From Quisquiliibacterium transsilvanicum (lineage in GTDB: Bacteria > Pseudomonadota > Gammaproteobacteria > Burkholderiales > Burkholderiaceae_E), in assembly GCF_014202215.1 (NCBI RefSeq), contig NZ_JACHGB010000009.1:1-64000 (forward strand): a DNA stretch of 64,000 nt, read 5' to 3'. The notes below the pieces were generated by a model, which worked only from the letters and a program-made list of their open reading frames with translations, searched no databases and was not told the DNA's origin. The number at the start of each line of letters is the position of its first letter. Position 1 is the first letter of the stretch. The translations under genes and the position numbers were made by a program. Below are positions 1 through 64,000 of the stretch, piece by piece.

Positions 1-95
1 CTGAGGCAAACTATTACCGGAAAATCACCCGTCAGATCACCGAGGTGGTGGCCTGACTTAACCCAAAGAGCCTCCGCGAAAGCCGGGGCGGTTCA
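1..95 (+). mobile_element. Right end of a probable IS3-family insertion sequence, with the last codons of its transposase
   Basis: Positions 3-56 are an open frame ending in TGA whose last residues (EANYYRKITRQ...EVVA) resemble the C-terminus of IS3-family OrfB transposases, which commonly end in a YYR-type tail. About 40 bases after the stop is a sequence which, read on the minus strand, begins TGAACCGCCCCGG, the TG...CA type of end seen in IS3-family elements. The inferred element end is at 95. The left end and most of the transposase lie outside the window, so target duplication and family cannot be confirmed. The match is from memory of family ends and not from a search. Confidence 0.5.
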
Positions 96-649
96 ACCAG
101 CTGCCGACGCACGAGCTGCGCTGGCGTTCGCGCCTCGGCAGAGGCTCGCGCTTCACGCTGATGCTGCCCGGGGCGTATCTCAGCGATCCCGGGGTCGTGG
201 TGCGTCACGCGGCGCCGGTCGGGGCGGACGCGTTGAGTCAGCTGCGGGGGGCGTACGTGCTTCTCCTGGAGGATGATCGGGAAGCGCGCCGGGCCATCGA
301 GGATCTGCTGGACGACTGGGGAGTGATCCATGCCGGCGGCGCCACTCTCGAAGAGCTGGCTCCGGAAGTCGAGGCTGCCGGGCGGATTCCCGATGCGCTG
401 ATCACCGACTTCCGGCTCCCTGGGCAGCTCTCCGGGGCGGCTTGCGTTCAGGAACTCCGCCGCCTAATCGGGGCGACGGTGCCTGCGATCATCGTCACCG
501 GGGAGTCGGATCTCGCCTCGGTGCGTGCGGTGATGCCGCCGGATACCGCGCTGCTGCAGAAGCCGTTCGACGAGGCGGCCTTTGTCCTGCCGCTGCTCGA
601 GGCGGTCGTGCGGGCGCGTCGTGCCGAAAGCCTGCATATCGACCTGTGA
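96..649 (+). pseudogene. Hybrid histidine kinase, C-terminal remnant (end of ATPase domain plus receiver domain), cut by the IS
   Basis: The reading frame is open from just inside the IS end to 649 and makes protein-like sense from about 98 on: HELRWRSRLGRGSRFTLMLP is the typical last strand of a histidine kinase HATPase domain. A receiver domain follows, with acidic pocket LLLEDD, phosphoacceptor in ITDFRLPG, Thr in IIVTGES and Lys in LLQKPF. The ATG at 161 lies inside the ATPase tail and is not a natural start. The DHp domain and the rest of the ATPase are missing, replaced by the IS end, so the kinase is inactivated. The stand-alone receiver could only be made by read-out from the element. 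Ends 82 bases before the acyl-CoA dehydrogenase. Confidence 0.65.
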
Positions 650-731
650 CCGCCCGCGCATCGGCGTCGCCAGCCGCTATAGTTTAGGGTTTCGCACCTC
701 CCTTCCTGAGCGACCTCCTGGAGAAGACTCG

Positions 732-1886
732 ATGATCGAACGCACAATCTTTACCGAGGATCACAACCTGTTTCGTGATTCTTTCCGGAAGTTTCTCGAG
801 AACGAGGTTGTCCCGTTCCACGACCAGTGGGAAGACCAGGGCTATGTGGATCGCGAGGTCTGGCTGAAGGCGGGCGCCAACGGCTTCCTCTGCACCTCGA
901 TGCCCGAGGAGTACGGCGGTTCGGGGGCCGACAAGCTCTACTCCATGATCATGATGGAGGAGTGCGGCCGGGTGAACGCGACGGGTCTGGGCTTCGGTCT
1001 GCACTCGGAGATCATTGCGCCGTACATTCTTCGCTACGGGTCCGCGGAACAGAAAAGCCGCTACCTGCCCAAGATGGCCTCCGGCGAGATGATCGGCGCC
1101 ATCGCGATGACCGAGCCGGGCGCCGGTTCGGACCTGCAGGGCGTGAAGACCACCGCGCTGCGCGATGGTGACCACTACGTCATCAACGGTTCCAAGACCT
1201 TCATCACCAACGGCTTCCACGCCGACGTGGTGATCACGGTGGCCAAGACCAACCCTTCGGCGGGGGCCAAGGGCACCAGCCTGCTCATGGTCGAGCGCGG
1301 CATGCCGGGCTTCGAGAAGGGCAAGCGGCTCAAGAAGGTTGGCCTCAAGGCGCAGGACACGTCGGAGCTCTTCTTCGACAACGTCCGGGTTCCGGCTTCG
1401 CACCTGCTTGGCGAGGAGAACCAGGGCTTCATCTACCTGATGCAGGAGCTGCCCTGGGAGCGCATGCAGATCGCGATCAGCGGCGTGGCCAATGCGCAGG
1501 CGGCGATCAACTGGACGCTCGACTACGTGCGCGAGCGCAAGGTGTTCGGCACCACCGTCTCCGCCTACCAGAACACGCGCTTCAAGCTCGCCGAGATGCA
1601 GACCGAGGTGCAGATCGCCCAAGTCTTCGTCGACAAGTGCATGGAGCTGCTGCTGGTCGGCAAGCTGGACACCGCGACTGCCTCGATGGCCAAGTACTGG
1701 GTCAGCGACCTGCAGTGCAAGGTGATCGACGAGTGCGTGCAGCTGCATGGCGGCTACGGCTACATGTGGGAGTACCCGATTGCACGTGCCTACTGCGACG
1801 CGCGCGTCCAGCGCATCTACGGCGGCACCAACGAGATCATGAAGGAAGTGATCACCCGTTCGATGGGCCTGGCCGTGCCGAAATGA
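732..1886 (+). CDS. Acyl-CoA dehydrogenase (IVD/LCAD-like active site)
   Basis: A 384-residue FAD-dependent acyl-CoA dehydrogenase, oxidising an acyl-CoA to the 2-enoyl-CoA and passing electrons to ETF. Visible family motifs are MTEPGAGSDLQG (about 127-138), the FITNG loop (157-161) and the C-terminal GGYGYMWEYP and RIYGGTNEIM. The Glu that serves as base in medium-chain enzymes (IYEGTNE) is Gly here. A Glu sits instead at about residue 243 (LPWERMQIA), the position used by isovaleryl- and long-chain acyl-CoA dehydrogenases. The start at 732 follows CTGGAGAAG by a good distance; the frame is open further upstream but has no protein-like content there. A terminator follows the gene. Substrate chain type is unknown. 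Confidence 0.93.
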   Translation: MIERTIFTEDHNLFRDSFRKFLENEVVPFHDQWEDQGYVDREVWLKAGANGFLCTSMPEEYGGSGADKLYSMIMMEECGRVNATGLGFGLHSEIIAPYILRYGSAEQKSRYLPKMASGEMIGAIAMTEPGAGSDLQGVKTTALRDGDHYVINGSKTFITNGFHADVVITVAKTNPSAGAKGTSLLMVERGMPGFEKGKRLKKVGLKAQDTSELFFDNVRVPASHLLGEENQGFIYLMQELPWERMQIAISGVANAQAAINWTLDYVRERKVFGTTVSAYQNTRFKLAEMQTEVQIAQVFVDKCMELLLVGKLDTATASMAKYWVSDLQCKVIDECVQLHGGYGYMWEYPIARAYCDARVQRIYGGTNEIMKEVITRSMGLAVPK

Positions 1887-1937
1887 GTCTGGTGATCCGG
1901 CTCGCCGCGGCGCGTGCGCCGGGGCGATGATCGCTCC

Positions 1938-1967
1938 AAGGGACGCTGCGGCGTCCCTTCGTTTTTT
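1938..1967 (+). terminator. Rho-independent terminator after the acyl-CoA dehydrogenase
   Basis: A perfect 9-bp stem (AAGGGACGC / GCGTCCCTT) with a 4-base loop is followed by CG and six T residues. It separates the acyl-CoA dehydrogenase from the livH operon, so the two are probably separate transcripts. Confidence 0.85.
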
Positions 1968-2081
1968 CGGATCAGGGATAACCCGAGAAACGCATCTGCA
2001 GCGTCGGGGTGCGCAGTTTTTTCAGCGGCCCTCTATGTAGACTCCGCCCCGGTCCAACCTTTACGAGAGCGAACCGGAGAC

Positions 2082-2957
2082 ATGGAGATCCTGCAGCTGA
2101 CGATTGCCGGCGTAGCGATCGGGTGCATCTACGCGCTCATCGCCCTGGGCTTCGTCCTGATCTACAAGGCCACCGAGGTCGTCAACTTCGCCCAGGGCGA
2201 CGTGATGATGCTGGGTGGGTTCGTCGCGCTCACCTTTGCGGTGATATGGGGGTTTCCCTTCTGGCTCGCGGTGATCTTCGCCGTCCTGGTGCTTGCGCTG
2301 GTGGGTGCGGTATTCAACCGCGTCCTGCTGGTGCCGATCATCGGGCAGCCCACTTTCGCTGCGGTGATGATCACGCTGGCGGCGGGCTACGTGATGCGCG
2401 GCGTGGCGTCGATGGTTCCCGGCTGGGGCACCGATACCTACGCGCTGAAGGCGCCGTACTCGGACGGCACGCTGAGGCTTGGCGACCTGGTGGTCTCTAC
2501 GGACCACATCGCCATCATCGTGCTCACAGCGCTGCTGTGCGCCGGGCTGTTCCTGTTCTTCAAGTTCACCCGGGTCGGAATCGCGATGCAGGCGTCGTCG
2601 CAGAACCAGCTGGCGGCGAACTACATGGGCATCCCCGTGCGCCGCATCAACACGCTGATCTGGGGCATCTCGGCCGGCGTGGCGGCGTTCACCGCGATCC
2701 TGCTGGCGCCGATCACCTTCGTTCACACGAACATGGGCTTCATCGGCCTGAAGGCATTCCCGGCGGCGGTGGTCGGCGGGTTCGGCAGCATTCCCGGCGC
2801 CATCGTCGGGGGGCTGATCATCGGCCTGGTGGAGTCCTACGCAGGCTTCTATCTTCCCGAGGGGTTCAAGGACGTGGCGGCTTACGTGGTCGTGCTCCTG
2901 GTCCTGATGATTCGGCCGTCCGGCATTTTCGCCGAGATGCGTCGCAAGAAAGTCTGA
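2082..2957 (+). CDS. livH: Branched-chain amino acid type ABC transporter, permease LivH
   Basis: A 291-residue polytopic inner-membrane permease of the LivH family, one half of the channel of a HAAT-type ABC importer. It opens with the family's hydrophobic start (EILQLTIAGVAIGCIYALIA) and the NFAQGDVMMLGGF motif, and ends with the conserved PSGIFAE segment. The ATG at 2082 is preceded by CCGGAGA. The open frame extends upstream to 1914, but that stretch overlaps a terminator and is not coding. First gene of a tight run livH-livM-livG-livF-acyl-CoA synthetase-binding protein. HAAT permeases also carry urea, amides and aromatic or fatty acids, so amino acids need not be the substrate. Confidence 0.93.
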   Translation: MEILQLTIAGVAIGCIYALIALGFVLIYKATEVVNFAQGDVMMLGGFVALTFAVIWGFPFWLAVIFAVLVLALVGAVFNRVLLVPIIGQPTFAAVMITLAAGYVMRGVASMVPGWGTDTYALKAPYSDGTLRLGDLVVSTDHIAIIVLTALLCAGLFLFFKFTRVGIAMQASSQNQLAANYMGIPVRRINTLIWGISAGVAAFTAILLAPITFVHTNMGFIGLKAFPAAVVGGFGSIPGAIVGGLIIGLVESYAGFYLPEGFKDVAAYVVVLLVLMIRPSGIFAEMRRKKV

Positions 2958-2970
2958 CAGGACCCGCACC

Positions 2971-4047
2971 ATGCGTTTCATCTTCAAGACCCATTACGAG
3001 CAGGATCTCCGGCTCTTCAAGCATGGCCTGTCAGCTGCCTGGTACATGGCGCTGCTGGCCTTCCTGCTGATCGCGCCCTGGGTGCTGCCCGACTATTACC
3101 GCACGCAGCTGGTGTTCATCTACATCTACAGCATCGTCGGCTTCGGCCTCATGCTGCTGTCCGGTTTCACCGGACAGATCTCGATGGGACACGCGGCCTT
3201 CCTGGCCATCGGCGCCTACACCGAGGCCATCCTCCAGGCCAAGGGCTTCCCGTTCGTCGTCTCGGCGCCGATCGCGGTGCTGCTCGCCGCGGCGGCGGGC
3301 GTGATCATCGGCCTGCCTGCGCTGAGGCTCTCCGGCATCTACCTGGCGATCGCCACGCTCGCGTTCGGCTTCATCGTCGAGGAGATCCTCGCGCGGTGGG
3401 AATCGGTGACGCACGGCAACTCGGGCCTGCTGGTGTCGCAGCCCAAGCTGCTGTTCGGCAAGATCGAGACGGACTGGGGCTTCTATTACCTGTGCATGGT
3501 TTGCGCGGTGATTGCAGGCTTCGCAGTGTTCAACCTGCTGCGCTCGCACACCGGGCGGGCCTTCATCGCGATCCGTGACTCGGAAGTGTCGGCGCAGAGC
3601 ATGGGCGTGAACCTCTCGCGCTACAAGACGCTGAGCTTCGCCCTCTCCGCGGCGATCACTGGCCTGGCCGGTGCGCTCTACGCTCACCAGATCCGCTTCC
3701 TGAGCCCGGAGCAGTTCACCATCGCGATGTCGATCGAGTTCCTGATGATGATCGTCATCGGCGGAATGGGCTCGCTGCACGGCGCGGTGTTCGGCGCGAT
3801 CTTCGTGATCGGCCTGCCGGAGCTGATCTCGGTGTTGAAGGACTACCTGCCGCAGGCGGTATCCGAGCAGACGGGCCTGAAAGGCACGCTGTTCGGCGTG
3901 ATCATGATCGTCATCGTGCTGTTCGAGCCCCAGGGCATCTACGGGCGCTGGATCAAGATTCGAACGTACTTCTCGCTCTTCCCGCTCTACAAGCGCGGCA
4001 TGTTCATGCGGCAGAAGTCGTATCAGAAATCCGAACGGGTGCACTAG
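2971..4047 (+). CDS. livM: Branched-chain amino acid type ABC transporter, permease LivM
   Basis: A 358-residue second permease of the importer, with about eight hydrophobic segments and the LivM hallmarks: LLSGFTGQISMGHAAFLAIGAY near residue 60 and the cytoplasmic loop IRDSEVSAQSMGVNLSRYK that contacts the ATPase. It ends in a basic C-terminal tail. The start lies 13 bases after livH, with AGGACC upstream. It pairs with LivH to form the transmembrane pore. Confidence 0.93.
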   Translation: MRFIFKTHYEQDLRLFKHGLSAAWYMALLAFLLIAPWVLPDYYRTQLVFIYIYSIVGFGLMLLSGFTGQISMGHAAFLAIGAYTEAILQAKGFPFVVSAPIAVLLAAAAGVIIGLPALRLSGIYLAIATLAFGFIVEEILARWESVTHGNSGLLVSQPKLLFGKIETDWGFYYLCMVCAVIAGFAVFNLLRSHTGRAFIAIRDSEVSAQSMGVNLSRYKTLSFALSAAITGLAGALYAHQIRFLSPEQFTIAMSIEFLMMIVIGGMGSLHGAVFGAIFVIGLPELISVLKDYLPQAVSEQTGLKGTLFGVIMIVIVLFEPQGIYGRWIKIRTYFSLFPLYKRGMFMRQKSYQKSERVH

Positions 4048-4051
4048 GGCC

Positions 4052-4810
4052 ATGACGTTCTTCAAGGTTGAAAACCTCACCAAGCGCTTCGGCGGCCTGA
4101 CCGCCGTCGACGACGTGAGCTTCGAAGTCAACAAGGGCGAGGTCTACACGATCATCGGACCCAACGGCGCCGGCAAGACCACGATCTTCAACATGATCAG
4201 CCTGATCTACGCGCCCACTTCGGGCCGGGTGGTCTTCGAGGATCGCGATCTCACCGGGGTGCCTCCAGACAAGGTCGTGAGCTACGGCATCGGGCGGACC
4301 TTCCAGAACATCGAGCTGTTCGAGCACGCCACGGTTCTGCAGAACCTGCTGATCGGCTGCCATGCGCATGCGAAAGGCAGCTTCCTGTCGGAGCTGCTGT
4401 TCCTGCCGTCGGTGAAGCGGCGCGAGCTGGAACACCGCGAGCGGGTCGAGAAGGTCATCGATTTCCTCGACCTGCAGTCGGTCCGCGAGAGCATGGTGTC
4501 GGGGCTGCCCTACGGAATTCGCAAGGTCGTCGAGCTGGCGCGCGCGCTGTGCACCGAGCCCAAGATGCTGCTGCTCGACGAGCCCTCGTCGGGCCTGAAC
4601 GTCGAGGAGACCTCCGACATGGCGTTCTGGATCAAGGACATCAAGAACGATCTGGGCATCACGGTGCTGATGGTCGAGCACGACATGAGCCTGGTGTCGC
4701 GGGTGTCGGACCGCGTGCTGGCCGTGAACTACGGCCGCAAGCTCGCCGAAGGCACGCCTGCCGAAGTGCAGTCGAACCGCGACGTCATCGCGGCATATCT
4801 GGGGGAATGA
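4052..4810 (+). CDS. livG: Branched-chain amino acid type ABC transporter, ATP-binding protein LivG
   Basis: A 252-residue cytoplasmic ATPase. Walker A is GPNGAGKTT (36-44), the Q-loop is in GRTFQNIELF, and Walker B is in PKMLLLDEPSSGL. The ABC signature is the LivG-style LPYGIRKVVELARAL rather than LSGGQ; this loose form is usual in the LivG branch. The His switch is in LMVEHDMSLV. It follows livM by 4 bases and its stop overlaps the livF start (ATGA or ATGATG). Confidence 0.93.
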   Translation: MTFFKVENLTKRFGGLTAVDDVSFEVNKGEVYTIIGPNGAGKTTIFNMISLIYAPTSGRVVFEDRDLTGVPPDKVVSYGIGRTFQNIELFEHATVLQNLLIGCHAHAKGSFLSELLFLPSVKRRELEHRERVEKVIDFLDLQSVRESMVSGLPYGIRKVVELARALCTEPKMLLLDEPSSGLNVEETSDMAFWIKDIKNDLGITVLMVEHDMSLVSRVSDRVLAVNYGRKLAEGTPAEVQSNRDVIAAYLGE

Positions 4811-5586
4811 TGAGCAACGACGTCATTCTTCGCCTGGCGAACATCGAGTCGAGCTACGGTCCGGTGCAGGCGATCCGGGGCGTCAGCCTCGAGGTGCGCA
4901 AGGGCGCCATCGTCACCGTGCTCGGCGCCAACGGCGCGGGCAAGACCACGATCCTCAAGACGATTTCCGGGATCATCGATCCGCAGAAGGGTACCGTCTG
5001 GTTCGACGGCGAGGAGATCCAGCGGAAGAACGCGGACTGGATCGTGCGCAGGGGCATCAGCCACGTCCCCGAGGGGCGCGAGGTGTTCCCGCTGCTGACC
5101 GTGCGCGAGAACCTGCTGATGGGGGCGTACACGCGCAAGGACCGGGACGGCGTTGCGCCGGACATCGAGCGCATGTTCGTCTACTTTCCGATCCTGCGCG
5201 AGCGCCAGCACCAGGAGGCCGGACAGCTGTCGGGCGGCCAGCAGCAGATGCTGGCGATCGCGCGTGCGCTGATGTCGCGCCCGAAGCTGCTGCTGCTCGA
5301 CGAGCCGAGCCTCGGCCTGTCGCCGAAGCTGGTCAAGGAGATCTTCGAGATCATCAAGCGCGTCAACCAGGAGGAGGGCACCACGATGCTCCTGGTCGAG
5401 CAGAACGCCAACATCGCGCTGTCCACCGCCGACTACGGCTACGTGCTGGAGGTCGGGCGGGTGGTGATGCAGGACACGCGCGAGCGGCTGCTCGAGAAGG
5501 AGGACATCAAGGAGTTCTATCTCGGCATGTCCGCGGACAACGTGCGCGGCGAGAAGCGCTGGAAGAAGAAGAAGCAGTGGCGCTGA
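4807..5586 (+). CDS. livF: Branched-chain amino acid type ABC transporter, ATP-binding protein LivF
   Basis: A 259-residue second ATPase of the importer, with Walker A GANGAGKTT, a canonical signature LSGGQQQMLAIARAL and Walker B PKLLLLDEPSLGL. Two adjacent ATG codons (4807 and 4810) could start it; 4807 gives the ATGA overlap with livG and 4810 gives better spacing from GGGGGA. The basic tail (KRWKKKKQW) extends beyond the usual LivF end. Together with LivG it forms the nucleotide-binding heterodimer. Confidence 0.92.
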   Translation: MMSNDVILRLANIESSYGPVQAIRGVSLEVRKGAIVTVLGANGAGKTTILKTISGIIDPQKGTVWFDGEEIQRKNADWIVRRGISHVPEGREVFPLLTVRENLLMGAYTRKDRDGVAPDIERMFVYFPILRERQHQEAGQLSGGQQQMLAIARALMSRPKLLLLDEPSLGLSPKLVKEIFEIIKRVNQEEGTTMLLVEQNANIALSTADYGYVLEVGRVVMQDTRERLLEKEDIKEFYLGMSADNVRGEKRWKKKKQWR

Positions 5587-5603
5587 GCGGCAAGGGGAAT
5601 GCG

Positions 5604-7508
5604 ATGGAGATGGCATTGAAGACAGGAACGGATTCGGGCGGGGCTGCGCGCAACGCGAAGTTGTCCGGGCCCGCACCCGCGATGCGCCAGACGGATCTGC
5701 CGGGAGAGACCGTTGCGCAGAAATTCTGGAACGCCGTGCAGCAGCGCGGCCCGAAGGTGGCGCTGCGGCAGAAGGAACTCGGCATCTGGAAAGAGGTCCG
5801 CTGGGACGAGTTCGGCGCGCACGTGCGCGCGATCGCGATGGGCCTCGCGGCGCAGGGCTTCCAGCCGGGCGACACCGCGTCGATCCTTGCCAACACCCGG
5901 CGCGAGTGGTCCTACGCCGACTACGGGATCCTCTGCGCAGGCGGCGTGTCCTCGGGCATCTATCCGACCGACGCTGCCGAGCAAGTCGAATATCTGACCG
6001 GGGACTCCAGCTCCAGTCTCATCTTCGTCGAGGACGAGGAGCAGTTGGACAAGGTGCTGGAGGTCCGGGACCGGCTGCCCAGGCTGAAGAAGATCGTCGT
6101 CTTCGACATGGAAGGCCTGCAGCACTTCCAGGATCCGCAGGTGATGTCGCTGGCGGCGCTCGAGGCGGCCGGCGCGGAGTACGACCGCGCCCACCCGGGC
6201 GAGTTCGACAAGCGCTTGCAGAGCCGCAAGGCGGACGACCTGGCGATCCTGGTCTACACCTCGGGCACCACGGGCAAGCCCAAGGGCGCGATGGTCTCGA
6301 ACGCGAACCTGCTGTGGGTGATGGAACACTTTCCCACCGAGATCGAGCAGACCGCCGACGACGACAAGATGGGCTTCCTGCCGCTGTGTCACATCGCCGA
6401 GCGGATGTTCGGGCAGTTCCTGTCGCTGGAGACCGGGGCGCGCCTGAACTACGTCGAGAACCCGGAGACGGTGGCCGAGAACGTCCGCGAGATCTCTCCT
6501 TCGGTGATGATGGCGGTGCCGCGCATCTGGGAAAAGTTCTACTCGGCGATCATGATCCGGATGAAGGAGGCCACGCCCTTCGAGCGCTGGGCCTACGCGA
6601 AGGCCCTGGGTGTCGGCTACAAGGTCGCCGAACTGCGCTTCGCGGGCAAGCCGGTTTCCGGCGGGCTGGCTCTGGCCAACCGCCTGGGCCGCTTCTTCGT
6701 GCTGAACAACGTGCGCCGCTCGATCGGCATGCACAACGTCCGCTTCGCAGTGACCGGCGCGGCGCCGATCTCGCCCGAGCTCATCAAGTGGTACTACGCG
6801 CTGGGCGTCGAGATGTACGAGGTCTGGGGCATGACCGAGACTACTGGCGGCGGCACCGCGAACCGTCCCGGCGCGTTCAAGCTCGGTTCGATCGGTCGGC
6901 CCACTGAGATCAACGAGATGAAGCTCTCCAACGAGGGCGAGATCCTGGTGCGGGGCCGCAACGTCATCATGGGCTACCTGAACCAGCCCGAGAAGACGCG
7001 CGAGACGATCGACGAGGACGGCTGGCTGCACACCGGCGACGTCGGGGTGATCGACGACGAAGGCTTCTTCCGGATCACCGACCGGATGAAGGACATCATC
7101 ATCACGGCGGGCGGCAAGAACGTCACGCCCTCGGAGATCGAGAACGAGCTGAAATTCTCGCCCTACATCACCGACGCAGTGGTGGTGGGCGACAAGCGGC
7201 CGTATCTGACCTGCCTGATCATGATCGATCACGAGAACGTCGAGAACTACGCGCAGGAGCGCAGCGTGCCGTTCTCGGACTTTGCCAGCCTGTGCCGCAC
7301 CCAGGAGGTGCAGGCGCTCATCCAGTCGGAAATCGACCGGGTGAACGGCAAGTTCGCGCGGGTGGAGCAGATCAAGAAGTTCCGCCTGATCGAACACAAG
7401 CTCACGGCGGAAGACGAAGAGCTCACGCCGACCATGAAGCTCAAGCGCAAGCTGGTCAACGAAAAATACATGGGACTCATCGACTCGATGTACGCATCGG
7501 GCGAATGA
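5604..7508 (+). CDS. Long-chain-type acyl-CoA synthetase (AMP-forming)
   Basis: About 634 residues of the ANL superfamily; it activates a carboxylic acid with ATP and CoA through an acyl-adenylate. The P-loop YTSGTTGKPKG is at about 218-228, the adenylate motif is in YEVWGMTETTGG, GWLHTGDVG carries the ribose-binding Asp, and DRMKDIIITAGGKNVTP is the hinge and A8 region. The ATG at 5604 has AAGGGGA five bases upstream. An ATG at 5577 overlapping livF would add nine residues. Its place between livF and the binding-protein gene suggests that the imported compound is a carboxylic acid that is converted to a CoA ester on entry. The exact substrate is not readable. Confidence 0.9.
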   Translation: MEMALKTGTDSGGAARNAKLSGPAPAMRQTDLPGETVAQKFWNAVQQRGPKVALRQKELGIWKEVRWDEFGAHVRAIAMGLAAQGFQPGDTASILANTRREWSYADYGILCAGGVSSGIYPTDAAEQVEYLTGDSSSSLIFVEDEEQLDKVLEVRDRLPRLKKIVVFDMEGLQHFQDPQVMSLAALEAAGAEYDRAHPGEFDKRLQSRKADDLAILVYTSGTTGKPKGAMVSNANLLWVMEHFPTEIEQTADDDKMGFLPLCHIAERMFGQFLSLETGARLNYVENPETVAENVREISPSVMMAVPRIWEKFYSAIMIRMKEATPFERWAYAKALGVGYKVAELRFAGKPVSGGLALANRLGRFFVLNNVRRSIGMHNVRFAVTGAAPISPELIKWYYALGVEMYEVWGMTETTGGGTANRPGAFKLGSIGRPTEINEMKLSNEGEILVRGRNVIMGYLNQPEKTRETIDEDGWLHTGDVGVIDDEGFFRITDRMKDIIITAGGKNVTPSEIENELKFSPYITDAVVVGDKRPYLTCLIMIDHENVENYAQERSVPFSDFASLCRTQEVQALIQSEIDRVNGKFARVEQIKKFRLIEHKLTAEDEELTPTMKLKRKLVNEKYMGLIDSMYASGE

Positions 7509-7557
7509 GATCCGCAGCCTCCCTCTCCATCGATAGAAGCAGGAGCATCAGCAAGTC

Positions 7558-8739
7558 ATGACTCAACGCAGGGAATTCCTCGCTGCCGCAGCAGCGGGTT
7601 CGGCCGTGTTCGCTCTCCCGGGTCTGGCCGGCGCCACGCAGGGCGTGAGCAAGGACCAGATCGTGATCGGTTCGCTGCTCGATCTTTCGGGCCCGGCAGT
7701 CACGCTGGGCAAGGGCATCCAGAACGGCATGATCCTGCGCGCCGAGCAGGTCAACGCCGCCGGCGGCATCCATGGCCGCAAGCTCAAGATCGCCATCGAG
7801 GACTCGGGCTACGACCCCAAGAAGGCCGTTCTGGGCGCGCAGAAGCTGCTGTCGCAGGACAAGATCTTCGCGATGATCGGCTCGATCGGCACCCCGGTGT
7901 CGCTGCCGACCATCCCGCTGTGCATCGAGCGCAACGTGCCGCACCTGTTCCCGGTGACCGCGCACAAGGGCAACTACGAGCCCTTCCACAAGCTCAAGTT
8001 CGCTTCTTTCGTGCCCTACCAGTACGCGGTGGAGCTTGGCCTGAAGGAGCTGCTGCGCGTCAACGGATACAAGCGGGTCGCGATCCTGCACCAGGACGAC
8101 GAGTTCGGCCTGGAGATCCTGCGCGGCGCCGAGAAGGCGCTGGGCGAGAACAAGATGGCGCTGGTCGAGAAGACCACCTACAAGCGCGGCGCCACCGAGT
8201 TCGGCTCGCAGATGCAGAAGCTGCGCGCGGCCAACCCCGACCTGATCGTGCTGGGCACCATCGTGCGCGAGACGATCGGTGCGATGGCCACGGGTCGGCA
8301 GCTCGGCATCACCGCCGACTTCTTCGGCAGCTCGGCCGCCTACATGCCGGCGGTGGCGAAGGCGGGCGGCAAGGCGGTCGAGGGGCTCTACGCGACCAGC
8401 GAGACGCCCACCCCTTACCGCGACAACCCGCAGAACTCGAAGCTGCTGAATGACTGGATGGACCAGTACCAGGCGCGCTTCAAGGAAGAGGCCGATCTCT
8501 GGGCAGTGTCGGGCTGGCACATGGTCGACATGTTCGTGAACGCCGCACAGAAGGCCGGTCCGGGCCTGAGTTCCGAGAGCTTCGTGAAGACGCTCGAGGC
8601 GCTGACCTATCCGCGCACCTTCCTAGGCACGCCGGAGTACGGCTGGACGCCTACCACCCGCCAGGGCAACATGCAGACGCGCCTGCAGCAGATCCGTAAC
8701 GGCCGCTGGGTGACCGTGTCGGACTTCCTGAAGGCCTGA
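7558..8739 (+). CDS. ABC transporter periplasmic substrate-binding protein (LivK/Peripla_BP_6 family)
   Basis: A 393-residue receptor with an N-terminal export signal, MTQRREFLAAAAAGSAVFAL. The RREFL start looks Tat-like, which is common for this family; cleavage is probably near AGA-TQG. The mature part begins with the type I periplasmic fold (DQIVIGSLLDLSGPAV), followed by GGIHGRKLKI and IGSIGTPVSLPT. A CAGGAG sits 12 bases before the ATG. It is the last gene of the operon and delivers ligand to LivHM. It is closer to HAAT receptors of aromatic or other acids than to classical LivJ/K only by context, so the ligand is open. Confidence 0.92.
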   Translation: MTQRREFLAAAAAGSAVFALPGLAGATQGVSKDQIVIGSLLDLSGPAVTLGKGIQNGMILRAEQVNAAGGIHGRKLKIAIEDSGYDPKKAVLGAQKLLSQDKIFAMIGSIGTPVSLPTIPLCIERNVPHLFPVTAHKGNYEPFHKLKFASFVPYQYAVELGLKELLRVNGYKRVAILHQDDEFGLEILRGAEKALGENKMALVEKTTYKRGATEFGSQMQKLRAANPDLIVLGTIVRETIGAMATGRQLGITADFFGSSAAYMPAVAKAGGKAVEGLYATSETPTPYRDNPQNSKLLNDWMDQYQARFKEEADLWAVSGWHMVDMFVNAAQKAGPGLSSESFVKTLEALTYPRTFLGTPEYGWTPTTRQGNMQTRLQQIRNGRWVTVSDFLKA

Positions 8740-8752
8740 CCGCTGCCAGCCT

Positions 8753-8836
8753 GCCTTCGGGCGAGCTCGTAACAGGAGGCGCCTTCGGGCGGCCTCGGGA
8801 ATGAAAGCGCCTTCGGGCGGGCTCGCGAAAAGAGGC
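8753..8836. repeat. Three 28-bp tandem repeats, each carrying a TTCG-loop hairpin
   Basis: Copies begin at 8753, 8781 and 8809 (exact 28-base period). Each begins GCCTTCGGGCG, and copies 2 and 3 form CGCC-TTCG-GGCG hairpins with a stable tetraloop. A fourth, degenerate copy starts at 8837 and forms part of the terminator hairpin. The array lies in the 180-base gap between convergent genes. No unique spacers occur, so this is not CRISPR. It resembles a REP-type intergenic element. Confidence 0.8.
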
Positions 8837-8853
8837 GCCATCGGCGCCTCTTT
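8831..8853. terminator. Hairpin terminator between convergent genes
   Basis: AGAGGCGCC / GGCGCCTCT is a perfect 9-bp stem with a three-base loop, running into TTTCCC on the plus strand and AAAAG-complement T residues (TTTTCG) on the minus strand. It is placed to stop both the binding-protein operon and the crotonase transcript. Confidence 0.7.
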
Positions 8854-8918
8854 CCCGTTGTGCGCCCGGCCGGAACGCACACAGGCGGGTGCAGGCCCCG
8901 CCTTCGATCCCCGGGGAA

Positions 8919-9698
8919 TCAGCGGCCCTTGAACTGCGCGGGCCGCTTCTCGCGGAAAGCCGCGACGCCTTCGGCGAAGTCTTCGGTGCGGCCGGCCTCG
9001 GTCTGCAGCAGCGCCTCGAGCTCGAGCTGGTCGGCAAGGCTGTTGGCATGCGTGGCGTTGAGCGTCTGCTTGATCATGGCGTAGGCGCGGGTCGGCATCG
9101 TCGACAGCTTGCCGGCCATCTTGCCGGCCTCGGCCATCAGCTGGTCGTCGGCGAAAACCTTCCAGACGATGCCGAGACGCTGCGCCTCGTCCGCGGGAAT
9201 CTGGTCGGCGAGGATGGCCAGTGCGCGGGCCCGCATGTCGCCCACCAGGCGCGGCAGGAACCAGGTTGCGCCGGCGTCAGGGATCAGGCCGATGCGCGAG
9301 AAGGCCTGCAGGAAGCTGGCCGACTGGCCGGCCAGGATGATGTCGCAGGCCATGACCAGGCTCATGCCGGCGCCGGCGGCTACGCCGTTGACGGCAGCCA
9401 CGATGGGCTTGGGCATTTCCCGCATCATCGTGATGACCGGGTGGTAGAGGGTGCGCAGCGTGGTGCCCGAGTCCATGCGCTGGCCGCCGCCGCCGCCGAG
9501 GTCTGCGCCGGAAGCGAAGCCGCGGCCGGCACCGGTGAGCACGATTGCGCGGACGTTGGCGTCGTCGCGCGCGCGCTCGAAGCACTGGCGCAGCTCGAGC
9601 ATCAGGTCGCGGTTCAGCGCGTTGAGCACCGTCGGGCGGTTCAGGGTGATCGTGGCGACCGAGCCTTCGGTCGTGTACAGCACGTTGGGTTCGCTCAT
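8919..9698 (-). CDS. Enoyl-CoA hydratase/isomerase family protein (PaaG-like crotonase)
   Basis: A 259-residue crotonase. The oxyanion-hole segments are FASGADLG (61-68) and NGVAAGAGMSL (104-114). At the site of the second catalytic Glu of classical hydratases there is Asp141 in RIGLIPDAGATWFLPR, the arrangement of PaaG-type isomerases, while the first Glu position is not acidic. This favours isomerase or related chemistry over simple hydration, but family substrates vary widely. It ends with KRPAQFKGR, typical of the family. It lies in the same direction as the acyl-CoA dehydrogenase at 9820, 121 bases downstream of it, and is probably cotranscribed. Confidence 0.88.
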   Translation of the reverse strand: MSEPNVLYTTEGSVATITLNRPTVLNALNRDLMLELRQCFERARDDANVRAIVLTGAGRGFASGADLGGGGGQRMDSGTTLRTLYHPVITMMREMPKPIVAAVNGVAAGAGMSLVMACDIILAGQSASFLQAFSRIGLIPDAGATWFLPRLVGDMRARALAILADQIPADEAQRLGIVWKVFADDQLMAEAGKMAGKLSTMPTRAYAMIKQTLNATHANSLADQLELEALLQTEAGRTEDFAEGVAAFREKRPAQFKGR

Positions 9699-9819
9699 GG
9701 GGCCTCGGGTGTCGGGATGTGGTTGCGTGAACCCGGCGGCGCCGGGCTCGGGAAGCGGGGGGATTGTAAGACGGGGCTTGCGCCCGGCGCAGGCCGGGCG
9801 GTCCGGGAATCGGGGTGTG

Positions 9820-10974
9820 TCAGCCCCGGGGAACCAGGCCCATGCCCTTGGCGATGATGCCCATCATGACTTCATCGGCGCCGCCGCCGATCGAGCCGAG
9901 ACGGGTGTCGCGCCAGAAGCGGTTGACGCGGGTCTCCTCGACGTAGCCCATGCCGCCCCAGAACTGCACGCACCAGTCGGCCACCTCGCGCGCCACTCGC
10001 GCGCCCTTGAGCTTGACCATCGAGGCCAGCTGGGTCACGTCGTTGCCTTCGATGTAGAGCGAGACCGCCTTGTGGAAGAGCGCGCCCACGGCCTCGACCT
10101 CGGTCTGCAGCTCTGCGAGCTTGTAGTAGATGTACTGGTTGTGCAGCAGCGGCTTGCCGAACGCCTGGCGCTCGCGCAGGTAGTCGATGGTCTCCTGGAT
10201 GATCATCGACGACTTGGTCCAGCCGGCGCCGGCGTACAGGCGCTCCTCCTGGAACTGCTGCATCTGGTAGATGAAGCCCATGCCCTCGTCGCCGACGCGG
10301 TAGCGCTGCGGCACGCGGACGTTGTCGAAGTAGAGCTGCGCGGTGTCCGACGCGTTCATGCCCACCTTCTTCAGCTTCTTGGCGACCGACACGCCCTTGG
10401 CCTTCATCGGCACGACGATCAGCGACTTGTTCTTGTGACCGCCGCCCTCCGAGGTGTTGGCCAGCAGGCAGATCCAGTCGGCCTGGGTGCCGTTGGTGGT
10501 CCACATCTTGCCGCCGTCGATGACGTAGTCGCCGCCGTCCTTGCGCGCGGTGGTCTTGATCGAGGCGACGTCCGAGCCGGCGCCCACTTCGGAGACGCCG
10601 AGGCAGGCGACGTACTCGCCGGAGATCGCGGGCTCCAGGAACTCCTTGCGAAGCTCGTCGGAGCCGTGCTTGGCCAGCGCGGGCGTGGCCATGTCGGTCT
10701 GCACGCCGATGGCCATCGGGATGCCGCCGCAGCTGATGTGGCTGAGTGCCTCGTTCATCGCCGCGGCATACGAATAGTCGAGGCCCAGGCCGCCGAACTC
10801 CACTGGCTTGTTCACGCCCAGGAAGCCGAGCTTGCCCATCTTCCCGAAGACCTCATGAGCGGGGAAGATCTCGGCCTTCTCCCATTCGTCGACGAAGGGG
10901 TTGATCTCGGTTTCGATGAATTTCTTGAGTGCGTCCTGCATCTGGACGTGCTGCTCGGTGTAGAGCGAGGGCAT
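9820..10974 (-). CDS. Acyl-CoA dehydrogenase (second, IVD/LCAD-like active site)
   Basis: A 384-residue FAD-dependent dehydrogenase, distinct from the one at 732. The motifs are VSEVGAGSDVASI (128-140), MWTTNGTQADW, and the C-terminal GGMGYVEETRVNRFWRD and SIGGGADEVM. The medium-chain catalytic Glu is again Gly (IGGGADE), and Glu244 in QFQEERLYAG is the likely base. The start codon is 171 bases from a divergent TetR gene, with a candidate operator at 11019 and a TTGACG minus-strand -35 at 11057-11062. It probably acts on a branched or long acyl-CoA, since citronellyl-CoA-type enzymes share this layout, but the substrate is not proven. Confidence 0.92.
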   Translation of the reverse strand: MPSLYTEQHVQMQDALKKFIETEINPFVDEWEKAEIFPAHEVFGKMGKLGFLGVNKPVEFGGLGLDYSYAAAMNEALSHISCGGIPMAIGVQTDMATPALAKHGSDELRKEFLEPAISGEYVACLGVSEVGAGSDVASIKTTARKDGGDYVIDGGKMWTTNGTQADWICLLANTSEGGGHKNKSLIVVPMKAKGVSVAKKLKKVGMNASDTAQLYFDNVRVPQRYRVGDEGMGFIYQMQQFQEERLYAGAGWTKSSMIIQETIDYLRERQAFGKPLLHNQYIYYKLAELQTEVEAVGALFHKAVSLYIEGNDVTQLASMVKLKGARVAREVADWCVQFWGGMGYVEETRVNRFWRDTRLGSIGGGADEVMMGIIAKGMGLVPRG

Positions 10975-11018
10975 GCGTGACTCCGGAAACGAGGGGATGG
11001 AGGAGACTGTGTCGATAT

Positions 11019-11031
11019 TGAATCGCGTTCA
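11019..11031. promoter_or_regulatory. Candidate TetR operator 1 (TGAA-N5-TTCA)
   Basis: TGAATCGCGTTCA is an inverted repeat upstream of the acyl-CoA dehydrogenase. With flanks it shares TTGAAyCG..TTCATTA with the site at 11122. It lies just downstream of a minus-strand TTGACG (11057-11062), where a bound repressor would block the start of transcription. The assignment is by position and symmetry. Confidence 0.55.
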
Positions 11032-11086
11032 TTAAAGTGCTCTAATGGGACGGTTTCGTCAAGATGCGGCGCAGCAGATTCACCTC

Positions 11087-11105
11087 CTCCGGAACGCTTC
11101 CGGAG
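11087..11105. repeat. Perfect 8-bp inverted repeat in the divergent promoter region
   Basis: CTCCGGAA-CGC-TTCCGGAG lies between the two candidate operators, 40 bases before the TetR start. It could be a leader hairpin of the regulator mRNA or a binding site for another protein. It has no T tract and is not a terminator. Confidence 0.6.
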
Positions 11106-11121
11106 AGCAGCTTGATCTGCT

Positions 11122-11134
11122 TGAACCGGATTCA
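11122..11134. promoter_or_regulatory. Candidate TetR operator 2 (TGAA-N5-TTCA)
   Basis: TGAACCGGATTCA repeats the half sites, spacing and 3' flank (TTCATTA) of operator 1 and lies 11 bases before the TetR start codon, fitting autorepression. The two sites are 103 bases apart. Confidence 0.55.
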
Positions 11135-11145
11135 TTATTCCCAGG

Positions 11146-11835
11146 ATGACAGCTCCAGCTTTCCTGCCGCGACGGCGCAAGTCGGCCAGGCGCGCCGAGA
11201 TCCTCGCAGCGGCGCGCGAGGTGTTTTCGGTCAAGCCCTTCGAGGCGGCCTCGGTCAGGGAGATCGCGCGGAGCGCGGGCTGCGTCGAGGGCACCATCTA
11301 CACCTACTTCCGCAACAAGCGGGACCTGTTCGACACGGTGCTGGCCGAGTTCTACGACCGCCTGATCGCGGACATCGAGCCGCGTTTCGACGCGATCAAC
11401 GGAACCCGCGAACGGCTTGGCTATCTGGTGGCCCGACATCTGCAGATCGCGCTCGACGATCCGGGGGTGGGCCGGATCATCGCGCGCGAGGCGCGCGGCC
11501 AGGCCGCGTACTTCGGCTCGACGCTCCATGCGCTGAACCGCCGCTACAGCAGGTTCCTGCTGAAGACGCTGTCCGACGGCATCGAGCGTGGCGAGCTCAG
11601 GGCGGATCTTGACCCGGTGCTGGCGCGCGACATGCTGTTCGGCGGGCTGGAGCACATCGTCTGGAACCAGGTCGACCGGCAGCGCGACTTCGATCCCGGC
11701 CAGACGGCGCAGGCGATCGTGAGGATGCTGCTCGAGGGCTGGCAGATTCCTGGAGCGCAGGCCTCGGTCGACTCGCTGCGGCAGCGGCTCGATCGCCTGG
11801 AGGCCCGCATCGATGGGGGCGGGCGGCGCAGATAG
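11146..11835 (+). CDS. TetR-family transcriptional regulator
   Basis: A 229-residue regulator. The N-terminal helix-turn-helix spans about residues 15-60 (RRAEILAAAREVF ... TIYTYFRNKRDLFD), followed by a ligand-binding domain of usual length and a basic, coiled-coil-like tail (LRQRLDRLEARI). It is divergent from the acyl-CoA dehydrogenase, with a matching pair of inverted repeats in between. It is therefore likely to control that gene, the crotonase and itself, with an acyl-CoA as the probable inducer. The SD is weak (CCCAGG directly before ATG). Confidence 0.9.
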   Translation: MTAPAFLPRRRKSARRAEILAAAREVFSVKPFEAASVREIARSAGCVEGTIYTYFRNKRDLFDTVLAEFYDRLIADIEPRFDAINGTRERLGYLVARHLQIALDDPGVGRIIAREARGQAAYFGSTLHALNRRYSRFLLKTLSDGIERGELRADLDPVLARDMLFGGLEHIVWNQVDRQRDFDPGQTAQAIVRMLLEGWQIPGAQASVDSLRQRLDRLEARIDGGGRRR

Positions 11836-11863
11836 GCGGCGCGGGCTCGCTGCGCGGGCTCCC

Positions 11864-11869
11864 TATAAT
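11864..11869 (+). promoter_or_regulatory. -10 element placed for a leaderless start
   Basis: A perfect TATAAT ends 6 bases before the ATG at 11876, with no Shine-Dalgarno sequence in between. The expected transcription start is at or next to the A of the ATG. No good -35 is visible. Confidence 0.5.
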
Positions 11870-11875
11870 CGGCGC

Positions 11876-13342
11876 ATGACCCATGTCCAAGAGGTTGGCG
11901 CTGGCGCCGACCAGCCGCCGATCTACGTCGATCTCGACGGCACGCTCATCCATTCGGACCTGCTCTGGGAGAGCCTGCTGTCCGGCCTGCGTCTGCGCCC
12001 GTTCGCCGCGCTGCGCGGCCTGGGCGCGCTGGCCGCCGGCCGGGCGGCGATGAAGCGTGCGCTTGCCGGTGTCGGCAACGTGGACGTGGCGGCCTTGCCC
12101 TACAACCGGCCCCTGCTCGAATGGCTCGAGGCGCAGGTGCGGTCGGGCCGGCGGGTCTGGATGGCCACCGCTGCCGAGCGAAGCCTCGCCGAGCAGGTGG
12201 CGGCCCACCTGGGGCTCTTCTCGGGTGTGCTGGCCAGCGACGGGCATCACAACCTGAAGGGCGCAAACAAGCTCGCGGCGATCCGCGAGCATGCGGGGCT
12301 TGGCGGCTTCGTCTACTGCGGCAACGGGCCGGAGGACGTGCGCATCTTCGCGGCCGCCAGCCAGGCCGTGGTGGTTGCTGCGTCGCCGTCGGTGGAAGCT
12401 GCCGCCAGGGCGCAGGCGGAGGTGGCCGAGGTGTTCCCCGGCGCGGGCGGGGGCGGCGCGCGCGCCTGGCTGAGGGCGCTGCGCCCGCATCAGTGGCTGA
12501 AGAACCTGCTGGTATTCGTGCCGCTGCTGACCGCCTTCCTGGTGACCGAGCCGGCCGCCGTGCTCGCGGCGTTGCTGGCCTTCGTCGCCTTCGGTTGCGT
12601 TGCTTCCGGCGGCTACCTGGTCAACGACCTGCTCGACCTGTCGGCGGACCGCCGGCACCCCACCAAGCATCGGCGTCCCTTTGCCAGCGGCGAACTGAAG
12701 GCCTCGTCCGGGGTGGCCGCCGCCGTGGCGCTGTTCGCGGCTGGGTTGGGCATCGCCGCGCTCGTCGCCTCCGCGCTGGCGGCCTGGCTCGCCGCCTACG
12801 GGCTGCTGACGCTCGCCTACTCGCTCTTCATCAAGCGCCAGGCGGTGTTCGACCTGATCGCGCTGGCCGCGCTCTACACCATTCGCATCCTGGCAGGCGG
12901 CGCCGCGGTCGGCGTCGAGGTGTCGTTCTGGCTGCTCGCCTTCTCGGTCTTCCTCTTCTTCAGCCTTGCCACCGTCAAGCGATGCGCGGAACTGGTGTCG
13001 ATGCGCGCGCGTGAGGTGGACCGTGCGCGCGGCCGGGGCTATGAAGCGGGTGACTACGAGGTTCTGAAGTCGCTCGGCACCGCCACCTCGGTGGCCGCGG
13101 TGCTGGTGCTCGCGCTGTACGTCGAATCGGCGGAGATCGCCCATCGCTATGCGGCGCCCCGGCTGCTGTGGCTGATGCTGGTGGGCTTGCTGGCCTGGCT
13201 GTCACACTTGTGGCTGATGACCGCGCGCGGCGCCATGGACGACGACCCGCTGGTCTTCGCCCTGCGCGATCCGGTGAGCCGCTGGCTGGTGGCGGCGATC
13301 GGGCTGGCATTCGCCTGCGCAGCGCTGCTGCACCTGGAGTGA
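11876..13342 (+). CDS. HAD-family phosphatase fused to a UbiA-family prenyltransferase
   Basis: A 488-residue two-domain protein. Residues about 14-195 are a HAD domain with nucleophile motif DLDGTLI (Asp19, Asp21). Residues about 205-488 are a polytopic UbiA domain starting RALRPHQWLKNLL, with the prenyl-diphosphate motif NDLLD (Asn250, Asp251, Asp254) and KHRRPFASGEL, followed by about seven to eight membrane helices. The UbiA half is closest to the decaprenyl-phosphate phosphoribosyltransferase (DPPR synthase) branch. If so, it attaches phosphoribose to polyprenyl phosphate and the HAD domain could remove the 5-phosphate. That pairing is inference. A flavodoxin-like gene follows after 7 bases. 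Confidence 0.85.
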   Translation: MTHVQEVGAGADQPPIYVDLDGTLIHSDLLWESLLSGLRLRPFAALRGLGALAAGRAAMKRALAGVGNVDVAALPYNRPLLEWLEAQVRSGRRVWMATAAERSLAEQVAAHLGLFSGVLASDGHHNLKGANKLAAIREHAGLGGFVYCGNGPEDVRIFAAASQAVVVAASPSVEAAARAQAEVAEVFPGAGGGGARAWLRALRPHQWLKNLLVFVPLLTAFLVTEPAAVLAALLAFVAFGCVASGGYLVNDLLDLSADRRHPTKHRRPFASGELKASSGVAAAVALFAAGLGIAALVASALAAWLAAYGLLTLAYSLFIKRQAVFDLIALAALYTIRILAGGAAVGVEVSFWLLAFSVFLFFSLATVKRCAELVSMRAREVDRARGRGYEAGDYEVLKSLGTATSVAAVLVLALYVESAEIAHRYAAPRLLWLMLVGLLAWLSHLWLMTARGAMDDDPLVFALRDPVSRWLVAAIGLAFACAALLHLE

Positions 13343-13349
13343 GGCGGCG

Positions 13350-13871
13350 ATGGCGCGCGGGCCGCTGCTGATCGTCTGGTGGTCGATGACCGGGGGCACC
13401 GAGCAGCTCGCTGGCGCGGCGCGGGACGCCGCCGCGCGCGCCGCTGCCGAAGCTGGCGCCGACGGCGAGGCGCTCGAGGTCCTGCTGCTGCGCGCCGACC
13501 GGGCGCGGCCTGAGCAGGTGCTCGAGGCATCCGGCTACCTGTTCTGCACACCCGAGAACCTCGGTTCGATGTCGGGAATGCTCAAGGATTTCTTCGACCG
13601 CAGCTATTACGCCGCGCTCGACCGGATCAACGGCCGCCCGTATGCGAGCATCGTCTGCGCGGGCTCGGACGGCCAGGGCGCAGCGCGCCAGATCGACCGC
13701 ATCGCCACAGGGTGGCGGCTGCGGCGGGTGTCCGAGCCGCTGATCGTCTGCACCCACGCGCAGACGCCCGAGGCGATCCTCGCGCCCAAGCGGATCCCGC
13801 CGGAAGATCTCGAGCGTGCTGGGCAGGTCGGGGGCGGCCTCGCTGCGGGTCTTTCGATGGGGCTCTGGTAG
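13350..13871 (+). CDS. Flavodoxin-like / NAD(P)H-dependent FMN reductase family protein
   Basis: A 173-residue protein with a flavodoxin fold. The N-terminal strand [16 protein letters not shown] holds the phosphate-binding loop (S-M-T-G-G-T), and [21 protein letters not shown] matches the second FMN-contacting region of the family. The partner or substrate is unknown. It sits 7 bases after the HAD-UbiA gene and is probably cotranscribed. The C-terminal half is less conserved and ends in a Gly-rich helix. Confidence 0.8.
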
Positions 13872-14070
13872 AGCGCCGCGCGCGGCACGGGCCATGCGCG
13901 CTCCCGTCCGTCGGGCGCCGCCCGCCGATTCTCCACGCGCGCTGCCCTTGCGGCTCGGCCTGTCGTCGAATCCGGGTTGGCATGAAGAATGCACACACGT
14001 CGAACACTGTTGCGCCGATGCGGCCGGCCAGTCCGGCAGCGGAGCCATTGTTCCGCAACGGGGGCTGCCG

Positions 14071-16062
14071 ATGACGAAGCCGCTGCATGCCGCGCTCCTC
14101 GCGCAACTGGAGCGGCTGTCGCTTGGCGCCGGCGCCGTGCCGGACGAAGCGGGCTGGACCGGTCTGCTCAATCTCATCAGCCGCTCCTATCAGGAGGCCG
14201 AGGACGACCGCCGGGTGAGCGAGCGCTCCCAGGAGATGGTCTCGCGCGAGATGGAGTCGCTCTACGTCGATCTCGCTCGCGAGCGCGACCTGCTCGAATC
14301 GCGGGTGGCCGAGCGCACCCGCGCGCTCGCCGCGAGCGAGGCGCGCTTTCGCGCGCTGACGCGGCTGGGCTCCGACTGGTTCTGGGAGCAGGACGCCGAG
14401 TTCAGGTTCGTGTCGGTGATTTCCCATCGAGGCGAGTTCGCAATGGGGAAGGCCGAGCTTGCGGGAGTGCGGCGCTGGGAGATCGAGGGCATCGAGCCGG
14501 TCGGCTACGACTGGAGCGCGCACCGCGAGATGCTGGAGCGGCACGAGACCTTCAGCAACGTCGTCTACCGCCGGCCGCTGGCCACCGGCGAGGACCAGTA
14601 CGTATCGATCAGCGGCGAGCCGGTCTACGACGCGTCCGGCCGCTTCGCCGGCTACCGCGGCGTGGCGCGCGACGTCACCACCGAGAAGCGTGCCGAGGAG
14701 CGGGTGTTCCACCTCGCCCACTACGATCCGCTGACCGGGCTGCTGAACCGCACCATGCTCGCCCGGCAGATGCAGGACATGCTGGCGCGGGCGCGCAGGC
14801 AGCACCGGCCAGTGTCGGTGATGTTCATCGACCTCGACGGCTTCAAGCAGGTCAACGACACGCTCGGCCATGCGGTTGGCGACAGTGTTCTGGTCGAGAT
14901 CGCGCAGCGGCTGCTCGCGGCGGTGCGCAGCGAGGATGCGCTCGCGCGGCTGGGCGGCGACGAGTTCCTGGTGCTGGTCGAGGGCTGCGACGACGGCGGC
15001 GCCGAGGCCGTCGCGCAGCGGCTGCTCGAGGCCCTGTCGCGGCCAATCCCCGTCGAGGGCCGGGAGTTCGAACTGTCGGCGAGCATCGGCATCAGCGTGT
15101 TTCCAGACGACAGCGCCGACGCCGATACCCTGCTGCAGCAGGCCGACCTGGCGATGTACCGGGTCAAGCGTGCCGGCGGACGCGCCATCGGCTACTTCTC
15201 GCCGGAGCTGCATCGCAGCGCGTTCGATCGGATGCAGCTGGCCACCAGCCTGCGCCGCGCGCTGGAGGCCGGCCAGTTCGGGGTCTACTGGCAGCCGAAG
15301 GTGGATGCGCGCAGCGGCAGGATCACCGGGGCCGAGGCGCTGCTGCGCTGGCACCATCCGGAGCGCGGGCTGGTTCCGCCGGATCAGTTCATTCCGGTCG
15401 CCGAGGAGACCGGCCTGATCGTGCCGATCGGGCGCTGGGCGATCGATGAGGTCTGCCGGCAGGGGCGGCGCTGGATGGATGCGGGGCGCAGCCTGCGGGT
15501 GGCGGTGAACCTGTCGCCGAGGCAGTTCCGCGACCTTGAACTGGTCTCGCACATCCGCGGGGCGCTCGAGGAGACGGGGTTCGATCCGCGCCTGCTCGAG
15601 CTGGAACTCACCGAGAGCATGGTGATGCAGGACGCGGCCGGGGTGGCCGGCCTGCTGCACGAGCTCAAGGCGCTCGGGGTACGGATCGCGCTGGACGATT
15701 TCGGCACCGGCCATTCGTCGCTGGCCTGGCTGCGCCGCTTCCCGATCGACTCGATCAAGATCGACCGCTCCTTCGTCTGCGACCTGCCGCATGACCAGGA
15801 CGACATCGAGATCACCAAGTCGGTGATCGCGCTCGGGCACAGCCTGCGGCGGGTGGTGGTGGCCGAGGGCGTGGAAACCGAAGGCCAGGCGGCGATGCTG
15901 AGGGAACTCGGCTGCGACGAGATGCAGGGCTACCTGATCCAGCGCCCGGTGCCCCTCGAGGCCTTCGAGGCCTGGATGAATGGGCGGGAACACGCTGCGG
16001 TGTCGATCGTCCCTTTCAGGCGCGGCCGCGCGACAGCCGCATCATCCAGCGGCGCAGCCTGA
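14071..16062 (+). CDS. PAS-GGDEF-EAL protein (c-di-GMP synthase/phosphodiesterase)
   Basis: A 663-residue cytoplasmic protein with no membrane segment. It has an N-terminal helical/coiled region (about 30-90), one PAS domain (about 88-205, ending in the PAC-like [14 protein letters not shown]), GGDEF (GGDEF intact at 295-299, with an RxxD inhibitory site, RSED, five residues before it) and EAL (EAL intact at 422-424; DDFGTG and EGVE motifs present). Both catalytic motifs are complete, so it can plausibly make and degrade c-di-GMP, with product feedback on the cyclase. The ATG at 14071 is the first start that excludes a non-coding-like extension of the frame. The 199 bases before it hold no recognisable element. 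Confidence 0.93.
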
Positions 16063-16117
16063 AGTAGCGCGCCTCGCAGTCCGGGCAGGCGTAGTACAGC
16101 GTCGTGCCGCAACGAAT
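16016..16117 (-). other. Possible small zinc-ribbon ORF without a clear start codon
   Basis: The minus strand reads, in one open frame ending in TGA, RCG...[17 protein letters not shown] and a short basic tail. A CxxC plus an upstream Cys and the aromatic/basic pattern look protein-like. No ATG, GTG or TTG with a ribosome site is seen; the frame runs back without a stop into the tRNA gene. Its last third overlaps the end of the EAL gene in antisense. It could be a real small gene or a chance frame. Confidence 0.2.
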
Positions 16118-16118
16118 A

Positions 16119-16140
16119 GGGGCCAGCGTTTGCCGGCCCC
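16119..16140 (-). terminator. Hairpin downstream of tRNA-Arg
   Basis: On the minus strand, GGGGCCGGC-AAAC-GCTGGCCCC forms a strong stem (one G-T pair) about 8 bases after the tRNA CCA end, followed by TATT. The T tract is weak. Confidence 0.5.
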
Positions 16141-16147
16141 GGATCGT

Positions 16148-16223
16148 TGGCGCCCCCGGCACGAATCGAACGTGCGACCCTCTCCTTAGGAGGGAGATGC
16201 TCTATCCACTGAGCTACGGAGGC
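16148..16223 (-). tRNA. tRNA-Arg (anticodon CCT), with encoded CCA
   Basis: The minus strand folds as a full cloverleaf. The acceptor stem is GCCTCCG/CGGGGGC (one T-G pair), the D arm GCTC...GAGC, the anticodon stem TCTCC/GGAGA with loop CTCCTAA (anticodon CCT, reading AGG), and the T arm GCACG-TTCGATT-CGTGC. The discriminator is G and CCA is encoded. A minus-strand TAGAAT -10 (16233-16238) lies 9 bases upstream of the mature 5' end. Confidence 0.95.
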
Positions 16224-16264
16224 GAAGCCGGAATTCTACCGGAGTCGACGTGGCGGGCAGGGGT

Positions 16265-16812
16265 TCAGCCGGTGTCCGCGCCTTCGGCACGGCTGCGCTC
16301 CCAGTCCTCGATCCGGTAGGCCAGGCCGCTCGCGGAGACCTCGGCGCGCGAGGCGCGCAGCGTCCAGTGCGGCGGGGCCAGGGCCGCGAAGTGGGCATCG
16401 CCCTCCGGCTCGAGCGCGATCTCGGTGACCAGCGCGCGGTCGGCGCGGGGCAGCGCCTCGCGGTACAACTGCGCGCCGCCGATCACGAACACCTCGTCGG
16501 TGGCGATTGCGGGATCGGGGCCCGGGCGGGCGGCGATCGCGATCGCCTCGTCCAGCGACGCTGCGCGTTCGCAGCCTTCATGGCGCCAGTCGGGATTGCG
16601 GGTCACCACGATGGTGCGCCGGCCGGGCAGTGCGCGGCCGATGGACTCGAAGGTCCTGCGTCCCATCAGGATGGCATGGCCGGTGGTGACCGCCTTGAAG
16701 TGCCGCAGGTCCTCCGGCAGGCGCCATGGCAGCGCGTTGCGGTGCCCGATCACGCCGTTTCGCGCGCGCGCAACGACGATGGTGACGCGCGGGCGCGGTG
16801 AGGACGCCGCCA

Positions 16813-16813
<1 letters not shown>
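16265..16813 (-). CDS. folA: Dihydrofolate reductase
   Basis: A 182-residue enzyme reducing dihydrofolate to tetrahydrofolate with NADPH. The N-terminal strand is VTIVVARARNGVIGHRNALPW, the catalytic Asp35 is in LPEDLRHF, MGRRTFESIG binds the cofactor, and VIGGAQLYREAL is the second NADPH loop. It is slightly longer than E. coli FolA (159) because of a short N-terminal extension and a longer tail. Its ATG overlaps the thyA stop (TGATG). It restores the folate oxidised by ThyA. Confidence 0.96.
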
Positions 16814-17603
<790 letters not shown>

Positions 17604-17607
<4 letters not shown>

Positions 17608-18257
17608 CGCTTGGCTCCGTCGGAGGTTGCGGCCGGGCCGGTGGCGCCGATGCCGTCGAAGCAGGCCGACACCATCTGCTCGACGATCTGTTCGTCGCTC
17701 AGGCTTCCGGTCGCCTTCAGGAAGTCCATCGTGGGGTCGCAGGAACGCGCGTAGATCGTGAACAGGACGAACTCCTCGCTCATGTCGGCGCGCAAGTGGC
17801 CATCGCGCCGGGCCTGGCGGATCATGCCGCCGACCGCCTCGGACAAGGCCATCAGCCGGTCCATGTAGGCGCGGTTCGCCAGCAGGCTGTCGCGCAGGGT
17901 GGGACTGGTCGACGGCAGGTGCGGCACGCCGCCAGCCAGACGCTCGGCGAGCGTCCAACGCAGCAGCTGCGCGAGCTTGCCGCGGGCCGACAGGTCGGCG
18001 GGCAGCGCGGCCAGCGCCTCCTGCGTGCGTTCGAGCAACTGCACCATCACCGCCGCGGCGAGCGCCTCCTTGGACTCGAAGTGCCTGTAGAGGCTGCCCT
18101 TGGCGATGCCGACTTCCGCGGCGATGTCGTCCATCGACATCAGCTCGTAGCCGCGTGACGCGAGCAGCCGGTTGGTGGCCGCGAGGATCGCTTCCTCGCG
18201 GACCTCGAACTGGGTCTCGCGAAAGGACTTCCTGGCGGGGACGGTGGCAGTGGACAA
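17604..18257 (-). CDS. TetR-family transcriptional regulator, first gene of the thyA-folA operon
   Basis: A 217-residue regulator. The helix-turn-helix is at about 22-66 ([14 protein letters not shown] ... [16 protein letters not shown]) with a normal-length effector domain. It ends four bases into thyA (ATGA overlap). A 16-base palindrome at 18311-18326 lies in its own promoter region, so autoregulation of the whole operon is likely. A TetR regulator coupled to thyA-folA is unusual. The ligand is unknown. Confidence 0.9.
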
Positions 18258-18310
18258 GGTGAGTTCCCCGGTTGCGACCAGCCGATCCCTCGGACTCGAT
18301 GGACCAGAGG

Positions 18311-18326
18311 CTGACCGGTCGGTCAG
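18311..18326. promoter_or_regulatory. Palindromic candidate TetR operator before the TetR-thyA-folA operon
   Basis: CTGACCG-GT-CGGTCAG has perfect 7-base arms. On the minus strand it lies just after a TAAAAT -10 (18333-18338) and so covers the expected transcription start. A further half site (CGGTCAG) is at 18354-18360 in the -35 zone. The half sites match the TGACCG/CGGTCA type common for TetR regulators. Confidence 0.7.
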
Positions 18327-18356
18327 GCCGGAATTTTATCGGAAGCGCACCGCCGG

Positions 18357-19121
18357 TCAGCGATCGGCCCCGCCCGCGCCGGGGATTCCCGGCAGGGCGA
18401 TGCCCTGGGGCGTGCCGGGAACGCTGGCGGCCGCCTCGGGCGCGGACGCGGCCGGCGCATCGAAGCCCTGGGCCGGCGGGATCACCGGGACGATTCCTGG
18501 GATCGCGCCGGGCCTCGCCGGCGGCGTGTAGCCCGGCCGGGGCGCGGTGATCGCCGGGACCGACCCGCCGCCCGAGGCGCCCAGCGGCCGGGCGATCCGG
18601 GGCGCCGATCCGGATGGCGGGGTGAATCCGGGGTGGAGCCCGCCCGGGCGCGCCGGGCCGTTGCTGAGCAGGGACAGCGACGAGCGCTCCGGCGCGGCCA
18701 GTTCCACCTGGCGGCCGTTCTCGCCGATCAGCACGGTGTGCCCATTGACCGCGAGCAGGGTCTGCGTGGGCGTGACCGCCTCGCCGACCGCGAACGCCCT
18801 CGGGGGCTGGCCGTCCACCGAGAGGATCGCGCTGCCGCGGCTTTCCGCGGAGAGGACGCCCAGCACCGAGATGTTCGACGGCGCTGCCGCTACCGCACCC
18901 TGCGGCCCGGCGGCCGTGCCGAATAGATGCGCTGCGAGCCGCAGCTCGGGCAGCGCCTGGACGCCGCCCGCGGAGGCTGCCGGGGCGATCGGGGCTGCCG
19001 GCGCGAGCAGCTGCAGCATCCACCAGGCGGCGATCGCGCACAGCACGGCGACGCCGGCCAGCGTGCCGAGCCAGGCCGGCCAGCCGAGTGAGGAGAGGGG
19101 CGGGAAAGGACGTGTGCGCAT
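18357..19121 (-). CDS. gspC: Type II secretion system protein GspC-like (inner-membrane clamp)
   Basis: 254 residues. A single membrane helix at about 18-40 is followed by a periplasmic homology region (LAAHLFGTA ... [35 protein letters not shown] ... [12 protein letters not shown]), which in GspC binds the secretin GspD. The PDZ or coiled-coil end of classical GspC is replaced by about 100 residues rich in Pro, Gly and Ala. It is transcribed away from gspG, sharing the 115-base region between them. Assignment rests on the homology region and the context. Confidence 0.8.
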
Positions 19122-19192
19122 GCTGAGCCTGGTTGGGGCGGGCGGCCGCGCGCGCCTTGCGCCGCGGGGCCGGGGGCCCGGGACCCCGCTGG

Positions 19193-19198
19193 TATGAT
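19193..19198 (+). promoter_or_regulatory. -10 element of the gspG operon
   Basis: TATGAT lies 38 bases before the gspG ATG, giving a leader of about 32 bases with a CCGGAGA ribosome site. The -35 region is very GC-rich and not recognisable. Confidence 0.4.
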
Positions 19199-19236
19199 AG
19201 CCGCGACTCTTTACAGCACGTTTCCGGAGACGACGA

Positions 19237-19686
19237 ATGGCCCCGACGAACCGACCCCAGCCTTCAGCCGCGAAGCGCATGCGCGGCTTCACGCTGATCG
19301 AGGTCATGGTCGTGATCGTGATCCTCGGCGTGCTCGCCGCGCTGGTGGTCCCGCGGGTCATGAACCGGCCGGACGAGGCCCGCGCGGTCGCGGCCCGGCA
19401 GGACATTGCAGCGGTGATGCAGGCGCTGAAACTGTACCGGCTCGACAACCAGCGCTATCCCACCACTGAACAGGGCCTGCAGGCGCTGGTCTCGCGCCCG
19501 TCCGCCGGTCCCGAGGCGGCGAACTGGAAGTCCTACCTCGACAAACTCCCCATGGATCCCTGGGGCAAGCCCTATCAGTACCTGAACCCTGGCGTGCGCG
19601 GCGAAATCGACGTCTTCAGCTTCGGCGCCGACGGCCAGCCTGGCGGCGAGGGCGCCGACGGGGACGTCGGCTCGTGGAGCCTCTGA
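19237..19686 (+). CDS. gspG: Type II secretion major pseudopilin GspG
   Basis: A 149-residue prepilin-like protein. A short basic leader ends at Gly17, and the mature part begins FTLIEVMV with Glu at +5, followed by the hydrophobic helix. The C-terminal half shows the GspG signature [12 protein letters not shown], the PWGKPYQY segment and the calcium-site region DVFSFGADG. It forms the shaft of the pseudopilus and is processed by a GspO peptidase, which is not in this window. First gene of gspGHIJKLMN-DEF. Confidence 0.96.
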
Positions 19687-20150
19687 GCCTGCGCCGTCCG
19701 CGGCCGCGCCAGCGCGGCTTCACCCTGATCGAGCTCCTGGTGGCGCTGGTCATCGCCGGAATCGCGCTGTCCATGGTCGCGATCAACGGGCTGCCTGGCG
19801 CGCAGCGCGGGCTGCGCTTCGAGGCGGAGCGGCTGGCGCAGCTCCTTTCGCTGGCCCGGGAAGAGGCCCAGGTGCGCGGCCAGCCGCTGCGGCTGCAGGC
19901 CGACGAATCCGGCTACCGTTTCCTGGTCCTGCGCGAGCGGCGCTGGCAGCCACTGGCGGACGACACGGATCTGCGCGCGCGCGCCTGGGACCAGCCCACG
20001 AGCCTCTCGGTGCAGCGCCCGGATGGGCGCGCCGAGGTCGAGTTCGGCCGCGATTCGGTCGACGTTCCGTTCACTCTCAGGCTCGCGCGCGACGATGCGA
20101 GCGTGCTCATCTCCGCCAATGGCCTCGGTTACTTCGAAGTCCGCCCCTGA
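19674..20150 (+). CDS. gspH: Type II secretion minor pseudopilin GspH
   Basis: 158 residues with a GTG start overlapping gspG by 13 bases. The leader ends at Gly15, and the mature N-terminus FTLIELLV carries Glu at +5. The remainder has the GspH layout (LARDDASVLIS, LGYFEVRP at the end). A minor pseudopilin near the tip of the filament. Confidence 0.9.
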   Translation: MEPLSLRRPRPRQRGFTLIELLVALVIAGIALSMVAINGLPGAQRGLRFEAERLAQLLSLAREEAQVRGQPLRLQADESGYRFLVLRERRWQPLADDTDLRARAWDQPTSLSVQRPDGRAEVEFGRDSVDVPFTLRLARDDASVLISANGLGYFEVRP

Positions 20151-20550
20151 GTCCGCTCAGTCCGATGCGCGACGCGCGCCCGCGGCGCGCCGGTCGGCGG
20201 GCTTCACGCTGGTCGAGGTGCTGGTCGCGCTGACCATCGTCTCGGTGGCGCTGATGGCTTCGCTGCGGGCGATCGGCTCGCTCGCCCAGGGCACCGCCGA
20301 TCTCAGGGCGCGCACGCTTGCGCAGTGGAGCGCGGAGAACCGGCTGTCCCGGATGCGCGTGCAGGCCGAATGGCCCGCCGTCGGCAGCTCGCGCTTCGAC
20401 TGCAGCCAGGCAGGCGTGGCGCTGGAGTGCCGCGAGAACGTGTTCGCCACGCCGAACGCGTCGTTCCGCCGCGTCGAGGTCTCGGTGCACGACCCGGCCA
20501 GCGGGCACCGCCACGCGCGGCTGGTCGGCTTCGCGACCAACCTGCCGTGA
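20119..20550 (+). CDS. gspI: Type II secretion minor pseudopilin GspI
   Basis: 143 residues. The only usable in-frame start before the prepilin motif is the ATG at 20119, inside the end of gspH (32-base overlap), giving a leader of 28 residues ending at Gly28. The mature N-terminus FTLVEVLVALTI has Glu at +5. The body shows the GspI-like ENRLSRMRV segment. GspI nucleates the tip complex with GspJ and GspK. Confidence 0.9.
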   Translation: MASVTSKSAPESAQSDARRAPAARRSAGFTLVEVLVALTIVSVALMASLRAIGSLAQGTADLRARTLAQWSAENRLSRMRVQAEWPAVGSSRFDCSQAGVALECRENVFATPNASFRRVEVSVHDPASGHRHARLVGFATNLP

Positions 20551-21221
20551 TGCGCAGCGCAGCCGGCGGGCGCCCGCCTGCGGTTCGCACCGTGACGCCC
20601 CGGAGCACCGTCCGGCATGCGCGCGGCTTCACGCTGATCGAGCTGCTGATCGCGGTGACGCTGATGGCCGTGCTCGCCGTGCTCGGCTGGCGCGGGCTCG
20701 ACTCGGTGCTCAGGGGGCGAGAGCACATCACCGAGAGCTCGGATGGGCTCAGGGCCTTGTCGGTGACCTTCACCCAGCTGGAGGACGACCTGCGGCGATC
20801 CTGGCCGACTCGGCTGCTGAACCCGGGCGTTCCCGCCATCGGCTTCGTCGTGGAGCAAGAGGGCGCGCCGCCCGCGATGCACCTGCTGCGCGAGCTGCCC
20901 CCGGAAAGCGGCCAGGCCCAGTTGCAGCGCGTGGTGTGGCGCCTGCGGGGCGGCGTCCTGGAGCGCGGCTTCGGCGGGTTCGCGATGGCGCGGCCCGACG
21001 CGATGGTTCCCCAGCCCCCCATGACCTGGCAGCCGCTGATCGGCGGCGTCGCCGCGCTTCACGTCCGCGGCTGGGTCGCAGGACGCGGCTGGCTGCCTTC
21101 TGCGGCGCTGGTCCAGGCCGGCGGCCTGCCGCCCGCGCAACTCGAGATCACCGGGATCGAGATGCTGGTCGAGCGCGACAACGGCGAGCGCGTGCTGCGC
21201 GTCTTTCCGGTGAGGGACTGA
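20550..21221 (+). CDS. gspJ: Type II secretion minor pseudopilin GspJ
   Basis: 223 residues with a TGATG junction to gspI. The leader ends at Gly26, and the mature N-terminus is FTLIELLIAVTL. Larger than GspH or GspI, as expected. The region FTQLEDDLRRSW and the VVWRLRGGVLER segment are typical of GspJ. Confidence 0.92.
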   Translation: MRSAAGGRPPAVRTVTPRSTVRHARGFTLIELLIAVTLMAVLAVLGWRGLDSVLRGREHITESSDGLRALSVTFTQLEDDLRRSWPTRLLNPGVPAIGFVVEQEGAPPAMHLLRELPPESGQAQLQRVVWRLRGGVLERGFGGFAMARPDAMVPQPPMTWQPLIGGVAALHVRGWVAGRGWLPSAALVQAGGLPPAQLEITGIEMLVERDNGERVLRVFPVRD

Positions 21222-21223
21222 GC

Positions 21224-22183
21224 ATGCGCCCCCCGCGCAGGGAAGGAACCGACCGCATGCGTGGCGCCGCCGGGCAGCGGGGCGTCGCGGTCGTCACTGC
21301 GCTGCTGGTGGTGATGCTTGCCACCACTGTCGTCGCAGGGCTCTTCGTGCGCGAGAGCGTGACGGTGCGATCGGTGGAGAACCGCCTTGCGCTGTCGCAG
21401 ACGCGCTGGGTCGAGCGGGCTGCGCTGGACTGGGCCAAGGTAATCCTGCGCGCGGATGCGCGCGGCGGCGTGGTCGATCATCTCGGCGAGCCGTGGGCGG
21501 TGCCGGTTGCAGAGACGCAGCTCGACGAGACGGTGACCGGCGGCGCGAAGATCGGCGGCAAGTCGCGGCCAGCGATGCTCGCGGGGCAGATTTTCGATGC
21601 GCAGGCGCGCTTCAATCTGGCGGCGATGGTGCAGGGCGGCCGGGTCTCGGATGTGCACCTGGCTGCGTTCCGCCGGCTGCTGTCGGTGCTGGGGCAGCCC
21701 GAGAGCCTCGCGGACATGGTGCTGTCACGTCTGCTGCGTAGCATTCCGCGCACCTTGGAAGGCAACACCGTCCCCCCCGAAGAGCTCGCCCTGCTGCGTC
21801 TCGATGACCTGCGCACCGTCCCCGGTTTCGACGCCGCGGTGATCGAGGCGCTGCGCCCGTTCGTCGTCGTTCTGCCCGAACCGACGCTCGTCAACGTGAA
21901 CACCGCGCCTGCCGAAGTGCTGGCAGCGCTGGTGCCGTCGCTCGAGCTCGGCGGCGCGCGGCGCTTCGTTGCGCGGCGCGAGCGCACCTACTTCAGGACC
22001 CTCGAGGAGGCGGCCCTCCAGATCGATGGCCAGCCGGTCCTGCCCGCAAACCTGCTGTCCGTCGGCTCGCGGTTTTTCATCGTGCGCGGGATGGTACGCT
22101 TCGATCGCGTCGAAACCACCAGCGAAACTCTGATCGCGCGTAGTTCCGATCGCGTCGACATCCTATGGCAGCAACGATACTGA
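21224..22183 (+). CDS. gspK: Type II secretion minor pseudopilin GspK
   Basis: 319 residues, the largest pseudopilin. The leader ends at Gly20 and is followed by VAVVTALLVVMLATT. The +5 residue is Thr rather than Glu, which is the normal GspK state and marks it as the tip subunit. Family landmarks are QIFDAQARFNLAAM, a helical domain and LVNVNTAPAEVLAAL. It starts 2 bases after gspJ and overlaps gspL by 19 bases. Confidence 0.93.
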   Translation: MRPPRREGTDRMRGAAGQRGVAVVTALLVVMLATTVVAGLFVRESVTVRSVENRLALSQTRWVERAALDWAKVILRADARGGVVDHLGEPWAVPVAETQLDETVTGGAKIGGKSRPAMLAGQIFDAQARFNLAAMVQGGRVSDVHLAAFRRLLSVLGQPESLADMVLSRLLRSIPRTLEGNTVPPEELALLRLDDLRTVPGFDAAVIEALRPFVVVLPEPTLVNVNTAPAEVLAALVPSLELGGARRFVARRERTYFRTLEEAALQIDGQPVLPANLLSVGSRFFIVRGMVRFDRVETTSETLIARSSDRVDILWQQRY

Positions 22184-23406
22184 AGCGTTCCGCGGTGGTC
22201 TGGGTTCCGCCCCGCTCGATCGGCGAGCGGGCGCTGGCGTCCGAGTCCTCGCTGGTCCTCGCGTTGCCGGGCAGCGAGGGCGGAACGACCCGCAGCAGCC
22301 TCGAGGCGATGCCCGGACTCCGGTCCGCGGTGCTGCTGTTCGACGCGCGCGACGTCACGCTGCTTCCCGTCACGCTGCCGCCGCTCTCCGGGGTGCGCCT
22401 GGCGCGCGCGATTCCCAACGTCGTCGAGGACTCCCTGCTGCAGGACGCACAGGCCTGCGCATTTGCGCTGGGCCCGCGGCTCGCGGACGGGCGCCGTCTG
22501 CTCGCGGTCATCGATCGCGGCTGGCTGGAGTTCGTCGTCGGCGCCTTCGAGCGGCGCGGCGTGCGCGTAACCGCGGCCTGGCCGACGCAGCTCACGCTGC
22601 CGCTGCGCGAGGCGCGCTGGTCGGTGGCGCAGGTTCATGGCGGGCTCGCGGTGCGCACCGGCCAGAACGACGGTTACGGCTGGACGGCCTCCGAGAACGC
22701 GGAGCTCGGCGCCGACGCGCTCTGCGCCGCGATCGACGCTGTCGCGCATGCCGGCGTCCGGCCCGCGGGCGTCGACGTCTTCGCCGATGCACCCGGCTGG
22801 CAGGAGGCGGCGGCGCAGGCCGCTGCGCGTCTCGGCTTGCCGGTGGACTGCAGTCCGCTGCCCCTGCCCGAACCCGCCCCGGTGGACCTGCTCTCGGCGC
22901 GCCAGGGCAATGCCGGCAGTCGCTGGCTTGCCGGCGTCGACTGGCGCGCCTGGCGGCTGCCCGCTGCGCTGGCGGCGGCCTGCGTGCTGGTCTTCCTGGC
23001 CGGGCTGAACCTGCACTGGGCGAGCCTGTCGCGCGAGCGCACCGACCTGCGCGTGCAGATGGAGCGGACGTTCCGCGAGGCCTTTCCGTCCGCCCAGGTG
23101 GTGGTGGATCCATTGCTGCAGATGCAGCGCCAGGTGAGCGAGCTGCGGCTGACGACCGGGCAGAGCGGGCCGGACGACTTCCTGCCGCTGGTCACCCGGT
23201 TCTCCGAGGCCCTGGGGCCGCGGGCGGTCGATGCGGTCGCGTCTCTGGAGTATCGGGATGGTCGCCTGCAGGTGCGGCTGCGCGAGGGCTTCCTCGCAGG
23301 CCCGTCGGCGGAGCAGGGCCTGCGCGCCGCCTGCCGGCAGCGCGGCCTGAAGCTCGAGCTCGACCCCCGGCAGCCGTCCACCGTTATCGTGGGGCCGCTC
23401 ACGTGA
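22165..23406 (+). CDS. gspL: Type II secretion inner-membrane protein GspL
   Basis: 413 residues. The cytoplasmic actin-like domain (about 1-260) recruits GspE. A membrane helix at about 270-290 (LPAALAAACVLVFLAGLNL) is followed by a periplasmic ferredoxin-like domain. It overlaps gspK and ends in GTGA overlap with gspM. It anchors the ATPase to the pseudopilus assembly platform. Confidence 0.9.
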   Translation: MAATILKRSAVVWVPPRSIGERALASESSLVLALPGSEGGTTRSSLEAMPGLRSAVLLFDARDVTLLPVTLPPLSGVRLARAIPNVVEDSLLQDAQACAFALGPRLADGRRLLAVIDRGWLEFVVGAFERRGVRVTAAWPTQLTLPLREARWSVAQVHGGLAVRTGQNDGYGWTASENAELGADALCAAIDAVAHAGVRPAGVDVFADAPGWQEAAAQAAARLGLPVDCSPLPLPEPAPVDLLSARQGNAGSRWLAGVDWRAWRLPAALAAACVLVFLAGLNLHWASLSRERTDLRVQMERTFREAFPSAQVVVDPLLQMQRQVSELRLTTGQSGPDDFLPLVTRFSEALGPRAVDAVASLEYRDGRLQVRLREGFLAGPSAEQGLRAACRQRGLKLELDPRQPSTVIVGPLT

Positions 23407-23903
23407 TCGAGGCCGCAATCCAGTACTGGCGTGGGCTCGCGCTACGCGAGCGCCGGCTGGTGTCGCTGGCGGGCGTGGTGCTCGCCCTGGGCGTCGTGTA
23501 TCTCGGCTTCTTTGAGCCGGCCTGGCAGGGGCGCAACAAGCTGCGCGCCGAGCTTCCCGCGCTGCGCACTCAGCTCTCCCAGGTCGCTGCGCTGGCCGGG
23601 GAAGCGCGGCAGCTGGGCGCGATGGCGCCGGTGGCCGGTTCGGTCGATGCCCTGAAGCGTTCCATCGAGCAGTCGGTGCAGGCCGCCGGGATGGGCTCCG
23701 GCCTTGCAGCGCTGGAGGTCTCCGACGGGCTGTTCGACCTGCGCTTCAAGGACGTTCCGCACGCCGGCTGGCTCGAATGGCTGGACACCACGGTGCGCGA
23801 GACCCGCCTGCGCGTGGCGACCGTCTCCATCACCCGCGAGGCGAGTCCCGGGGTGGTGTCGGTGCGGCTGGTGCTCGAGGCACCGTCGCGGGAGGGCCGC
23901 TGA
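23403..23903 (+). CDS. gspM: Type II secretion inner-membrane protein GspM
   Basis: 166 residues with a GTG start inside the gspL stop. A short cytoplasmic N-terminus is followed by one membrane helix (about 18-38), a heptad-like segment and a small periplasmic domain ending ASPGVVSVRLVLEAP. The family is poorly conserved; the call rests on topology, size and position after gspL. Confidence 0.88.
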   Translation: MIEAAIQYWRGLALRERRLVSLAGVVLALGVVYLGFFEPAWQGRNKLRAELPALRTQLSQVAALAGEARQLGAMAPVAGSVDALKRSIEQSVQAAGMGSGLAALEVSDGLFDLRFKDVPHAGWLEWLDTTVRETRLRVATVSITREASPGVVSVRLVLEAPSREGR

Positions 23904-24704
23904 GTGGCCGGCGGGATGCGGCGGCGCGGTCTCGGCCGCTGGCTGGCGCTGGCCCTGGCCGCGCTGCTGCCGGCGCTGCTGGTGGCGGCTATCTATGCGC
24001 CAGCCTCCTGGGCCGACCGTGCCCTCGATCGCGCCAGCCTCGGGCGGGTGCGCCTGGCCGACGCCGAGGGGACGATCTGGCGCGGGCAGGGCAGGCTGGT
24101 CGTCGCCGATCCCTCGGCCATGGGCGCAGACGGCCCGGTGGTCGACGGTTTTGCGCTGCCGGGCACGGTGGACTGGACGCTCTCGGTGCTGCCGCTGATG
24201 CTGGGCATCATCGACGCGAACCTGTCGCTCGGTTCGATGCCCGAGCCGGTGAGCATCGGCGGGCATCCGGCCGAGGTGCGCATCGGCGCGGGAAGCCTCG
24301 ACCTTCCGTCAGTCGATCTGTCGAGGCTGGGATCCCCCTGGAATACAATCCGGCCATCCGCGGCGCTGTCGCTGCGTTGGGATTCCCTCACGATCCGGCA
24401 GGGGGTGCTCGACGGGCGCGTCAGCGTGGAGCTGCGCGATGCAGCCTCCGCGATGACCCCGGTGCGGCCCCTTGGCAGCTATCGCATCGACGTCACCGGC
24501 ACCGGTCAGGACGTGTCCCTCGCCCTGCGCACGCTCTCGGGGCCGCTTAAGCTGGAGGGCAGCGGACAATGGGCGCGACGCGCCGGCCTGAATTTCACCG
24601 CCTCGGCCAGCGCCGAGGGCGCCGAGAAATCCCGTTTGCAGTCGCTGCTCGCCCTGATCGGCCGGCGCGAGGGTGACCGGACGATCATCAGGATTGGGGG
24701 ATGA
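23904..24704 (+). CDS. gspN: Type II secretion protein GspN
   Basis: 266 residues with a GTG start directly after the gspM stop (an ATG 12 bases later is an alternative). It has an N-terminal membrane anchor (about 13-32), then the GspN-type ADAEGTIWRGQGRL motif and a beta-rich periplasmic body. An accessory subunit found in part of the family. It ends in ATGA overlap with gspD. Confidence 0.87.
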   Translation: MAGGMRRRGLGRWLALALAALLPALLVAAIYAPASWADRALDRASLGRVRLADAEGTIWRGQGRLVVADPSAMGADGPVVDGFALPGTVDWTLSVLPLMLGIIDANLSLGSMPEPVSIGGHPAEVRIGAGSLDLPSVDLSRLGSPWNTIRPSAALSLRWDSLTIRQGVLDGRVSVELRDAASAMTPVRPLGSYRIDVTGTGQDVSLALRTLSGPLKLEGSGQWARRAGLNFTASASAEGAEKSRLQSLLALIGRREGDRTIIRIGG

Positions 24705-27106
24705 TGTTGCGCATGCTGCGCGTTTTTGCCGCGGCCCGTGGGCCGCTCGAGGGGCGCATGCGTGCCTTCCTGCTGCTCGCGGCCGTCTGCCCGGCCCTGC
24801 TGGCCGGCCCGCCTTCGGCGCATGCGCAGTCCAGGCCCGGCAAGGTGCGCGCCGAGGCGCAGCCGCCCGAGCGCTCTTCCTCCGATCGAATCACGCTCAA
24901 CTTCAGGGATGCGGAGATCGACGCGGTGGTCGGCGCCTTTGGCCACCTGCTGAACCGCTCCTTCCTGATCGACCCGCGGGTGCGCGGCAAGATCACGCTG
25001 GAGACGCCAGTGCCGGTGACCCGGCAGAAGGCCTATGAGCTGCTGCAGGCCTCGCTGCGCGTGCAGGGCTTCGCGGTGGTGGAGAGCGGCCAGATTTCCC
25101 GGGTGGTGCCGGAGGCGGACGCCAAGCTGCAGTCGGGTCCGGTGTCGGTGGGCAGCGGCGCAGATCGCGGCGGCGATCAGGTGATGACGCAGATCTTCCG
25201 CCTGAATTACGAATCGGCGAGCAATTTGGTGCCGGTGCTTCGCCCCCTGATCACCGCCAACAACACCATCACCGCCTATCCGAGCAACAACTCGCTGGTG
25301 GTCACCGACTACGCGGCCAACCTGCAGCGGCTCGGCCGGATCATCGCCACGCTGGACACGCCGTCGACCAGCGACGTCGAGGTGATGCCGGTGCGTCATG
25401 CGCTCGCGAGTGACATCGCGGTCGCGGTGACGCGGATGCTCGACGACACCAGCCGCGCAGCGCAGGGCGCCCAGGTCGACCCCGGCCAGCGCGTGACCGT
25501 CATGGCCGATCCGCGGATCAACGCGGTGATGATCCGCACTCCCAGCCGCGCGAAGATGAACCTGGCCAAGAGCCTGGTGGTGCGCCTGGACCAGCCGAGC
25601 GAGCAGCCCGGCAACATCCATGTCGTCTACCTGCGCAACGCCGAGGCGGCGCGCCTGGCCGAGGTGCTGCGCGGCGTTCTTTCCGGCGACGGCGGGACCG
25701 GCGGCGCAGGCGGCGGCGCAGGCATGGGCGCCGCGGCAGGCACCATGGGGTCGGGCTTCTCGGCCCTCGGCGCCAGCGGTACCGGCGCCGGCGCGGGCGC
25801 GGGCGCTTCGCTCGGCGCGTCGACGGGCATGGGCGCTACGCCCAACACCGCGCAGGCGCTCGGTGCGACGCAGGGCGGCGCCCAGCAGCAGGGCGGCGGC
25901 AGCTTCCAGGCCGGCGGGGCGATCATCGCCGCCGATCCGTCGACCAACTCCCTGATCATCACCGCGCCCGCGCCGGTCTTTCGCAACCTGCGCGCAGTGA
26001 TCGAGCAGCTCGATGCCCGGCGCGCACAGGTCTTCATCGAGTCGCTGATCGTCGAGGTCACTGCCGAGAAGGCGGCCGAGCTCGGCGTGCAGTGGCAGTT
26101 CCTCAACGGCCTGGACGGCCGCAGCGGATCCAGCGTGATCGGCGGAACCAACCTCGGCGCGCGCAACGGCGGCTCCAACATCCTCGACCTGGCGGTCAAC
26201 CCGCTGTCGGCCGGCCAGGGCCTGAACCTCGGCGTGGTCAAAGGCGCGATCACGGTCGGCGGCGAGACCATCTTCAACCTCGGACTGCTGGCCCGCGCGC
26301 TCGAGTCGCGCGCCAACGCCAACATCCTCGCCACGCCCAACCTCCTCACGCTGGACAACGAGGAGGCGCGCATCATCATCGGCCAGAACGTGCCCTTCCT
26401 CACTGGGCAGTTCACTGCCACCGGCACCGGCGGCGCCTCGGTCAACCCCTTCCAGACGATCGAGCGGCGCGACGTCGGCACCACGCTGCGGGTCCGTCCG
26501 CAGATCTCCGAGTCCGGCAGCGTGCGCATGCAGATCTTCCAGGAGACCTCGAACGTCGCCAGCCAGACTGCGCAGGGCCTGATCACCAACCGGCGGGCGA
26601 TCGAATCGAACGTCCTGGTGGACGACGGCCAGATCGTGGTGCTGGGCGGCCTGATCGAGGAACGGGTCGAGGGCGGCGAATCGAAAGTGCCCGGGCTGGG
26701 CGACATCCCGGTGATGGGCCAGCTGTTCCGCTACGACAACCGCAAGCGGGTCAAGACCAACCTGCTGGTGTTCCTGCGCCCGGTGGTGCTGCGTGACGCC
26801 GCGGCGGCCCGCGGCGTGACCGCCGACCGCTACGATTACATGCAGCAGATGCGCGGCGATTCGCGCCTGCCGAAGCACTGGGCCCTGCCGGATTTCCAGC
26901 CGACCGAGCTCGCCCCGATGCCGTCCTTGCCGGGCAAGGCGGGGCAGGTGCCCGGCGTGCGCGAGCCCGCCAGCCTGGTGCCCGAGGTCGACGCCTCGGT
27001 CGCGCAGCGTCCGGCGCCGATCGAGGAGTCGCGTCCCGCGGTGATCCGCGGTGCGCCCAACGAGGTGTTCGTCCCGCTGCGCGCGCCCGGCGCGGGCGGC
27101 AACTGA
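24701..27106 (+). CDS. gspD: Type II secretion outer-membrane secretin GspD
   Basis: 801 residues. The N0 domain begins ITLNFRDAEIDAVVGAFGHLLN; N1-N3 repeats follow, then the secretin core with IIIGQNVPFLTGQ and the conserved end VPGLGDIPVMGQLFRYDNR. A Gly/Ala-rich, low-complexity insert of about 80 residues (about 328-405) interrupts N3. The ATG at 24701 overlaps gspN (ATGA), but an ATG at 24758, six bases after GAGGGG, gives a cleaner signal peptide (MRAFLLLAAVCPALL, cut after AHA). The tail beyond the core (about 75 residues) may be the S-domain or pilotin-binding region. Confidence 0.95.
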   Translation: MMLRMLRVFAAARGPLEGRMRAFLLLAAVCPALLAGPPSAHAQSRPGKVRAEAQPPERSSSDRITLNFRDAEIDAVVGAFGHLLNRSFLIDPRVRGKITLETPVPVTRQKAYELLQASLRVQGFAVVESGQISRVVPEADAKLQSGPVSVGSGADRGGDQVMTQIFRLNYESASNLVPVLRPLITANNTITAYPSNNSLVVTDYAANLQRLGRIIATLDTPSTSDVEVMPVRHALASDIAVAVTRMLDDTSRAAQGAQVDPGQRVTVMADPRINAVMIRTPSRAKMNLAKSLVVRLDQPSEQPGNIHVVYLRNAEAARLAEVLRGVLSGDGGTGGAGGGAGMGAAAGTMGSGFSALGASGTGAGAGAGASLGASTGMGATPNTAQALGATQGGAQQQGGGSFQAGGAIIAADPSTNSLIITAPAPVFRNLRAVIEQLDARRAQVFIESLIVEVTAEKAAELGVQWQFLNGLDGRSGSSVIGGTNLGARNGGSNILDLAVNPLSAGQGLNLGVVKGAITVGGETIFNLGLLARALESRANANILATPNLLTLDNEEARIIIGQNVPFLTGQFTATGTGGASVNPFQTIERRDVGTTLRVRPQISESGSVRMQIFQETSNVASQTAQGLITNRRAIESNVLVDDGQIVVLGGLIEERVEGGESKVPGLGDIPVMGQLFRYDNRKRVKTNLLVFLRPVVLRDAAAARGVTADRYDYMQQMRGDSRLPKHWALPDFQPTELAPMPSLPGKAGQVPGVREPASLVPEVDASVAQRPAPIEESRPAVIRGAPNEVFVPLRAPGAGGN

Positions 27107-27117
27107 GCGCCGCGGCG

Positions 27118-28557
27118 ATGTCCACGCTGTCCCCGGCGCGCTACGTTCCGTACGCTTTCGCACGCACCCATCAGGTGCTCGTCGCAGCGGCCTCGGGCGA
27201 CGAGCTCGAAGTCTGGATCGGCGCCACGACACCGGTGCAGGCGCTCGCCGAGCTGTCGCGCACGCTGCCCTACCGGCTGGTGACCGTGCGCAAGCCGGAC
27301 GCCGAGGTGGCCGCTGCGATCTCCCGCGCCTACTCGCAGCAGGAGGGCTCGGCCGCCTCGGTGGTCGATGAGGTTGAGAGCGATCTCGACCTGTCTCGGC
27401 TGCTGCAGGACCTGCCGCGCATCGAGGACCTGCTCGAGACCGAGGACGACGCGCCGATCATCCGCATGATCAACGCGCTGCTCACGCAGGCCAGCCGCGA
27501 CGGCGCCTCGGACATCCACATCGAGCCTTTCGAGAGCCATTCGCTGGTGCGCTTCCGGGTCGACGGCACGCTGCGCGACGTGGTGCGTCCGCGCCGTGAG
27601 CTGCACGCGGCGCTGGTCTCTCGCATCAAGATCCTGGCCCAGCTCGATATCGCCGAGAAGCGCCTGCCGCAGGACGGCCGCATTGCGCTGCGCATCGGCG
27701 GACGGCCGATCGACGTGCGGGTCTCCACGCTGCCCACCGGTCACGGCGAACGCGCGGTGCTGCGCCTGCTCGACAAGGAGGCCGGCCGCCTGGACCTTGC
27801 CAAGCTGGGCATGAGCCAGTCGACCCTGGCCGCCTTCGACCGGCTGGTGCACCAGCCGCACGGCATCGTGCTGGTGACCGGTCCCACCGGCTCGGGCAAG
27901 ACCACCACGCTGTACGCGTCGCTGTCTCGGCTGGACTCGAGCACCACGAACATCCTCACCGTGGAAGACCCGATCGAGTACGACCTCGACGGCATCGGCC
28001 AGACCCAGGTGAACGCGCGCATCGACATGAGCTTCGCGAAGGCGCTGCGCTCGATCCTGCGCCAGGATCCGGACGTGATCATGATCGGCGAGATCCGCGA
28101 CCTCGAGACCGCTCAGATCGCGGTGCAGGCCTCGCTCACCGGTCACCTGGTGCTGGCCACGCTGCACACCAACGACGCGGCTTCCGCGGTGACCCGCCTG
28201 ATCGACATGGGCGTCGAGCCCTTCCTGCTGTCGTCGAGCCTGCTCGGCGTGGCGGCCCAGCGCCTGGTGCGCAAGCTGTGCACGCAGTGCCGCGAACCCG
28301 ATCCGCTCACCAGCGGCTGGCGGGCGGTGGGCTGCGTCGCCTGCAACCGCAGCGGCTTCGCGGGCCGCACCGGCGTCTACGAGCTGCTCACCGTCGACGA
28401 CGCCTTGCGCGGGCTGATCCATCGCGGCGCGGCCGAGTCGGAGGTTCGCGCTTCGGCGCTCGCCAACGGGATGATCTCGATGCGCGAGGACGGCCGCCGC
28501 TGGGTCGAAGCCGGCGTCACCTCGCTCGATGAAGTCATCCGCGTGACGCGGGACTGA
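27118..28557 (+). CDS. gspE: Type II secretion ATPase GspE
   Basis: A 479-residue hexameric ATPase driving pseudopilus assembly. The N-terminal GspL-binding domain is short, followed by ASDIHIEPFE. Walker A is GPTGSGKTT, the Asp box is in ILTVEDPIEY, the Walker B region is DPDVIMIGEIRD and the His box is TGHLVLATLHTND. A zinc-binding tetracysteine is present (CTQC ... CVAC). It lies 11 bases after gspD. Confidence 0.96.
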   Translation: MSTLSPARYVPYAFARTHQVLVAAASGDELEVWIGATTPVQALAELSRTLPYRLVTVRKPDAEVAAAISRAYSQQEGSAASVVDEVESDLDLSRLLQDLPRIEDLLETEDDAPIIRMINALLTQASRDGASDIHIEPFESHSLVRFRVDGTLRDVVRPRRELHAALVSRIKILAQLDIAEKRLPQDGRIALRIGGRPIDVRVSTLPTGHGERAVLRLLDKEAGRLDLAKLGMSQSTLAAFDRLVHQPHGIVLVTGPTGSGKTTTLYASLSRLDSSTTNILTVEDPIEYDLDGIGQTQVNARIDMSFAKALRSILRQDPDVIMIGEIRDLETAQIAVQASLTGHLVLATLHTNDAASAVTRLIDMGVEPFLLSSSLLGVAAQRLVRKLCTQCREPDPLTSGWRAVGCVACNRSGFAGRTGVYELLTVDDALRGLIHRGAAESEVRASALANGMISMREDGRRWVEAGVTSLDEVIRVTRD

Positions 28558-28615
28558 GGCGGGACCGGGTTCCGCCGGCCGTCGCGCTTCGCCAACGCAT
28601 CCGACCGCACCGCTC

Positions 28616-29821
28616 ATGTCCGCCTATCGCTTCGAGGCTTCCACCGTCGACGGACGCATCGAGAAGGGCGTGCTCGACGCCGACTCGCCGCGGCAGGCGC
28701 GCACGCTGCTGCGCGAGCGCGGGCTGGTGCCGATCGAGGTCCTGCCCGCGGGGGCGGCGGGCGGCATGCGCCAGGCCCTCGGCGGGCGGATCCGCACCGC
28801 CGAGCTGACGCTGGTCACGCGCCAGCTGTCCAGCCTGCTGTCGGCGCGGCTGCCGCTGGAACAGGCGCTCGGCGCGGTGATCGAACAGGCCGAGCGGCCC
28901 GCGGTGCGCGACCGCCTCGCCGCAGTGCGCAGCGAAGTGGTGTCCGGGCAGACTTTTGCGCAGGCGCTGTCGCGCTTTCCGCGCGATTTCCCCGACGTGT
29001 ACCGGGCGCTGGTGGCGGCGGGCGAGCAGTCCGGCGACCTCGCGCTGGTGATGGACCGGCTGGCGGATTACGTCGAGGCGCGCACCGCGCTGTCGCAGCG
29101 GATCACGCTCGCGTTCACCTATCCGGCGATCGTCACGCTGGTGGCCATCGGCGTGATCACCGCGCTGCTCGCCTACGTGGTTCCGCAGGTGGTGGGCGTG
29201 TTCGCGCAGAGCCGGCAGGAGCTTCCGATGCTGACCAAGGCGCTGATCGCGGCCTCGGATTTCGTGCGCAACTGGGGGTGGTGGATGCTGGCGGCGCTGG
29301 TCGCCGCGGGCTTCGCCTTCCGGGCTGCGCTGCGCTCGCCCAGCTTCAGGCTGACCTGGCACGAGCGCCTGCTCGAGCTGCCGCTGTTCGGGCGGCTGAT
29401 CCGCGGCATCAACACCGCGCGCTTCGCGTCGACGCTGGGCATTCTCGCGGCCAGCGGCGTGCCGCTGATCCGCGCGCTGGAGGCGGGCGCGCAAACGCTG
29501 GGCAACGACGCGCTGCGCGCCAACGTGGCCGACGCGATCTCCCGGGTGCGCGAAGGCGCGCCGCTGTCGCGGGCGCTTGCCGCCGGCGGGCAGTTCCCGC
29601 CGATGATGGTGCACATGATCGCCAGCGGGGAGTCCACCGGCAACCTCGCGGAGATGCTGCAGCGAACCGCCGCCACGCTCTCCTCCGAGACCGAGCGCCG
29701 CGCGATCGCGATGACCAGCATCCTGGAGCCGATGCTGATCCTGCTGATGGGCGGCGTGGTGCTGCTGATCGTGCTTGCGGTGCTGCTGCCGATCATCGAG
29801 ATCAACCAGCTGGTGCGCTAG
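28616..29821 (+). CDS. gspF: Type II secretion inner-membrane platform protein GspF
   Basis: 401 residues with two T2SF repeats and three membrane helices (about 168-190, 218-240 and 370-395). The N-terminus YRFEASTVDGRIEKGVL and the motifs VAAGEQSGDLALVMDRLADY and IASGESTGNLAEML are family hallmarks. It lies 58 bases after gspE, with no obvious ribosome site. It is the last gene of the operon; a stem (GCCCGC/GCGGGC, 29897-29916) without a T tract lies downstream. Confidence 0.95.
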   Translation: MSAYRFEASTVDGRIEKGVLDADSPRQARTLLRERGLVPIEVLPAGAAGGMRQALGGRIRTAELTLVTRQLSSLLSARLPLEQALGAVIEQAERPAVRDRLAAVRSEVVSGQTFAQALSRFPRDFPDVYRALVAAGEQSGDLALVMDRLADYVEARTALSQRITLAFTYPAIVTLVAIGVITALLAYVVPQVVGVFAQSRQELPMLTKALIAASDFVRNWGWWMLAALVAAGFAFRAALRSPSFRLTWHERLLELPLFGRLIRGINTARFASTLGILAASGVPLIRALEAGAQTLGNDALRANVADAISRVREGAPLSRALAAGGQFPPMMVHMIASGESTGNLAEMLQRTAATLSSETERRAIAMTSILEPMLILLMGGVVLLIVLAVLLPIIEINQLVR

Positions 29822-30014
29822 CGCAAAGCGCGAGAGGGTTCAGTCGATTGAGGCGCGGCGGCGGCCGCAAGTCGCGAGGCTCGTACGGGATCAGAAGCCC
29901 GCTAGTATTGGCGGGCATTGCCGAACACGAACAGAGCTCGAAGCGCATGTCCCTGCAGCGCTGTTGCCCCGTTCATCACCGCATATCGAGGTTCGTGCCT
30001 CGTCAGGAACAAGC

Positions 30015-30533
30015 ATGTGGATCCTCAAGATGCGCCGGCTGGCCCGCAAGGCCGGTCGCGAAGCGCTCATCCTCTTCTTCGCGGTGCGTCATCCCGACAC
30101 GCCGCTGCCCCTGAAGATCGCCGCCGGTGCCGCGCTCGCCTACCTGCTGAGCCCGGTCGACCTGATCCCGGACGTGCCGCTGGTGGGCTTCGTCGACGAC
30201 CTGCTCGTGCTGTCGGTCGGGGTGCCGATGCTGGTGGGCCGCCTGCCGCCCAGCGTGGTGGCCGAGGCCGGCGCTCGCGCCGACAAGGTGCTGACCGCGC
30301 TGGGCTTCCAGAAGGCGGGGGCTGCCGGCAGCGCGGGCCGGCAGCGCGATGCCGAGGTCGAGGTGGAAATCGGCGAGCCGGTGCGCAGGTCGAGCAGGTC
30401 GGCTGCCGGCAGCGGTGCGGCCCGGCCGCGCGCCGCAAGGCGTCCGGCGGCAGGCGGGGTCAACGATGCCAAGGTCGTCTCCGAGGCGAGACGGCCGGCG
30501 CGCAAGCGAGGCGGTGGTAGCGCTGCGGATTGA
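30015..30533 (+). CDS. DUF1232 (YkvA-like) membrane protein
   Basis: 172 residues. The DUF1232 hallmark LSPVDLIPDVPLVGFVDDLLVL lies at about 46-67 between hydrophobic segments, and the C-terminal third is basic and low-complexity (SSRSAAGSGAARPRAARRP). The function of the family is unknown. CAGGAAC precedes the ATG. It is separate from the gsp operon (193 bases, nothing clear in the gap apart from the stem noted above). Confidence 0.85.
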   Translation: MWILKMRRLARKAGREALILFFAVRHPDTPLPLKIAAGAALAYLLSPVDLIPDVPLVGFVDDLLVLSVGVPMLVGRLPPSVVAEAGARADKVLTALGFQKAGAAGSAGRQRDAEVEVEIGEPVRRSSRSAAGSGAARPRAARRPAAGGVNDAKVVSEARRPARKRGGGSAAD

Positions 30534-30608
30534 CACCACGGATTGACGACACGGGTCGGCGCCGCTGACATGCGCTGCCGACAGGCGCCGCGTTCAGGCG
30601 CACCCTGC

Positions 30609-30685
30609 TGCAGCGTGCAGCGTGCAGCGTGCAGCGTGCAGCGTGCAGCGTGCAGCGTGCAGCATGCAGCGTGCAGCATGCAGCG
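30609..30685. repeat. Heptanucleotide tandem repeat, 11 units of TGCAGCG/TGCAGCA
   Basis: Seven perfect TGCAGCG units are followed by four alternating TGCAGCA and TGCAGCG. The array sits in the 172-base gap between the convergent DUF1232 and aldo/keto reductase genes, 21 bases past the reductase stop. It is not part of a supported coding frame. The length is likely to vary between strains. Confidence 0.9.
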
Positions 30686-30705
30686 GGTTAAGGCGCCGCC
30701 CGCGC

Positions 30706-31761
30706 TCAGGGCGCCGGATTCGGCATCCGCGTGTGCACTTCCTCGATCGCGGCCATCGCCTCCGCCGGCAGCCGGGTGCCGCATCCGTCGATGCACTGGC
30801 GCAGCTGGTCCAGCGTGGTGGCGCCGATGATGGTGCTCGCCACGAAGGGCCGGCTGGCCACGAAGCCGAGCGCGAGCTGCGTCAGGGTCAGGCCGAAGCG
30901 TGAGGCGATCTCCGCGTAGGCATCCACCGCCGCCGGGATGGCCGGCTTCGCATAGCGCGGCCAGGCGTCGCCGAACAGCGTCAGCCGCCCGCCTGCGGGC
31001 CGGGCGCCGTTGCGGTACTTGCCGGTGAGCGCTCCGAAGGCCAGCGGGCTGTAGGCGAGCAGGCCCACGCGATCCCGGAAACAGGTCTCGTGCAATCCGT
31101 GCTCGAATTCGCGCGACATCAGGTTGTAGACGTTCTGGATCGACGCGATGCGGGGCAGTCCGAAGCGGTCGGCCAGCCGTGTCGCTTCGCAGACGCCCCA
31201 GGCAGTTTCGTTGGACAGGCCGACATGGCGCACCTTGCCTTCGCGCACCAGCTGCGCCATCGCCTCCAGCTGCTCGCGCAGCGTGACCGCCTCGCGCTCG
31301 AGCGCCTCGTCGAAACGGTTTGCGCCGAACTGCGGCACGTTCCGCGCCGGCCAGTGGATCTGGTACAGGTCGATGTAGTCGGTGCCCAGGCGCTTCAGGC
31401 TGGCCTCGCAGGCGAGGACGATGTCGCGCTTGTCCAGCGGCAGCCCCTCCTCGCGTGCGCCGGTGCGGATGCCCTGCATGCCGCGCCCCGGCCCGCCCAC
31501 CTTGCTCGCGATGACGATCCTGTCGCGCGGCTTGCCGCGCAGCCATGAACCGACGATGCGTTCGGTGGCGCCGGCGCTGTCCGGGGTGACCGGGATCGGG
31601 TAGACCTCGGCAGTGTCGATGAAGTCGATGCCGCGCTCGAACGCATAGTTGAGCTGCAGGTGACCGTCGCGCTCGGTGTTCTGGCCGCCGAAGGTCATCG
31701 TCCCCAGGCAGATCCGCGGCACTTCGAGGTCGCTGGCGCCGAGCCGGATGCGTTCGATCAT
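30706..31761 (-). CDS. Aldo/keto reductase (Tas/YajO-like)
   Basis: A 351-residue NADPH-dependent oxidoreductase with a TIM barrel. The catalytic tetrad is complete: Asp49 and Tyr54 (FIDTAEVYP), Lys87 (IASKVGG) and His136 (YQIHWPAR). The cofactor segment ASTIIGATTLDQL is near the C-terminus. GAGGAAG stands 9 bases before the ATG. It is a single gene between the 7-bp repeat and the AttH-like gene. The natural substrate is not predictable. Confidence 0.93.
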   Translation of the reverse strand: MIERIRLGASDLEVPRICLGTMTFGGQNTERDGHLQLNYAFERGIDFIDTAEVYPIPVTPDSAGATERIVGSWLRGKPRDRIVIASKVGGPGRGMQGIRTGAREEGLPLDKRDIVLACEASLKRLGTDYIDLYQIHWPARNVPQFGANRFDEALEREAVTLREQLEAMAQLVREGKVRHVGLSNETAWGVCEATRLADRFGLPRIASIQNVYNLMSREFEHGLHETCFRDRVGLLAYSPLAFGALTGKYRNGARPAGGRLTLFGDAWPRYAKPAIPAAVDAYAEIASRFGLTLTQLALGFVASRPFVASTIIGATTLDQLRQCIDGCGTRLPAEAMAAIEEVHTRMPNPAP

Positions 31762-31876
31762 TGGGTGCTTCCTCAGAGAGCGTTCGATGGTGGGCAGCAG
31801 GCATTCTACGGAGGGCCGGGCGGCCTCGCCGGGCGGAGCGTTCCGTTGCCGGCGCGCGCGCCTCAGGGCGGGGACT

Positions 31877-32959
31877 TCAAAGCCGCAGCGCTTCCGCGTA
31901 CCCGGTCAGCTCGAGGTAGCCGCGTCCCACTTCGCGCCCGTCCTCGAGCACCCGCATCGCGCCTTCCCAGTAGATGGTGCCGGTGCTGGCGCGGGTGTCC
32001 AGCTCCTGGTCGTCGAACAGCGGGACCAGTCGAAGCCGGCGCGCGCCGACCCTCAGCAGCATCTCCACCGGATAGGTTGCGCCGCTGCGCGCCGAGCGCC
32101 ACAGGCGCAGCGGTTCGAACTCCGGCGCCGGGGCGGGCGCCGCGCTCCGAATCCAGCGCGCATGCGACCAGAGCACGCTGCCATCCTTGCGGCGGATCCG
32201 GAAAGCCATCAGCGCGCTGCCGTCGTGCAGGTTGAGGCCCACCCAGTCCCAGCCCGCGGCGGAGGCGTCGAGCAGCTCGCTCGACCACTCGTGATCCAGC
32301 CAGGCCTTGCCGCGCACCGGCTGGGTATCGCCGTCGGCCGCGGCGCCGAGCCGCGCGCTGCCCCGGACGTCCAGCTGCGGGCGGCTGTAGTAGCGGCTCG
32401 CCTGTTCGGGCCGCGGACCCTTGCGCGAGTAGCCGGCGTCGCCCTGCGGGAAGGGCGGCGCGTCGGGGCGGAACTCCAGGTCGAGCCGGAACCCGTCGGC
32501 GGGGATGGTCGCGAGGTAGCGGTCATTCGGTGTGCGGCGCAGCGACCAGTCGCCGATCGAGAGGTCGGTGTCATCCACCGAGAAGCGCGCCAGCCCGAAG
32601 CCCTCGCGTGCCGCGCGCTGCGCATGCCGCAGCTGCGTCCGCCCCTCGAGCGCCACCGCCGCGTGCGCCAGCAGCAGCTGCTTCGGCGCGAAGAGGCTGG
32701 GGTTGGCGTCGTCATGCCGGGTGCGCGACCGGAAGAAGGTGATCTGCACGCCGACCGCTCGGCCGTCTGCGTCGAGCCAGCCGGTCAGGTACCACCATTC
32801 GGTGCGCCAGGCGGGATGGGCGCCGAAGTCCTGCGGAAAGGCGAGCGCGCCGCCCGGGAGCACCGGCGGGTAGCGAACCGGCGCCGACCCGGCGGCGGCT
32901 GGGGCCCGCGCCGACAGCAGCCCCGCGGCCAGAGTCCGGAGCAGCCAGCGCCGCCTCAT
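31877..32959 (-). CDS. AttH-like / CrtC-family lipocalin-like exported protein
   Basis: 360 residues. The N-terminus is Tat-like or Sec-like (MRRRWLLRTLAAGLLSA), followed by the AttH signature DFGAHPAWRTEWWYLTGWL and VQITFFRSR, then GKAWLDHEWSS and GWDWVGLNLHDGS. These belong to the CrtC/AttH double-lipocalin family, whose CrtC members hydrate carotenoids. The ATG at 32959 lies one base after the permease stop, so the protein is the third product of an AttEFGH-like ABC operon and probably handles a hydrophobic ligand in the periplasm. Confidence 0.87.
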   Translation of the reverse strand: MRRRWLLRTLAAGLLSARAPAAAGSAPVRYPPVLPGGALAFPQDFGAHPAWRTEWWYLTGWLDADGRAVGVQITFFRSRTRHDDANPSLFAPKQLLLAHAAVALEGRTQLRHAQRAAREGFGLARFSVDDTDLSIGDWSLRRTPNDRYLATIPADGFRLDLEFRPDAPPFPQGDAGYSRKGPRPEQASRYYSRPQLDVRGSARLGAAADGDTQPVRGKAWLDHEWSSELLDASAAGWDWVGLNLHDGSALMAFRIRRKDGSVLWSHARWIRSAAPAPAPEFEPLRLWRSARSGATYPVEMLLRVGARRLRLVPLFDDQELDTRASTGTIYWEGAMRVLEDGREVGRGYLELTGYAEALRL

Positions 32960-32960
32960 C

Positions 32961-35510
32961 TCACCAGTCCTCCCGCACCGCACGCACCGGCCCCGTTCCG
33001 GTCGCCGAGCGGCTGGCCAGCACCGCGGCGATCACGCCGAAGGCCAGCAGCGCGGCGGCACTGACCCCGAGCAGCGGAAGCGGCCAGGCGAGGTCCATCG
33101 TCCAGTGGAAGGACTGCGGGTTGACCCGGTGGACCAGCACCATTGCGATCAGCGTGCCCACCGCCGCGCCCCAGGCCAGGCCGGCCAGGATCAGCAGCGT
33201 CGACTCCAGCGCGAAGGTGCGAGTGACGCCGCCGCGCGTCAGGCCCAGGTGCCTGAGCATGCCGAACTCGCGGGCCCGCGCGATCGCCTCGCCGGCGTAG
33301 GTGGCCGCCACGCCGAACAGTCCCACCACGATGGCGATCGCCTCCAGCGCATAGGTGACGGCGAAGCTGCGGTCGAAGATCCGCAGCGAGATCGCGCGCA
33401 GTTCGGCCGCGCTGCGAAACTCCACCGCCGCCAGCTCGGGCACGCGTTCACGCAGGGCGTCGAGCACCCGCTGCGCGTCGGCCGGCGGTTGCAGCCGGAT
33501 CGAGACCTCGTTGACGCCGCCGTCGCCGGTGATACGCAGGTAGTCGGCCGCATCGATCGCGATCGCTCCGTGCTGGCGCGCATAGTCGCGCCAGACGCTG
33601 GCGACGAAGAAGCGCTGCGAAGCTGGACCGATGGGCAGCGTCACCAGCCGCCCGGGTGCGAAGCCGTACAGGTCCACCATCGCCTCGCTGACGTGGATGG
33701 CGACGGCGCCTGGCGGCGCCCGCAGCAGCGCGCCGGTCAGCGGCAGCCGGCGCGCCTCCTCGCCCGCCAGCGGACGCGACACCAGCATAGCCGCCGGCCG
33801 GGCCGGGTCGAGCACGATCTCCACCGCGCGCTGCAGCTCGACGGCGGCCACGCCCGGGAGCGACTCCAGGCGCTCCCGGGCACCCTCGGGCAGGTGGCCC
33901 GGGGCACTGGCGACGCCGGCCCGGCCGTAGAGATCCGCGGGCAGCACCGTGTCGAGCCAGCGCTCCACCGAGCCCCGGAAGCTGTGCACCATGATCGCCA
34001 TCGCCGTGGCCAGCGCCACACTGGCCACCACGCCAGCCAGCGCTGCCGATGCGCTGTTCGGCACGCCGCGGATGCGCTGCACCGCGAGCCACAGCGCCGG
34101 CCGTCGCCAGGCCAGTCCAGGCATCGCTGCGAGCAGCCATCCCAGCGCGCGCGTGAGCAGCGGGACGAAGACGATGCCGGCGAACAGCCAGGCGGCGATC
34201 GCGGCGTAGGCGGCCAGCGGCAGGCCGGCGACTGGCGGCAGCGCCACCAGGACGGCGCCCGCCAGCGCCAGCGCGGCGCTCCAGCCTGCCGCATTGCGCC
34301 GGTCGAGCACGGCCTCGCCGCCGCCCTTCAGCGCCCGCGCCGGCACGAGCCTGCGCAACGCGCGGGCCGGCACCGCGCTGCCCGCGAGGCCTGTGCCGAT
34401 GCCCAGCGCGGCGAACAGCGCCAGCGCCGCGGGATCCAGTGCGAGGGCCGGGCGCACGCCCTGGAAGTAGCCGCCGCCTAGGTCGCCGCCGGTCAGCGCC
34501 AGCATGGCCGCCGCGATGCCGATGCCGCCGGCCAGGCCCAGGCCCGCGCCGAGTGCGCCCAGCACCGCACCCTGGCCCAGCACCAGCGTGGAAAGGAAGG
34601 AGCGCGGCGCGCCGAGCACGCCCAGCAGCGACAGTTCCTGCTGCTGGCGCATCACGCCGAGCGAGACGGTGGAGTAGACGATGAAGCCGCCGGTGAACAG
34701 CGCGACCAGCGCCAGCACGTTCAGGTTCACCCGGTAGGCGCGCGACAGGTTCGACATCCGCTGGCGCGAGGCATCGGGCCCGCTCCAGCTCGCCCCCGGC
34801 GGCAGGCTGGCGCCGACCGCCTCCTGCAGTCCCGACAGCGTTGCGCCGGGCACCAGGCGCAGGTCGATCCGCGAGATCCGGCCCAGCCAGCCGAAGCGCC
34901 ACTGCGCCGAGCCGAGGTCGGTCACCGCGATCGCCTGTCCGGGCGCCGCACCCGGCACGGTTCCGGCCACCCGCCATCGTGATGTCTCGAGCCCGCTGCG
35001 CAGCAGCAGGCGTGCGCCGGGCCGCAGGTCCAGCGCCTTCAGCGCGGACTCGGAGAGGAAGATTGCGTCGTCCCCGAACAGCGTCGCGGGCCCGGCTTCG
35101 ACGGCATCCTGGTCGACCCGGGGCAGCAGTCCGGGCGTCACTTCCGCGGCGCGCAGCGGATCGATCGCCACCACCTTCAGGCGCTGCGGCGCCGCTTCCG
35201 GGCGACCCTCCACGGTGGCGGCGAGATCCAGTTCGATCGCCGGGCTGCCCGCCTGCACCAGGGGCTCTCGCGCCAGCAGCGGCCAGGCCGATTCGTCGAA
35301 GCCGTTGCCCGAGGTCGCCTCGAGCCGCGCCTGGGCGTCGCCGTTGACCACCGCGATCGCCGCACCGAACTCCTGGAGCGCCGACCGGTTGACCAGGTGG
35401 ATCGCCAGGCCGAGCGCCACGCCGATGGCGATCGCCACCACCGCAGTCAGCGCGCGCCCCGGTGAGGCCCGCCACTGGCCCACCCAGATCCAGCGCATCA
35501 GGCTGGTCAT
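32961..35510 (-). CDS. FtsX-like ABC transporter permease (AttF/AttG type)
   Basis: 849 residues. A first helix at about 18-40 (ALTAVVAIAIGVALGLAI) is followed by a large extracytoplasmic domain, a central group of helices and a second FtsX domain at the C-terminus (ATYAGEAIARAREFGMLRHLG, then three helices). This is the fused double-FtsX layout of LolCE/MacB-like mechanotransmitters. It sits between an ATPase gene (6-base gap) and the lipocalin-like gene (1-base gap). It probably moves a lipid or lipoprotein-like substrate out of the inner membrane. Confidence 0.88.
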   Translation of the reverse strand: MTSLMRWIWVGQWRASPGRALTAVVAIAIGVALGLAIHLVNRSALQEFGAAIAVVNGDAQARLEATSGNGFDESAWPLLAREPLVQAGSPAIELDLAATVEGRPEAAPQRLKVVAIDPLRAAEVTPGLLPRVDQDAVEAGPATLFGDDAIFLSESALKALDLRPGARLLLRSGLETSRWRVAGTVPGAAPGQAIAVTDLGSAQWRFGWLGRISRIDLRLVPGATLSGLQEAVGASLPPGASWSGPDASRQRMSNLSRAYRVNLNVLALVALFTGGFIVYSTVSLGVMRQQQELSLLGVLGAPRSFLSTLVLGQGAVLGALGAGLGLAGGIGIAAAMLALTGGDLGGGYFQGVRPALALDPAALALFAALGIGTGLAGSAVPARALRRLVPARALKGGGEAVLDRRNAAGWSAALALAGAVLVALPPVAGLPLAAYAAIAAWLFAGIVFVPLLTRALGWLLAAMPGLAWRRPALWLAVQRIRGVPNSASAALAGVVASVALATAMAIMVHSFRGSVERWLDTVLPADLYGRAGVASAPGHLPEGARERLESLPGVAAVELQRAVEIVLDPARPAAMLVSRPLAGEEARRLPLTGALLRAPPGAVAIHVSEAMVDLYGFAPGRLVTLPIGPASQRFFVASVWRDYARQHGAIAIDAADYLRITGDGGVNEVSIRLQPPADAQRVLDALRERVPELAAVEFRSAAELRAISLRIFDRSFAVTYALEAIAIVVGLFGVAATYAGEAIARAREFGMLRHLGLTRGGVTRTFALESTLLILAGLAWGAAVGTLIAMVLVHRVNPQSFHWTMDLAWPLPLLGVSAAALLAFGVIAAVLASRSATGTGPVRAVREDW

Positions 35511-35516
35511 CGCGGC

Positions 35517-36221
35517 TCAGCAGGCCCGCAGGCCCGACGCGCCCAGCCTGAAGCGGAGATCCGCGATCAAGGCTGCCTGCTCGGAGTGCGTCACCATCAG
35601 CAGCGCCGTGCCGTGGCCGCGTACCTGCTCGGCCAGCATCTCGAGCGCCGTCGCCGCCGTGCCGGGGTCCAGGTTGCCAGTGGGCTCGTCGGCCAGCAGC
35701 AGCCGCGGCCGGTGCGCCAGCGCGCGTGCCAGCGCCACCCGCTGCTGTTCCCCGCCCGAGAGCTCGCGCGGCAGGCTTCGCTCGCGCCCGGCCAGCCCCA
35801 CGCGCGCCAGCAGCTCCGCGGCGCGCGCGAGCGACTCGTCCTCGGGGGCGCCGGCCAGCAGCATCGCCACCGCGACGTTGCGCAGCGCGTCCAGGTGCGG
35901 AATCAGGTGGAAGGCCTGGAAGACGAAGCCCAGCGAGGCGCGCCGGAAGCGCGCGGCGTCATCGGGGTCGAGCCGGTGCACCGCGATGCCGCCGACGTGG
36001 ATCTCGCCGGCGTCCACCGGCTCGAGGCCGGCGATCAGGTTGAGCAGCGTCGACTTGCCCGAGCCGGACTCGCCGAGCAGCGCCACGATGGCACCAGCGG
36101 GAATCTGCATCGAGAGACCGCGCAGCACCCAGCGCTCGCCGAAGCGCTTGCCCACGCCCTCGATGCGCACGAGCGGCGCGGCCTGGCCGGGAGCGGAGGG
36201 TGCAGCGTCGGGATGGGTCAT
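35517..36221 (-). CDS. ABC transporter ATP-binding protein (LolD/AttE type)
   Basis: A 234-residue ATPase with Walker A GESGSGKST, signature LSGGEQQRVALARAL, Walker B RLLLADEPTGNLD and His switch MVTHSEQ. DEPTGNLD and FVFQAFHLIPHL are characteristic of the LolD/MacB family. First gene of the operon with the FtsX-like permease and AttH-like protein, divergent from the Ntn hydrolase. Confidence 0.93.
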   Translation of the reverse strand: MTHPDAAPSAPGQAAPLVRIEGVGKRFGERWVLRGLSMQIPAGAIVALLGESGSGKSTLLNLIAGLEPVDAGEIHVGGIAVHRLDPDDAARFRRASLGFVFQAFHLIPHLDALRNVAVAMLLAGAPEDESLARAAELLARVGLAGRERSLPRELSGGEQQRVALARALAHRPRLLLADEPTGNLDPGTAATALEMLAEQVRGHGTALLMVTHSEQAALIADLRFRLGASGLRAC

Positions 36222-36234
36222 CGGGGGTCGAGAC

Positions 36235-36240
36235 TATGAT
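36235..36240 (+). promoter_or_regulatory. -10 element for the penicillin-amidase family gene
   Basis: TATGAT lies 47 bases before the GTG start at 36288, in the 66-base divergent region; the leader contains AAGGAG. A -35 is not evident. Confidence 0.4.
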
Positions 36241-36287
36241 AACGGCTCGCGCGGGACCCAGCCCGCGCGCGACGCAAGGAGAGCGCA

Positions 36288-38711
36288 GTGCGGATCGTTC
36301 GCTGGACCGGTTGGGCGCTGGTGGCGCTGCTGTCGATCGCGGCAGGGCTGCTGATCGCCTGGCGCTTTGCCGGGATGCCGCAGACCAGGGGCGAGCTCGA
36401 GCTCGGCGGTCCGGGCGCGGCCTTCACCGTGGTGCGCGACGTCCATGGCATCCCCCACGTCTTCGCGGCCGCCGAAAACGACGCCTACTTCGCGCTCGGC
36501 CTGCTGCACGCCCAGGATCGGCTCTGGCAGCTGGAGATGAATCGGCGCATCGTCGGCGGCACGCTGGCCGAGGTGCTGGGCCCCGGGGCGCTGGACACCG
36601 ACCGCTTCCTGCGCACCCTGGGCGTCCGCCGCAATGCCGAGCGGATCGTCGAGAACCTCGACTTCGCCACCCGGAGCTCCTTGCAGGCCTATGCCGACGG
36701 CGTCAACGCGGGCATCGGTCTGACCGGGCGCGCGACCTGGAAGCTGCCGCCCGAGTTCCTGTTGCTCGGCGTGCGCCCCGGCAAGTGGACCCCGGCGGAC
36801 AGCATCGGCTGGTCGACGATGATGGCCTGGGATCTTTCCGGCAACCACGCCACCGAGCTGCTGCGCTTCGCGCTGTCGGGCCGCCTGGACGCGCAGCGCC
36901 TTGGCGAGCTCTTCGAGACCGACCCGCCAGCGCAGCTGCCGGACCTCGCGCGCCTCTACGAAGGGCTGGACCGTGGCGACGTCGCCGCGCTGATGCAGGC
37001 GATTCCGCCGGGCAACATCGACGGCATCGGCTCCAACAACTGGGTGGTCGACGGCAGGCATACGGTGTCCGGCAAGCCGCTGCTGGCCAACGATCCGCAC
37101 CTCGGCCTGAACTCGCCCGCGCTGTGGTACTTCGCCCATCTGTCGGCACCGGGGCTGGATGCCATCGGTGCCACGCTGCCGGGCCTGCCCACGGTGGTGC
37201 TGGGGCGCAACCAGCGCATCGCCTGGGGCTTCACCAACACCGCTCCGGACACCCAGGACCTCTATCTGGAGCGCATCGACCCCGCCGATCCAGGGCGCTA
37301 CCAGACCCCCGAGGGCTGGGCAGCGTTCGAGCGCCGCACCGAGGTGATTCGGGTGAAGGGCGCGCCGGACGTGACGCTGCAGGTGCGCGACACGCGCCAC
37401 GGCCCGGTCATCTCCGATGTCCACGCGCAGCTCGGCCGGACGATGCAGGCGCGCAAGCTGGACGCCCGCTACGTGCTGGCCCTGCGCTGGGCCGCGCTGA
37501 CTCCGGACGACGGCACGATGCGGGCCAGCTTCGATCTGCATCGCGCGCAGGACTGGCCGCAGTTCACCGAGGCGTTGCGCGGCTTCGCTGCCCCGCAGCA
37601 GAACATGGTCTACGCCGACGTCGACGGCAACGTGGGCTTCATCGCCCCCGGCCGGGTGCCGGTGCGCAAGGCCGGGAACGCGTTGCGGGGTCTCGCGCCG
37701 GCGCCCGGCTGGGATGCGCGCTACGACTGGGACGGCTTCATCCCCTTCGAGCAGCTGCCGCGCAGCTGGCGGCCCGCCTCGGGGGCGGTGGTCACCGCCA
37801 ACCAGAACATCCTCGGGCAGGACTACCCGTACTTCATCAGCGCCGAGTGGACGCTTCCCTACCGGCATGACCGCATCGTCGAGCTGCTCGGCGAGAAGCA
37901 GCGCCACGATCCCGCATCTTTCCAGTCGATGCAGGCCGACGTGCTGTCGAGGCCGATGGCGGAGCTGCTGCCGATGCTGCGCAAGGCGACGCCCGCCACG
38001 CCGGCCGGCCGCGCCGCGCTGGAGCGGGTTGCACAGTGGGACGCGCGAATGGTGGCCGACGCCCCCGAGCCGCTGATCGTCACTGCCTGGATCGATCGGC
38101 TGCGCCGCCTGGTTTTCGAGGACGAGGTGGGCGAGGAACTGTTCCCGCTGGTCGAGCGGCAGCGGGTGCGGACCCGCGCGCTGGTCAGGGCGCTGGCCGG
38201 CGAGGGCATGGCGCGCTGGTGCGACGACATCCGCACGCAGCCGGTCGAGGACTGCCGCCAGCTGGTCGACCGCGCGCTGGACGAGTCGGTGGCAGACCTG
38301 CAGTCCCGCTACGGCGAGGACATCGCCGCCTGGCAATGGGGCAGCGCGCACCAGGCTGTGTCGGAGCATCGTCCCTTCAGCCGCCAGGCCCTGCTGGCGA
38401 AGTTCTTCGAGATCCGCGTGCCTTCGCCTGGCGACGTGAACACGGTGAACGTGGGGCGCAACAATCCCTGGGATCCGGCCGAGCCCTTCGCCAACCGCTG
38501 GGCCGCCAGCCTGCGCGCGATCTACGACCTGGCCGACATGGACAATTCGCGCTTCATCCACTCGACGGGGCAGAGCGGCCACGTGCTGTCCTCGCACTAC
38601 CGCGACCTGTCCGAGCGCTGGGCGCGCGTCGAGTACCTGCCGATGGTGACCGACAGGGCGCGGATCGAGAAGGAGGCATACCGGACGCTTGAGGTGCGGC
38701 CGGCGCGTTGA
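36288..38711 (+). CDS. Penicillin amidase family N-terminal nucleophile hydrolase
   Basis: 807 residues with a GTG start after AAGGAG. An N-terminal membrane anchor (about 5-25) is followed by the alpha chain, then the self-cleavage site GIGSNNWVV, whose Ser249 becomes the nucleophile of the beta chain. The beta chain has the expected LLANDPHLGL and GFTNTAPDTQDLY motifs. The family includes acyl-homoserine lactone acylases (PvdQ, QuiP) and beta-lactam acylases; Ser-Asn-Asn-Trp is common to both, so the substrate is open. The gene ends 7 bases from the convergent selD. Confidence 0.92.
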   Translation: MRIVRWTGWALVALLSIAAGLLIAWRFAGMPQTRGELELGGPGAAFTVVRDVHGIPHVFAAAENDAYFALGLLHAQDRLWQLEMNRRIVGGTLAEVLGPGALDTDRFLRTLGVRRNAERIVENLDFATRSSLQAYADGVNAGIGLTGRATWKLPPEFLLLGVRPGKWTPADSIGWSTMMAWDLSGNHATELLRFALSGRLDAQRLGELFETDPPAQLPDLARLYEGLDRGDVAALMQAIPPGNIDGIGSNNWVVDGRHTVSGKPLLANDPHLGLNSPALWYFAHLSAPGLDAIGATLPGLPTVVLGRNQRIAWGFTNTAPDTQDLYLERIDPADPGRYQTPEGWAAFERRTEVIRVKGAPDVTLQVRDTRHGPVISDVHAQLGRTMQARKLDARYVLALRWAALTPDDGTMRASFDLHRAQDWPQFTEALRGFAAPQQNMVYADVDGNVGFIAPGRVPVRKAGNALRGLAPAPGWDARYDWDGFIPFEQLPRSWRPASGAVVTANQNILGQDYPYFISAEWTLPYRHDRIVELLGEKQRHDPASFQSMQADVLSRPMAELLPMLRKATPATPAGRAALERVAQWDARMVADAPEPLIVTAWIDRLRRLVFEDEVGEELFPLVERQRVRTRALVRALAGEGMARWCDDIRTQPVEDCRQLVDRALDESVADLQSRYGEDIAAWQWGSAHQAVSEHRPFSRQALLAKFFEIRVPSPGDVNTVNVGRNNPWDPAEPFANRWAASLRAIYDLADMDNSRFIHSTGQSGHVLSSHYRDLSERWARVEYLPMVTDRARIEKEAYRTLEVRPAR

Positions 38712-38718
38712 CTCAGGC

Positions 38719-39777
38719 TCAGTCGACGATCACCAGCGGCTCGCCCATCTCCAGTTCGCCGATCACCGCCGCCGCCGCAAACCCGTCGCGCCGGAAGATC
38801 TCCAGCACCTCGTCCACGCTGGCCGGGTCGCAGGCCACCAGCAGCCCGCCGCTGGTCTGAGGGTCGGTGAGCAGCGCCTGTTCCACCGCGCCGATGCCGC
38901 TGCCCAGGCGCACGTCCGCGCCGTAGCCGGCCCAGTTCCGGCCGGAGGCTCCGGTGACGAAGCCGTCGGCGGCGAGGCGGGCGACGCCGTCGATCAGCGG
39001 CACCTGCTGCATCGAGATGCGCATCTGCAGGCGCGAGCCGCGCGAGATCTCGAGCGCGTGGCCCAGCAGCCCGAAGCCGGTGACGTCGGTCAGCGCGTGC
39101 ACGCCTTCCAGCGTCGACAGCGAGCGGCCGGAGACGTTCAGGCGGGTGGTGTTGTCGATCATCGCAGCGTAGCCCTCGGGGGACAGCGCTTCCTTCTTCA
39201 GCGCGGCCGACAGCACCCCCACGCCAAGGGGTTTGCCGAGGATCAGCTTGTCGCCGGCGCGGGCGCCGGCATTGCGCTTGAGGTTCTTCGGGTGCACCAC
39301 GCCGAGCACGACGAGGCCGTAGATCGGCTCGACCGAGTCGATGGTGTGGCCGCCGGCGATCGGGATGCCGGCGGCGGCGCACACCGACTCGCCGCCTTCG
39401 ATGATGGCGCGGATGGTCTCCACCGGCAGGCGGTCGATCGGCATCGCGACCAGCGCCAGCGCCATGATCGGCGTGCCGCCCATCGCGTAGACGTCGGAGA
39501 TCGCGTTGGTGGCTGCGATGCGGCCGAAGTCGTACGGATCGTCGACGATCGGCATGAAGAAATCGGTGGTGGCGACGATCGCCTGCTCGTCGTTGAGCTG
39601 GTAGACCGCAGCGTCATCGGCCGTCTCGATGCCCACCAGCAGCTGGGGCGGCACCGGGAAGCGGCTGCTGCTCTTGAGGATTTCGGCCAGCACGCCAGGG
39701 GCGATCTTGCAGCCGCAGCCGCCGCCATGCGAGAAGGAGGTGAGGCGGATGGGGGCGGGGGATTCGGGGGCGTTCAT
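38719..39777 (-). CDS. selD: Selenide, water dikinase (selenophosphate synthetase), SelD/SenC
   Basis: A 352-residue enzyme making selenophosphate from selenide and ATP. The N-terminal active-site motif SHGGGCGCK has Cys21 and Lys24 at the positions of E. coli SelD Cys17 and Lys20; there is no in-frame TGA, so it is the Cys form. Other matches are ETADDAAVY, TTDFFMPIVDDPYDFGRIAA and DPQTSGGLL. Its ATG overlaps the stop of the upstream SenB-type gene (ATGA). In selenoneine clusters such a SelD homologue is called SenC and feeds SenB. It could also serve selenocysteine or selenouridine synthesis; no selA or selB is in the window. Confidence 0.95.
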   Translation of the reverse strand: MNAPESPAPIRLTSFSHGGGCGCKIAPGVLAEILKSSSRFPVPPQLLVGIETADDAAVYQLNDEQAIVATTDFFMPIVDDPYDFGRIAATNAISDVYAMGGTPIMALALVAMPIDRLPVETIRAIIEGGESVCAAAGIPIAGGHTIDSVEPIYGLVVLGVVHPKNLKRNAGARAGDKLILGKPLGVGVLSAALKKEALSPEGYAAMIDNTTRLNVSGRSLSTLEGVHALTDVTGFGLLGHALEISRGSRLQMRISMQQVPLIDGVARLAADGFVTGASGRNWAGYGADVRLGSGIGAVEQALLTDPQTSGGLLVACDPASVDEVLEIFRRDGFAAAAVIGELEMGEPLVIVD

Positions 39778-40790
39778 GGGCGTTCCGTGTTGCGTCGAGC
39801 GGTGCTGCCGGCCGGGGCGGGCGCGGTGTCGGATGACACGAGATTATGCGCCAGCCGCCTGACCGCTGCCCTCTCCGCGGCCGGGTCGAACAGCGGCGCG
39901 CGCAGCGCGCACTGGGCGCGCAGATGCTGGAGGAAGGCCGGCTCGCGCTGGCAGCGTGCGATCAGCGCCGCGAGCCCGGCATCGTCGCCGGCCTCGAACC
40001 AGCCATCGTAGCCTGCGCCCAGCATGCCCACCGATCCCGGGATCCGCGACCCCAGCACCGGGATCCCGGCGGTCACCGCCTCGATCAGCACGTTGGCACC
40101 GCCTTCCATCAGGGAGGGCAGCAGCAGCACCCGGCCGCGCCGGATCATCTGGCGGGTACGGGCATGCGAAAGGGGGCCGAGCAGGCGCACCCGGGGATCC
40201 TCGGCGGCCGCGCGCCGGAAGGCCTCGCCGGTCTGCGGGTCGCGGTCGCTGCCGGCGTGCAGCAGGCGCAGCCGGTCGAAGGGCGGTTCGTCCGTGCGCA
40301 GCCGTTGCAGCGCCCGCAGCGCGGTCAGCGGGTCCTTCTCGGCCCGCAGGTGGCCCACCAGCAGCAGGTCGAAGCTGCGCGCCCGCGGCGTGCCCGGGCT
40401 CAGCGTGCGTGCGGACTGGAAGATGGTCTCGGTTCGCGCCCTCAGGTGCTCCGGCAGCTCGTCTGCGCCCCGCTCCTGGAGCACCACCAGCCGCTTCGCC
40501 AGCTCCAGCGAGCGGCGCGCCGAGGCGTCGTCGCGGATGTCGCGGTAGAGGTCGGTGCCGGTGAGCACCACCGCCACCGGCCCGCCCGCGGCGGCGAATC
40601 GCTCGATCGCCTCGGCGGAGCGGCGCGCATGCAGCGCGATCATCGCGTCCGCCGGGCGGCCATCCCATTGCCTGGCCACCTCCACGTCGAAGCCGGCGCG
40701 CAGGAAGCCGGACCAGCGCCAGGCGGTCTGCCAGTTGCCGTTGCGGTCGGCGGCGATGGCGGGGGAGATGATGAGGATGCGAGGGCGCAC
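39774..40790 (-). CDS. senB: SenB-type glycosyltransferase (TIGR04348 family), probable selenosugar synthase
   Basis: 338 residues with a GTG start. GT-B fold: N-terminal PRILIISPAIAADRNGNWQTA, ALHARRSAEAIERF, VVLTGTDLYRDI, LVVLQERG, and in the donor-binding half FDLLLVGHLRAEKDPLTA, LPSLMEGGANVLIEA and GSVGMLGAGYDGWF. This pattern is that of the TIGR04348 family, whose characterised member SenB couples selenophosphate with a UDP-sugar to give a selenosugar. The overlap with selD supplies the selenophosphate source. senA, which joins the selenosugar to hercynine, is not in the window. Recognition is by motif memory; a search would settle it. Confidence 0.85.
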   Translation of the reverse strand: MRPRILIISPAIAADRNGNWQTAWRWSGFLRAGFDVEVARQWDGRPADAMIALHARRSAEAIERFAAAGGPVAVVLTGTDLYRDIRDDASARRSLELAKRLVVLQERGADELPEHLRARTETIFQSARTLSPGTPRARSFDLLLVGHLRAEKDPLTALRALQRLRTDEPPFDRLRLLHAGSDRDPQTGEAFRRAAAEDPRVRLLGPLSHARTRQMIRRGRVLLLPSLMEGGANVLIEAVTAGIPVLGSRIPGSVGMLGAGYDGWFEAGDDAGLAALIARCQREPAFLQHLRAQCALRAPLFDPAAERAAVRRLAHNLVSSDTAPAPAGSTARRNTERP

Positions 40791-40883
40791 CGGGGCTGTC
40801 TGTCGTGTCTGCCTGGATCGTTGTACGCGCCGACGGGGCCGCGCGCCGTCGGGTCAGGGAGAATCGCTGGCGATCCTGATGAA

Positions 40884-40916
40884 TGTCAATGACGCCGGGG
40901 GCCGGTGAAGTTGACA
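40884..40916. promoter_or_regulatory. Back-to-back -35 elements between senB and the nitronate monooxygenase-like gene
   Basis: TGTCAA (40884-40889) is a perfect minus-strand TTGACA facing senB, and TTGACA at 40911-40916 faces the plus-strand gene. Together they form an inverted repeat with a 21-base centre. The -10 regions are poor on both sides (GATTCT for senB at about 18 bases). Confidence 0.4.
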
Positions 40917-40949
40917 ATTCGCAAGTTTTTCCATCCGGACCGATCCCAC

Positions 40950-42185
40950 ATGAACGATTTCCTCTTCGATCACCTCACCGCGGCCGGCATGCGCCTGCTC
41001 AGGCTGCGCGACCATGCCCTGCTGCCGGTGGTTCAGGGCGGCATGGGGGTCGGCGTGTCGGCGCACCGCCTCGCGTCCGCAGTGGCGCGGGCCGGGGCGC
41101 TGGGCACCGTGGCGTCGGTCGACCTGCGTCATCATCATGAGGATCTGATGGAGCAGAGCAGGCGGGTGCGCGACCGGGAGTCCCTTGACCGGCTCAACCT
41201 GATCGCGCTGGACCGCGAGGTCCGGATGGCGAAGGAGCAGTCCGGCGGCCGCGGCGCCATCGCCGTCAACGTGATGAAGGCGGTCGACGAGCACCCCGCG
41301 CTGGTCCGCCAGGCCTGCGAGTCCGGGGCAGACGCCATCGTGATGGGGGCGGGGCTGCCGCTGGATCTGCCCGAGATGACCGCCAACTTCCCGAAGGTGG
41401 CGCTGATCCCCATCCTGTCGGATGCGCGCGGCGTGGCCCTGGTGCTGCGCAAGTGGATGCGCAAGAAGCGCCTGCCGGACGCGATCGTCATCGAGCATCC
41501 CCGCTACGCCGGTGGCCACCTGGGCGCCACCCGGATCGAGGAGCTGGAGGACGGCCGCTTCGATTTCGAGCCGGTGGCTGAAGGCGTCGCCGCGCAGATG
41601 CGCGAGATGGGCATCGAGTCCGAGCGCGTTCCGCTGATTGCCGCGGGCGGCATCAACAGTCATGAACGGGTGCGGCAGCTGCTGGCCTGCGGGTATTCGG
41701 GCGTGCAGCTCGGCACTGCCTTCGCGGTCACCGAGGAGGGCGACGCGCACCCCAACTTCAAGCGGGTGCTGGCGGGCGCCGGACCCCAGGACGTCGTCGA
41801 GTTCGTCAGCGTCGCCGGCCTGCCGGCGCGCGCTGTGCGCACGCCCTGGCTGGACCGCTACCTGAAGCGCGAGGAATTTCTCAAGAGCAAGGCCTCGTCG
41901 CACCAGAACAAGTGCGCGGTGGGCCTGCAGTGCCTCACCGTGTGCGGGCTGCGCGACGGGCTGGCCAAGTTCGGCCAGTTCTGCATCGACAGCCAGCTCG
42001 CGGCCGCCATGAAAGGCGAAGTGTCGCGAGGGCTGTTCTTCCGCGGCGCCTCGTCGATTCCATTCGGCAGCGCGATCCGCCCGGCGCGCGAGCTCATCGA
42101 GTACCTGCTGAGCGGGCGCATGCCTGCCGCGCTGACGGCCGGGCTGGCCCCGGTCGCCCGGCGCGAGCTGGCGGAAGCCGTCTGA
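40950..42185 (+). CDS. Nitronate monooxygenase-like flavoprotein
   Basis: 411 residues (from ATG 40950; a GTG at 40905 would add 15 residues, but the intervening TTGACA suggests a promoter there). FMN-dependent TIM barrel: VVQGGMGVGVSAHRLASAVA at the start, GRGAIAVNVMKAV, HPRYAGGHLGA and IAAGGINSHERVRQLL with VQLGTAF. A Cys-containing C-terminal extension (NKCAVGLQCLTVCGLRDG) is found in a subset of the family. The natural substrate is uncertain; members oxidise nitronates such as propionate-3-nitronate. It is divergent from senB. Confidence 0.85.
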   Translation: MNDFLFDHLTAAGMRLLRLRDHALLPVVQGGMGVGVSAHRLASAVARAGALGTVASVDLRHHHEDLMEQSRRVRDRESLDRLNLIALDREVRMAKEQSGGRGAIAVNVMKAVDEHPALVRQACESGADAIVMGAGLPLDLPEMTANFPKVALIPILSDARGVALVLRKWMRKKRLPDAIVIEHPRYAGGHLGATRIEELEDGRFDFEPVAEGVAAQMREMGIESERVPLIAAGGINSHERVRQLLACGYSGVQLGTAFAVTEEGDAHPNFKRVLAGAGPQDVVEFVSVAGLPARAVRTPWLDRYLKREEFLKSKASSHQNKCAVGLQCLTVCGLRDGLAKFGQFCIDSQLAAAMKGEVSRGLFFRGASSIPFGSAIRPARELIEYLLSGRMPAALTAGLAPVARRELAEAV

Positions 42186-42205
42186 ACGGGGACCCGGGCG
42201 CTGTT

Positions 42206-42267
42206 GGCCGGGGTGTTGCCGGCCCGGTGGCCGATCGGCCCGGCAGCTGACCGGCCCGGCAACTGAC
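42206..42267. repeat. Hairpin and 16-bp tandem duplication between convergent genes
   Basis: GGCCGG-N7-CCGGCC (42206-42224) forms a GC-rich hairpin without a T tract. It is followed by two adjacent copies of CGGCCCGGCARCTGAC (42236-42251, 42252-42267). The region is the 117-base gap between the nitronate monooxygenase-like gene and fabI and may act as a transcription block. Confidence 0.5.
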
Positions 42268-42302
42268 GGCCCTGGCCGTGGCGCTCGTGCGCCCCGGCAG
42301 CC

Positions 42303-43097
42303 TTACTCCACCCCGCCCGGGGCGCCGCCCATCACGCGGCTGAAGCCGCCGTCGACGTAGGTGATCTCGGCGGTAACGCCCGCGGCGAGGTCCGACAGCA
42401 GGAAGGCCGCGACGTTGCCGACGTCCTCGATGGTGACGTTGCGGCGCAGCGGCGCGTTCGTCTCGACGATCGACAGGATCTTCGAGAAGCCCTTGATGCC
42501 GCTGGCCGCCAGCGTGCGCAGCGGCCCGGCCGAGATGCCGTTGACCCGGATGCCGCGCGGGCCCAGGGCTTCGGCCAGGTAGCGCACGCTTGCCTCGAGG
42601 CTGGCCTTGGCCAGGCCCATCGTGTTGTAGCTGGGCACCATGCGCACTGCGCCCAGGTAGGACAGCGTGAGCAGCGCGCTGCGGCGTCCTTCCATCATCG
42701 GCAGCGCCGCCTTGGCCAGCGCCGGGAAGCTGTAGGCCGAGATCTCCTGGGCGGTGCGGAAGCCGTCCCTGCTCAGGCCGTCGAGGAAATTGCCGGAGAT
42801 CGCCTCGCGTGGCGCGAAGGCGATGGCGTGCACCAGACCGTCAAGACCGTCCCACTGCTCGCGCAGGCCCGAGAAGAGCGCTTCGATCTGGCCGTCGTCG
42901 CCGACGTCGCAGGGAAAGATCAGCGACGACCCGAACTCGGCCGCCATTTCGCTCACGCGCTCGCGGAAGCGATCGTTCTGGTAGGTGAACGCGAGTTCCG
43001 CGCCCTGTTCCCGGCAGCTCCTGGCGATGCCGTAGGCGATGGATCGGTTCGACAGCAGTCCGGTGACCAGAATGCGCTTGCCGGCGAGAAAGCCCAT
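42303..43097 (-). CDS. fabI: Enoyl-[acyl-carrier-protein] reductase (NADH), FabI
   Basis: A 264-residue short-chain dehydrogenase that completes each round of fatty-acid elongation. The N-terminal cofactor loop [13 protein letters not shown] is typical of FabI. The catalytic Tyr147 (LSYLGA), Tyr157 and Lys164 ([11 protein letters not shown]-x6-K) are intact. It ends with [13 protein letters not shown] and the tail [18 protein letters not shown] lies 8 bases before the ATG. It is transcribed divergently from yejA. Confidence 0.96.
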
Positions 43098-43182
43098 CGA
43101 TGTGCTCCTTGAGATGTCCGATGTCGATTCGGGGCGTATTCTCGCACGCGCACCGGGAGCGGCTGATGCTGCGGCGCTCCGA

Positions 43183-43188
43183 TAGAAT
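43183..43188 (+). promoter_or_regulatory. -10 element close to the yejA start
   Basis: TAGAAT ends 8 bases before the ATG at 43197 with no Shine-Dalgarno sequence between, so the transcript may start within a base or two of the initiation codon. Confidence 0.4.
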
Positions 43189-43196
43189 CGCCCGCC

Positions 43197-45065
43197 ATGC
43201 GCCCTCCGCACGCACAGCCGCTCCGCCCGGTCATGGTCTTCGCCATGCCGGCGCCGCTCGCGCTGCTGCTGGCGCTGCTGCTCGCGCTCCTGCTGCCCCT
43301 TGCGCCCGCACGGGCCGCCCACGCCCTGGCCTGGGGCGATACCCCCAAGTACCCGCCCGGCTTCACCCACTTCGACTACGTGAACCCCGAAGCGCCGCGC
43401 GGCGGCACGCTGAACCTCAACGGCTTCGGCAGCTTCGACAAGCTCAATCCGTTCACCCTCAAGGGCATGGCGGCAGCCGGCCTGGGCACGCTGATGTTCG
43501 AGACTCTGGCTGAGGCCAGCGAGGACGAGCCCTTCTCGATGTACGGCCTGCTCGCCGACGACATGGACTTCGCCGCCGACGGGCTGTCGATCACCTTCCG
43601 TCTCCATCCCGCGGCCCGGTTCTCCGACGGCAGCTTGGTGCTCGCCGAGGACGTGCGCCACTCCTTCGAGACCCTGATCGGCCGGCAGGCCCATCCGCGT
43701 TTCCGCCAGTATTTCGCCGACGTGGCGCGCGTTCGGGTGCTCGACGAGCGCCGGGTGCGCTTCGAGTTCGCGCGCCGCAACCACGAGCTGCACATGATCC
43801 TGGGCCTGCAGCTGCCGGTGTTCTCGCGCAACTGGGGCGCGGGCAAGCCTTTCGACCAGCTGGTGCAGGAGCCGCCGCTGGCCAGCGGCCCCTACCTCAT
43901 CGACAAGGCCGACTGGGGCCGCTCGATCACCTACCGGCGCAACCCCGGCTACTGGGGCGAGGGGCTGGCGGTGCGCCGAGGCAGCTTCAACTTCGAGCGT
44001 GTCACCTGGAAGTACTTCAAGGACGAGACCGCGCGGCTCGAGGGCTTCAAGGCGGGCGAGTTCGACTGGGTGGCCGAGAACTCCGCGCGCAACTGGGCGC
44101 GCGGCCACACCGGGCGCCGCTACGCGTCCGGGGAGATCGTGAAGCGCGAGTTCCCGCACTCCAATGCCGCGGGAATGCAGGGCTTCGCGCTGAACACGCG
44201 GCGCGCGCTGTTCGCCGACGTGCGGGTGCGCCGCGCGCTCGCGCTGGCGATGGACTTCGAGTGGATGAACCGGCAGATCTTCTACGGTCAGTACGTGCGC
44301 AGCCCCAGTTACTTCACCAACAGCGAGATGCAGGCGGACGGGATGCCGGGGCCGGACGAGCTGGCGGTGCTCGAGGCGCTGCGCGACAGGCTCTCGCCCG
44401 AGGTGTTCGGCGCGGCGCCAGTGCCGCCGGTGACGACCCCGCCGTCCAGCCTGCGCGAAAACCTTCGCCAGGCGCTGGGGCTGCTGGCCGAGGCCGGCTG
44501 GAAGGTGGCCGACGACGGCCGGCTGCGCAACGCGGCCGGCGCGCCGTTCGAGTTCGAGATCCTCTCGTACTCGCGCGCGCTGGAGCGGGTGGCGGTGCCC
44601 TGGGCGCGCAACCTGGAGAAGCTCGGCATCGCCGCGCGGCTGCGCACCACCGACCCCGCGCTCTACCAGAAGCGCGCCGACGAGTTCGACTTCGACGTGA
44701 TGGTCGGTCTGCTGCCGGCCAGCCAGACGCCTGGCAACGAGCTGGTCGAGCGCTTCACCAGCGCCGCAGCGAAGGAGCGCGGCTCCGACAACGTCACCGG
44801 GGTGAGCGACCCCGCGGTGGACGCGCTGGTGCAACGCCTGCTTGCCAGCCGCAGCCGCGCGGAGCTGGTTGCGGTGGCACGCGCGCTCGACCGGGTGCTG
44901 CGCCACGGCTGGTACATGGTGCCGCACTTCCACGCGCCGACCCATCGCGTCGCCTACCGCAAGCACCTGGCCCATCCGGAGCGCCTGCCGCGCTACTACG
45001 GCGCCGAGAGCTGGCTGCTCAAGACCTGGTGGGTGCGCCCCGGCGCGTCGGCCAACGGCCACTGA
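43197..45065 (+). CDS. yejA: Oligopeptide-type ABC transporter substrate-binding protein (YejA family)
   Basis: A 622-residue SBP_bac_5 receptor. The first 40 residues carry a long hydrophobic signal ([20 protein letters not shown]), cleaved near ARA-AHA. The mature part starts with the YejA pattern [19 protein letters not shown] and [11 protein letters not shown], then [16 protein letters not shown]. In E. coli, YejABEF imports peptide-nucleotide antibiotics such as microcin C and peptides. It lies 13 bases before the yejB start. Confidence 0.92.
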
Positions 45066-45078
45066 AGAAGGGACTGCC

Positions 45079-46122
45079 GTGGCCGCCTACATCCTGAAGC
45101 GCCTGCTGCTGATGGTGCCCACCCTGGTGGGCATCCTGCTGGTGAGCTTCGTGGTGATCCAGTTCGTGCCCGGCGGACCCGTCGAGCAGCTGGTGCAGGA
45201 GCTGCGCGGGCGCGGCGCCGGCGGCGAAGTGGCCGCCACCTCCAACGTCTATCGCGGCTCGCAGGGCGTGGACCCCGAGCGGCTGGCGGAGATCCGCGCG
45301 CTCTACGGCTTCGACCGCCCGGCGCACGAGCGCTTCCTGGACATGCTCTGGCGCTACCTGCGCTTCGACCTGGGCACCAGCTACTTCCACCACAAGGGCG
45401 TCTGGGAGCTGATCGTCGAGAAGCTGCCGGTGTCGATGAGCCTGGGGCTGTGGAGCTTCCTGATCACTTACGCGGTGTCGATTCCGCTTGGCATCGCCAA
45501 GGCGGTGCGCAACGGCTCGCGCTTCGACCTGGTCACCAGCACTGCCATCCTGGTCGGCTACGCCATCCCCGGTTTCGTGCTGGGCGTGGCGCTGCTGGTG
45601 CTGTTCGGCGGCGGCTCCTTCCTGCAAGTCTTCCCGCTGCGCGGGCTCACTTCCGACAATTTCGCCGAGCTGTCGCTGATGGGCCAGGTGCTCGACTACT
45701 TCTGGCACCTGGCGATGCCGCTGGCCTGCCTGGTCGTGGGCAGCTTCGCGGTGACCACCATGCTCACCAAGAACGTCTTCCTCGAGGAGATCCGCAAGCA
45801 GTACGTGCTGGTGGCGCGCGCCAAGGGGCTGCCCGAGCGCCGCGTGTTCTACCGTCATGTATTCCGCAACGCGCTGATCCCGCTGGTGACCGCATTCCCG
45901 GCCGCCTTCGTCGGCGCCTTCTTTGCCGGCTCGCTGCTGATCGAAACCATCTTCTCGCTCGACGGGCTGGGGCTGCTGTCCTACGAGGCGGTGATCCGCC
46001 GCGACTACCCGGTGGTGCTGGGCGCGCTCTACGTGTTCTCGCTGATCGGGCTGGTCACCAAGCTGGTCACCGACCTCTGCTACACCTGGGTCGATCCCAG
46101 GGTGAAGTTCGACGCGGCATGA
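45079..46122 (+). CDS. yejB: Microcin C/peptide ABC transporter permease YejB
   Basis: 347 residues with a GTG start after GAAGAAGGG. First membrane helix [21 protein letters not shown], then an extended periplasmic loop (about 35-90) typical of YejB, and the permease motif [16 protein letters not shown]. It ends [12 protein letters not shown], as in the family. The stop overlaps the yejE start (ATGA). Confidence 0.93.
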
Positions 46123-47150
46123 GCGCACCGGTGTCACTGTCGCCGTCGCGGCGCGCGTGGCTGCGCTTCCGTGCCAACCGCCGGGGGCTGGTCAGCCTGT
46201 GGGTTTTCCTGGCGCTGTTCGTCGCCAGCCTGGGCGCGGAGCTGCTTTCGAACGACCGGCCGATCGTGGTGAGCTACGAAGGCAGCCTCTACTGGCCGCT
46301 GGCGCGCACCTACCCGGAGACCGCCTTCGGCGGCGATTTCCGCACGCCCGCCGACTACCTCGACCCCTTCATTCGCCAGCGCATCACCAGCGGCGGAAAC
46401 TGGGCGCTGTATCCGCCAAATAACTACAGCTTCGACACCATCAACTACTTCGCGCCCAGCCCGGACCCTGCGCCGCCCTCGTCAGCCAACCTGCTCGGCA
46501 CCGACGACCGGGGCCGCGACGTACTGGCGCGCCTGCTCTACGGCTTCCGCCTGTCGGTGCTGTTCGCGCTGGGGCTCACCGCGGTGGGCACCGCGATCGG
46601 TATCCTGGCCGGGGCGGTGCAGGGCTATTTCGGCGGCCGCACCGACCTCGCGCTGCAGCGGCTGATCGAAGTCTGGGGCTCGATCCCGGAGCTTTACCTG
46701 CTGCTGATCCTGGCGTCGATCTTCGAGCCCAGCATCTGGATCCTGCTGGCCATCCTCTCGGCCTTCGGCTGGATGGGGCTGTCCGACTACGTGCGCGCGG
46801 AGTTCCTGCGCAACCGCGGGCTGGAGTACGTGACCGCGGCGCGCGCGCTGGGCCTGCCGGACCGCACCATCATCCGCCGCCACGTGCTGCCGAACTCGCT
46901 CACGCCGGTGATCGCGTTCCTGCCCTTCAGGATGAGCGCGGCAATCGTCGCGCTCACCAGCCTGGACTTCCTCGGCCTGGGCGTGCCGCCGTCCACGCCC
47001 AGCCTGGGCGAACTGCTGTCGCAGGGCAAGGCCAACCTGGACGCCTGGTGGATCTCGCTGCCCACCTTCGCGGTGCTGGTCGGCACGCTGATGCTGCTGA
47101 TCTTCATCGGCGAAGCGCTGCGCGACGCCCTGGACACGAGGAAGGGATGA
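46119..47150 (+). CDS. yejE: Microcin C/peptide ABC transporter permease YejE
   Basis: 343 residues. A cytoplasmic N-terminus is followed by a first helix (about 24-42) and a long periplasmic segment (DRPIVVSYEGSLYWP ... LLGTDDRGRDVLARLLYG), then five helices with the EAA-type loop RNRGLEYVTAARALGL. It pairs with YejB. It overlaps yejB and yejF by ATGA junctions. Confidence 0.93.
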   Translation: MSAPVSLSPSRRAWLRFRANRRGLVSLWVFLALFVASLGAELLSNDRPIVVSYEGSLYWPLARTYPETAFGGDFRTPADYLDPFIRQRITSGGNWALYPPNNYSFDTINYFAPSPDPAPPSSANLLGTDDRGRDVLARLLYGFRLSVLFALGLTAVGTAIGILAGAVQGYFGGRTDLALQRLIEVWGSIPELYLLLILASIFEPSIWILLAILSAFGWMGLSDYVRAEFLRNRGLEYVTAARALGLPDRTIIRRHVLPNSLTPVIAFLPFRMSAAIVALTSLDFLGLGVPPSTPSLGELLSQGKANLDAWWISLPTFAVLVGTLMLLIFIGEALRDALDTRKG

Positions 47151-48781
47151 GCGCAACGACGCCGGACGCAAGAAGCGCGGACGCAGCATCAGGGGCGGCG
47201 GCGCCGCTGCTGTCGGTCGAGAACCTGCGCGTCGACTTCGCCACTGCGGGCGTCAGCGCGCGCGTCGTCGAGGACATGAGCTTCTCGATCGCGCCGGGCG
47301 AGCGCTTCGCGCTGGTCGGGGAGTCCGGCTCGGGCAAGACGGTCACCGCCTACTCGCTGCTGCGCCTGCATTCGGATGCGCGCTACGGCGGGCGGATCCT
47401 GTTCGACGGGCGCGACCTGCTGTCGCTGTCCGAGCGCGAGATGCGCGGCGTGCGCGGCCGCGACATCGCGATGGTGTTCCAGGAGCCGATGAGCGCGCTC
47501 AATCCGCTCTATTCGATCGGCGATCAGATCTGCGAGACCATCGAGCTCCACGAAGGACTGCCCCGCGCGCAGGCCGCAGAGCGCGCGCTGCGCCTGCTGG
47601 AACGGGTGCGCATCGCCGAGCCCCGCCGGCGCTTCGCGAGCCTGCCGCACCAGCTCTCCGGCGGCCAGCGGCAGCGGGCGATGATCGCGATGGCGCTGGC
47701 CTGCCATCCACGCCTGCTGGTTGCGGACGAGCCGACCACTGCGCTGGACGTCACCCTGCAGCGCCAGATCGTCGAGCTGCTCGCCGAACTGCAGCGCGAG
47801 ATGGGAATGGCGGTGCTGCTGATCACCCACGACCTGCCGCTGGTGCGCTCCTTCGCCGACCGGGTTGCGGTGATGCAGTCCGGTCGACTGGTGGAAACCG
47901 GACCTGCCCGCGAGGTGTTCGATGCGCCGCGCCACCCCTACACCCGCAGGCTGGTCGACAGCCGGCCGCGTCGGGACCTGGCGCCGGTGCCGGAGTCGGC
48001 GCCCGTGCTGCTGCGCGCAAGCGGCCTGGGCTGCCGCTTCGAGTCGCGCACCGGCTGGTTCTCGCGCCACATTTTCGAGGCGGTGCAGGGAGTGGGACTG
48101 CAGCTGGCGCGCGGCGAGACGCTGGGCATCGTCGGCGAGTCCGGGTCCGGCAAGACCACGCTGGGGATGGCGCTGCTGCGGCTGTCTCAGGCCCGCACCA
48201 CGGGCGCGATCGAACTGGGCGGCGTGCGGATCGACACGATGGACCGGCGCCGGCTGCGGCCGCTGCGCCGGCGCATGCAGGTGGTCTTCCAGGACCCCTA
48301 CAACGCGCTGTCGCCGCGCCTGACCGTCGAGGAGATCGTCGGCGAGGGGCTCGCGCTGCATCGCCCCGAGCTGGACGCGGCGCGCCTGCGCGAGGCGGTG
48401 GTGCGGGTGCTCGAGGAGGTGGGGCTGACGGCCGAGATGCTGAACCGCTATCCGCACGAGTTCTCCGGCGGGCAGCGCCAGCGCATCGCGATCGCCCGGG
48501 CGGTGGTGCTGCAGCCCGAACTGCTGCTGCTCGACGAGCCCACCTCGTCGCTGGACGTGTCGGTGCAGCGCCAGGTGCTGGAGCTGCTCTCCGGGCTGCA
48601 GCGCATTCATGGCATGAGCTATCTCTTCATCACCCACGACCTGCAGGTGGTGCGCGCGATGGCGCACCGCGTGATGGTGATGAAGGACGGCAGGGTGGTG
48701 GAGGCAGGAGAGACCGAGTCCGTGTTCGCTTCGCCCGTCCATCCCTACACCCGGGAGCTGCTCGCCGCCGTGCCGGATTGA
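47147..48781 (+). CDS. yejF: Microcin C/peptide ABC transporter ATPase YejF (two ATP-binding domains)
   Basis: 544 residues with two ABC domains in tandem. The N domain has GESGSGKTVTAY, LSGGQRQRAMIAMAL and LLVADEPTTALD. The C domain has GESGSGKTTLGM, FSGGQRQRIAIARAV and LLLDEPTSSLD. Each is followed by the oligopeptide-type RHPYTRRL/VHPYTRELL element. The fused form is the usual state of YejF. GAGGAAGGG precedes the ATG. Confidence 0.94.
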   Translation: MSATTPDARSADAASGAAAPLLSVENLRVDFATAGVSARVVEDMSFSIAPGERFALVGESGSGKTVTAYSLLRLHSDARYGGRILFDGRDLLSLSEREMRGVRGRDIAMVFQEPMSALNPLYSIGDQICETIELHEGLPRAQAAERALRLLERVRIAEPRRRFASLPHQLSGGQRQRAMIAMALACHPRLLVADEPTTALDVTLQRQIVELLAELQREMGMAVLLITHDLPLVRSFADRVAVMQSGRLVETGPAREVFDAPRHPYTRRLVDSRPRRDLAPVPESAPVLLRASGLGCRFESRTGWFSRHIFEAVQGVGLQLARGETLGIVGESGSGKTTLGMALLRLSQARTTGAIELGGVRIDTMDRRRLRPLRRRMQVVFQDPYNALSPRLTVEEIVGEGLALHRPELDAARLREAVVRVLEEVGLTAEMLNRYPHEFSGGQRQRIAIARAVVLQPELLLLDEPTSSLDVSVQRQVLELLSGLQRIHGMSYLFITHDLQVVRAMAHRVMVMKDGRVVEAGETESVFASPVHPYTRELLAAVPD

Positions 48782-48908
48782 GGTCGCCGGATGCAAGTCG
48801 GCCGCCCCGGGTGCGACGACCCATCAGCGCCCCGGGCGATCCCCGCCGGCGTTTCGCGGATAATCCGTGCTTGCCTGCGGGCGCACCAACGGTATCGGAC
48901 GCATCTCC

Positions 48909-51404
48909 TTGAATCCCCTGAGCTTTTCCTGGCGGCTCACGCGGCGCGACTGGCGCGCCGGCGAGCTGCGCCTGTTGCTGGCGGCGCTGGTGGTGGCAGT
49001 CGCATCGATCGCCAGCGTCGGTTTCTTCGTCGACCGCATGCGCCAGGCGCTCTCGCTGGAGGCGCGCCAGCTGCTGGGCGCCGACCTGGTGATCGGCTCC
49101 GATCGCGCGCTGCCCAAGGAGTGGATCGACGAGGTGGGCCGATTGGGGCTGGCCAGCGCGCTGACGGTCAGCTTCCCAAGCATGGTGGTGGGCGAGCAGG
49201 GCCCGCCGCAGCTGGCATCGGTCAAGGCGGTGTCGGAGGGCTATCCGCTGCGCGGGGCGGTGCGGGTGGCGAGCGCGCCCGGCGCGCCCGACGAGGCCGC
49301 TGGCGGGATCCCCGCGCCCGGCACGCTCTGGGTCGATCCACAGCTGCTGCAGGCGCTCGGCGCGCCGCCGGGCGCGGCGCTGGAGCTTGGCGACGCGCGC
49401 TTCCAGGCCGCGCAGGTGATCACGCTGGAGCCGGATCGCGGGGCCAATTTCGTCAACTTCGCGCCGCGCGCAATCCTGCGCCTCGACGAGCTCGAGGCCA
49501 CCGGGCTGGTGCAGCCGGCCAGCCGGGTGACCTGGCGGCTGCTGGTCGCCGGCGAGCCCGCCGCGCTGTCCCGCTTCGAGGCCTGGGTGCAGCCGCGCCT
49601 CGGGCGCAATGCCCGCGTGGAGACCCTCGAGAGCGGGCGCCCGGAACTGCGCAACACCCTGGAACGCGCCGAGCGCTTCCTGGCGCTGGTGGCGCTGATG
49701 TCGGCGCTGATCGCCGCAGTGGCCATCGGGCTCGCCTCGCGGCGCTTCGCCGAGCGCCACCTGGATGGCTGCGCGGTGATGCGCGCCATGGGCATCCGCC
49801 AGTCCAGGCTGTCGGCGGTGCTGGCCCTGGAGCTGTTCTGGATCGGCCTGGCCGGCGGCCTGGTCGGAGCCTTGCTCGGCTGGCTGGTGCACTTCGGCCT
49901 GGTCAGCGCCATCTCGCCGCTGATCGGAATGCCGCTGCCGATGCCGGGTCCCTGGCCCGCGCTGCAGGCGCTGGCCGCCGGGCTGGTGCTGCTGCTGGGC
50001 TGCGGCGCCTGGCCCTTCCTGCGCCTGGCCGGCGTGCCGCCGCTGCGGGTGCTGCGGCGCGACCTCGGCAGTGCCGGCGCGTCTCCGTGGGTCGCGCTGC
50101 TGCTGGCGCTCGCGGCCTTCGCGGGCCTGCTGCTGTGGTTCGCGGGCGACCGCAAGCTGGCCGCCGTGGCGCTGGGCGGATTCGTGGTCGGCGGCGCGGT
50201 CTTTTCGGTGCTTGTTTGGCTGGCGATGCGGCTGATCGCGCCGCTGCGCGGTACCGCGCTGGTGCGGCGGCGGCCGGCGCTGCGCCTGGCGCTGGCCTCG
50301 TGGTCGCGCCGCCAGGGCGCCTCGGTGGTGCAGACCGTGGCGCTCGCGGTGGGCCTGATGGCGCTGATGCTGCTCACCGTCACGCGCACCGACCTGATCG
50401 ACAGCTGGCGGCGCGCCAGTCCGCCAGACGCGCCGAACCGTTTCGTGATCAACATCCAGCCCGACCAGCGCGATGCGGTGATCCGCAGCCTGGCGCAGGC
50501 CGGCATCCGCGACGTCGAGCTGCTGCCGATGATCCGCGGCCGGCTGGTGGAGATCAACGGGCGGCCGGTGCGCCCGGAGGACTTCGACGGCGACCGCGCC
50601 CAGCGCATGCTTGACCGCGAGTTCAACCTTTCCCAGTCGGCGCAGGCGCCGGCGCACAACCGCATCGTCGAGGGCAAGTGGTTCGCGCCGGAGGGGCTCG
50701 AGGTCTCGGTGGAATCCGGCATCCTGGCCACGCTCGGACTGAAGCTGGGCGATGAGCTCACCTTCGACATCGCCGGCGAGAAAGTGGCGGTGCGTGCCAC
50801 CAGCGTGCGCAAGGTCCAGTGGGATTCGATGCGGGTCAACTTCTTCATGATCCTCTCACCACGTGCGTTGCGCGACGCGCCGCAGACCCTGATCACCGCC
50901 TTCCACCAGCCCGTGGATGCGCCGCGCGTCGAGGCCGCGCTGGTGCGCGAGCACCCCAATCTGACGATTTTCGATACCGGGGCGCTGCTGAACCAGGTGC
51001 AGAAGATGCTGGAGCAGGTGGTGCTGGCGGTGCAGTTCCTGTTCCTGCTGACGCTGGCGGCTGGCGTCGTGGTGCTGCACACCGCGCTGGCCAGTTCGCG
51101 CGACGAGCGGGTGCGCGAGGCGGGGCTGATGCGCGCGCTGGGCGCCTCGCGCGCGCAGCTCTCGCAGGCCCAGCTCTGGGAGCTGGGCCTGTCGGGCGCG
51201 CTGGCCGGCCTGCTCGCCTCCGGCGGCGCGATCGCCATCGGCTGGGTGCTGGCGCAGCAGGTGTTCCAGTTCGAGTTCGCGGTGCGCTGGTCCAGCCTGG
51301 TCTGGGGCACGGCGGCCGGCGCCGTGCTGGCGATGCTCGCCGGCTGGCTGAGCCTGCGCGGCGTGCTGCGCGCGCCGCCGCTCGACACGCTGAGGGCCTC
51401 GTGA
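48909..51404 (+). CDS. FtsX-like ABC transporter permease (YbbP family)
   Basis: About 831 residues. The start is uncertain: the TTG at 48909 gives MNPLSFSWRLTRRDWRAGEL, the usual N-terminus of the family, while a GTG at 48867 lies only two bases after a GATAAT -10. It has an N-terminal helix, a large periplasmic domain, two FtsX domains (SALIAAVAIGLASRRFAERH ... and DERVREAGLMRALGASRAQL) and about ten helices. YbbP is normally paired with the ATPase YbbA, which is not in this window. It overlaps the globin gene by GTGA. Confidence 0.85.
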   Translation: MNPLSFSWRLTRRDWRAGELRLLLAALVVAVASIASVGFFVDRMRQALSLEARQLLGADLVIGSDRALPKEWIDEVGRLGLASALTVSFPSMVVGEQGPPQLASVKAVSEGYPLRGAVRVASAPGAPDEAAGGIPAPGTLWVDPQLLQALGAPPGAALELGDARFQAAQVITLEPDRGANFVNFAPRAILRLDELEATGLVQPASRVTWRLLVAGEPAALSRFEAWVQPRLGRNARVETLESGRPELRNTLERAERFLALVALMSALIAAVAIGLASRRFAERHLDGCAVMRAMGIRQSRLSAVLALELFWIGLAGGLVGALLGWLVHFGLVSAISPLIGMPLPMPGPWPALQALAAGLVLLLGCGAWPFLRLAGVPPLRVLRRDLGSAGASPWVALLLALAAFAGLLLWFAGDRKLAAVALGGFVVGGAVFSVLVWLAMRLIAPLRGTALVRRRPALRLALASWSRRQGASVVQTVALAVGLMALMLLTVTRTDLIDSWRRASPPDAPNRFVINIQPDQRDAVIRSLAQAGIRDVELLPMIRGRLVEINGRPVRPEDFDGDRAQRMLDREFNLSQSAQAPAHNRIVEGKWFAPEGLEVSVESGILATLGLKLGDELTFDIAGEKVAVRATSVRKVQWDSMRVNFFMILSPRALRDAPQTLITAFHQPVDAPRVEAALVREHPNLTIFDTGALLNQVQKMLEQVVLAVQFLFLLTLAAGVVVLHTALASSRDERVREAGLMRALGASRAQLSQAQLWELGLSGALAGLLASGGAIAIGWVLAQQVFQFEFAVRWSSLVWGTAAGAVLAMLAGWLSLRGVLRAPPLDTLRAS

Positions 51405-51883
51405 GCGCGGCCGGTGACGGCGGCGAGGGCGCCCGGGGCGGCGAGGGCGCCGGGGCCGGGAGCGGCGATGGCACCCATGTCGTCCAGGGCGTCGACCACC
51501 CGCAGGCCACGCCCTTCGAGCAGCTCGGCGGCGAGCCCGGCGTGCGCGGGCTGGTCGACCGCTTCTACGACCTGATGGACATGGAGCCGGAGTTCGCCGA
51601 CATCCGCCGCCTCCATCCGAATGTGCTGGACGGCTCGCGCGACAAGCTCTTCTGGTTCCTGTGCGGCTGGCTGGGCGGTCCCGACCTCTACCAGCAGCGC
51701 TTCGGCCATCCGCGCCTGCGCGCGCGCCACCTGCCGTTCCCCATTGCCAGCCGCGAGCGCGACCAGTGGCTGGTCTGCATGGCGCGGGCGATGGACGACA
51801 TGGGCGTGGGCCAGCCGCTGTTCGACCGGCTGCTGGGCTCCTTCCACAACACTGCGGACTGGATGCGCAACCGTGACGGCTGA
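51401..51883 (+). CDS. Group II truncated haemoglobin
   Basis: 160 residues with a GTG start in the permease stop (GTGA). A Gly-rich, low-complexity N-terminal extension (about 1-38) precedes the globin domain, FEQLGGEPGVRGLVDRFYDLM (Tyr B10 in RFYDLM). The proximal His is in RARHLPFPI and the G8 Trp in DQWLVCMARAM; the end FHNTADWM is typical. Such globins bind O2 or NO and act in oxygen or nitrosative-stress chemistry. The domain itself has family length (about 120). Confidence 0.92.
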   Translation: MSAAGDGGEGARGGEGAGAGSGDGTHVVQGVDHPQATPFEQLGGEPGVRGLVDRFYDLMDMEPEFADIRRLHPNVLDGSRDKLFWFLCGWLGGPDLYQQRFGHPRLRARHLPFPIASRERDQWLVCMARAMDDMGVGQPLFDRLLGSFHNTADWMRNRDG

Positions 51884-53252
51884 AGGCACGATCGCGCTGC
51901 CGCCCGGGCTGATGCTGCTCGGCCTGCTGGTGCTCGCTGCGCTCGCGGTCGGCCTTCTCGTCGTGCTGCTGCTGCGCCGTCCGCCGGATCCCGGTCCGGC
52001 GATCGAGGAGCTCGCCGTACGGCAGGCCGCTGCCACGGAACGGATGGTGCGCAGCTTGCGCGAGGAATTCGCCAGCCAGTCGCGCCAGGATCGCCAGGAA
52101 CTCACCGGCGCCCTGAACCGCTTCGGCGGCGCGCTGAACCAGCAGATGGCCTCGATCGCCGGCGTCCAGAACGCGCAGATCGACCGCTTCGCCGGCCAGC
52201 TCGACCGCCTCACCGAGGCCAACGAGAAGCGCCTGGGCGAGGTCCGCGCCACGCTGGAGGCGCGCCTGCGCGAGCTGCACCTCGACAACGCCAGCCGGCT
52301 CGAGGAGATGCGCCGCACCGTCGACGAGAAGCTGCACGCCACCCTCGAGCAACGGCTCGGCGAGTCCTTCCGGCAGGTGTCGGAGCGGCTGGAGGAGGTG
52401 CATCGCGGGCTGGGCGAGATGCGGACGCTGGCCTCCGACGTCGGCGACCTCAAGCGGGTGCTCACCAACGTCAAGAGCCGCGGGGTCTGGGGCGAGGTGC
52501 AGCTGGCGGCGCTGCTGGAGCAGATGCTGGTTCCCGAGCAGTACGCGGTCAACGTGGCCACGGTGCCGGGTTCGGGCGAGCGCGTGGAGTTCGCGATCCG
52601 GCTGCCGGGCACTGCCGAAGACGCGCCGGTGTGGCTGCCGATCGACGCCAAGTTCCCGCGCGAGGACTACGAGCGGCTGCTGCAGGCGCACGAGCAGGCG
52701 GACGCCCCCGGCGCCGAGGCCGCGATGCGTCAGCTGGAGCAGCGGCTGCGGGTGGAGGCGAAGAGCATCCGCGACAAGTACCTTTCGCCGCCGCACACCA
52801 CCGACTTCGCGCTGATGTTCCTGCCGGTCGAGGGCCTGTACGCCGAGGCGGTGCGCAGGCCCGGGCTGATCGACGATCTGCAGCGGCTGCACCGCGTGGT
52901 CATCGCCGGGCCAACCACGCTGTCGGCCATCCTGTCCAGCCTGCAGATGGGCTTTCGGACGCTCGCGGTGGAGAAGCGCTCCAGCGAGGTCTGGCAGCTG
53001 CTGGGCGCGGTCAAGACCGAATTCGGCAAGTTCGGCGACATGGTGGCCAAGGCGCGCGAGCAGGTCGACAAGGCCTCGCGCACCCTGGGCGCCTACGAGA
53101 CCCGTTCCCGCGCGATCGAGCGCAGGTTGCGCGACGTGCAGGCGCTGCCGGAGAGCGCCGCAACCCGTAGCCTGCTGGGCGAAGAGCCGCAAGCAGAGCC
53201 GCAAGAGGCAGTGTCGCAGGAGGACAGCGATTCGACTGAGGAAAATCCTTAG
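51873..53252 (+). CDS. rmuC: RmuC-family protein (DNA recombination/limiting inversions)
   Basis: 459 residues with a GTG start 11 bases inside the globin gene. It has an N-terminal membrane helix (about 11-35), a long coiled coil (about 45-190) and the RmuC domain: LTNVKSRGVWGEVQLAALLEQML, VWLPIDAKFPREDYERLL, FMLPVEG-like FLPVEGLYAEAVR and GPTTLSAILSSLQMGFRTLA. RmuC limits DNA inversions at short repeats; its nuclease-like core is predicted, not proven. The C-terminal tail is acidic and disordered. It is likely to be the last gene of this operon. Confidence 0.93.
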   Translation: MTAEGTIALPPGLMLLGLLVLAALAVGLLVVLLLRRPPDPGPAIEELAVRQAAATERMVRSLREEFASQSRQDRQELTGALNRFGGALNQQMASIAGVQNAQIDRFAGQLDRLTEANEKRLGEVRATLEARLRELHLDNASRLEEMRRTVDEKLHATLEQRLGESFRQVSERLEEVHRGLGEMRTLASDVGDLKRVLTNVKSRGVWGEVQLAALLEQMLVPEQYAVNVATVPGSGERVEFAIRLPGTAEDAPVWLPIDAKFPREDYERLLQAHEQADAPGAEAAMRQLEQRLRVEAKSIRDKYLSPPHTTDFALMFLPVEGLYAEAVRRPGLIDDLQRLHRVVIAGPTTLSAILSSLQMGFRTLAVEKRSSEVWQLLGAVKTEFGKFGDMVAKAREQVDKASRTLGAYETRSRAIERRLRDVQALPESAATRSLLGEEPQAEPQEAVSQEDSDSTEENP

Positions 53253-53332
53253 TCCGTCGGGGGTCTTCCGCGGATCGGCCGGGTGCGTGTCCGCCGTCGG
53301 ACGGACGGCGCGGGCGGCCGGAGGGCGCAGTG

Positions 53333-53338
53333 TTAAAT
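53333..53338 (+). promoter_or_regulatory. -10-like element close to the sensor kinase start
   Basis: TTAAAT, the only AT-rich run in a GC-rich 90-base gap, ends 7 bases before the ATG at 53346; no ribosome site stands between. It may mark a leaderless transcript and the promoter of the signalling cluster. Confidence 0.3.
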
Positions 53339-53345
53339 TTCCCGA

Positions 53346-56300
53346 ATGTCGATGGTTCCGTCCGATGCGCGCCGGCCGCGAAGCACGGTCGTGCAGCAGG
53401 TGGCCAGCGTCGGCATCCTCGCGCTGCTGCCCCTGCTTGCCTATGCGGTCGCGCTGCTGCTGCTCAGCTTCCGCGCCGATGAGGACAGTCGCGCCCAGTT
53501 CCTGCACGAGGTTGCCCAGACCCAGGTGCAGGCGCTGCAGCTGCGCCTGGCCACCTATGCAGACCTCCTCGATCTGGCGGCCGAGCAGCTGCCCGCGCTC
53601 GGCGTCGATGCCCGGACGGGCTGCTCGGAGCTGTTCGAGCGGCTGGCCAGGACCCAGCGCTGGATCGTCGGCGGCGGCTACGTCAGTGCCGACGGCAGCT
53701 ATCGCTGCGCCACGCCGCCCGCGCGCCTCGAGCTCTCGGTGGCCCACCGTCCCCACTTCGCCGATGCGGCGGCCGGTGCCCGCATCGTGGTCAGTCAGAG
53801 TGTCATCTCGCGGGTCACCGGCGAGCCCACGGTCTTCCTCGCCCGTCGGCTCGAGGACGGGGCGGGGCGGTTTGCCGGGGTGGTGCAGTTCGCGGTCCGT
53901 CCCGAGGCGCTCACCGAGGTGCTCCTTCCCGCCTCGGGCGGGCCGATTCAGGTGCGACTGGTCAGCGTGAACGGCGCGCCGGTCGCCTCCTCGGGCGGCG
54001 CGCCGGTGTCGGCGGCCCTGCACGGCAGCCCGGCTGGCAGAGAGTTCAGCGAGACGCGGCGGGTGCGCTTTCGCGACGCCGACGTCGGCTTCCTGACGGT
54101 CAGCGCCCCGGTGGATGCCTTCGAGTCTCCGATGCGCCGCTGGGGGACGCTGGCGCTCGCGGGCTTCGCGCTCGCGGCGCTGGCCTCCGGCCTGCTGGGT
54201 GTCTGGCTGCTCAGACGTTCGCTGCTCGCGGATTCCCGTGCGCTGGACGCGATGGTGCGCACCGCGGCGCACGACCCGGATGCCGTGAGCGTGCCGAGCT
54301 TCTGGGCCCGCGAGTCGAGCGACGTGGCGCGGGCCTTCGCGGGGATCCTGCGGCGCCTGCGCTCGCAGCAGCGGGTCCTCGAATCGGTGGCGCAGACCCT
54401 GCGCGCGCGCAGCGCGGAGCTCGAGCAGGCCCAGCGGCTGGCCCGCCTGGGCGCGTGGGAATGCGACCCGGTCAGTCGCCGCTTCGACTGCTCGGCCGAA
54501 GTGCTGGACATCCTCGGGCTGGCGCCTGACGCAACCCACAGCCTGGATGAGCTCGTCGCGATGGCGCCGCAGTCCGAGCGGGCGATGCTGGAGGCGGCGT
54601 TCTCCGGGGCATTGTCCGGCGGGCGCGGCCTGGACCTGGTCCACCGCATCCTGCGCCCGGACGGCACGGTGCGCCGCATCCAGCAGCGGGCGCAGGCCTG
54701 CCAGGTGGCGGCGGGCGAAGATGTGGCTGTGGGCCCAGGCGAGGGCGCTCGCGCCCGGCTCAAGGGCACCGCCCAGGACGTCACCGACCTGGAGTCCTCA
54801 CGCGAGCAGGTGGCGCTCTTCGAGGCGGCGCTGGGCGGCACCGACGACATCGTCGTCATCGGCGAACTCGGCCCCGACACGGCTGCGGAGCCGCGCGTAG
54901 TCTGGGTGAACCCGGCGCTGCTACGCCTGGTCGGCCGCGATCGCGACTCGCTGGTGGGGGCGGAAAGCACATTGTTCGAGGGGGCCGCGATCGACCCGCA
55001 GCGGCAGCGAGAGGTCGTCGAGGCGCTGCTGCGCGGCGAGGCCTCGCGCACCGAGATAGGCTTCACCCTCAGGGATGGCGCCCGCGTGTGGCTGGAACTG
55101 CACGTATCGCCGATCCTTGGGCGCGCCGGCATCGTCGGGCACTGGGTGGCGGTGGGGCGCGACACCACCGCGCGCAGGACCGCCGAGCACCGGGTGCGGG
55201 CCAGCGAGGCGCGCTACCGGCACCTGTTCGACGATCACCCGCTGCCGCTGTGGATCTACGACCTGGATTCCGGGGCGATCGCCGACGTCAACCGGGCAGG
55301 GATCGAGGCCTTCGGCTACGGCCGCGAGGAATTCCTCGCGATGCGGGTCTCCGATCTGGTGCCGCCCGAGCACCGGGACGAGCTCGACGTCGCCCGCCGC
55401 CAGCTCCTTGGCGGCAGTGAGTATGGCGGCGGGCTGTGGTGCCGCCGTCGCGACGGCACGCTGCGGCGCGTTGAGGTTCATGGCGCCACCACCGAGATGG
55501 ACGGGCGCCGGATGCGCATCATCTCGCCGATCGACAGGACCGAAGAGTTCGCCGCGCGCGGGGCGCTGGAGCGCCTCAACGCCACGCTCGAGGAGACAGT
55601 CGCCACGCGCACCGCCTCGCTCAGCATCAGCGAACAGCGCTACCGGACGCTGGCCGAGCTCTCGCCGCAGGTGATCTGGCAGGCCGATGCCCGCGGGCGC
55701 CTGACCTTCCTGAGCCGGCGCTGGCAGGAGCTGGTCGGCGAGCGCGAGGCCGGCTGGCTCGGCATGCACTGGGTCGACGCGCTTCCTCCCGCTGACGTTT
55801 GCGCCACCCGTCGCGCTTTCGCCGACGCGGCGCGCGAGCGGCGGACGATGCGGATGCGCCGGCGCATCCGCGGCCGGGACGGGCAGGTCCACTCGATGCT
55901 GACGGCGGCCGCGCCGGTATTCGACGCCGACGGCTCGGTACTGTCCTGGGTCGGCGTCGACACCGACGTCGGCGAGCTCGAGTCGGTGCAGCAGGAGCTC
56001 AACGAGGCGGTCGAGCGCCAGGAAGCTTTCTCCTATTCGGTGTCGCACGACCTGCGGGCGCCGGTGCACGTGATCGCGGGCTTCGCAGGCGTGCTGCTGG
56101 ACGGACAGGTGGGCAGCATCGACGACGAGGCGCGGCACTACGTCGGGCGCATCGCCGAGAACGCCCGTCGGATGGAGACGCTGATCACCGACCTGCTCGC
56201 CCTGTCGCGCCTGGGCAGGGAGGAGCTTGCGCCGCAGTCCTTCGAGCTGGTCGGCCTGCTGCGCGAAGTGATCCAGGCCGAGCGCGACCGGCAACCGGGC

Positions 56301-56696
56301 CGCGACATCGAGCTCGAGGCCCCCGCCGCCTGTGAGGTGCGCGCCGATCCGAACCTGGTGCGCATCCTGCTCGAGAACCTGGTCGGGAACGCGGTGAAGT
56401 TCTCGTCGCGCGAGCCGGTGTCCAGGCTGCGCTTCGAGGTCGAGAAGGTGCTCGGCGAAGCCGGCGAGGAGACGGTGTTCAGCCTTGCCGACAACGGCGT
56501 CGGCTTCCCCGCGGAGTACGCGGGGCGGATGTTCCAGCCCTTCCAGCGCCTGCACGGGCGCGACGAATTCGAGGGCAGCGGGATCGGCCTGGCGATCGTG
56601 GCCCGGATCGTCGGCATGCACCGGGGCAGGGTCTGGGCGGAGTCCGGGGAGCAGGGCGGAGCGAAGTTCGCCTTCACCCTCGGCCCGGCGAGGTGA
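53346..56696 (+). CDS. Membrane-bound multi-PAS sensor histidine kinase
   Basis: 1116 residues. Membrane helices at about 19-41 and 260-292 enclose a periplasmic Cache-like sensor domain. The cytoplasmic part holds four PAS domains (about 365-475, 480-610, 615-740 and 755-885). DHp phosphoacceptor His901 is in FSYSVSHDLRAPV. The ATPase domain has the N box ENLVGNAVKF, G1 LADNGVGFP and G2 GSGIGLAIV. There is no receiver domain. The cognate partner is probably the single-receiver protein encoded 34 bases downstream. The kinase belongs to the phytochrome/PAS kinase (VSHDLRAP) class. Confidence 0.93.
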   Translation: MSMVPSDARRPRSTVVQQVASVGILALLPLLAYAVALLLLSFRADEDSRAQFLHEVAQTQVQALQLRLATYADLLDLAAEQLPALGVDARTGCSELFERLARTQRWIVGGGYVSADGSYRCATPPARLELSVAHRPHFADAAAGARIVVSQSVISRVTGEPTVFLARRLEDGAGRFAGVVQFAVRPEALTEVLLPASGGPIQVRLVSVNGAPVASSGGAPVSAALHGSPAGREFSETRRVRFRDADVGFLTVSAPVDAFESPMRRWGTLALAGFALAALASGLLGVWLLRRSLLADSRALDAMVRTAAHDPDAVSVPSFWARESSDVARAFAGILRRLRSQQRVLESVAQTLRARSAELEQAQRLARLGAWECDPVSRRFDCSAEVLDILGLAPDATHSLDELVAMAPQSERAMLEAAFSGALSGGRGLDLVHRILRPDGTVRRIQQRAQACQVAAGEDVAVGPGEGARARLKGTAQDVTDLESSREQVALFEAALGGTDDIVVIGELGPDTAAEPRVVWVNPALLRLVGRDRDSLVGAESTLFEGAAIDPQRQREVVEALLRGEASRTEIGFTLRDGARVWLELHVSPILGRAGIVGHWVAVGRDTTARRTAEHRVRASEARYRHLFDDHPLPLWIYDLDSGAIADVNRAGIEAFGYGREEFLAMRVSDLVPPEHRDELDVARRQLLGGSEYGGGLWCRRRDGTLRRVEVHGATTEMDGRRMRIISPIDRTEEFAARGALERLNATLEETVATRTASLSISEQRYRTLAELSPQVIWQADARGRLTFLSRRWQELVGEREAGWLGMHWVDALPPADVCATRRAFADAARERRTMRMRRRIRGRDGQVHSMLTAAAPVFDADGSVLSWVGVDTDVGELESVQQELNEAVERQEAFSYSVSHDLRAPVHVIAGFAGVLLDGQVGSIDDEARHYVGRIAENARRMETLITDLLALSRLGREELAPQSFELVGLLREVIQAERDRQPGRDIELEAPAACEVRADPNLVRILLENLVGNAVKFSSREPVSRLRFEVEKVLGEAGEETVFSLADNGVGFPAEYAGRMFQPFQRLHGRDEFEGSGIGLAIVARIVGMHRGRVWAESGEQGGAKFAFTLGPAR

Positions 56697-56730
56697 GGGC
56701 GCGCATGCGGACCGAAACGGAGGCACGACG

Positions 56731-57156
56731 GTGAAGAACATTCTGCTGGTGGACGACGACGAGGACCAGCTGGCGCTGATGCGGCTCGTGCTTGCACGCG
56801 AGTTTCCGGGCATCGACGTGCTCGCGGTCAGTTCCGGCAACCAGGCGCTGGAGGCGCTCGACGCGGCCGCGCAGGCGCCGGTGCTGATGATGGTCGACGT
56901 CAAGATGCCGGGCATGGACGGCCCGGCCACGGTGCGCAGGATCCGCGAGCGCAGCCGCTGGGCGGGCTGCCCCATCGTCATGATGTCGACCTCGGAGACG
57001 CCCGAGGACATCAGTGCCAGTCTTGAGGCGGGCGCCGACATCTACCTGCGCAAGCCGCTGACCCTGGACGACTGGGCCAGGACCCTGCACGGCGTGGCGA
57101 ACTACTGGTCACACCCCGGCTCACCCCCGGACGGGGGCGCGCATGTCGTCGCCTGA
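56731..57156 (+). CDS. Single-domain response regulator
   Basis: 141 residues with a GTG start after ACGGAGG. CheY-like: acidic pocket LLVDDDED, phosphoacceptor Asp56 (MMVDVKMPG), Ser/Thr in MMSTSE and Lys108 (YLRKPL). No output domain is present. This type often shuttles phosphate between kinases or to a phosphotransfer protein. It lies directly after the PAS kinase and overlaps the next kinase gene by 14 bases. Confidence 0.93.
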   Translation: MKNILLVDDDEDQLALMRLVLAREFPGIDVLAVSSGNQALEALDAAAQAPVLMMVDVKMPGMDGPATVRRIRERSRWAGCPIVMMSTSETPEDISASLEAGADIYLRKPLTLDDWARTLHGVANYWSHPGSPPDGGAHVVA

Positions 57157-58255
57157 TCAGGCCGCGCAACTGCGCCTGATCGCGGTCGAGGATTCGGCCG
57201 ATGACGTGGAGCTGCTGCGGCTGGCCCTGCTGCGCCACGGAATGCGTTTCACGCTGCGTTCCGCGCTGGACGAGCAGGGCTTCCTGGTCGCGCTCAGCGA
57301 TCCGGTCGACGCGGTTCTCTGCGACTACTCGCTGCCCGCGTTCTCACCCTATCGCGCGCTCGAGCTGATCCGCAGCGTCCAGCCCGAGGTGCCGCTGATC
57401 GTCCTGACCCGCGCCGTCGGCGAGGAGGCGGCGGTGGCGCTGCTGCGCGCAGGAGCCTGCGACTTCTTCCTGAAGAACCGTATCGACCTCGTCCCGGCGG
57501 GGCTCGAGCGGGTGCTGCGCGAGCGTCGGCTGGAGCGCGAGCGCAGGCGGGTCCAGGTCCAGCTCGAGCAGGCGTACTCGCGCTTGAGCCGGGTCTCCGC
57601 ACGGCTGGTCGATGCTCAGGAGCGCGAGCGCGCCTGGATCGCGCGCGAGCTGCACGACGAACTCGGCCAGACGCTGGCTGGCGTCGTCCTGCAGCTGGGC
57701 GCGGCACAGCGCAGCGCCGACCCGGGACAGGCGCGCGAGAACCTGCAGGCCGCGCTGACGCTTTCCCGGTCCGCCATGGAGCAGGTGCGCAGCATGTCGT
57801 TCTCGCTGAAGCCGCCGCAGCTCGAGCTGCTCGGGCTGTCGGCCACGGTGCGCGGCGCCGCCGAGCGCCTGCTCGATCCGGCCGGCGTGCACGGCCGCTT
57901 CGAGGTGCGCGGCGCCGAGCCGCGCGACGGCTCGCCGCGCTGGATCGCCGTCGTACGTGTCGCCCAGGAGGCGGTGCTGAACGCGATCCGGCACGCCGCG
58001 CCGGCCAAGGTCCTGGTGCGGCTGCATTTCCATCCGGAAGGGGCGTTGACGCTGATCGTGGCCGACGACGGTTGCGGCTTCGACGTGGCGGGGACATTGG
58101 CGGGCGGGCCCAGCGACGAGAACTTCGGGCTGTACGGAATGATCGAGCGCGCCGAGCTGGCCGGCGGCCGGCTGCGGCTGGTCTCGCGCCAGGGTCGCGG
58201 CAGTTGCGCGATCCTGCGCTTCCCGGCCACGGACGAACACGGAGGACATCGATGA
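57143..58255 (+). CDS. Receiver-HisKA_3 histidine kinase (NarX/DegS-like)
   Basis: 370 residues with an inverted layout. The N-terminal receiver has Asp61 in CDYSLP, LTRAV and Lys110 in FFLKNR. A coiled segment is followed by a HisKA_3 dimerisation domain with His170 in IARELHDELGQTL, and an HATPase domain with QEAVLNAIRHA and VADDGCGFD. No membrane segment is present, so the input is probably the phosphorylated receiver. The LuxR-type regulator that follows (ATGA overlap) is its expected target. Confidence 0.92.
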   Translation: MSSPDQAAQLRLIAVEDSADDVELLRLALLRHGMRFTLRSALDEQGFLVALSDPVDAVLCDYSLPAFSPYRALELIRSVQPEVPLIVLTRAVGEEAAVALLRAGACDFFLKNRIDLVPAGLERVLRERRLERERRRVQVQLEQAYSRLSRVSARLVDAQERERAWIARELHDELGQTLAGVVLQLGAAQRSADPGQARENLQAALTLSRSAMEQVRSMSFSLKPPQLELLGLSATVRGAAERLLDPAGVHGRFEVRGAEPRDGSPRWIAVVRVAQEAVLNAIRHAAPAKVLVRLHFHPEGALTLIVADDGCGFDVAGTLAGGPSDENFGLYGMIERAELAGGRLRLVSRQGRGSCAILRFPATDEHGGHR

Positions 58256-58911
58256 ACGAGGCGACCCGCGTCGTGCTCGCGGACGACCATCAGGTGGTGC
58301 GCTCAGGCATCCGCGCAATTCTCGGCGACCTTGGCGGGCTGGAAGTCGTCGGCGAGGCCGACGACGGCCTGGCGCTGCTCGACCTTGTCGCGCGCCTGGC
58401 GCCGGACCTGGTCATCACCGACCTGTCGATGCCGCGCATGAACGGCATCCGTGCGATCGCTGCGCTGCGCGAGTCCCATCCTGGCCTGCGCATCCTGGTC
58501 ATGTCGATGCACGACACCGCGGACTTCGTGCAGGGCGCGCTCAGGAGCGGCGCGGACGGCTACGTGCTCAAGGACGCGTCGGCCTCCGAGCTGGGCCGCG
58601 CCATCGAGGCGGTGATGTGCGGCGAGAGCTACCTGGCGCCGCGCGCCTCGAGCCGCGTGCTGGCCGGGCTGCGGCCCGCCGGCGCCCGCGGCGCGGGCGA
58701 CGAAGAGCTCACGCCGCGCCAGGGCGAGGTGCTGGTGCGGATCGCGCGGGGCGCTTCCACGAAGGAGATCGCCTTCGATCTCGGGCTCAGCCCCAAGACG
58801 GTGGAGGCGCACCGGGCGCGGCTGATGGAGCGGCTGGGCATCGACGACATCGCCGGCCTCACCCTCTATGCGGTGCGCAAGGGCCTGGTCGATCCGGAAG
58901 GGCCGCTCTGA
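58252..58911 (+). CDS. NarL/LuxR-family response regulator
   Basis: 219 residues. The receiver has DD at 11-12, phosphoacceptor Asp57 in VITDLSMP, SMHD and Lys in YVLKDAS. The C-terminal LuxR helix-turn-helix (about 152-212) has LTPRQGEVLVRIARG and LGLSPKTVEAHRARL. GGAGG lies before the ATG. It should bind DNA when phosphorylated by the HisKA_3 kinase next to it. No obvious target site was identified. Confidence 0.95.
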   Translation: MNEATRVVLADDHQVVRSGIRAILGDLGGLEVVGEADDGLALLDLVARLAPDLVITDLSMPRMNGIRAIAALRESHPGLRILVMSMHDTADFVQGALRSGADGYVLKDASASELGRAIEAVMCGESYLAPRASSRVLAGLRPAGARGAGDEELTPRQGEVLVRIARGASTKEIAFDLGLSPKTVEAHRARLMERLGIDDIAGLTLYAVRKGLVDPEGPL

Positions 58912-60972
58912 ATGAATGCGCGCGATCGCCTCGAGGGGCTGGACGCCGTGATCCTGGCGGCCTGCATGCGGGCCGCCGGCAGCGCGATCACGATCGCGGA
59001 TGCCCGGCTGCCCGGCATGCCGCTGGTCTACGTGAACCCCGCCTTCGAGCGTCTGACCGGTTACCCGGCCGCCGAGACGCTCGGGCGCAGCTGTTCCTTC
59101 CTGCAGGGGACCGACCGGCGCCAGCCCGAGCTCGCTGCCATCCGGCAGGCGCTGGCGCAGGGCGAGTCGGTGGACGTGACGCTGCGCAACTACCGCAGCG
59201 ACGGCGAACTGTTCTGGAACCGGCTGGTGCTGTCGCCGGTGCTTGGCCGCGACGGCCTGCCTGTCCATTACGTCGGCGTGCAGACCGACGTCACTGCCCG
59301 CGTGCAGGCCGAGCGCCGCACGGCCGGCGTGCTCGACCGCATCGAGGACGCCTTCTTCGCGCTCGACCGCGAGCACCGCTTGCGCCTGGTCAACCGGCGC
59401 CTGGAAGCGCTGCTCGAGCGCCCCGCGGCGCAGCTGGTGGGCGCCGGGGTCTGGGAGACCTTCCCGGATGGCGTGGGCACGCGCCTTCAGGCGCGGGCAT
59501 TGCGTGCCGCGCGCGAGATGACGCCCAGCATCTTCAGCGAGTACTGGCCGACCGGCGCGCGCTGGATCGAGGCCCGGATGTTCCCCGCCCGCGAGGGCGT
59601 GTCGGTCTACCTGCGCGACGTCACCGAAGATCACCTGCGCGAGCGGCGGCTGGCCCACCTCGCCCGCCACGATCCGCTCACCGGCCTGCCCAATCGCGAC
59701 GCGGCGATCGAGCTGCTCGGCGAGGCCTGCAGCGCGGCGCGGCGCGGCACGCGGCGCCTCGCGGTGGCCAGCATCGACCTGGACCGCTTCGGCGCGATCA
59801 ACGAGGCGCGCGGCCATCGGGCCGGGGATGCGGTGCTCAAGGAGGTGGCGGCGCGGCTGGTCGGCAGCCGCCCACAAGGCGCCTCGGTGGCGCGCATGGG
59901 CGCCGACGAATTCGTTGCGGTGCTCGACACCGACGACGCCGATGAGGCGCTTGCCGCCTGCGACGGCATGCTGGCGGCGCTGTCGGCGCCGATCGTCCTG
60001 GCCGACGGCTGCCTGCGGATCGGCGCCTCGGTCGGCATCGCGCTGCATCCGCAGGGCGGCGCCAGCCCCGACGCGCTGCTGGCCAACGCCAGCGTGGCGC
60101 TGCTGGTGGCGCGACAGGAGGGCGCGGGCCGGGCTCGCCTGTTCGATGCGGCGCTGGGCCGGGCGCAGCGGCGGCGCCAGCAGCTGCTCGATGCGCTGCG
60201 CTCGGGCGCGTTCGACGACGCCTTCCGCATCGTCTACCAGCCGAAGTTCAGCGCCGTCGGGCGCCAGCTGTGCGGATTCGAGGCGCTCGCGCGCTGGCAG
60301 AGCGCATCGCTCGGCGCCGTCTCGCCGGACGAGTTCATTCCGCTCGCCGAGGAGTGCGGCGCCATCGTCCCGCTCGGGCGCTGGCTGCTGGACCGGGTCT
60401 GCGCGCAGCTGCGCGCCTGGCTGGACCGCGGCCTTGCTGCCGAGCCGGTCGCGGTGAACGTGTCGGTCGGCCAGGTCGCCAACGGCGACTTCCTGGCGGC
60501 GGTCGAGGACGCGTTGCGCCGGTGGCGGCTGCCGCCGGAGCTGCTGCAGGTCGAGATCACCGAGTCGCTGCTGATGCAGGACCTGCACAGCGGCTCCGCG
60601 CTGGCGCACGCACTTACCGGGCGCGGCATCGAGGTCCACCTGGACGACTTCGGCACCGGCTACAGCAGTCTCGCCTACCTCTGGGAGCTGCCGGTGTCGG
60701 CGCTGAAGCTGGATCGGCGCTTCACCCTCGGGCTCGGGGCGCAGCCGCAGGCCAGGGCGATCGTCGACAGCGTGGTGGCGCTGGCGCGGGCGCTGGGCAA
60801 GAAGGTGATCGCCGAAGGCGTCGAAACTGAAGATCAGGCGCGCATCCTGCTGGAGCTCGGCTGCGACGTGCTGCAGGGCTACCTGCTGGCGCGCCCGATG
60901 ACCGCGGCGGCGGCGGCCCTGCTCCTGCCGGGCGCTGCGCCGTCCGGCTTTCCTCCCCGAGGCGCAGCATGA
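58912..60972 (+). CDS. LOV-PAS-GGDEF-EAL protein, probable blue-light-regulated c-di-GMP phosphodiesterase
   Basis: 686 residues, starting at the base after the LuxR-type regulator stop. The first domain (about 10-135) has LOV hallmarks: GRSCSFLQG with Cys61 at the photoadduct position, NYRSDGELFWN with both flavin-contacting Asn, and HYVGVQTDVT with the conserved Gln. The consensus is GRNCRFLQG, so Asn and Arg around the Cys are changed. A second PAS follows (about 140-235), then a GGDEF domain whose motif is GADEF (330-334) with no RxxD site, and an EAL domain with intact EAL (457-459), DDFGTGYSS and EGVE. It is likely to be phosphodiesterase-dominant. Confidence 0.88.
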   Translation: MNARDRLEGLDAVILAACMRAAGSAITIADARLPGMPLVYVNPAFERLTGYPAAETLGRSCSFLQGTDRRQPELAAIRQALAQGESVDVTLRNYRSDGELFWNRLVLSPVLGRDGLPVHYVGVQTDVTARVQAERRTAGVLDRIEDAFFALDREHRLRLVNRRLEALLERPAAQLVGAGVWETFPDGVGTRLQARALRAAREMTPSIFSEYWPTGARWIEARMFPAREGVSVYLRDVTEDHLRERRLAHLARHDPLTGLPNRDAAIELLGEACSAARRGTRRLAVASIDLDRFGAINEARGHRAGDAVLKEVAARLVGSRPQGASVARMGADEFVAVLDTDDADEALAACDGMLAALSAPIVLADGCLRIGASVGIALHPQGGASPDALLANASVALLVARQEGAGRARLFDAALGRAQRRRQQLLDALRSGAFDDAFRIVYQPKFSAVGRQLCGFEALARWQSASLGAVSPDEFIPLAEECGAIVPLGRWLLDRVCAQLRAWLDRGLAAEPVAVNVSVGQVANGDFLAAVEDALRRWRLPPELLQVEITESLLMQDLHSGSALAHALTGRGIEVHLDDFGTGYSSLAYLWELPVSALKLDRRFTLGLGAQPQARAIVDSVVALARALGKKVIAEGVETEDQARILLELGCDVLQGYLLARPMTAAAAALLLPGAAPSGFPPRGAA

Positions 60973-62474
60973 GCGGACCCGGATCCTCCATTCCCTGGCT
61001 CGAGCAGCTCTATGCGATCGGCCGCACCGAGAGCGAGGGCGCGGACCTTCCGCTCGACCTGAGCCGGATCCTCGGCGACGTCTTCGTCACCACCGAACAG
61101 ATCTCGCGAATCACCTGGGTCGAGGAGCTCTACGCGCTCAGCCAGATCGCGGCCGACGCCACCGATCTGGACAGCGCGCTCAGCCGCATGCTGCGCCACG
61201 TGGTCGATGCCTTCGCCGCCGAGAGCGGCACGCTCGCGCTGTACTTCGGCGATGCCGACGAGCTGCGCATCGTCGCCGCCACCGACCTGCCCGGCGAGGC
61301 GCTGGGGCGCAGCGTGCGGCTCGGCCAGGGCGTGCTGGGCCGCGTGGCGCGCGACGGCCTGCCGCTGCTCACACAGGGCGCGCTGGCCGAGACCACCGCC
61401 GCAGCCGCGTCCGCAGCGTCCGAGGGCTCGGCCGCCAGGCGCATCCCCGCGTCCTCGCTGTGCTGGCCGCTGAAAATCCAGCAGCGCCTGGTGGGGGTGT
61501 TCGCGGTCAACCGCTACGATGACCTGCGCAGCTACGAGGAGCAGGACCTGCAGCGCGGCTCGATCATGGCCAGCATGCTTGCGCTGGTGATCGACAACTC
61601 GCGGATGCATGACGACCAGCAGCGCCGCATCCAGAGCCTGTCGCGGATGAACCGCGAAATGGCGGAGATCAACGCGCGCCTCACCCACGCGCAGGCGCAG
61701 CTGGAGCAGTCCGGGCGGATGGCCGCGATCGGCCAGCTCGCCGCGGGCGTGGCCCACGAGATCAACAACCCGATCGGCTACGTCTACTCGAATGTCGGCA
61801 CGCTCGAGGGCTACCTGGAGCGCCTGCTCGGCCGGCTCAAGTCCAGCCTCGGCCCGGCAGCGCTGGAGGCGGACCCGGGCCTGCGCGAGCTGGTAGAGGA
61901 CGTGCCCGCGCTGCTGGCCGAGACCCGCGAAGGCCTCGACCGGGTGCGCAAGATCGTCCAGGACCTCAAGGACTTCTCGCGCGGCGGCGAGCATGACGAG
62001 TGGGAGTGGGCCGACCTCAACGCCGGGCTGCAGAGCACCCTGAACATCGCCAACAACGAGATCCGCTACAAGGGACGGCTGGTGCGTGAGCTCGGGCCCC
62101 TGCCCGAAGTGCAGTGCCTGCCCTCGCAGCTGAACCAGGTCTTCCTCAACCTCGTGGTGAACGCGGCCCACGCGATCGAGCGCGGCGGGGAGATTCGCGT
62201 GTCCACAGCGCATGAGGGCGACCAGGTCCGCATCGAGGTGGCCGACGACGGCTGCGGCATTCCCGAGCACATCCGTGACCGGATCTTCGAACCCTTCTTC
62301 ACCACCAAGCCGGTCGGGCAGGGCACGGGGCTCGGCCTCTCGCTGTCCTATGCCATCGTGCGCAAGCACCGCGGAACGATCGAGGTCCGCAGCGCGCCGG
62401 GCGCCGGCACCACCTTCAGCATTGCGCTGCCCGTCGCGCAGCCATCGCCACAGGGAGACGAACCCCATGCCTGA
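60969..62474 (+). CDS. GAF-domain soluble histidine kinase
   Basis: 501 residues. Helical N-terminus, GAF domain (about 57-210, [16 protein letters not shown] ... [21 protein letters not shown]), coiled coil, DHp with His263 in [13 protein letters not shown], and ATPase with [19 protein letters not shown] and GTGLGLSLS. The HEINNPI box places it in the HPK4 class (NtrB-like). It overlaps the LOV gene start to stop (ATGA) and the next regulator by 8 bases, which is probably its partner. Confidence 0.93.
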
Positions 62475-63765
62475 TCAGGACCTGCGACAGTACCGTGTGC
62501 TCGCGGTCGACGACGAGCCCAACATCCTGAGCGCGCTGCGGCGCACGCTGCGCGCCCGCGGCTTCGACGTGCTCACCGCCGAGGACGGCCCGCCCGCGCT
62601 CGAGGTGCTGCGCCGCGAGCCGGTTGACGCCATCGTCTCCGACATGCGGATGCCGCTGATGAACGGCGCCGACTTCCTGCGCGAGGCGCGCAGCATCGCT
62701 CCCGGCGCGGTGCGCATCCTGCTGACCGGCTATTCGGACATGGCCTCCACGGTGCGCGCGGTCAACGAGGGCGAGGTGTTGCGCTACCTGTCCAAGCCCT
62801 GGGACGACCGCGAGCTTGAGCAGGCGCTGCGCGAGGGCATCGGCCGCCGCGAACTCGAGCGCGAGCGCGACTCGCTGCTCAAGCTGACCCAGGAGCTGAA
62901 CCGGCGGCTGGCGAGCGCCAATGCCACGCTCGAGGCGCGGGTGACCGAGCGCACCGCGGAACTGAGCCGAACGCTGGCCGAGCTCGAAGTGGCGGGCAGC
63001 CGCCTGAAATCCGACCTGGTCGGCACCGTGCGGCTGCTGTCCAGCCTGATCGAGTCGCGCTCCGGCCTCGCCGCGGGCTGTCCCAGGCGCGTGGCCCGGC
63101 GGGTGCGGGCGGTTGGCCCGCTGCTCGGCATGGACCCTGACGCGCTGGCCGACGTGATCTTCGCTGCGCTGCTGCAGGACATCGGCAAGCTGGGTCTGCC
63201 GGACGATCTGCTGCGCCGGCCGGTCGCGGCCTTCGACGACGCCGAGCGAGTCCAGTACCGGATGCATCCACAGCGCGGCGAGGCTCACCTGATCGCGCTG
63301 CCCTCGCTGGCGAACGCCGGGCGCATCCTGCGCCACCTCTACGAGAACGTCGACGGCAGCGGGGCGCCGGACGGGCTGGCCGGCGCGGACATTCCGCTGG
63401 GCGCGCGCCTGCTGCGGGTCGCCACCGACCTGGAGCACCTCCTCGCGGGCGTCATCGAGCACCGGCCGCTGTCGGTGGCCGAGGCCTTCGACCTGCTGCG
63501 GCGCCGGCGCGGCACGCTCTACGACGAGGCCTGCGCGGACGCCGTGCTGCGCCATGCCAACCAGCCGCTGGAGGCCGCGCCGCGCAAGCTGCTGGTGTCC
63601 AGCGCAGACCTGCGGCCCGGAATGCGCCTCGCCGAGGACCTGGTCACCGGCTCGGGAACGCTGCTGCTCAGCCAGGACCACCTGCTCGACGAGGAGATCT
63701 GCGCACAGATCCGGCGCTTCGAGGCCTCGGGCGACGAGTTCCTGTGGATCTGGGTGTTCGCGTGA
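62467..63765 (+). CDS. Response regulator with degenerate HD-GYP domain (RpfG-like)
   Basis: 432 residues. The receiver has DD at 15-16, Asp59 in [16 protein letters not shown] and Lys110 in YLSKPW. A coiled coil (about 115-180) leads to an HD-GYP-like domain (about 185-390) in which key residues are lost: the HD pair is Gln237-Asp238 ([11 protein letters not shown]), the double His is RHLY (His290 kept), and GYP is GAP (DGSGAPDGL). His267 is kept. Loss of metal ligands suggests that it no longer cleaves c-di-GMP and may act as a binding or scaffold protein. It overlaps the next gene by GTGA. Confidence 0.9.
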
Positions 63766-64000
63766 ACAGCCGCGGCCGGGGCGGCGAACCTGCGCGGCCC
63801 GCCCGTGCGCGCCGGCGTCTCCCGGCGCGCGCCTTCGTGCTGGTCAACCTGGTGGTGGCAGCGGTGCTGGCGGCAGTGCTTGCGCTGCAGCTCGTTGCCG
63901 ACCGCAGGCACGTGGAGGCGCTCGCCTACCGCGACGTCGAGAACCTCAGCGAGGCGCTGGCCGAGCACACCCGCCAGGCCTTCGCGGGAATCGATTTCGC
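63762..64000 (+). CDS. Membrane sensor protein, N-terminal fragment (cut by window end)
   Basis: The GTG start overlaps the previous stop (GTGA). The visible 79 residues have an Arg-rich cytoplasmic start, one membrane helix (about 24-46, [20 protein letters not shown]) and the beginning of an extracytoplasmic segment ([21 protein letters not shown]). That segment resembles the Cache-domain entry of sensor diguanylate cyclases and kinases. The output domain lies beyond the window. As the seventh gene of the signalling run it is likely to be another c-di-GMP or kinase protein. Confidence 0.75.

Follow-up and report, generated by a model that had tools for sequence, protein, structure and literature searches.

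Selenoneine is a known antioxidant, and the location of senA next to senB is the usual sign that the two genes serve one pathway. The stretch of DNA analyzed here (64,000 nucleotides; hereafter, the window) carries a senB gene overlapping a selenophosphate synthetase gene, with no senA in the window, and this raises the question of what the selenosugar expected from such a pair is for. The window lies on contig C9 of the Quisquiliibacterium transsilvanicum genome (G000), which comprises 4.26 Mb on 15 contigs and is 99% complete. The selenoneine pathway set out in PMC9814287 leads from SenC through SenB to SenA, and it is also described in those portions of the SenB papers PMC10891094 and PMC10702425 that deal with the route.

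The two genes lie on the minus strand. The first, senB (39774 to 40790), starts with GTG and encodes a 338-amino-acid Se-glycosyltransferase (selenosugar synthase); the second, selD (38719 to 39777), which would fill the role of senC, encodes a 352-amino-acid selenophosphate synthetase with a GGCGCKI stretch near its N terminus. Read directly from the bases of the minus strand, positions 39774 to 39777 are ATGA, comprising the senB stop codon (TGA) and the selD start codon (ATG), and this overlap makes translational coupling of the two genes probable. The SenB scored 388.6 bits against the TIGR04348 equivalog model, far beyond chance and above the curated cutoff of 300, and the SelD passed two equivalog cutoffs, with 544.2 bits for NF002098 (cutoff, 299) and 435.8 bits for TIGR00476 (cutoff, 125). 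The best PDB matches of the SenB (8k5u, 8jjq, 8jjn, and 8fbx; E values of 1e-75 to 1e-77) are named Se glycosyltransferase, TIGR04348 family glycosyltransferase, or SenB. An initial annotation, made from the bases alone, had assigned these identities, the ATGA overlap, and the motifs GNWQTA, LTGTDLYRDI, and SLMEGGANVLIEA; all are borne out, the motifs being present in the SenB translation.

That annotation had also held that a lack of SenB donor-site residues would speak against its reading. With the numbering and mutants given in the pertinent part of PMC10891094 for the Variovorax SenB, 14 of 16 functional positions are identical in the window SenB. These include all of the UDP-sugar and catalytic residues (N20, T23, K158, E231, and E239) and the whole selenophosphate pocket (N20, H58, R61, T83, T85, and R155). 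The four conserved UDP contacts named in the available portion of PMC10702425 (N20, R155, E231, and E239) are likewise all kept. Only V157 (Glu in the window SenB) and H235 (Asn) differ; position 157 is Glu in 79 of 79 aligned SenB rows, and the same part of PMC10891094 describes V157 and H235 mutants of the Variovorax enzyme as partially active. Judged by these families and residues, the window pair probably makes a selenium-bearing sugar.

A search of G000 with PF03781 yielded two EgtB/SenA-type proteins, one on contig C3 and one on contig C8. The C3 protein is a SenA, with 493.9 bits for NF041186 (cutoff, 420) against 209.6 bits for the EgtB model (cutoff, 360). Its PDB matches agree, with 400 bits to SenA 8k5i and 399 bits to 8ryz, compared with 126 bits to the best EgtB and 116 bits to OvsA. 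The C8 protein is an EgtB (580.3 bits; cutoff, 360). NCBIfam thus names the two PF03781 proteins SenA and EgtB, which bears on the question of an OvsA-type enzyme of the ovoselenol pathway. The only EgtD match in G000 (TIGR03438, 353.5 bits; cutoff, 290.9) is encoded on C3, 58 bases from senA and convergent with it. The window holds no senA, and no relic of one was detected there: the SenAs of relatives gave a best tblastn E value of about 0.5 (0.53), and PF03781 had no match on C9. The description of the module as lacking senA is therefore right for the window and wrong for the genome, where the possibility that senA lies elsewhere, also raised in the initial annotation, turned out to be the case. 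On C3 (L118), the senA-egtD pair stands amid several acyl-CoA ligase-like genes and an HsaA-like oxygenase gene, all below curated cutoffs.

The genome-wide search proposed with that annotation, for senA/EgtB, egtD, selA, selB, and selU, found every one. SelU scored 353.4 bits (cutoff, 219.75), SelA 570.3 bits (cutoff, 267.9), and SelB 357.3 bits (cutoff, 242.25), and a tRNA-Sec gene (83.6 bits; cutoff, 47) adjoins selA. The window selD is the only selD above the cutoff in G000. Given selA, selB, and tRNA-Sec, selU, and senB together with one selD, the single SelD plausibly feeds three selenium traits, which fits the earlier suggestion that it may also serve selenoproteins.

We consider it very likely that the selenoneine gene set of G000 is complete but divided between two places, that the window pair is its selenosugar half, and that the split goes back to a mixing of sen versions. 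From the genes, their families, and their key residues, we infer the following reactions and products. SelD would form selenophosphate, and SenB would join the selenium of selenophosphate to a UDP-sugar. EgtD would make hercynine, to which the C3 SenA would couple the selenosugar, and breakdown and reduction of the SenA product would give selenoneine. The same SelD would supply selenocysteine (through SelA, SelB, and tRNA-Sec) and selenouridine (through SelU). Against this reading stands the missing co-location, since senA (C3) and senB (C9) are on separate contigs and hence not clustered. Clustering of senA with senB is, however, a matter of organization that the chemistry does not require, and the bacterium most likely makes selenoneine with genes in two places.

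The two halves have different closest relatives. The SenB of G000 is 62 to 71% identical to the SenBs of G300, G301, G179, G102, and G240 and just 44 to 50% identical to those of G303, G305, G210, G264, and G181. For SenA the relationships are reversed, with 63 to 69% identity to the proteins of G264, G303, G210, G305, and G181 and 45 to 46% identity to those of G240, G102, and G179; the EgtD shares 74% of its residues with the G210 protein and 53 to 58% with those of G240, G102, and G179. In a quick SenB tree (79 rows from 80 chosen, G275 having dropped out, compared with 86 SenB genomes), the G000 protein joins G179 and G102 with a support of 90, not starred, and falls outside a 99-starred clade with G264, G181, and G210. 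In a quick SenA tree (41 rows with SenA scores above 200), it belongs to a 99-starred set with exactly G264, G181, and G210. Two sen versions occur within the genus. Both senB and senA of G303 and G305 belong to one type, near those of G264 and G210; the senBs of G300 and G301 are of the other type, near those of G000, G102, and G179, and the selD adjoining senB in G301 is 79% identical to that of G000. We infer that in G000 the senB-selD pair belongs to one version and the senA-egtD half to the other, and that the split probably arose by such mixing, whose manner and direction are conjectural. A relic of a second senB was not detected in the 20 kb around the C3 senA with the SenBs of relatives (best E value, 0.28).

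The arrangement of these genes was surveyed with profile cutoffs in a sample of 300 genomes of the order (Burkholderiales), of which 86 had SenB and 64 had SenA above the cutoff. Among the SenB genomes, 45 of 86 had SenA above the cutoff 28 to 328 bp from SenB on the opposite strand, and 12, including G000 and G210, had it elsewhere in the genome. G210 was rejected as a true split: both its senB and its senA begin at the end of a contig, 5' side facing outward, and share 91% and 88% identity, respectively, with their counterparts in G305, which are adjacent, so the separation is probably an assembly break. Among the matches listed, at least 9 of the 86 genomes had an EgtB/SenA-like match below the cutoff within 15 kb of SenB (two of these, G269 and G298, also had SenA above the cutoff elsewhere), and 20 had neither SenA above the cutoff nor a near match of this kind. 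Two of those 20, G163 and G288, do carry a SenA-like gene beside senB (that of G163 scores 334 bits for SenA and 155 for EgtB), which reduces the senA-less set to 18.

SelD was above the cutoff in 84 of the 86 SenB genomes (counted by eye) compared with 131 of the 214 others (Fisher's P of about 1e-12, with kinship ignored). The exceptions, G002 and G198, had no SelD match at an E value of 1e-30, for which an assembly gap is one option. SenA-like proteins below the SenA cutoff adjoin senB in G163, G288, G125, G228, and G198 (L107, L109, L100, L105, and L110). The two that were scored, 334 bits in G163 and 359 bits in G198, stand at about twice their EgtB scores, and the lineage probably consists of divergent SenAs missed by the model. 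Under the TIGR04348 cutoff, at 173 to 229 bits, lies a deep clade of SenB-like proteins (G017, G215, G064, G108, G184, G147, and G245, at L126 to L132) that keeps most key residues, with H235 replaced by Leu in seven of seven, H58 by Asn in three, and Q131 by Pro in one.

Within the genus, SenB was present in 7 of 10 genomes and SenA in 5, and senA adjoins senB in G240, G303, and G305. G301 (90% complete, 510 contigs) has a senB-selD pair like that of G000 and G300 (77% complete draft) has senB, both with no SenA match at an E value of 1e-50; either the pair may manage without SenA in near kin, which counts somewhat against the split-pathway reading of G000, or the drafts are incomplete. In G102 and G179, of the same family, the senB-selD and egtD-senA pairs are about 50 kb apart.

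In the senA-less set, defined by neither SenA above the cutoff nor a SenA-like gene adjoining senB, each of the 18 genomes has SelD above the cutoff. The senA-less calls rest on drafts and HMM cutoffs, and any SenA that has diverged beyond the reach of PF03781 and NF041186 would have escaped them. EgtD was present in G277, G286, G062, and G271, the last with a SenA model match (384.6 bits; cutoff, 420) that is probably a SenA. It had no match at an E value of 0.001 in the other 14 (G043, G014, G261, G182, G088, G273, G243, G095, G050, G201, G187, G106, G028, and G069). A selA or selU, if encoded in these genomes, would account for their SelD. The SenBs of these 14 keep N20, T23, T83, T85, R155, K158, E231, and E239 in every case, with R61 replaced by Lys in one. 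By simple counting, dN/dS was 0.20 to 0.27 in five pairs from this set, three of them within one trio. Two pairs whose genomes carry senA or a SenA-like gene gave 0.12 and 0.36, and a mixed pair gave 0.19. The state without SenA and EgtD is scattered on the quick SenB tree, where it requires eight changes, at least five of them forced by starred branches; the changes may be gains or losses.

Candidate partners for these SenBs were considered. OvoA was rejected as a general one: a two-domain OvoA above the cutoff occurs in just 6 of the 14 genomes (G014, G182, G273, G243, G201, and G028), and SenA model scores at the OvoA level are also common in genomes without SenB (as read, uncounted, from the matches listed), so OvoA is no general explanation. 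The G182 protein scores 955 bits against a solved OvoA and 84 against OvsA. Among the remaining eight genomes, G095 and G106 had no PF03781 match and G043, G261, G088, G050, G187, and G069 had shorter proteins. The PvdO/FGE-like proteins of G050, G187, G028, G088, and G043 were likewise rejected as hidden SenAs, as none had a SenA score near the cutoff; they score 111 to 172 bits with the PvdO model (cutoff, 500), and the best solved matches of the G050 protein are formylglycine-generating enzymes. No conserved partner enzyme was recognized beside SenB among the 18 senA-less loci. In 10 of the 18, SenB sits inside a shared backbone with no selenium meaning seen, represented in three annotated loci by HDOD, MotA, MotB, CopD-like, RNase HII, LpxB, and rRNA methylase genes.

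A scan of named genomes added 62 SenB loci, mostly from Burkholderiales genera, with some titled Proteobacteria, Gammaproteobacteria, or similar. Fifty-two of them extended 1.6 kb or more upstream and 1.2 kb or more downstream, and a SenA match (tblastn with three SenA queries at an E value of 1e-10, within the locus only) was found in 28 of the 52 and in none of the other 24. The gene order egtD, senB, selD occurs in 18 of these 24, from Rhodoferax, Curvibacter, Hylemonella, and other bins. In L178, a putative selenate ABC transporter (L178:6101-8750) lies divergent from the cluster, its neighboring gene encoding the substrate-binding protein (TIGR04553, 412.3 bits; cutoff, 250), and a relative of SelD-associated oxidoreductases (TIGR03169, 262.5 bits, below the cutoff of 310) lies downstream. 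Related ABC genes (clusters d3, d7, and d10) are divergent from egtD-senB-selD or senB-selD in other senA-less loci, TIGR04553 having been applied to L178 only. The SelD open reading frames downstream of senB in L197, L199, L203 (762 amino acids), and L186 (723 amino acids) are about twice the normal length, which by length alone suggests a fusion. In one Rhodoferax bin, a same-strand open reading frame of 486 amino acids between egtD and senB (L200:8482-9942) looks by eye like a flavin monooxygenase.

In G000, where senA is present, there is no call for the suggestion that the selenosugar is an end product or feeds some undescribed route; for the 14 genomes with SenB and SelD and with neither SenA above the cutoff nor an EgtD match, it may hold. 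It is possible, though on balance doubtful, that selenosugar formed by SenB and SelD serves a biological purpose besides selenoneine, that several betaproteobacterial lineages lost or never had senA and egtD but retained senB and selD, and that G000 has both uses; the selenosugar of the senA-less lineages would then feed some acceptor enzyme or be used itself. Quite unlikely is the proposal that G000, too, makes the selenosugar or a derivative as a separate product alongside selenoneine. The 14 of 86 SenB genomes in question, their eight retained residues and dN/dS values, the repeated changes on the tree, and, within the genus, the senB-selD pair of G301 without a SenA match all speak for it, but G000 has the selenoneine genes, nothing in G000 calls for another product, and no conserved new partner enzyme was recognized near the senA-less SenBs. 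Least credible of all is that the C3 gene encodes an ergothioneine-type synthase, with senB a leftover and selD serving selenocysteine and selenouridine only. Genes for both traits are present, and senA does not share a contig with senB, but the C3 protein passes the SenA cutoff and falls well short of the EgtB one, G000 encodes an EgtB (580 bits) besides, and the senB reading frame is intact, overlaps selD, and keeps its key residues.

Under the split-pathway reading, G000 is ordinary, with a known pathway at two sites and of mixed ancestry. A false lead is thereby removed: a senA missing beside senB does not mean that selenoneine is missing, and gene-cluster mining will consequently overlook split pathways. 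What is left is a short list of genomes of the order with SenB and SelD and with neither SenA nor EgtD detected, which is worth following; should the SenBs there prove to form selenosugar, one more selenometabolite pathway would become directly testable.

In the open literature on SenB, selenosugar, selenoneine, ovoselenol, and TIGR04348, no listed title or abstract dealt with senB without senA; two key Kayrouz papers lie outside that scope, so this silence is weak evidence of novelty. Orphan SelD and selenium genes are discussed in PMC5322559 and PMC5029168, in the relevant parts of which this glycosyltransferase does not appear as a trait, and the excerpt of PMC13188914 contains only a mention of selenoneine and ovoselenol.

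Among known systems, the ovoselenol pathway (OvsA and OvsM), compared here through PDB names and brief mentions, is likewise a second selenometabolite route with an EgtB-like enzyme, but the C3 enzyme scores 400 bits against SenA and 116 against OvsA. The egtD-senB-selD loci of Rhodoferax, Curvibacter, and Hylemonella (L178, L204, L206, and others) resemble G000 in having senB-selD without senA in the locus; there, however, egtD is upstream of senB, whereas in G000 it is beside the distant senA. The selD-senB-senA-egtD clusters of G254 and G264 contain the same four families, and senA converges with egtD there just as it does on C3, but their senA is head to head with senB, while in G000 the senA-egtD half stands alone. 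The Variovorax paradoxus senA/senB/senC cluster, as presented in PMC9814287 and in the corresponding parts of PMC10891094 and PMC10702425, shares with G000 a senB accompanied by a selenophosphate synthetase gene and the SenB key residues, and SenA and EgtD are encoded in the G000 genome as well. Unlike in that cluster, the G000 senA is on another contig and of another lineage than senB, selD is the sole copy, and genes for selenocysteine and selenouridine are also present.
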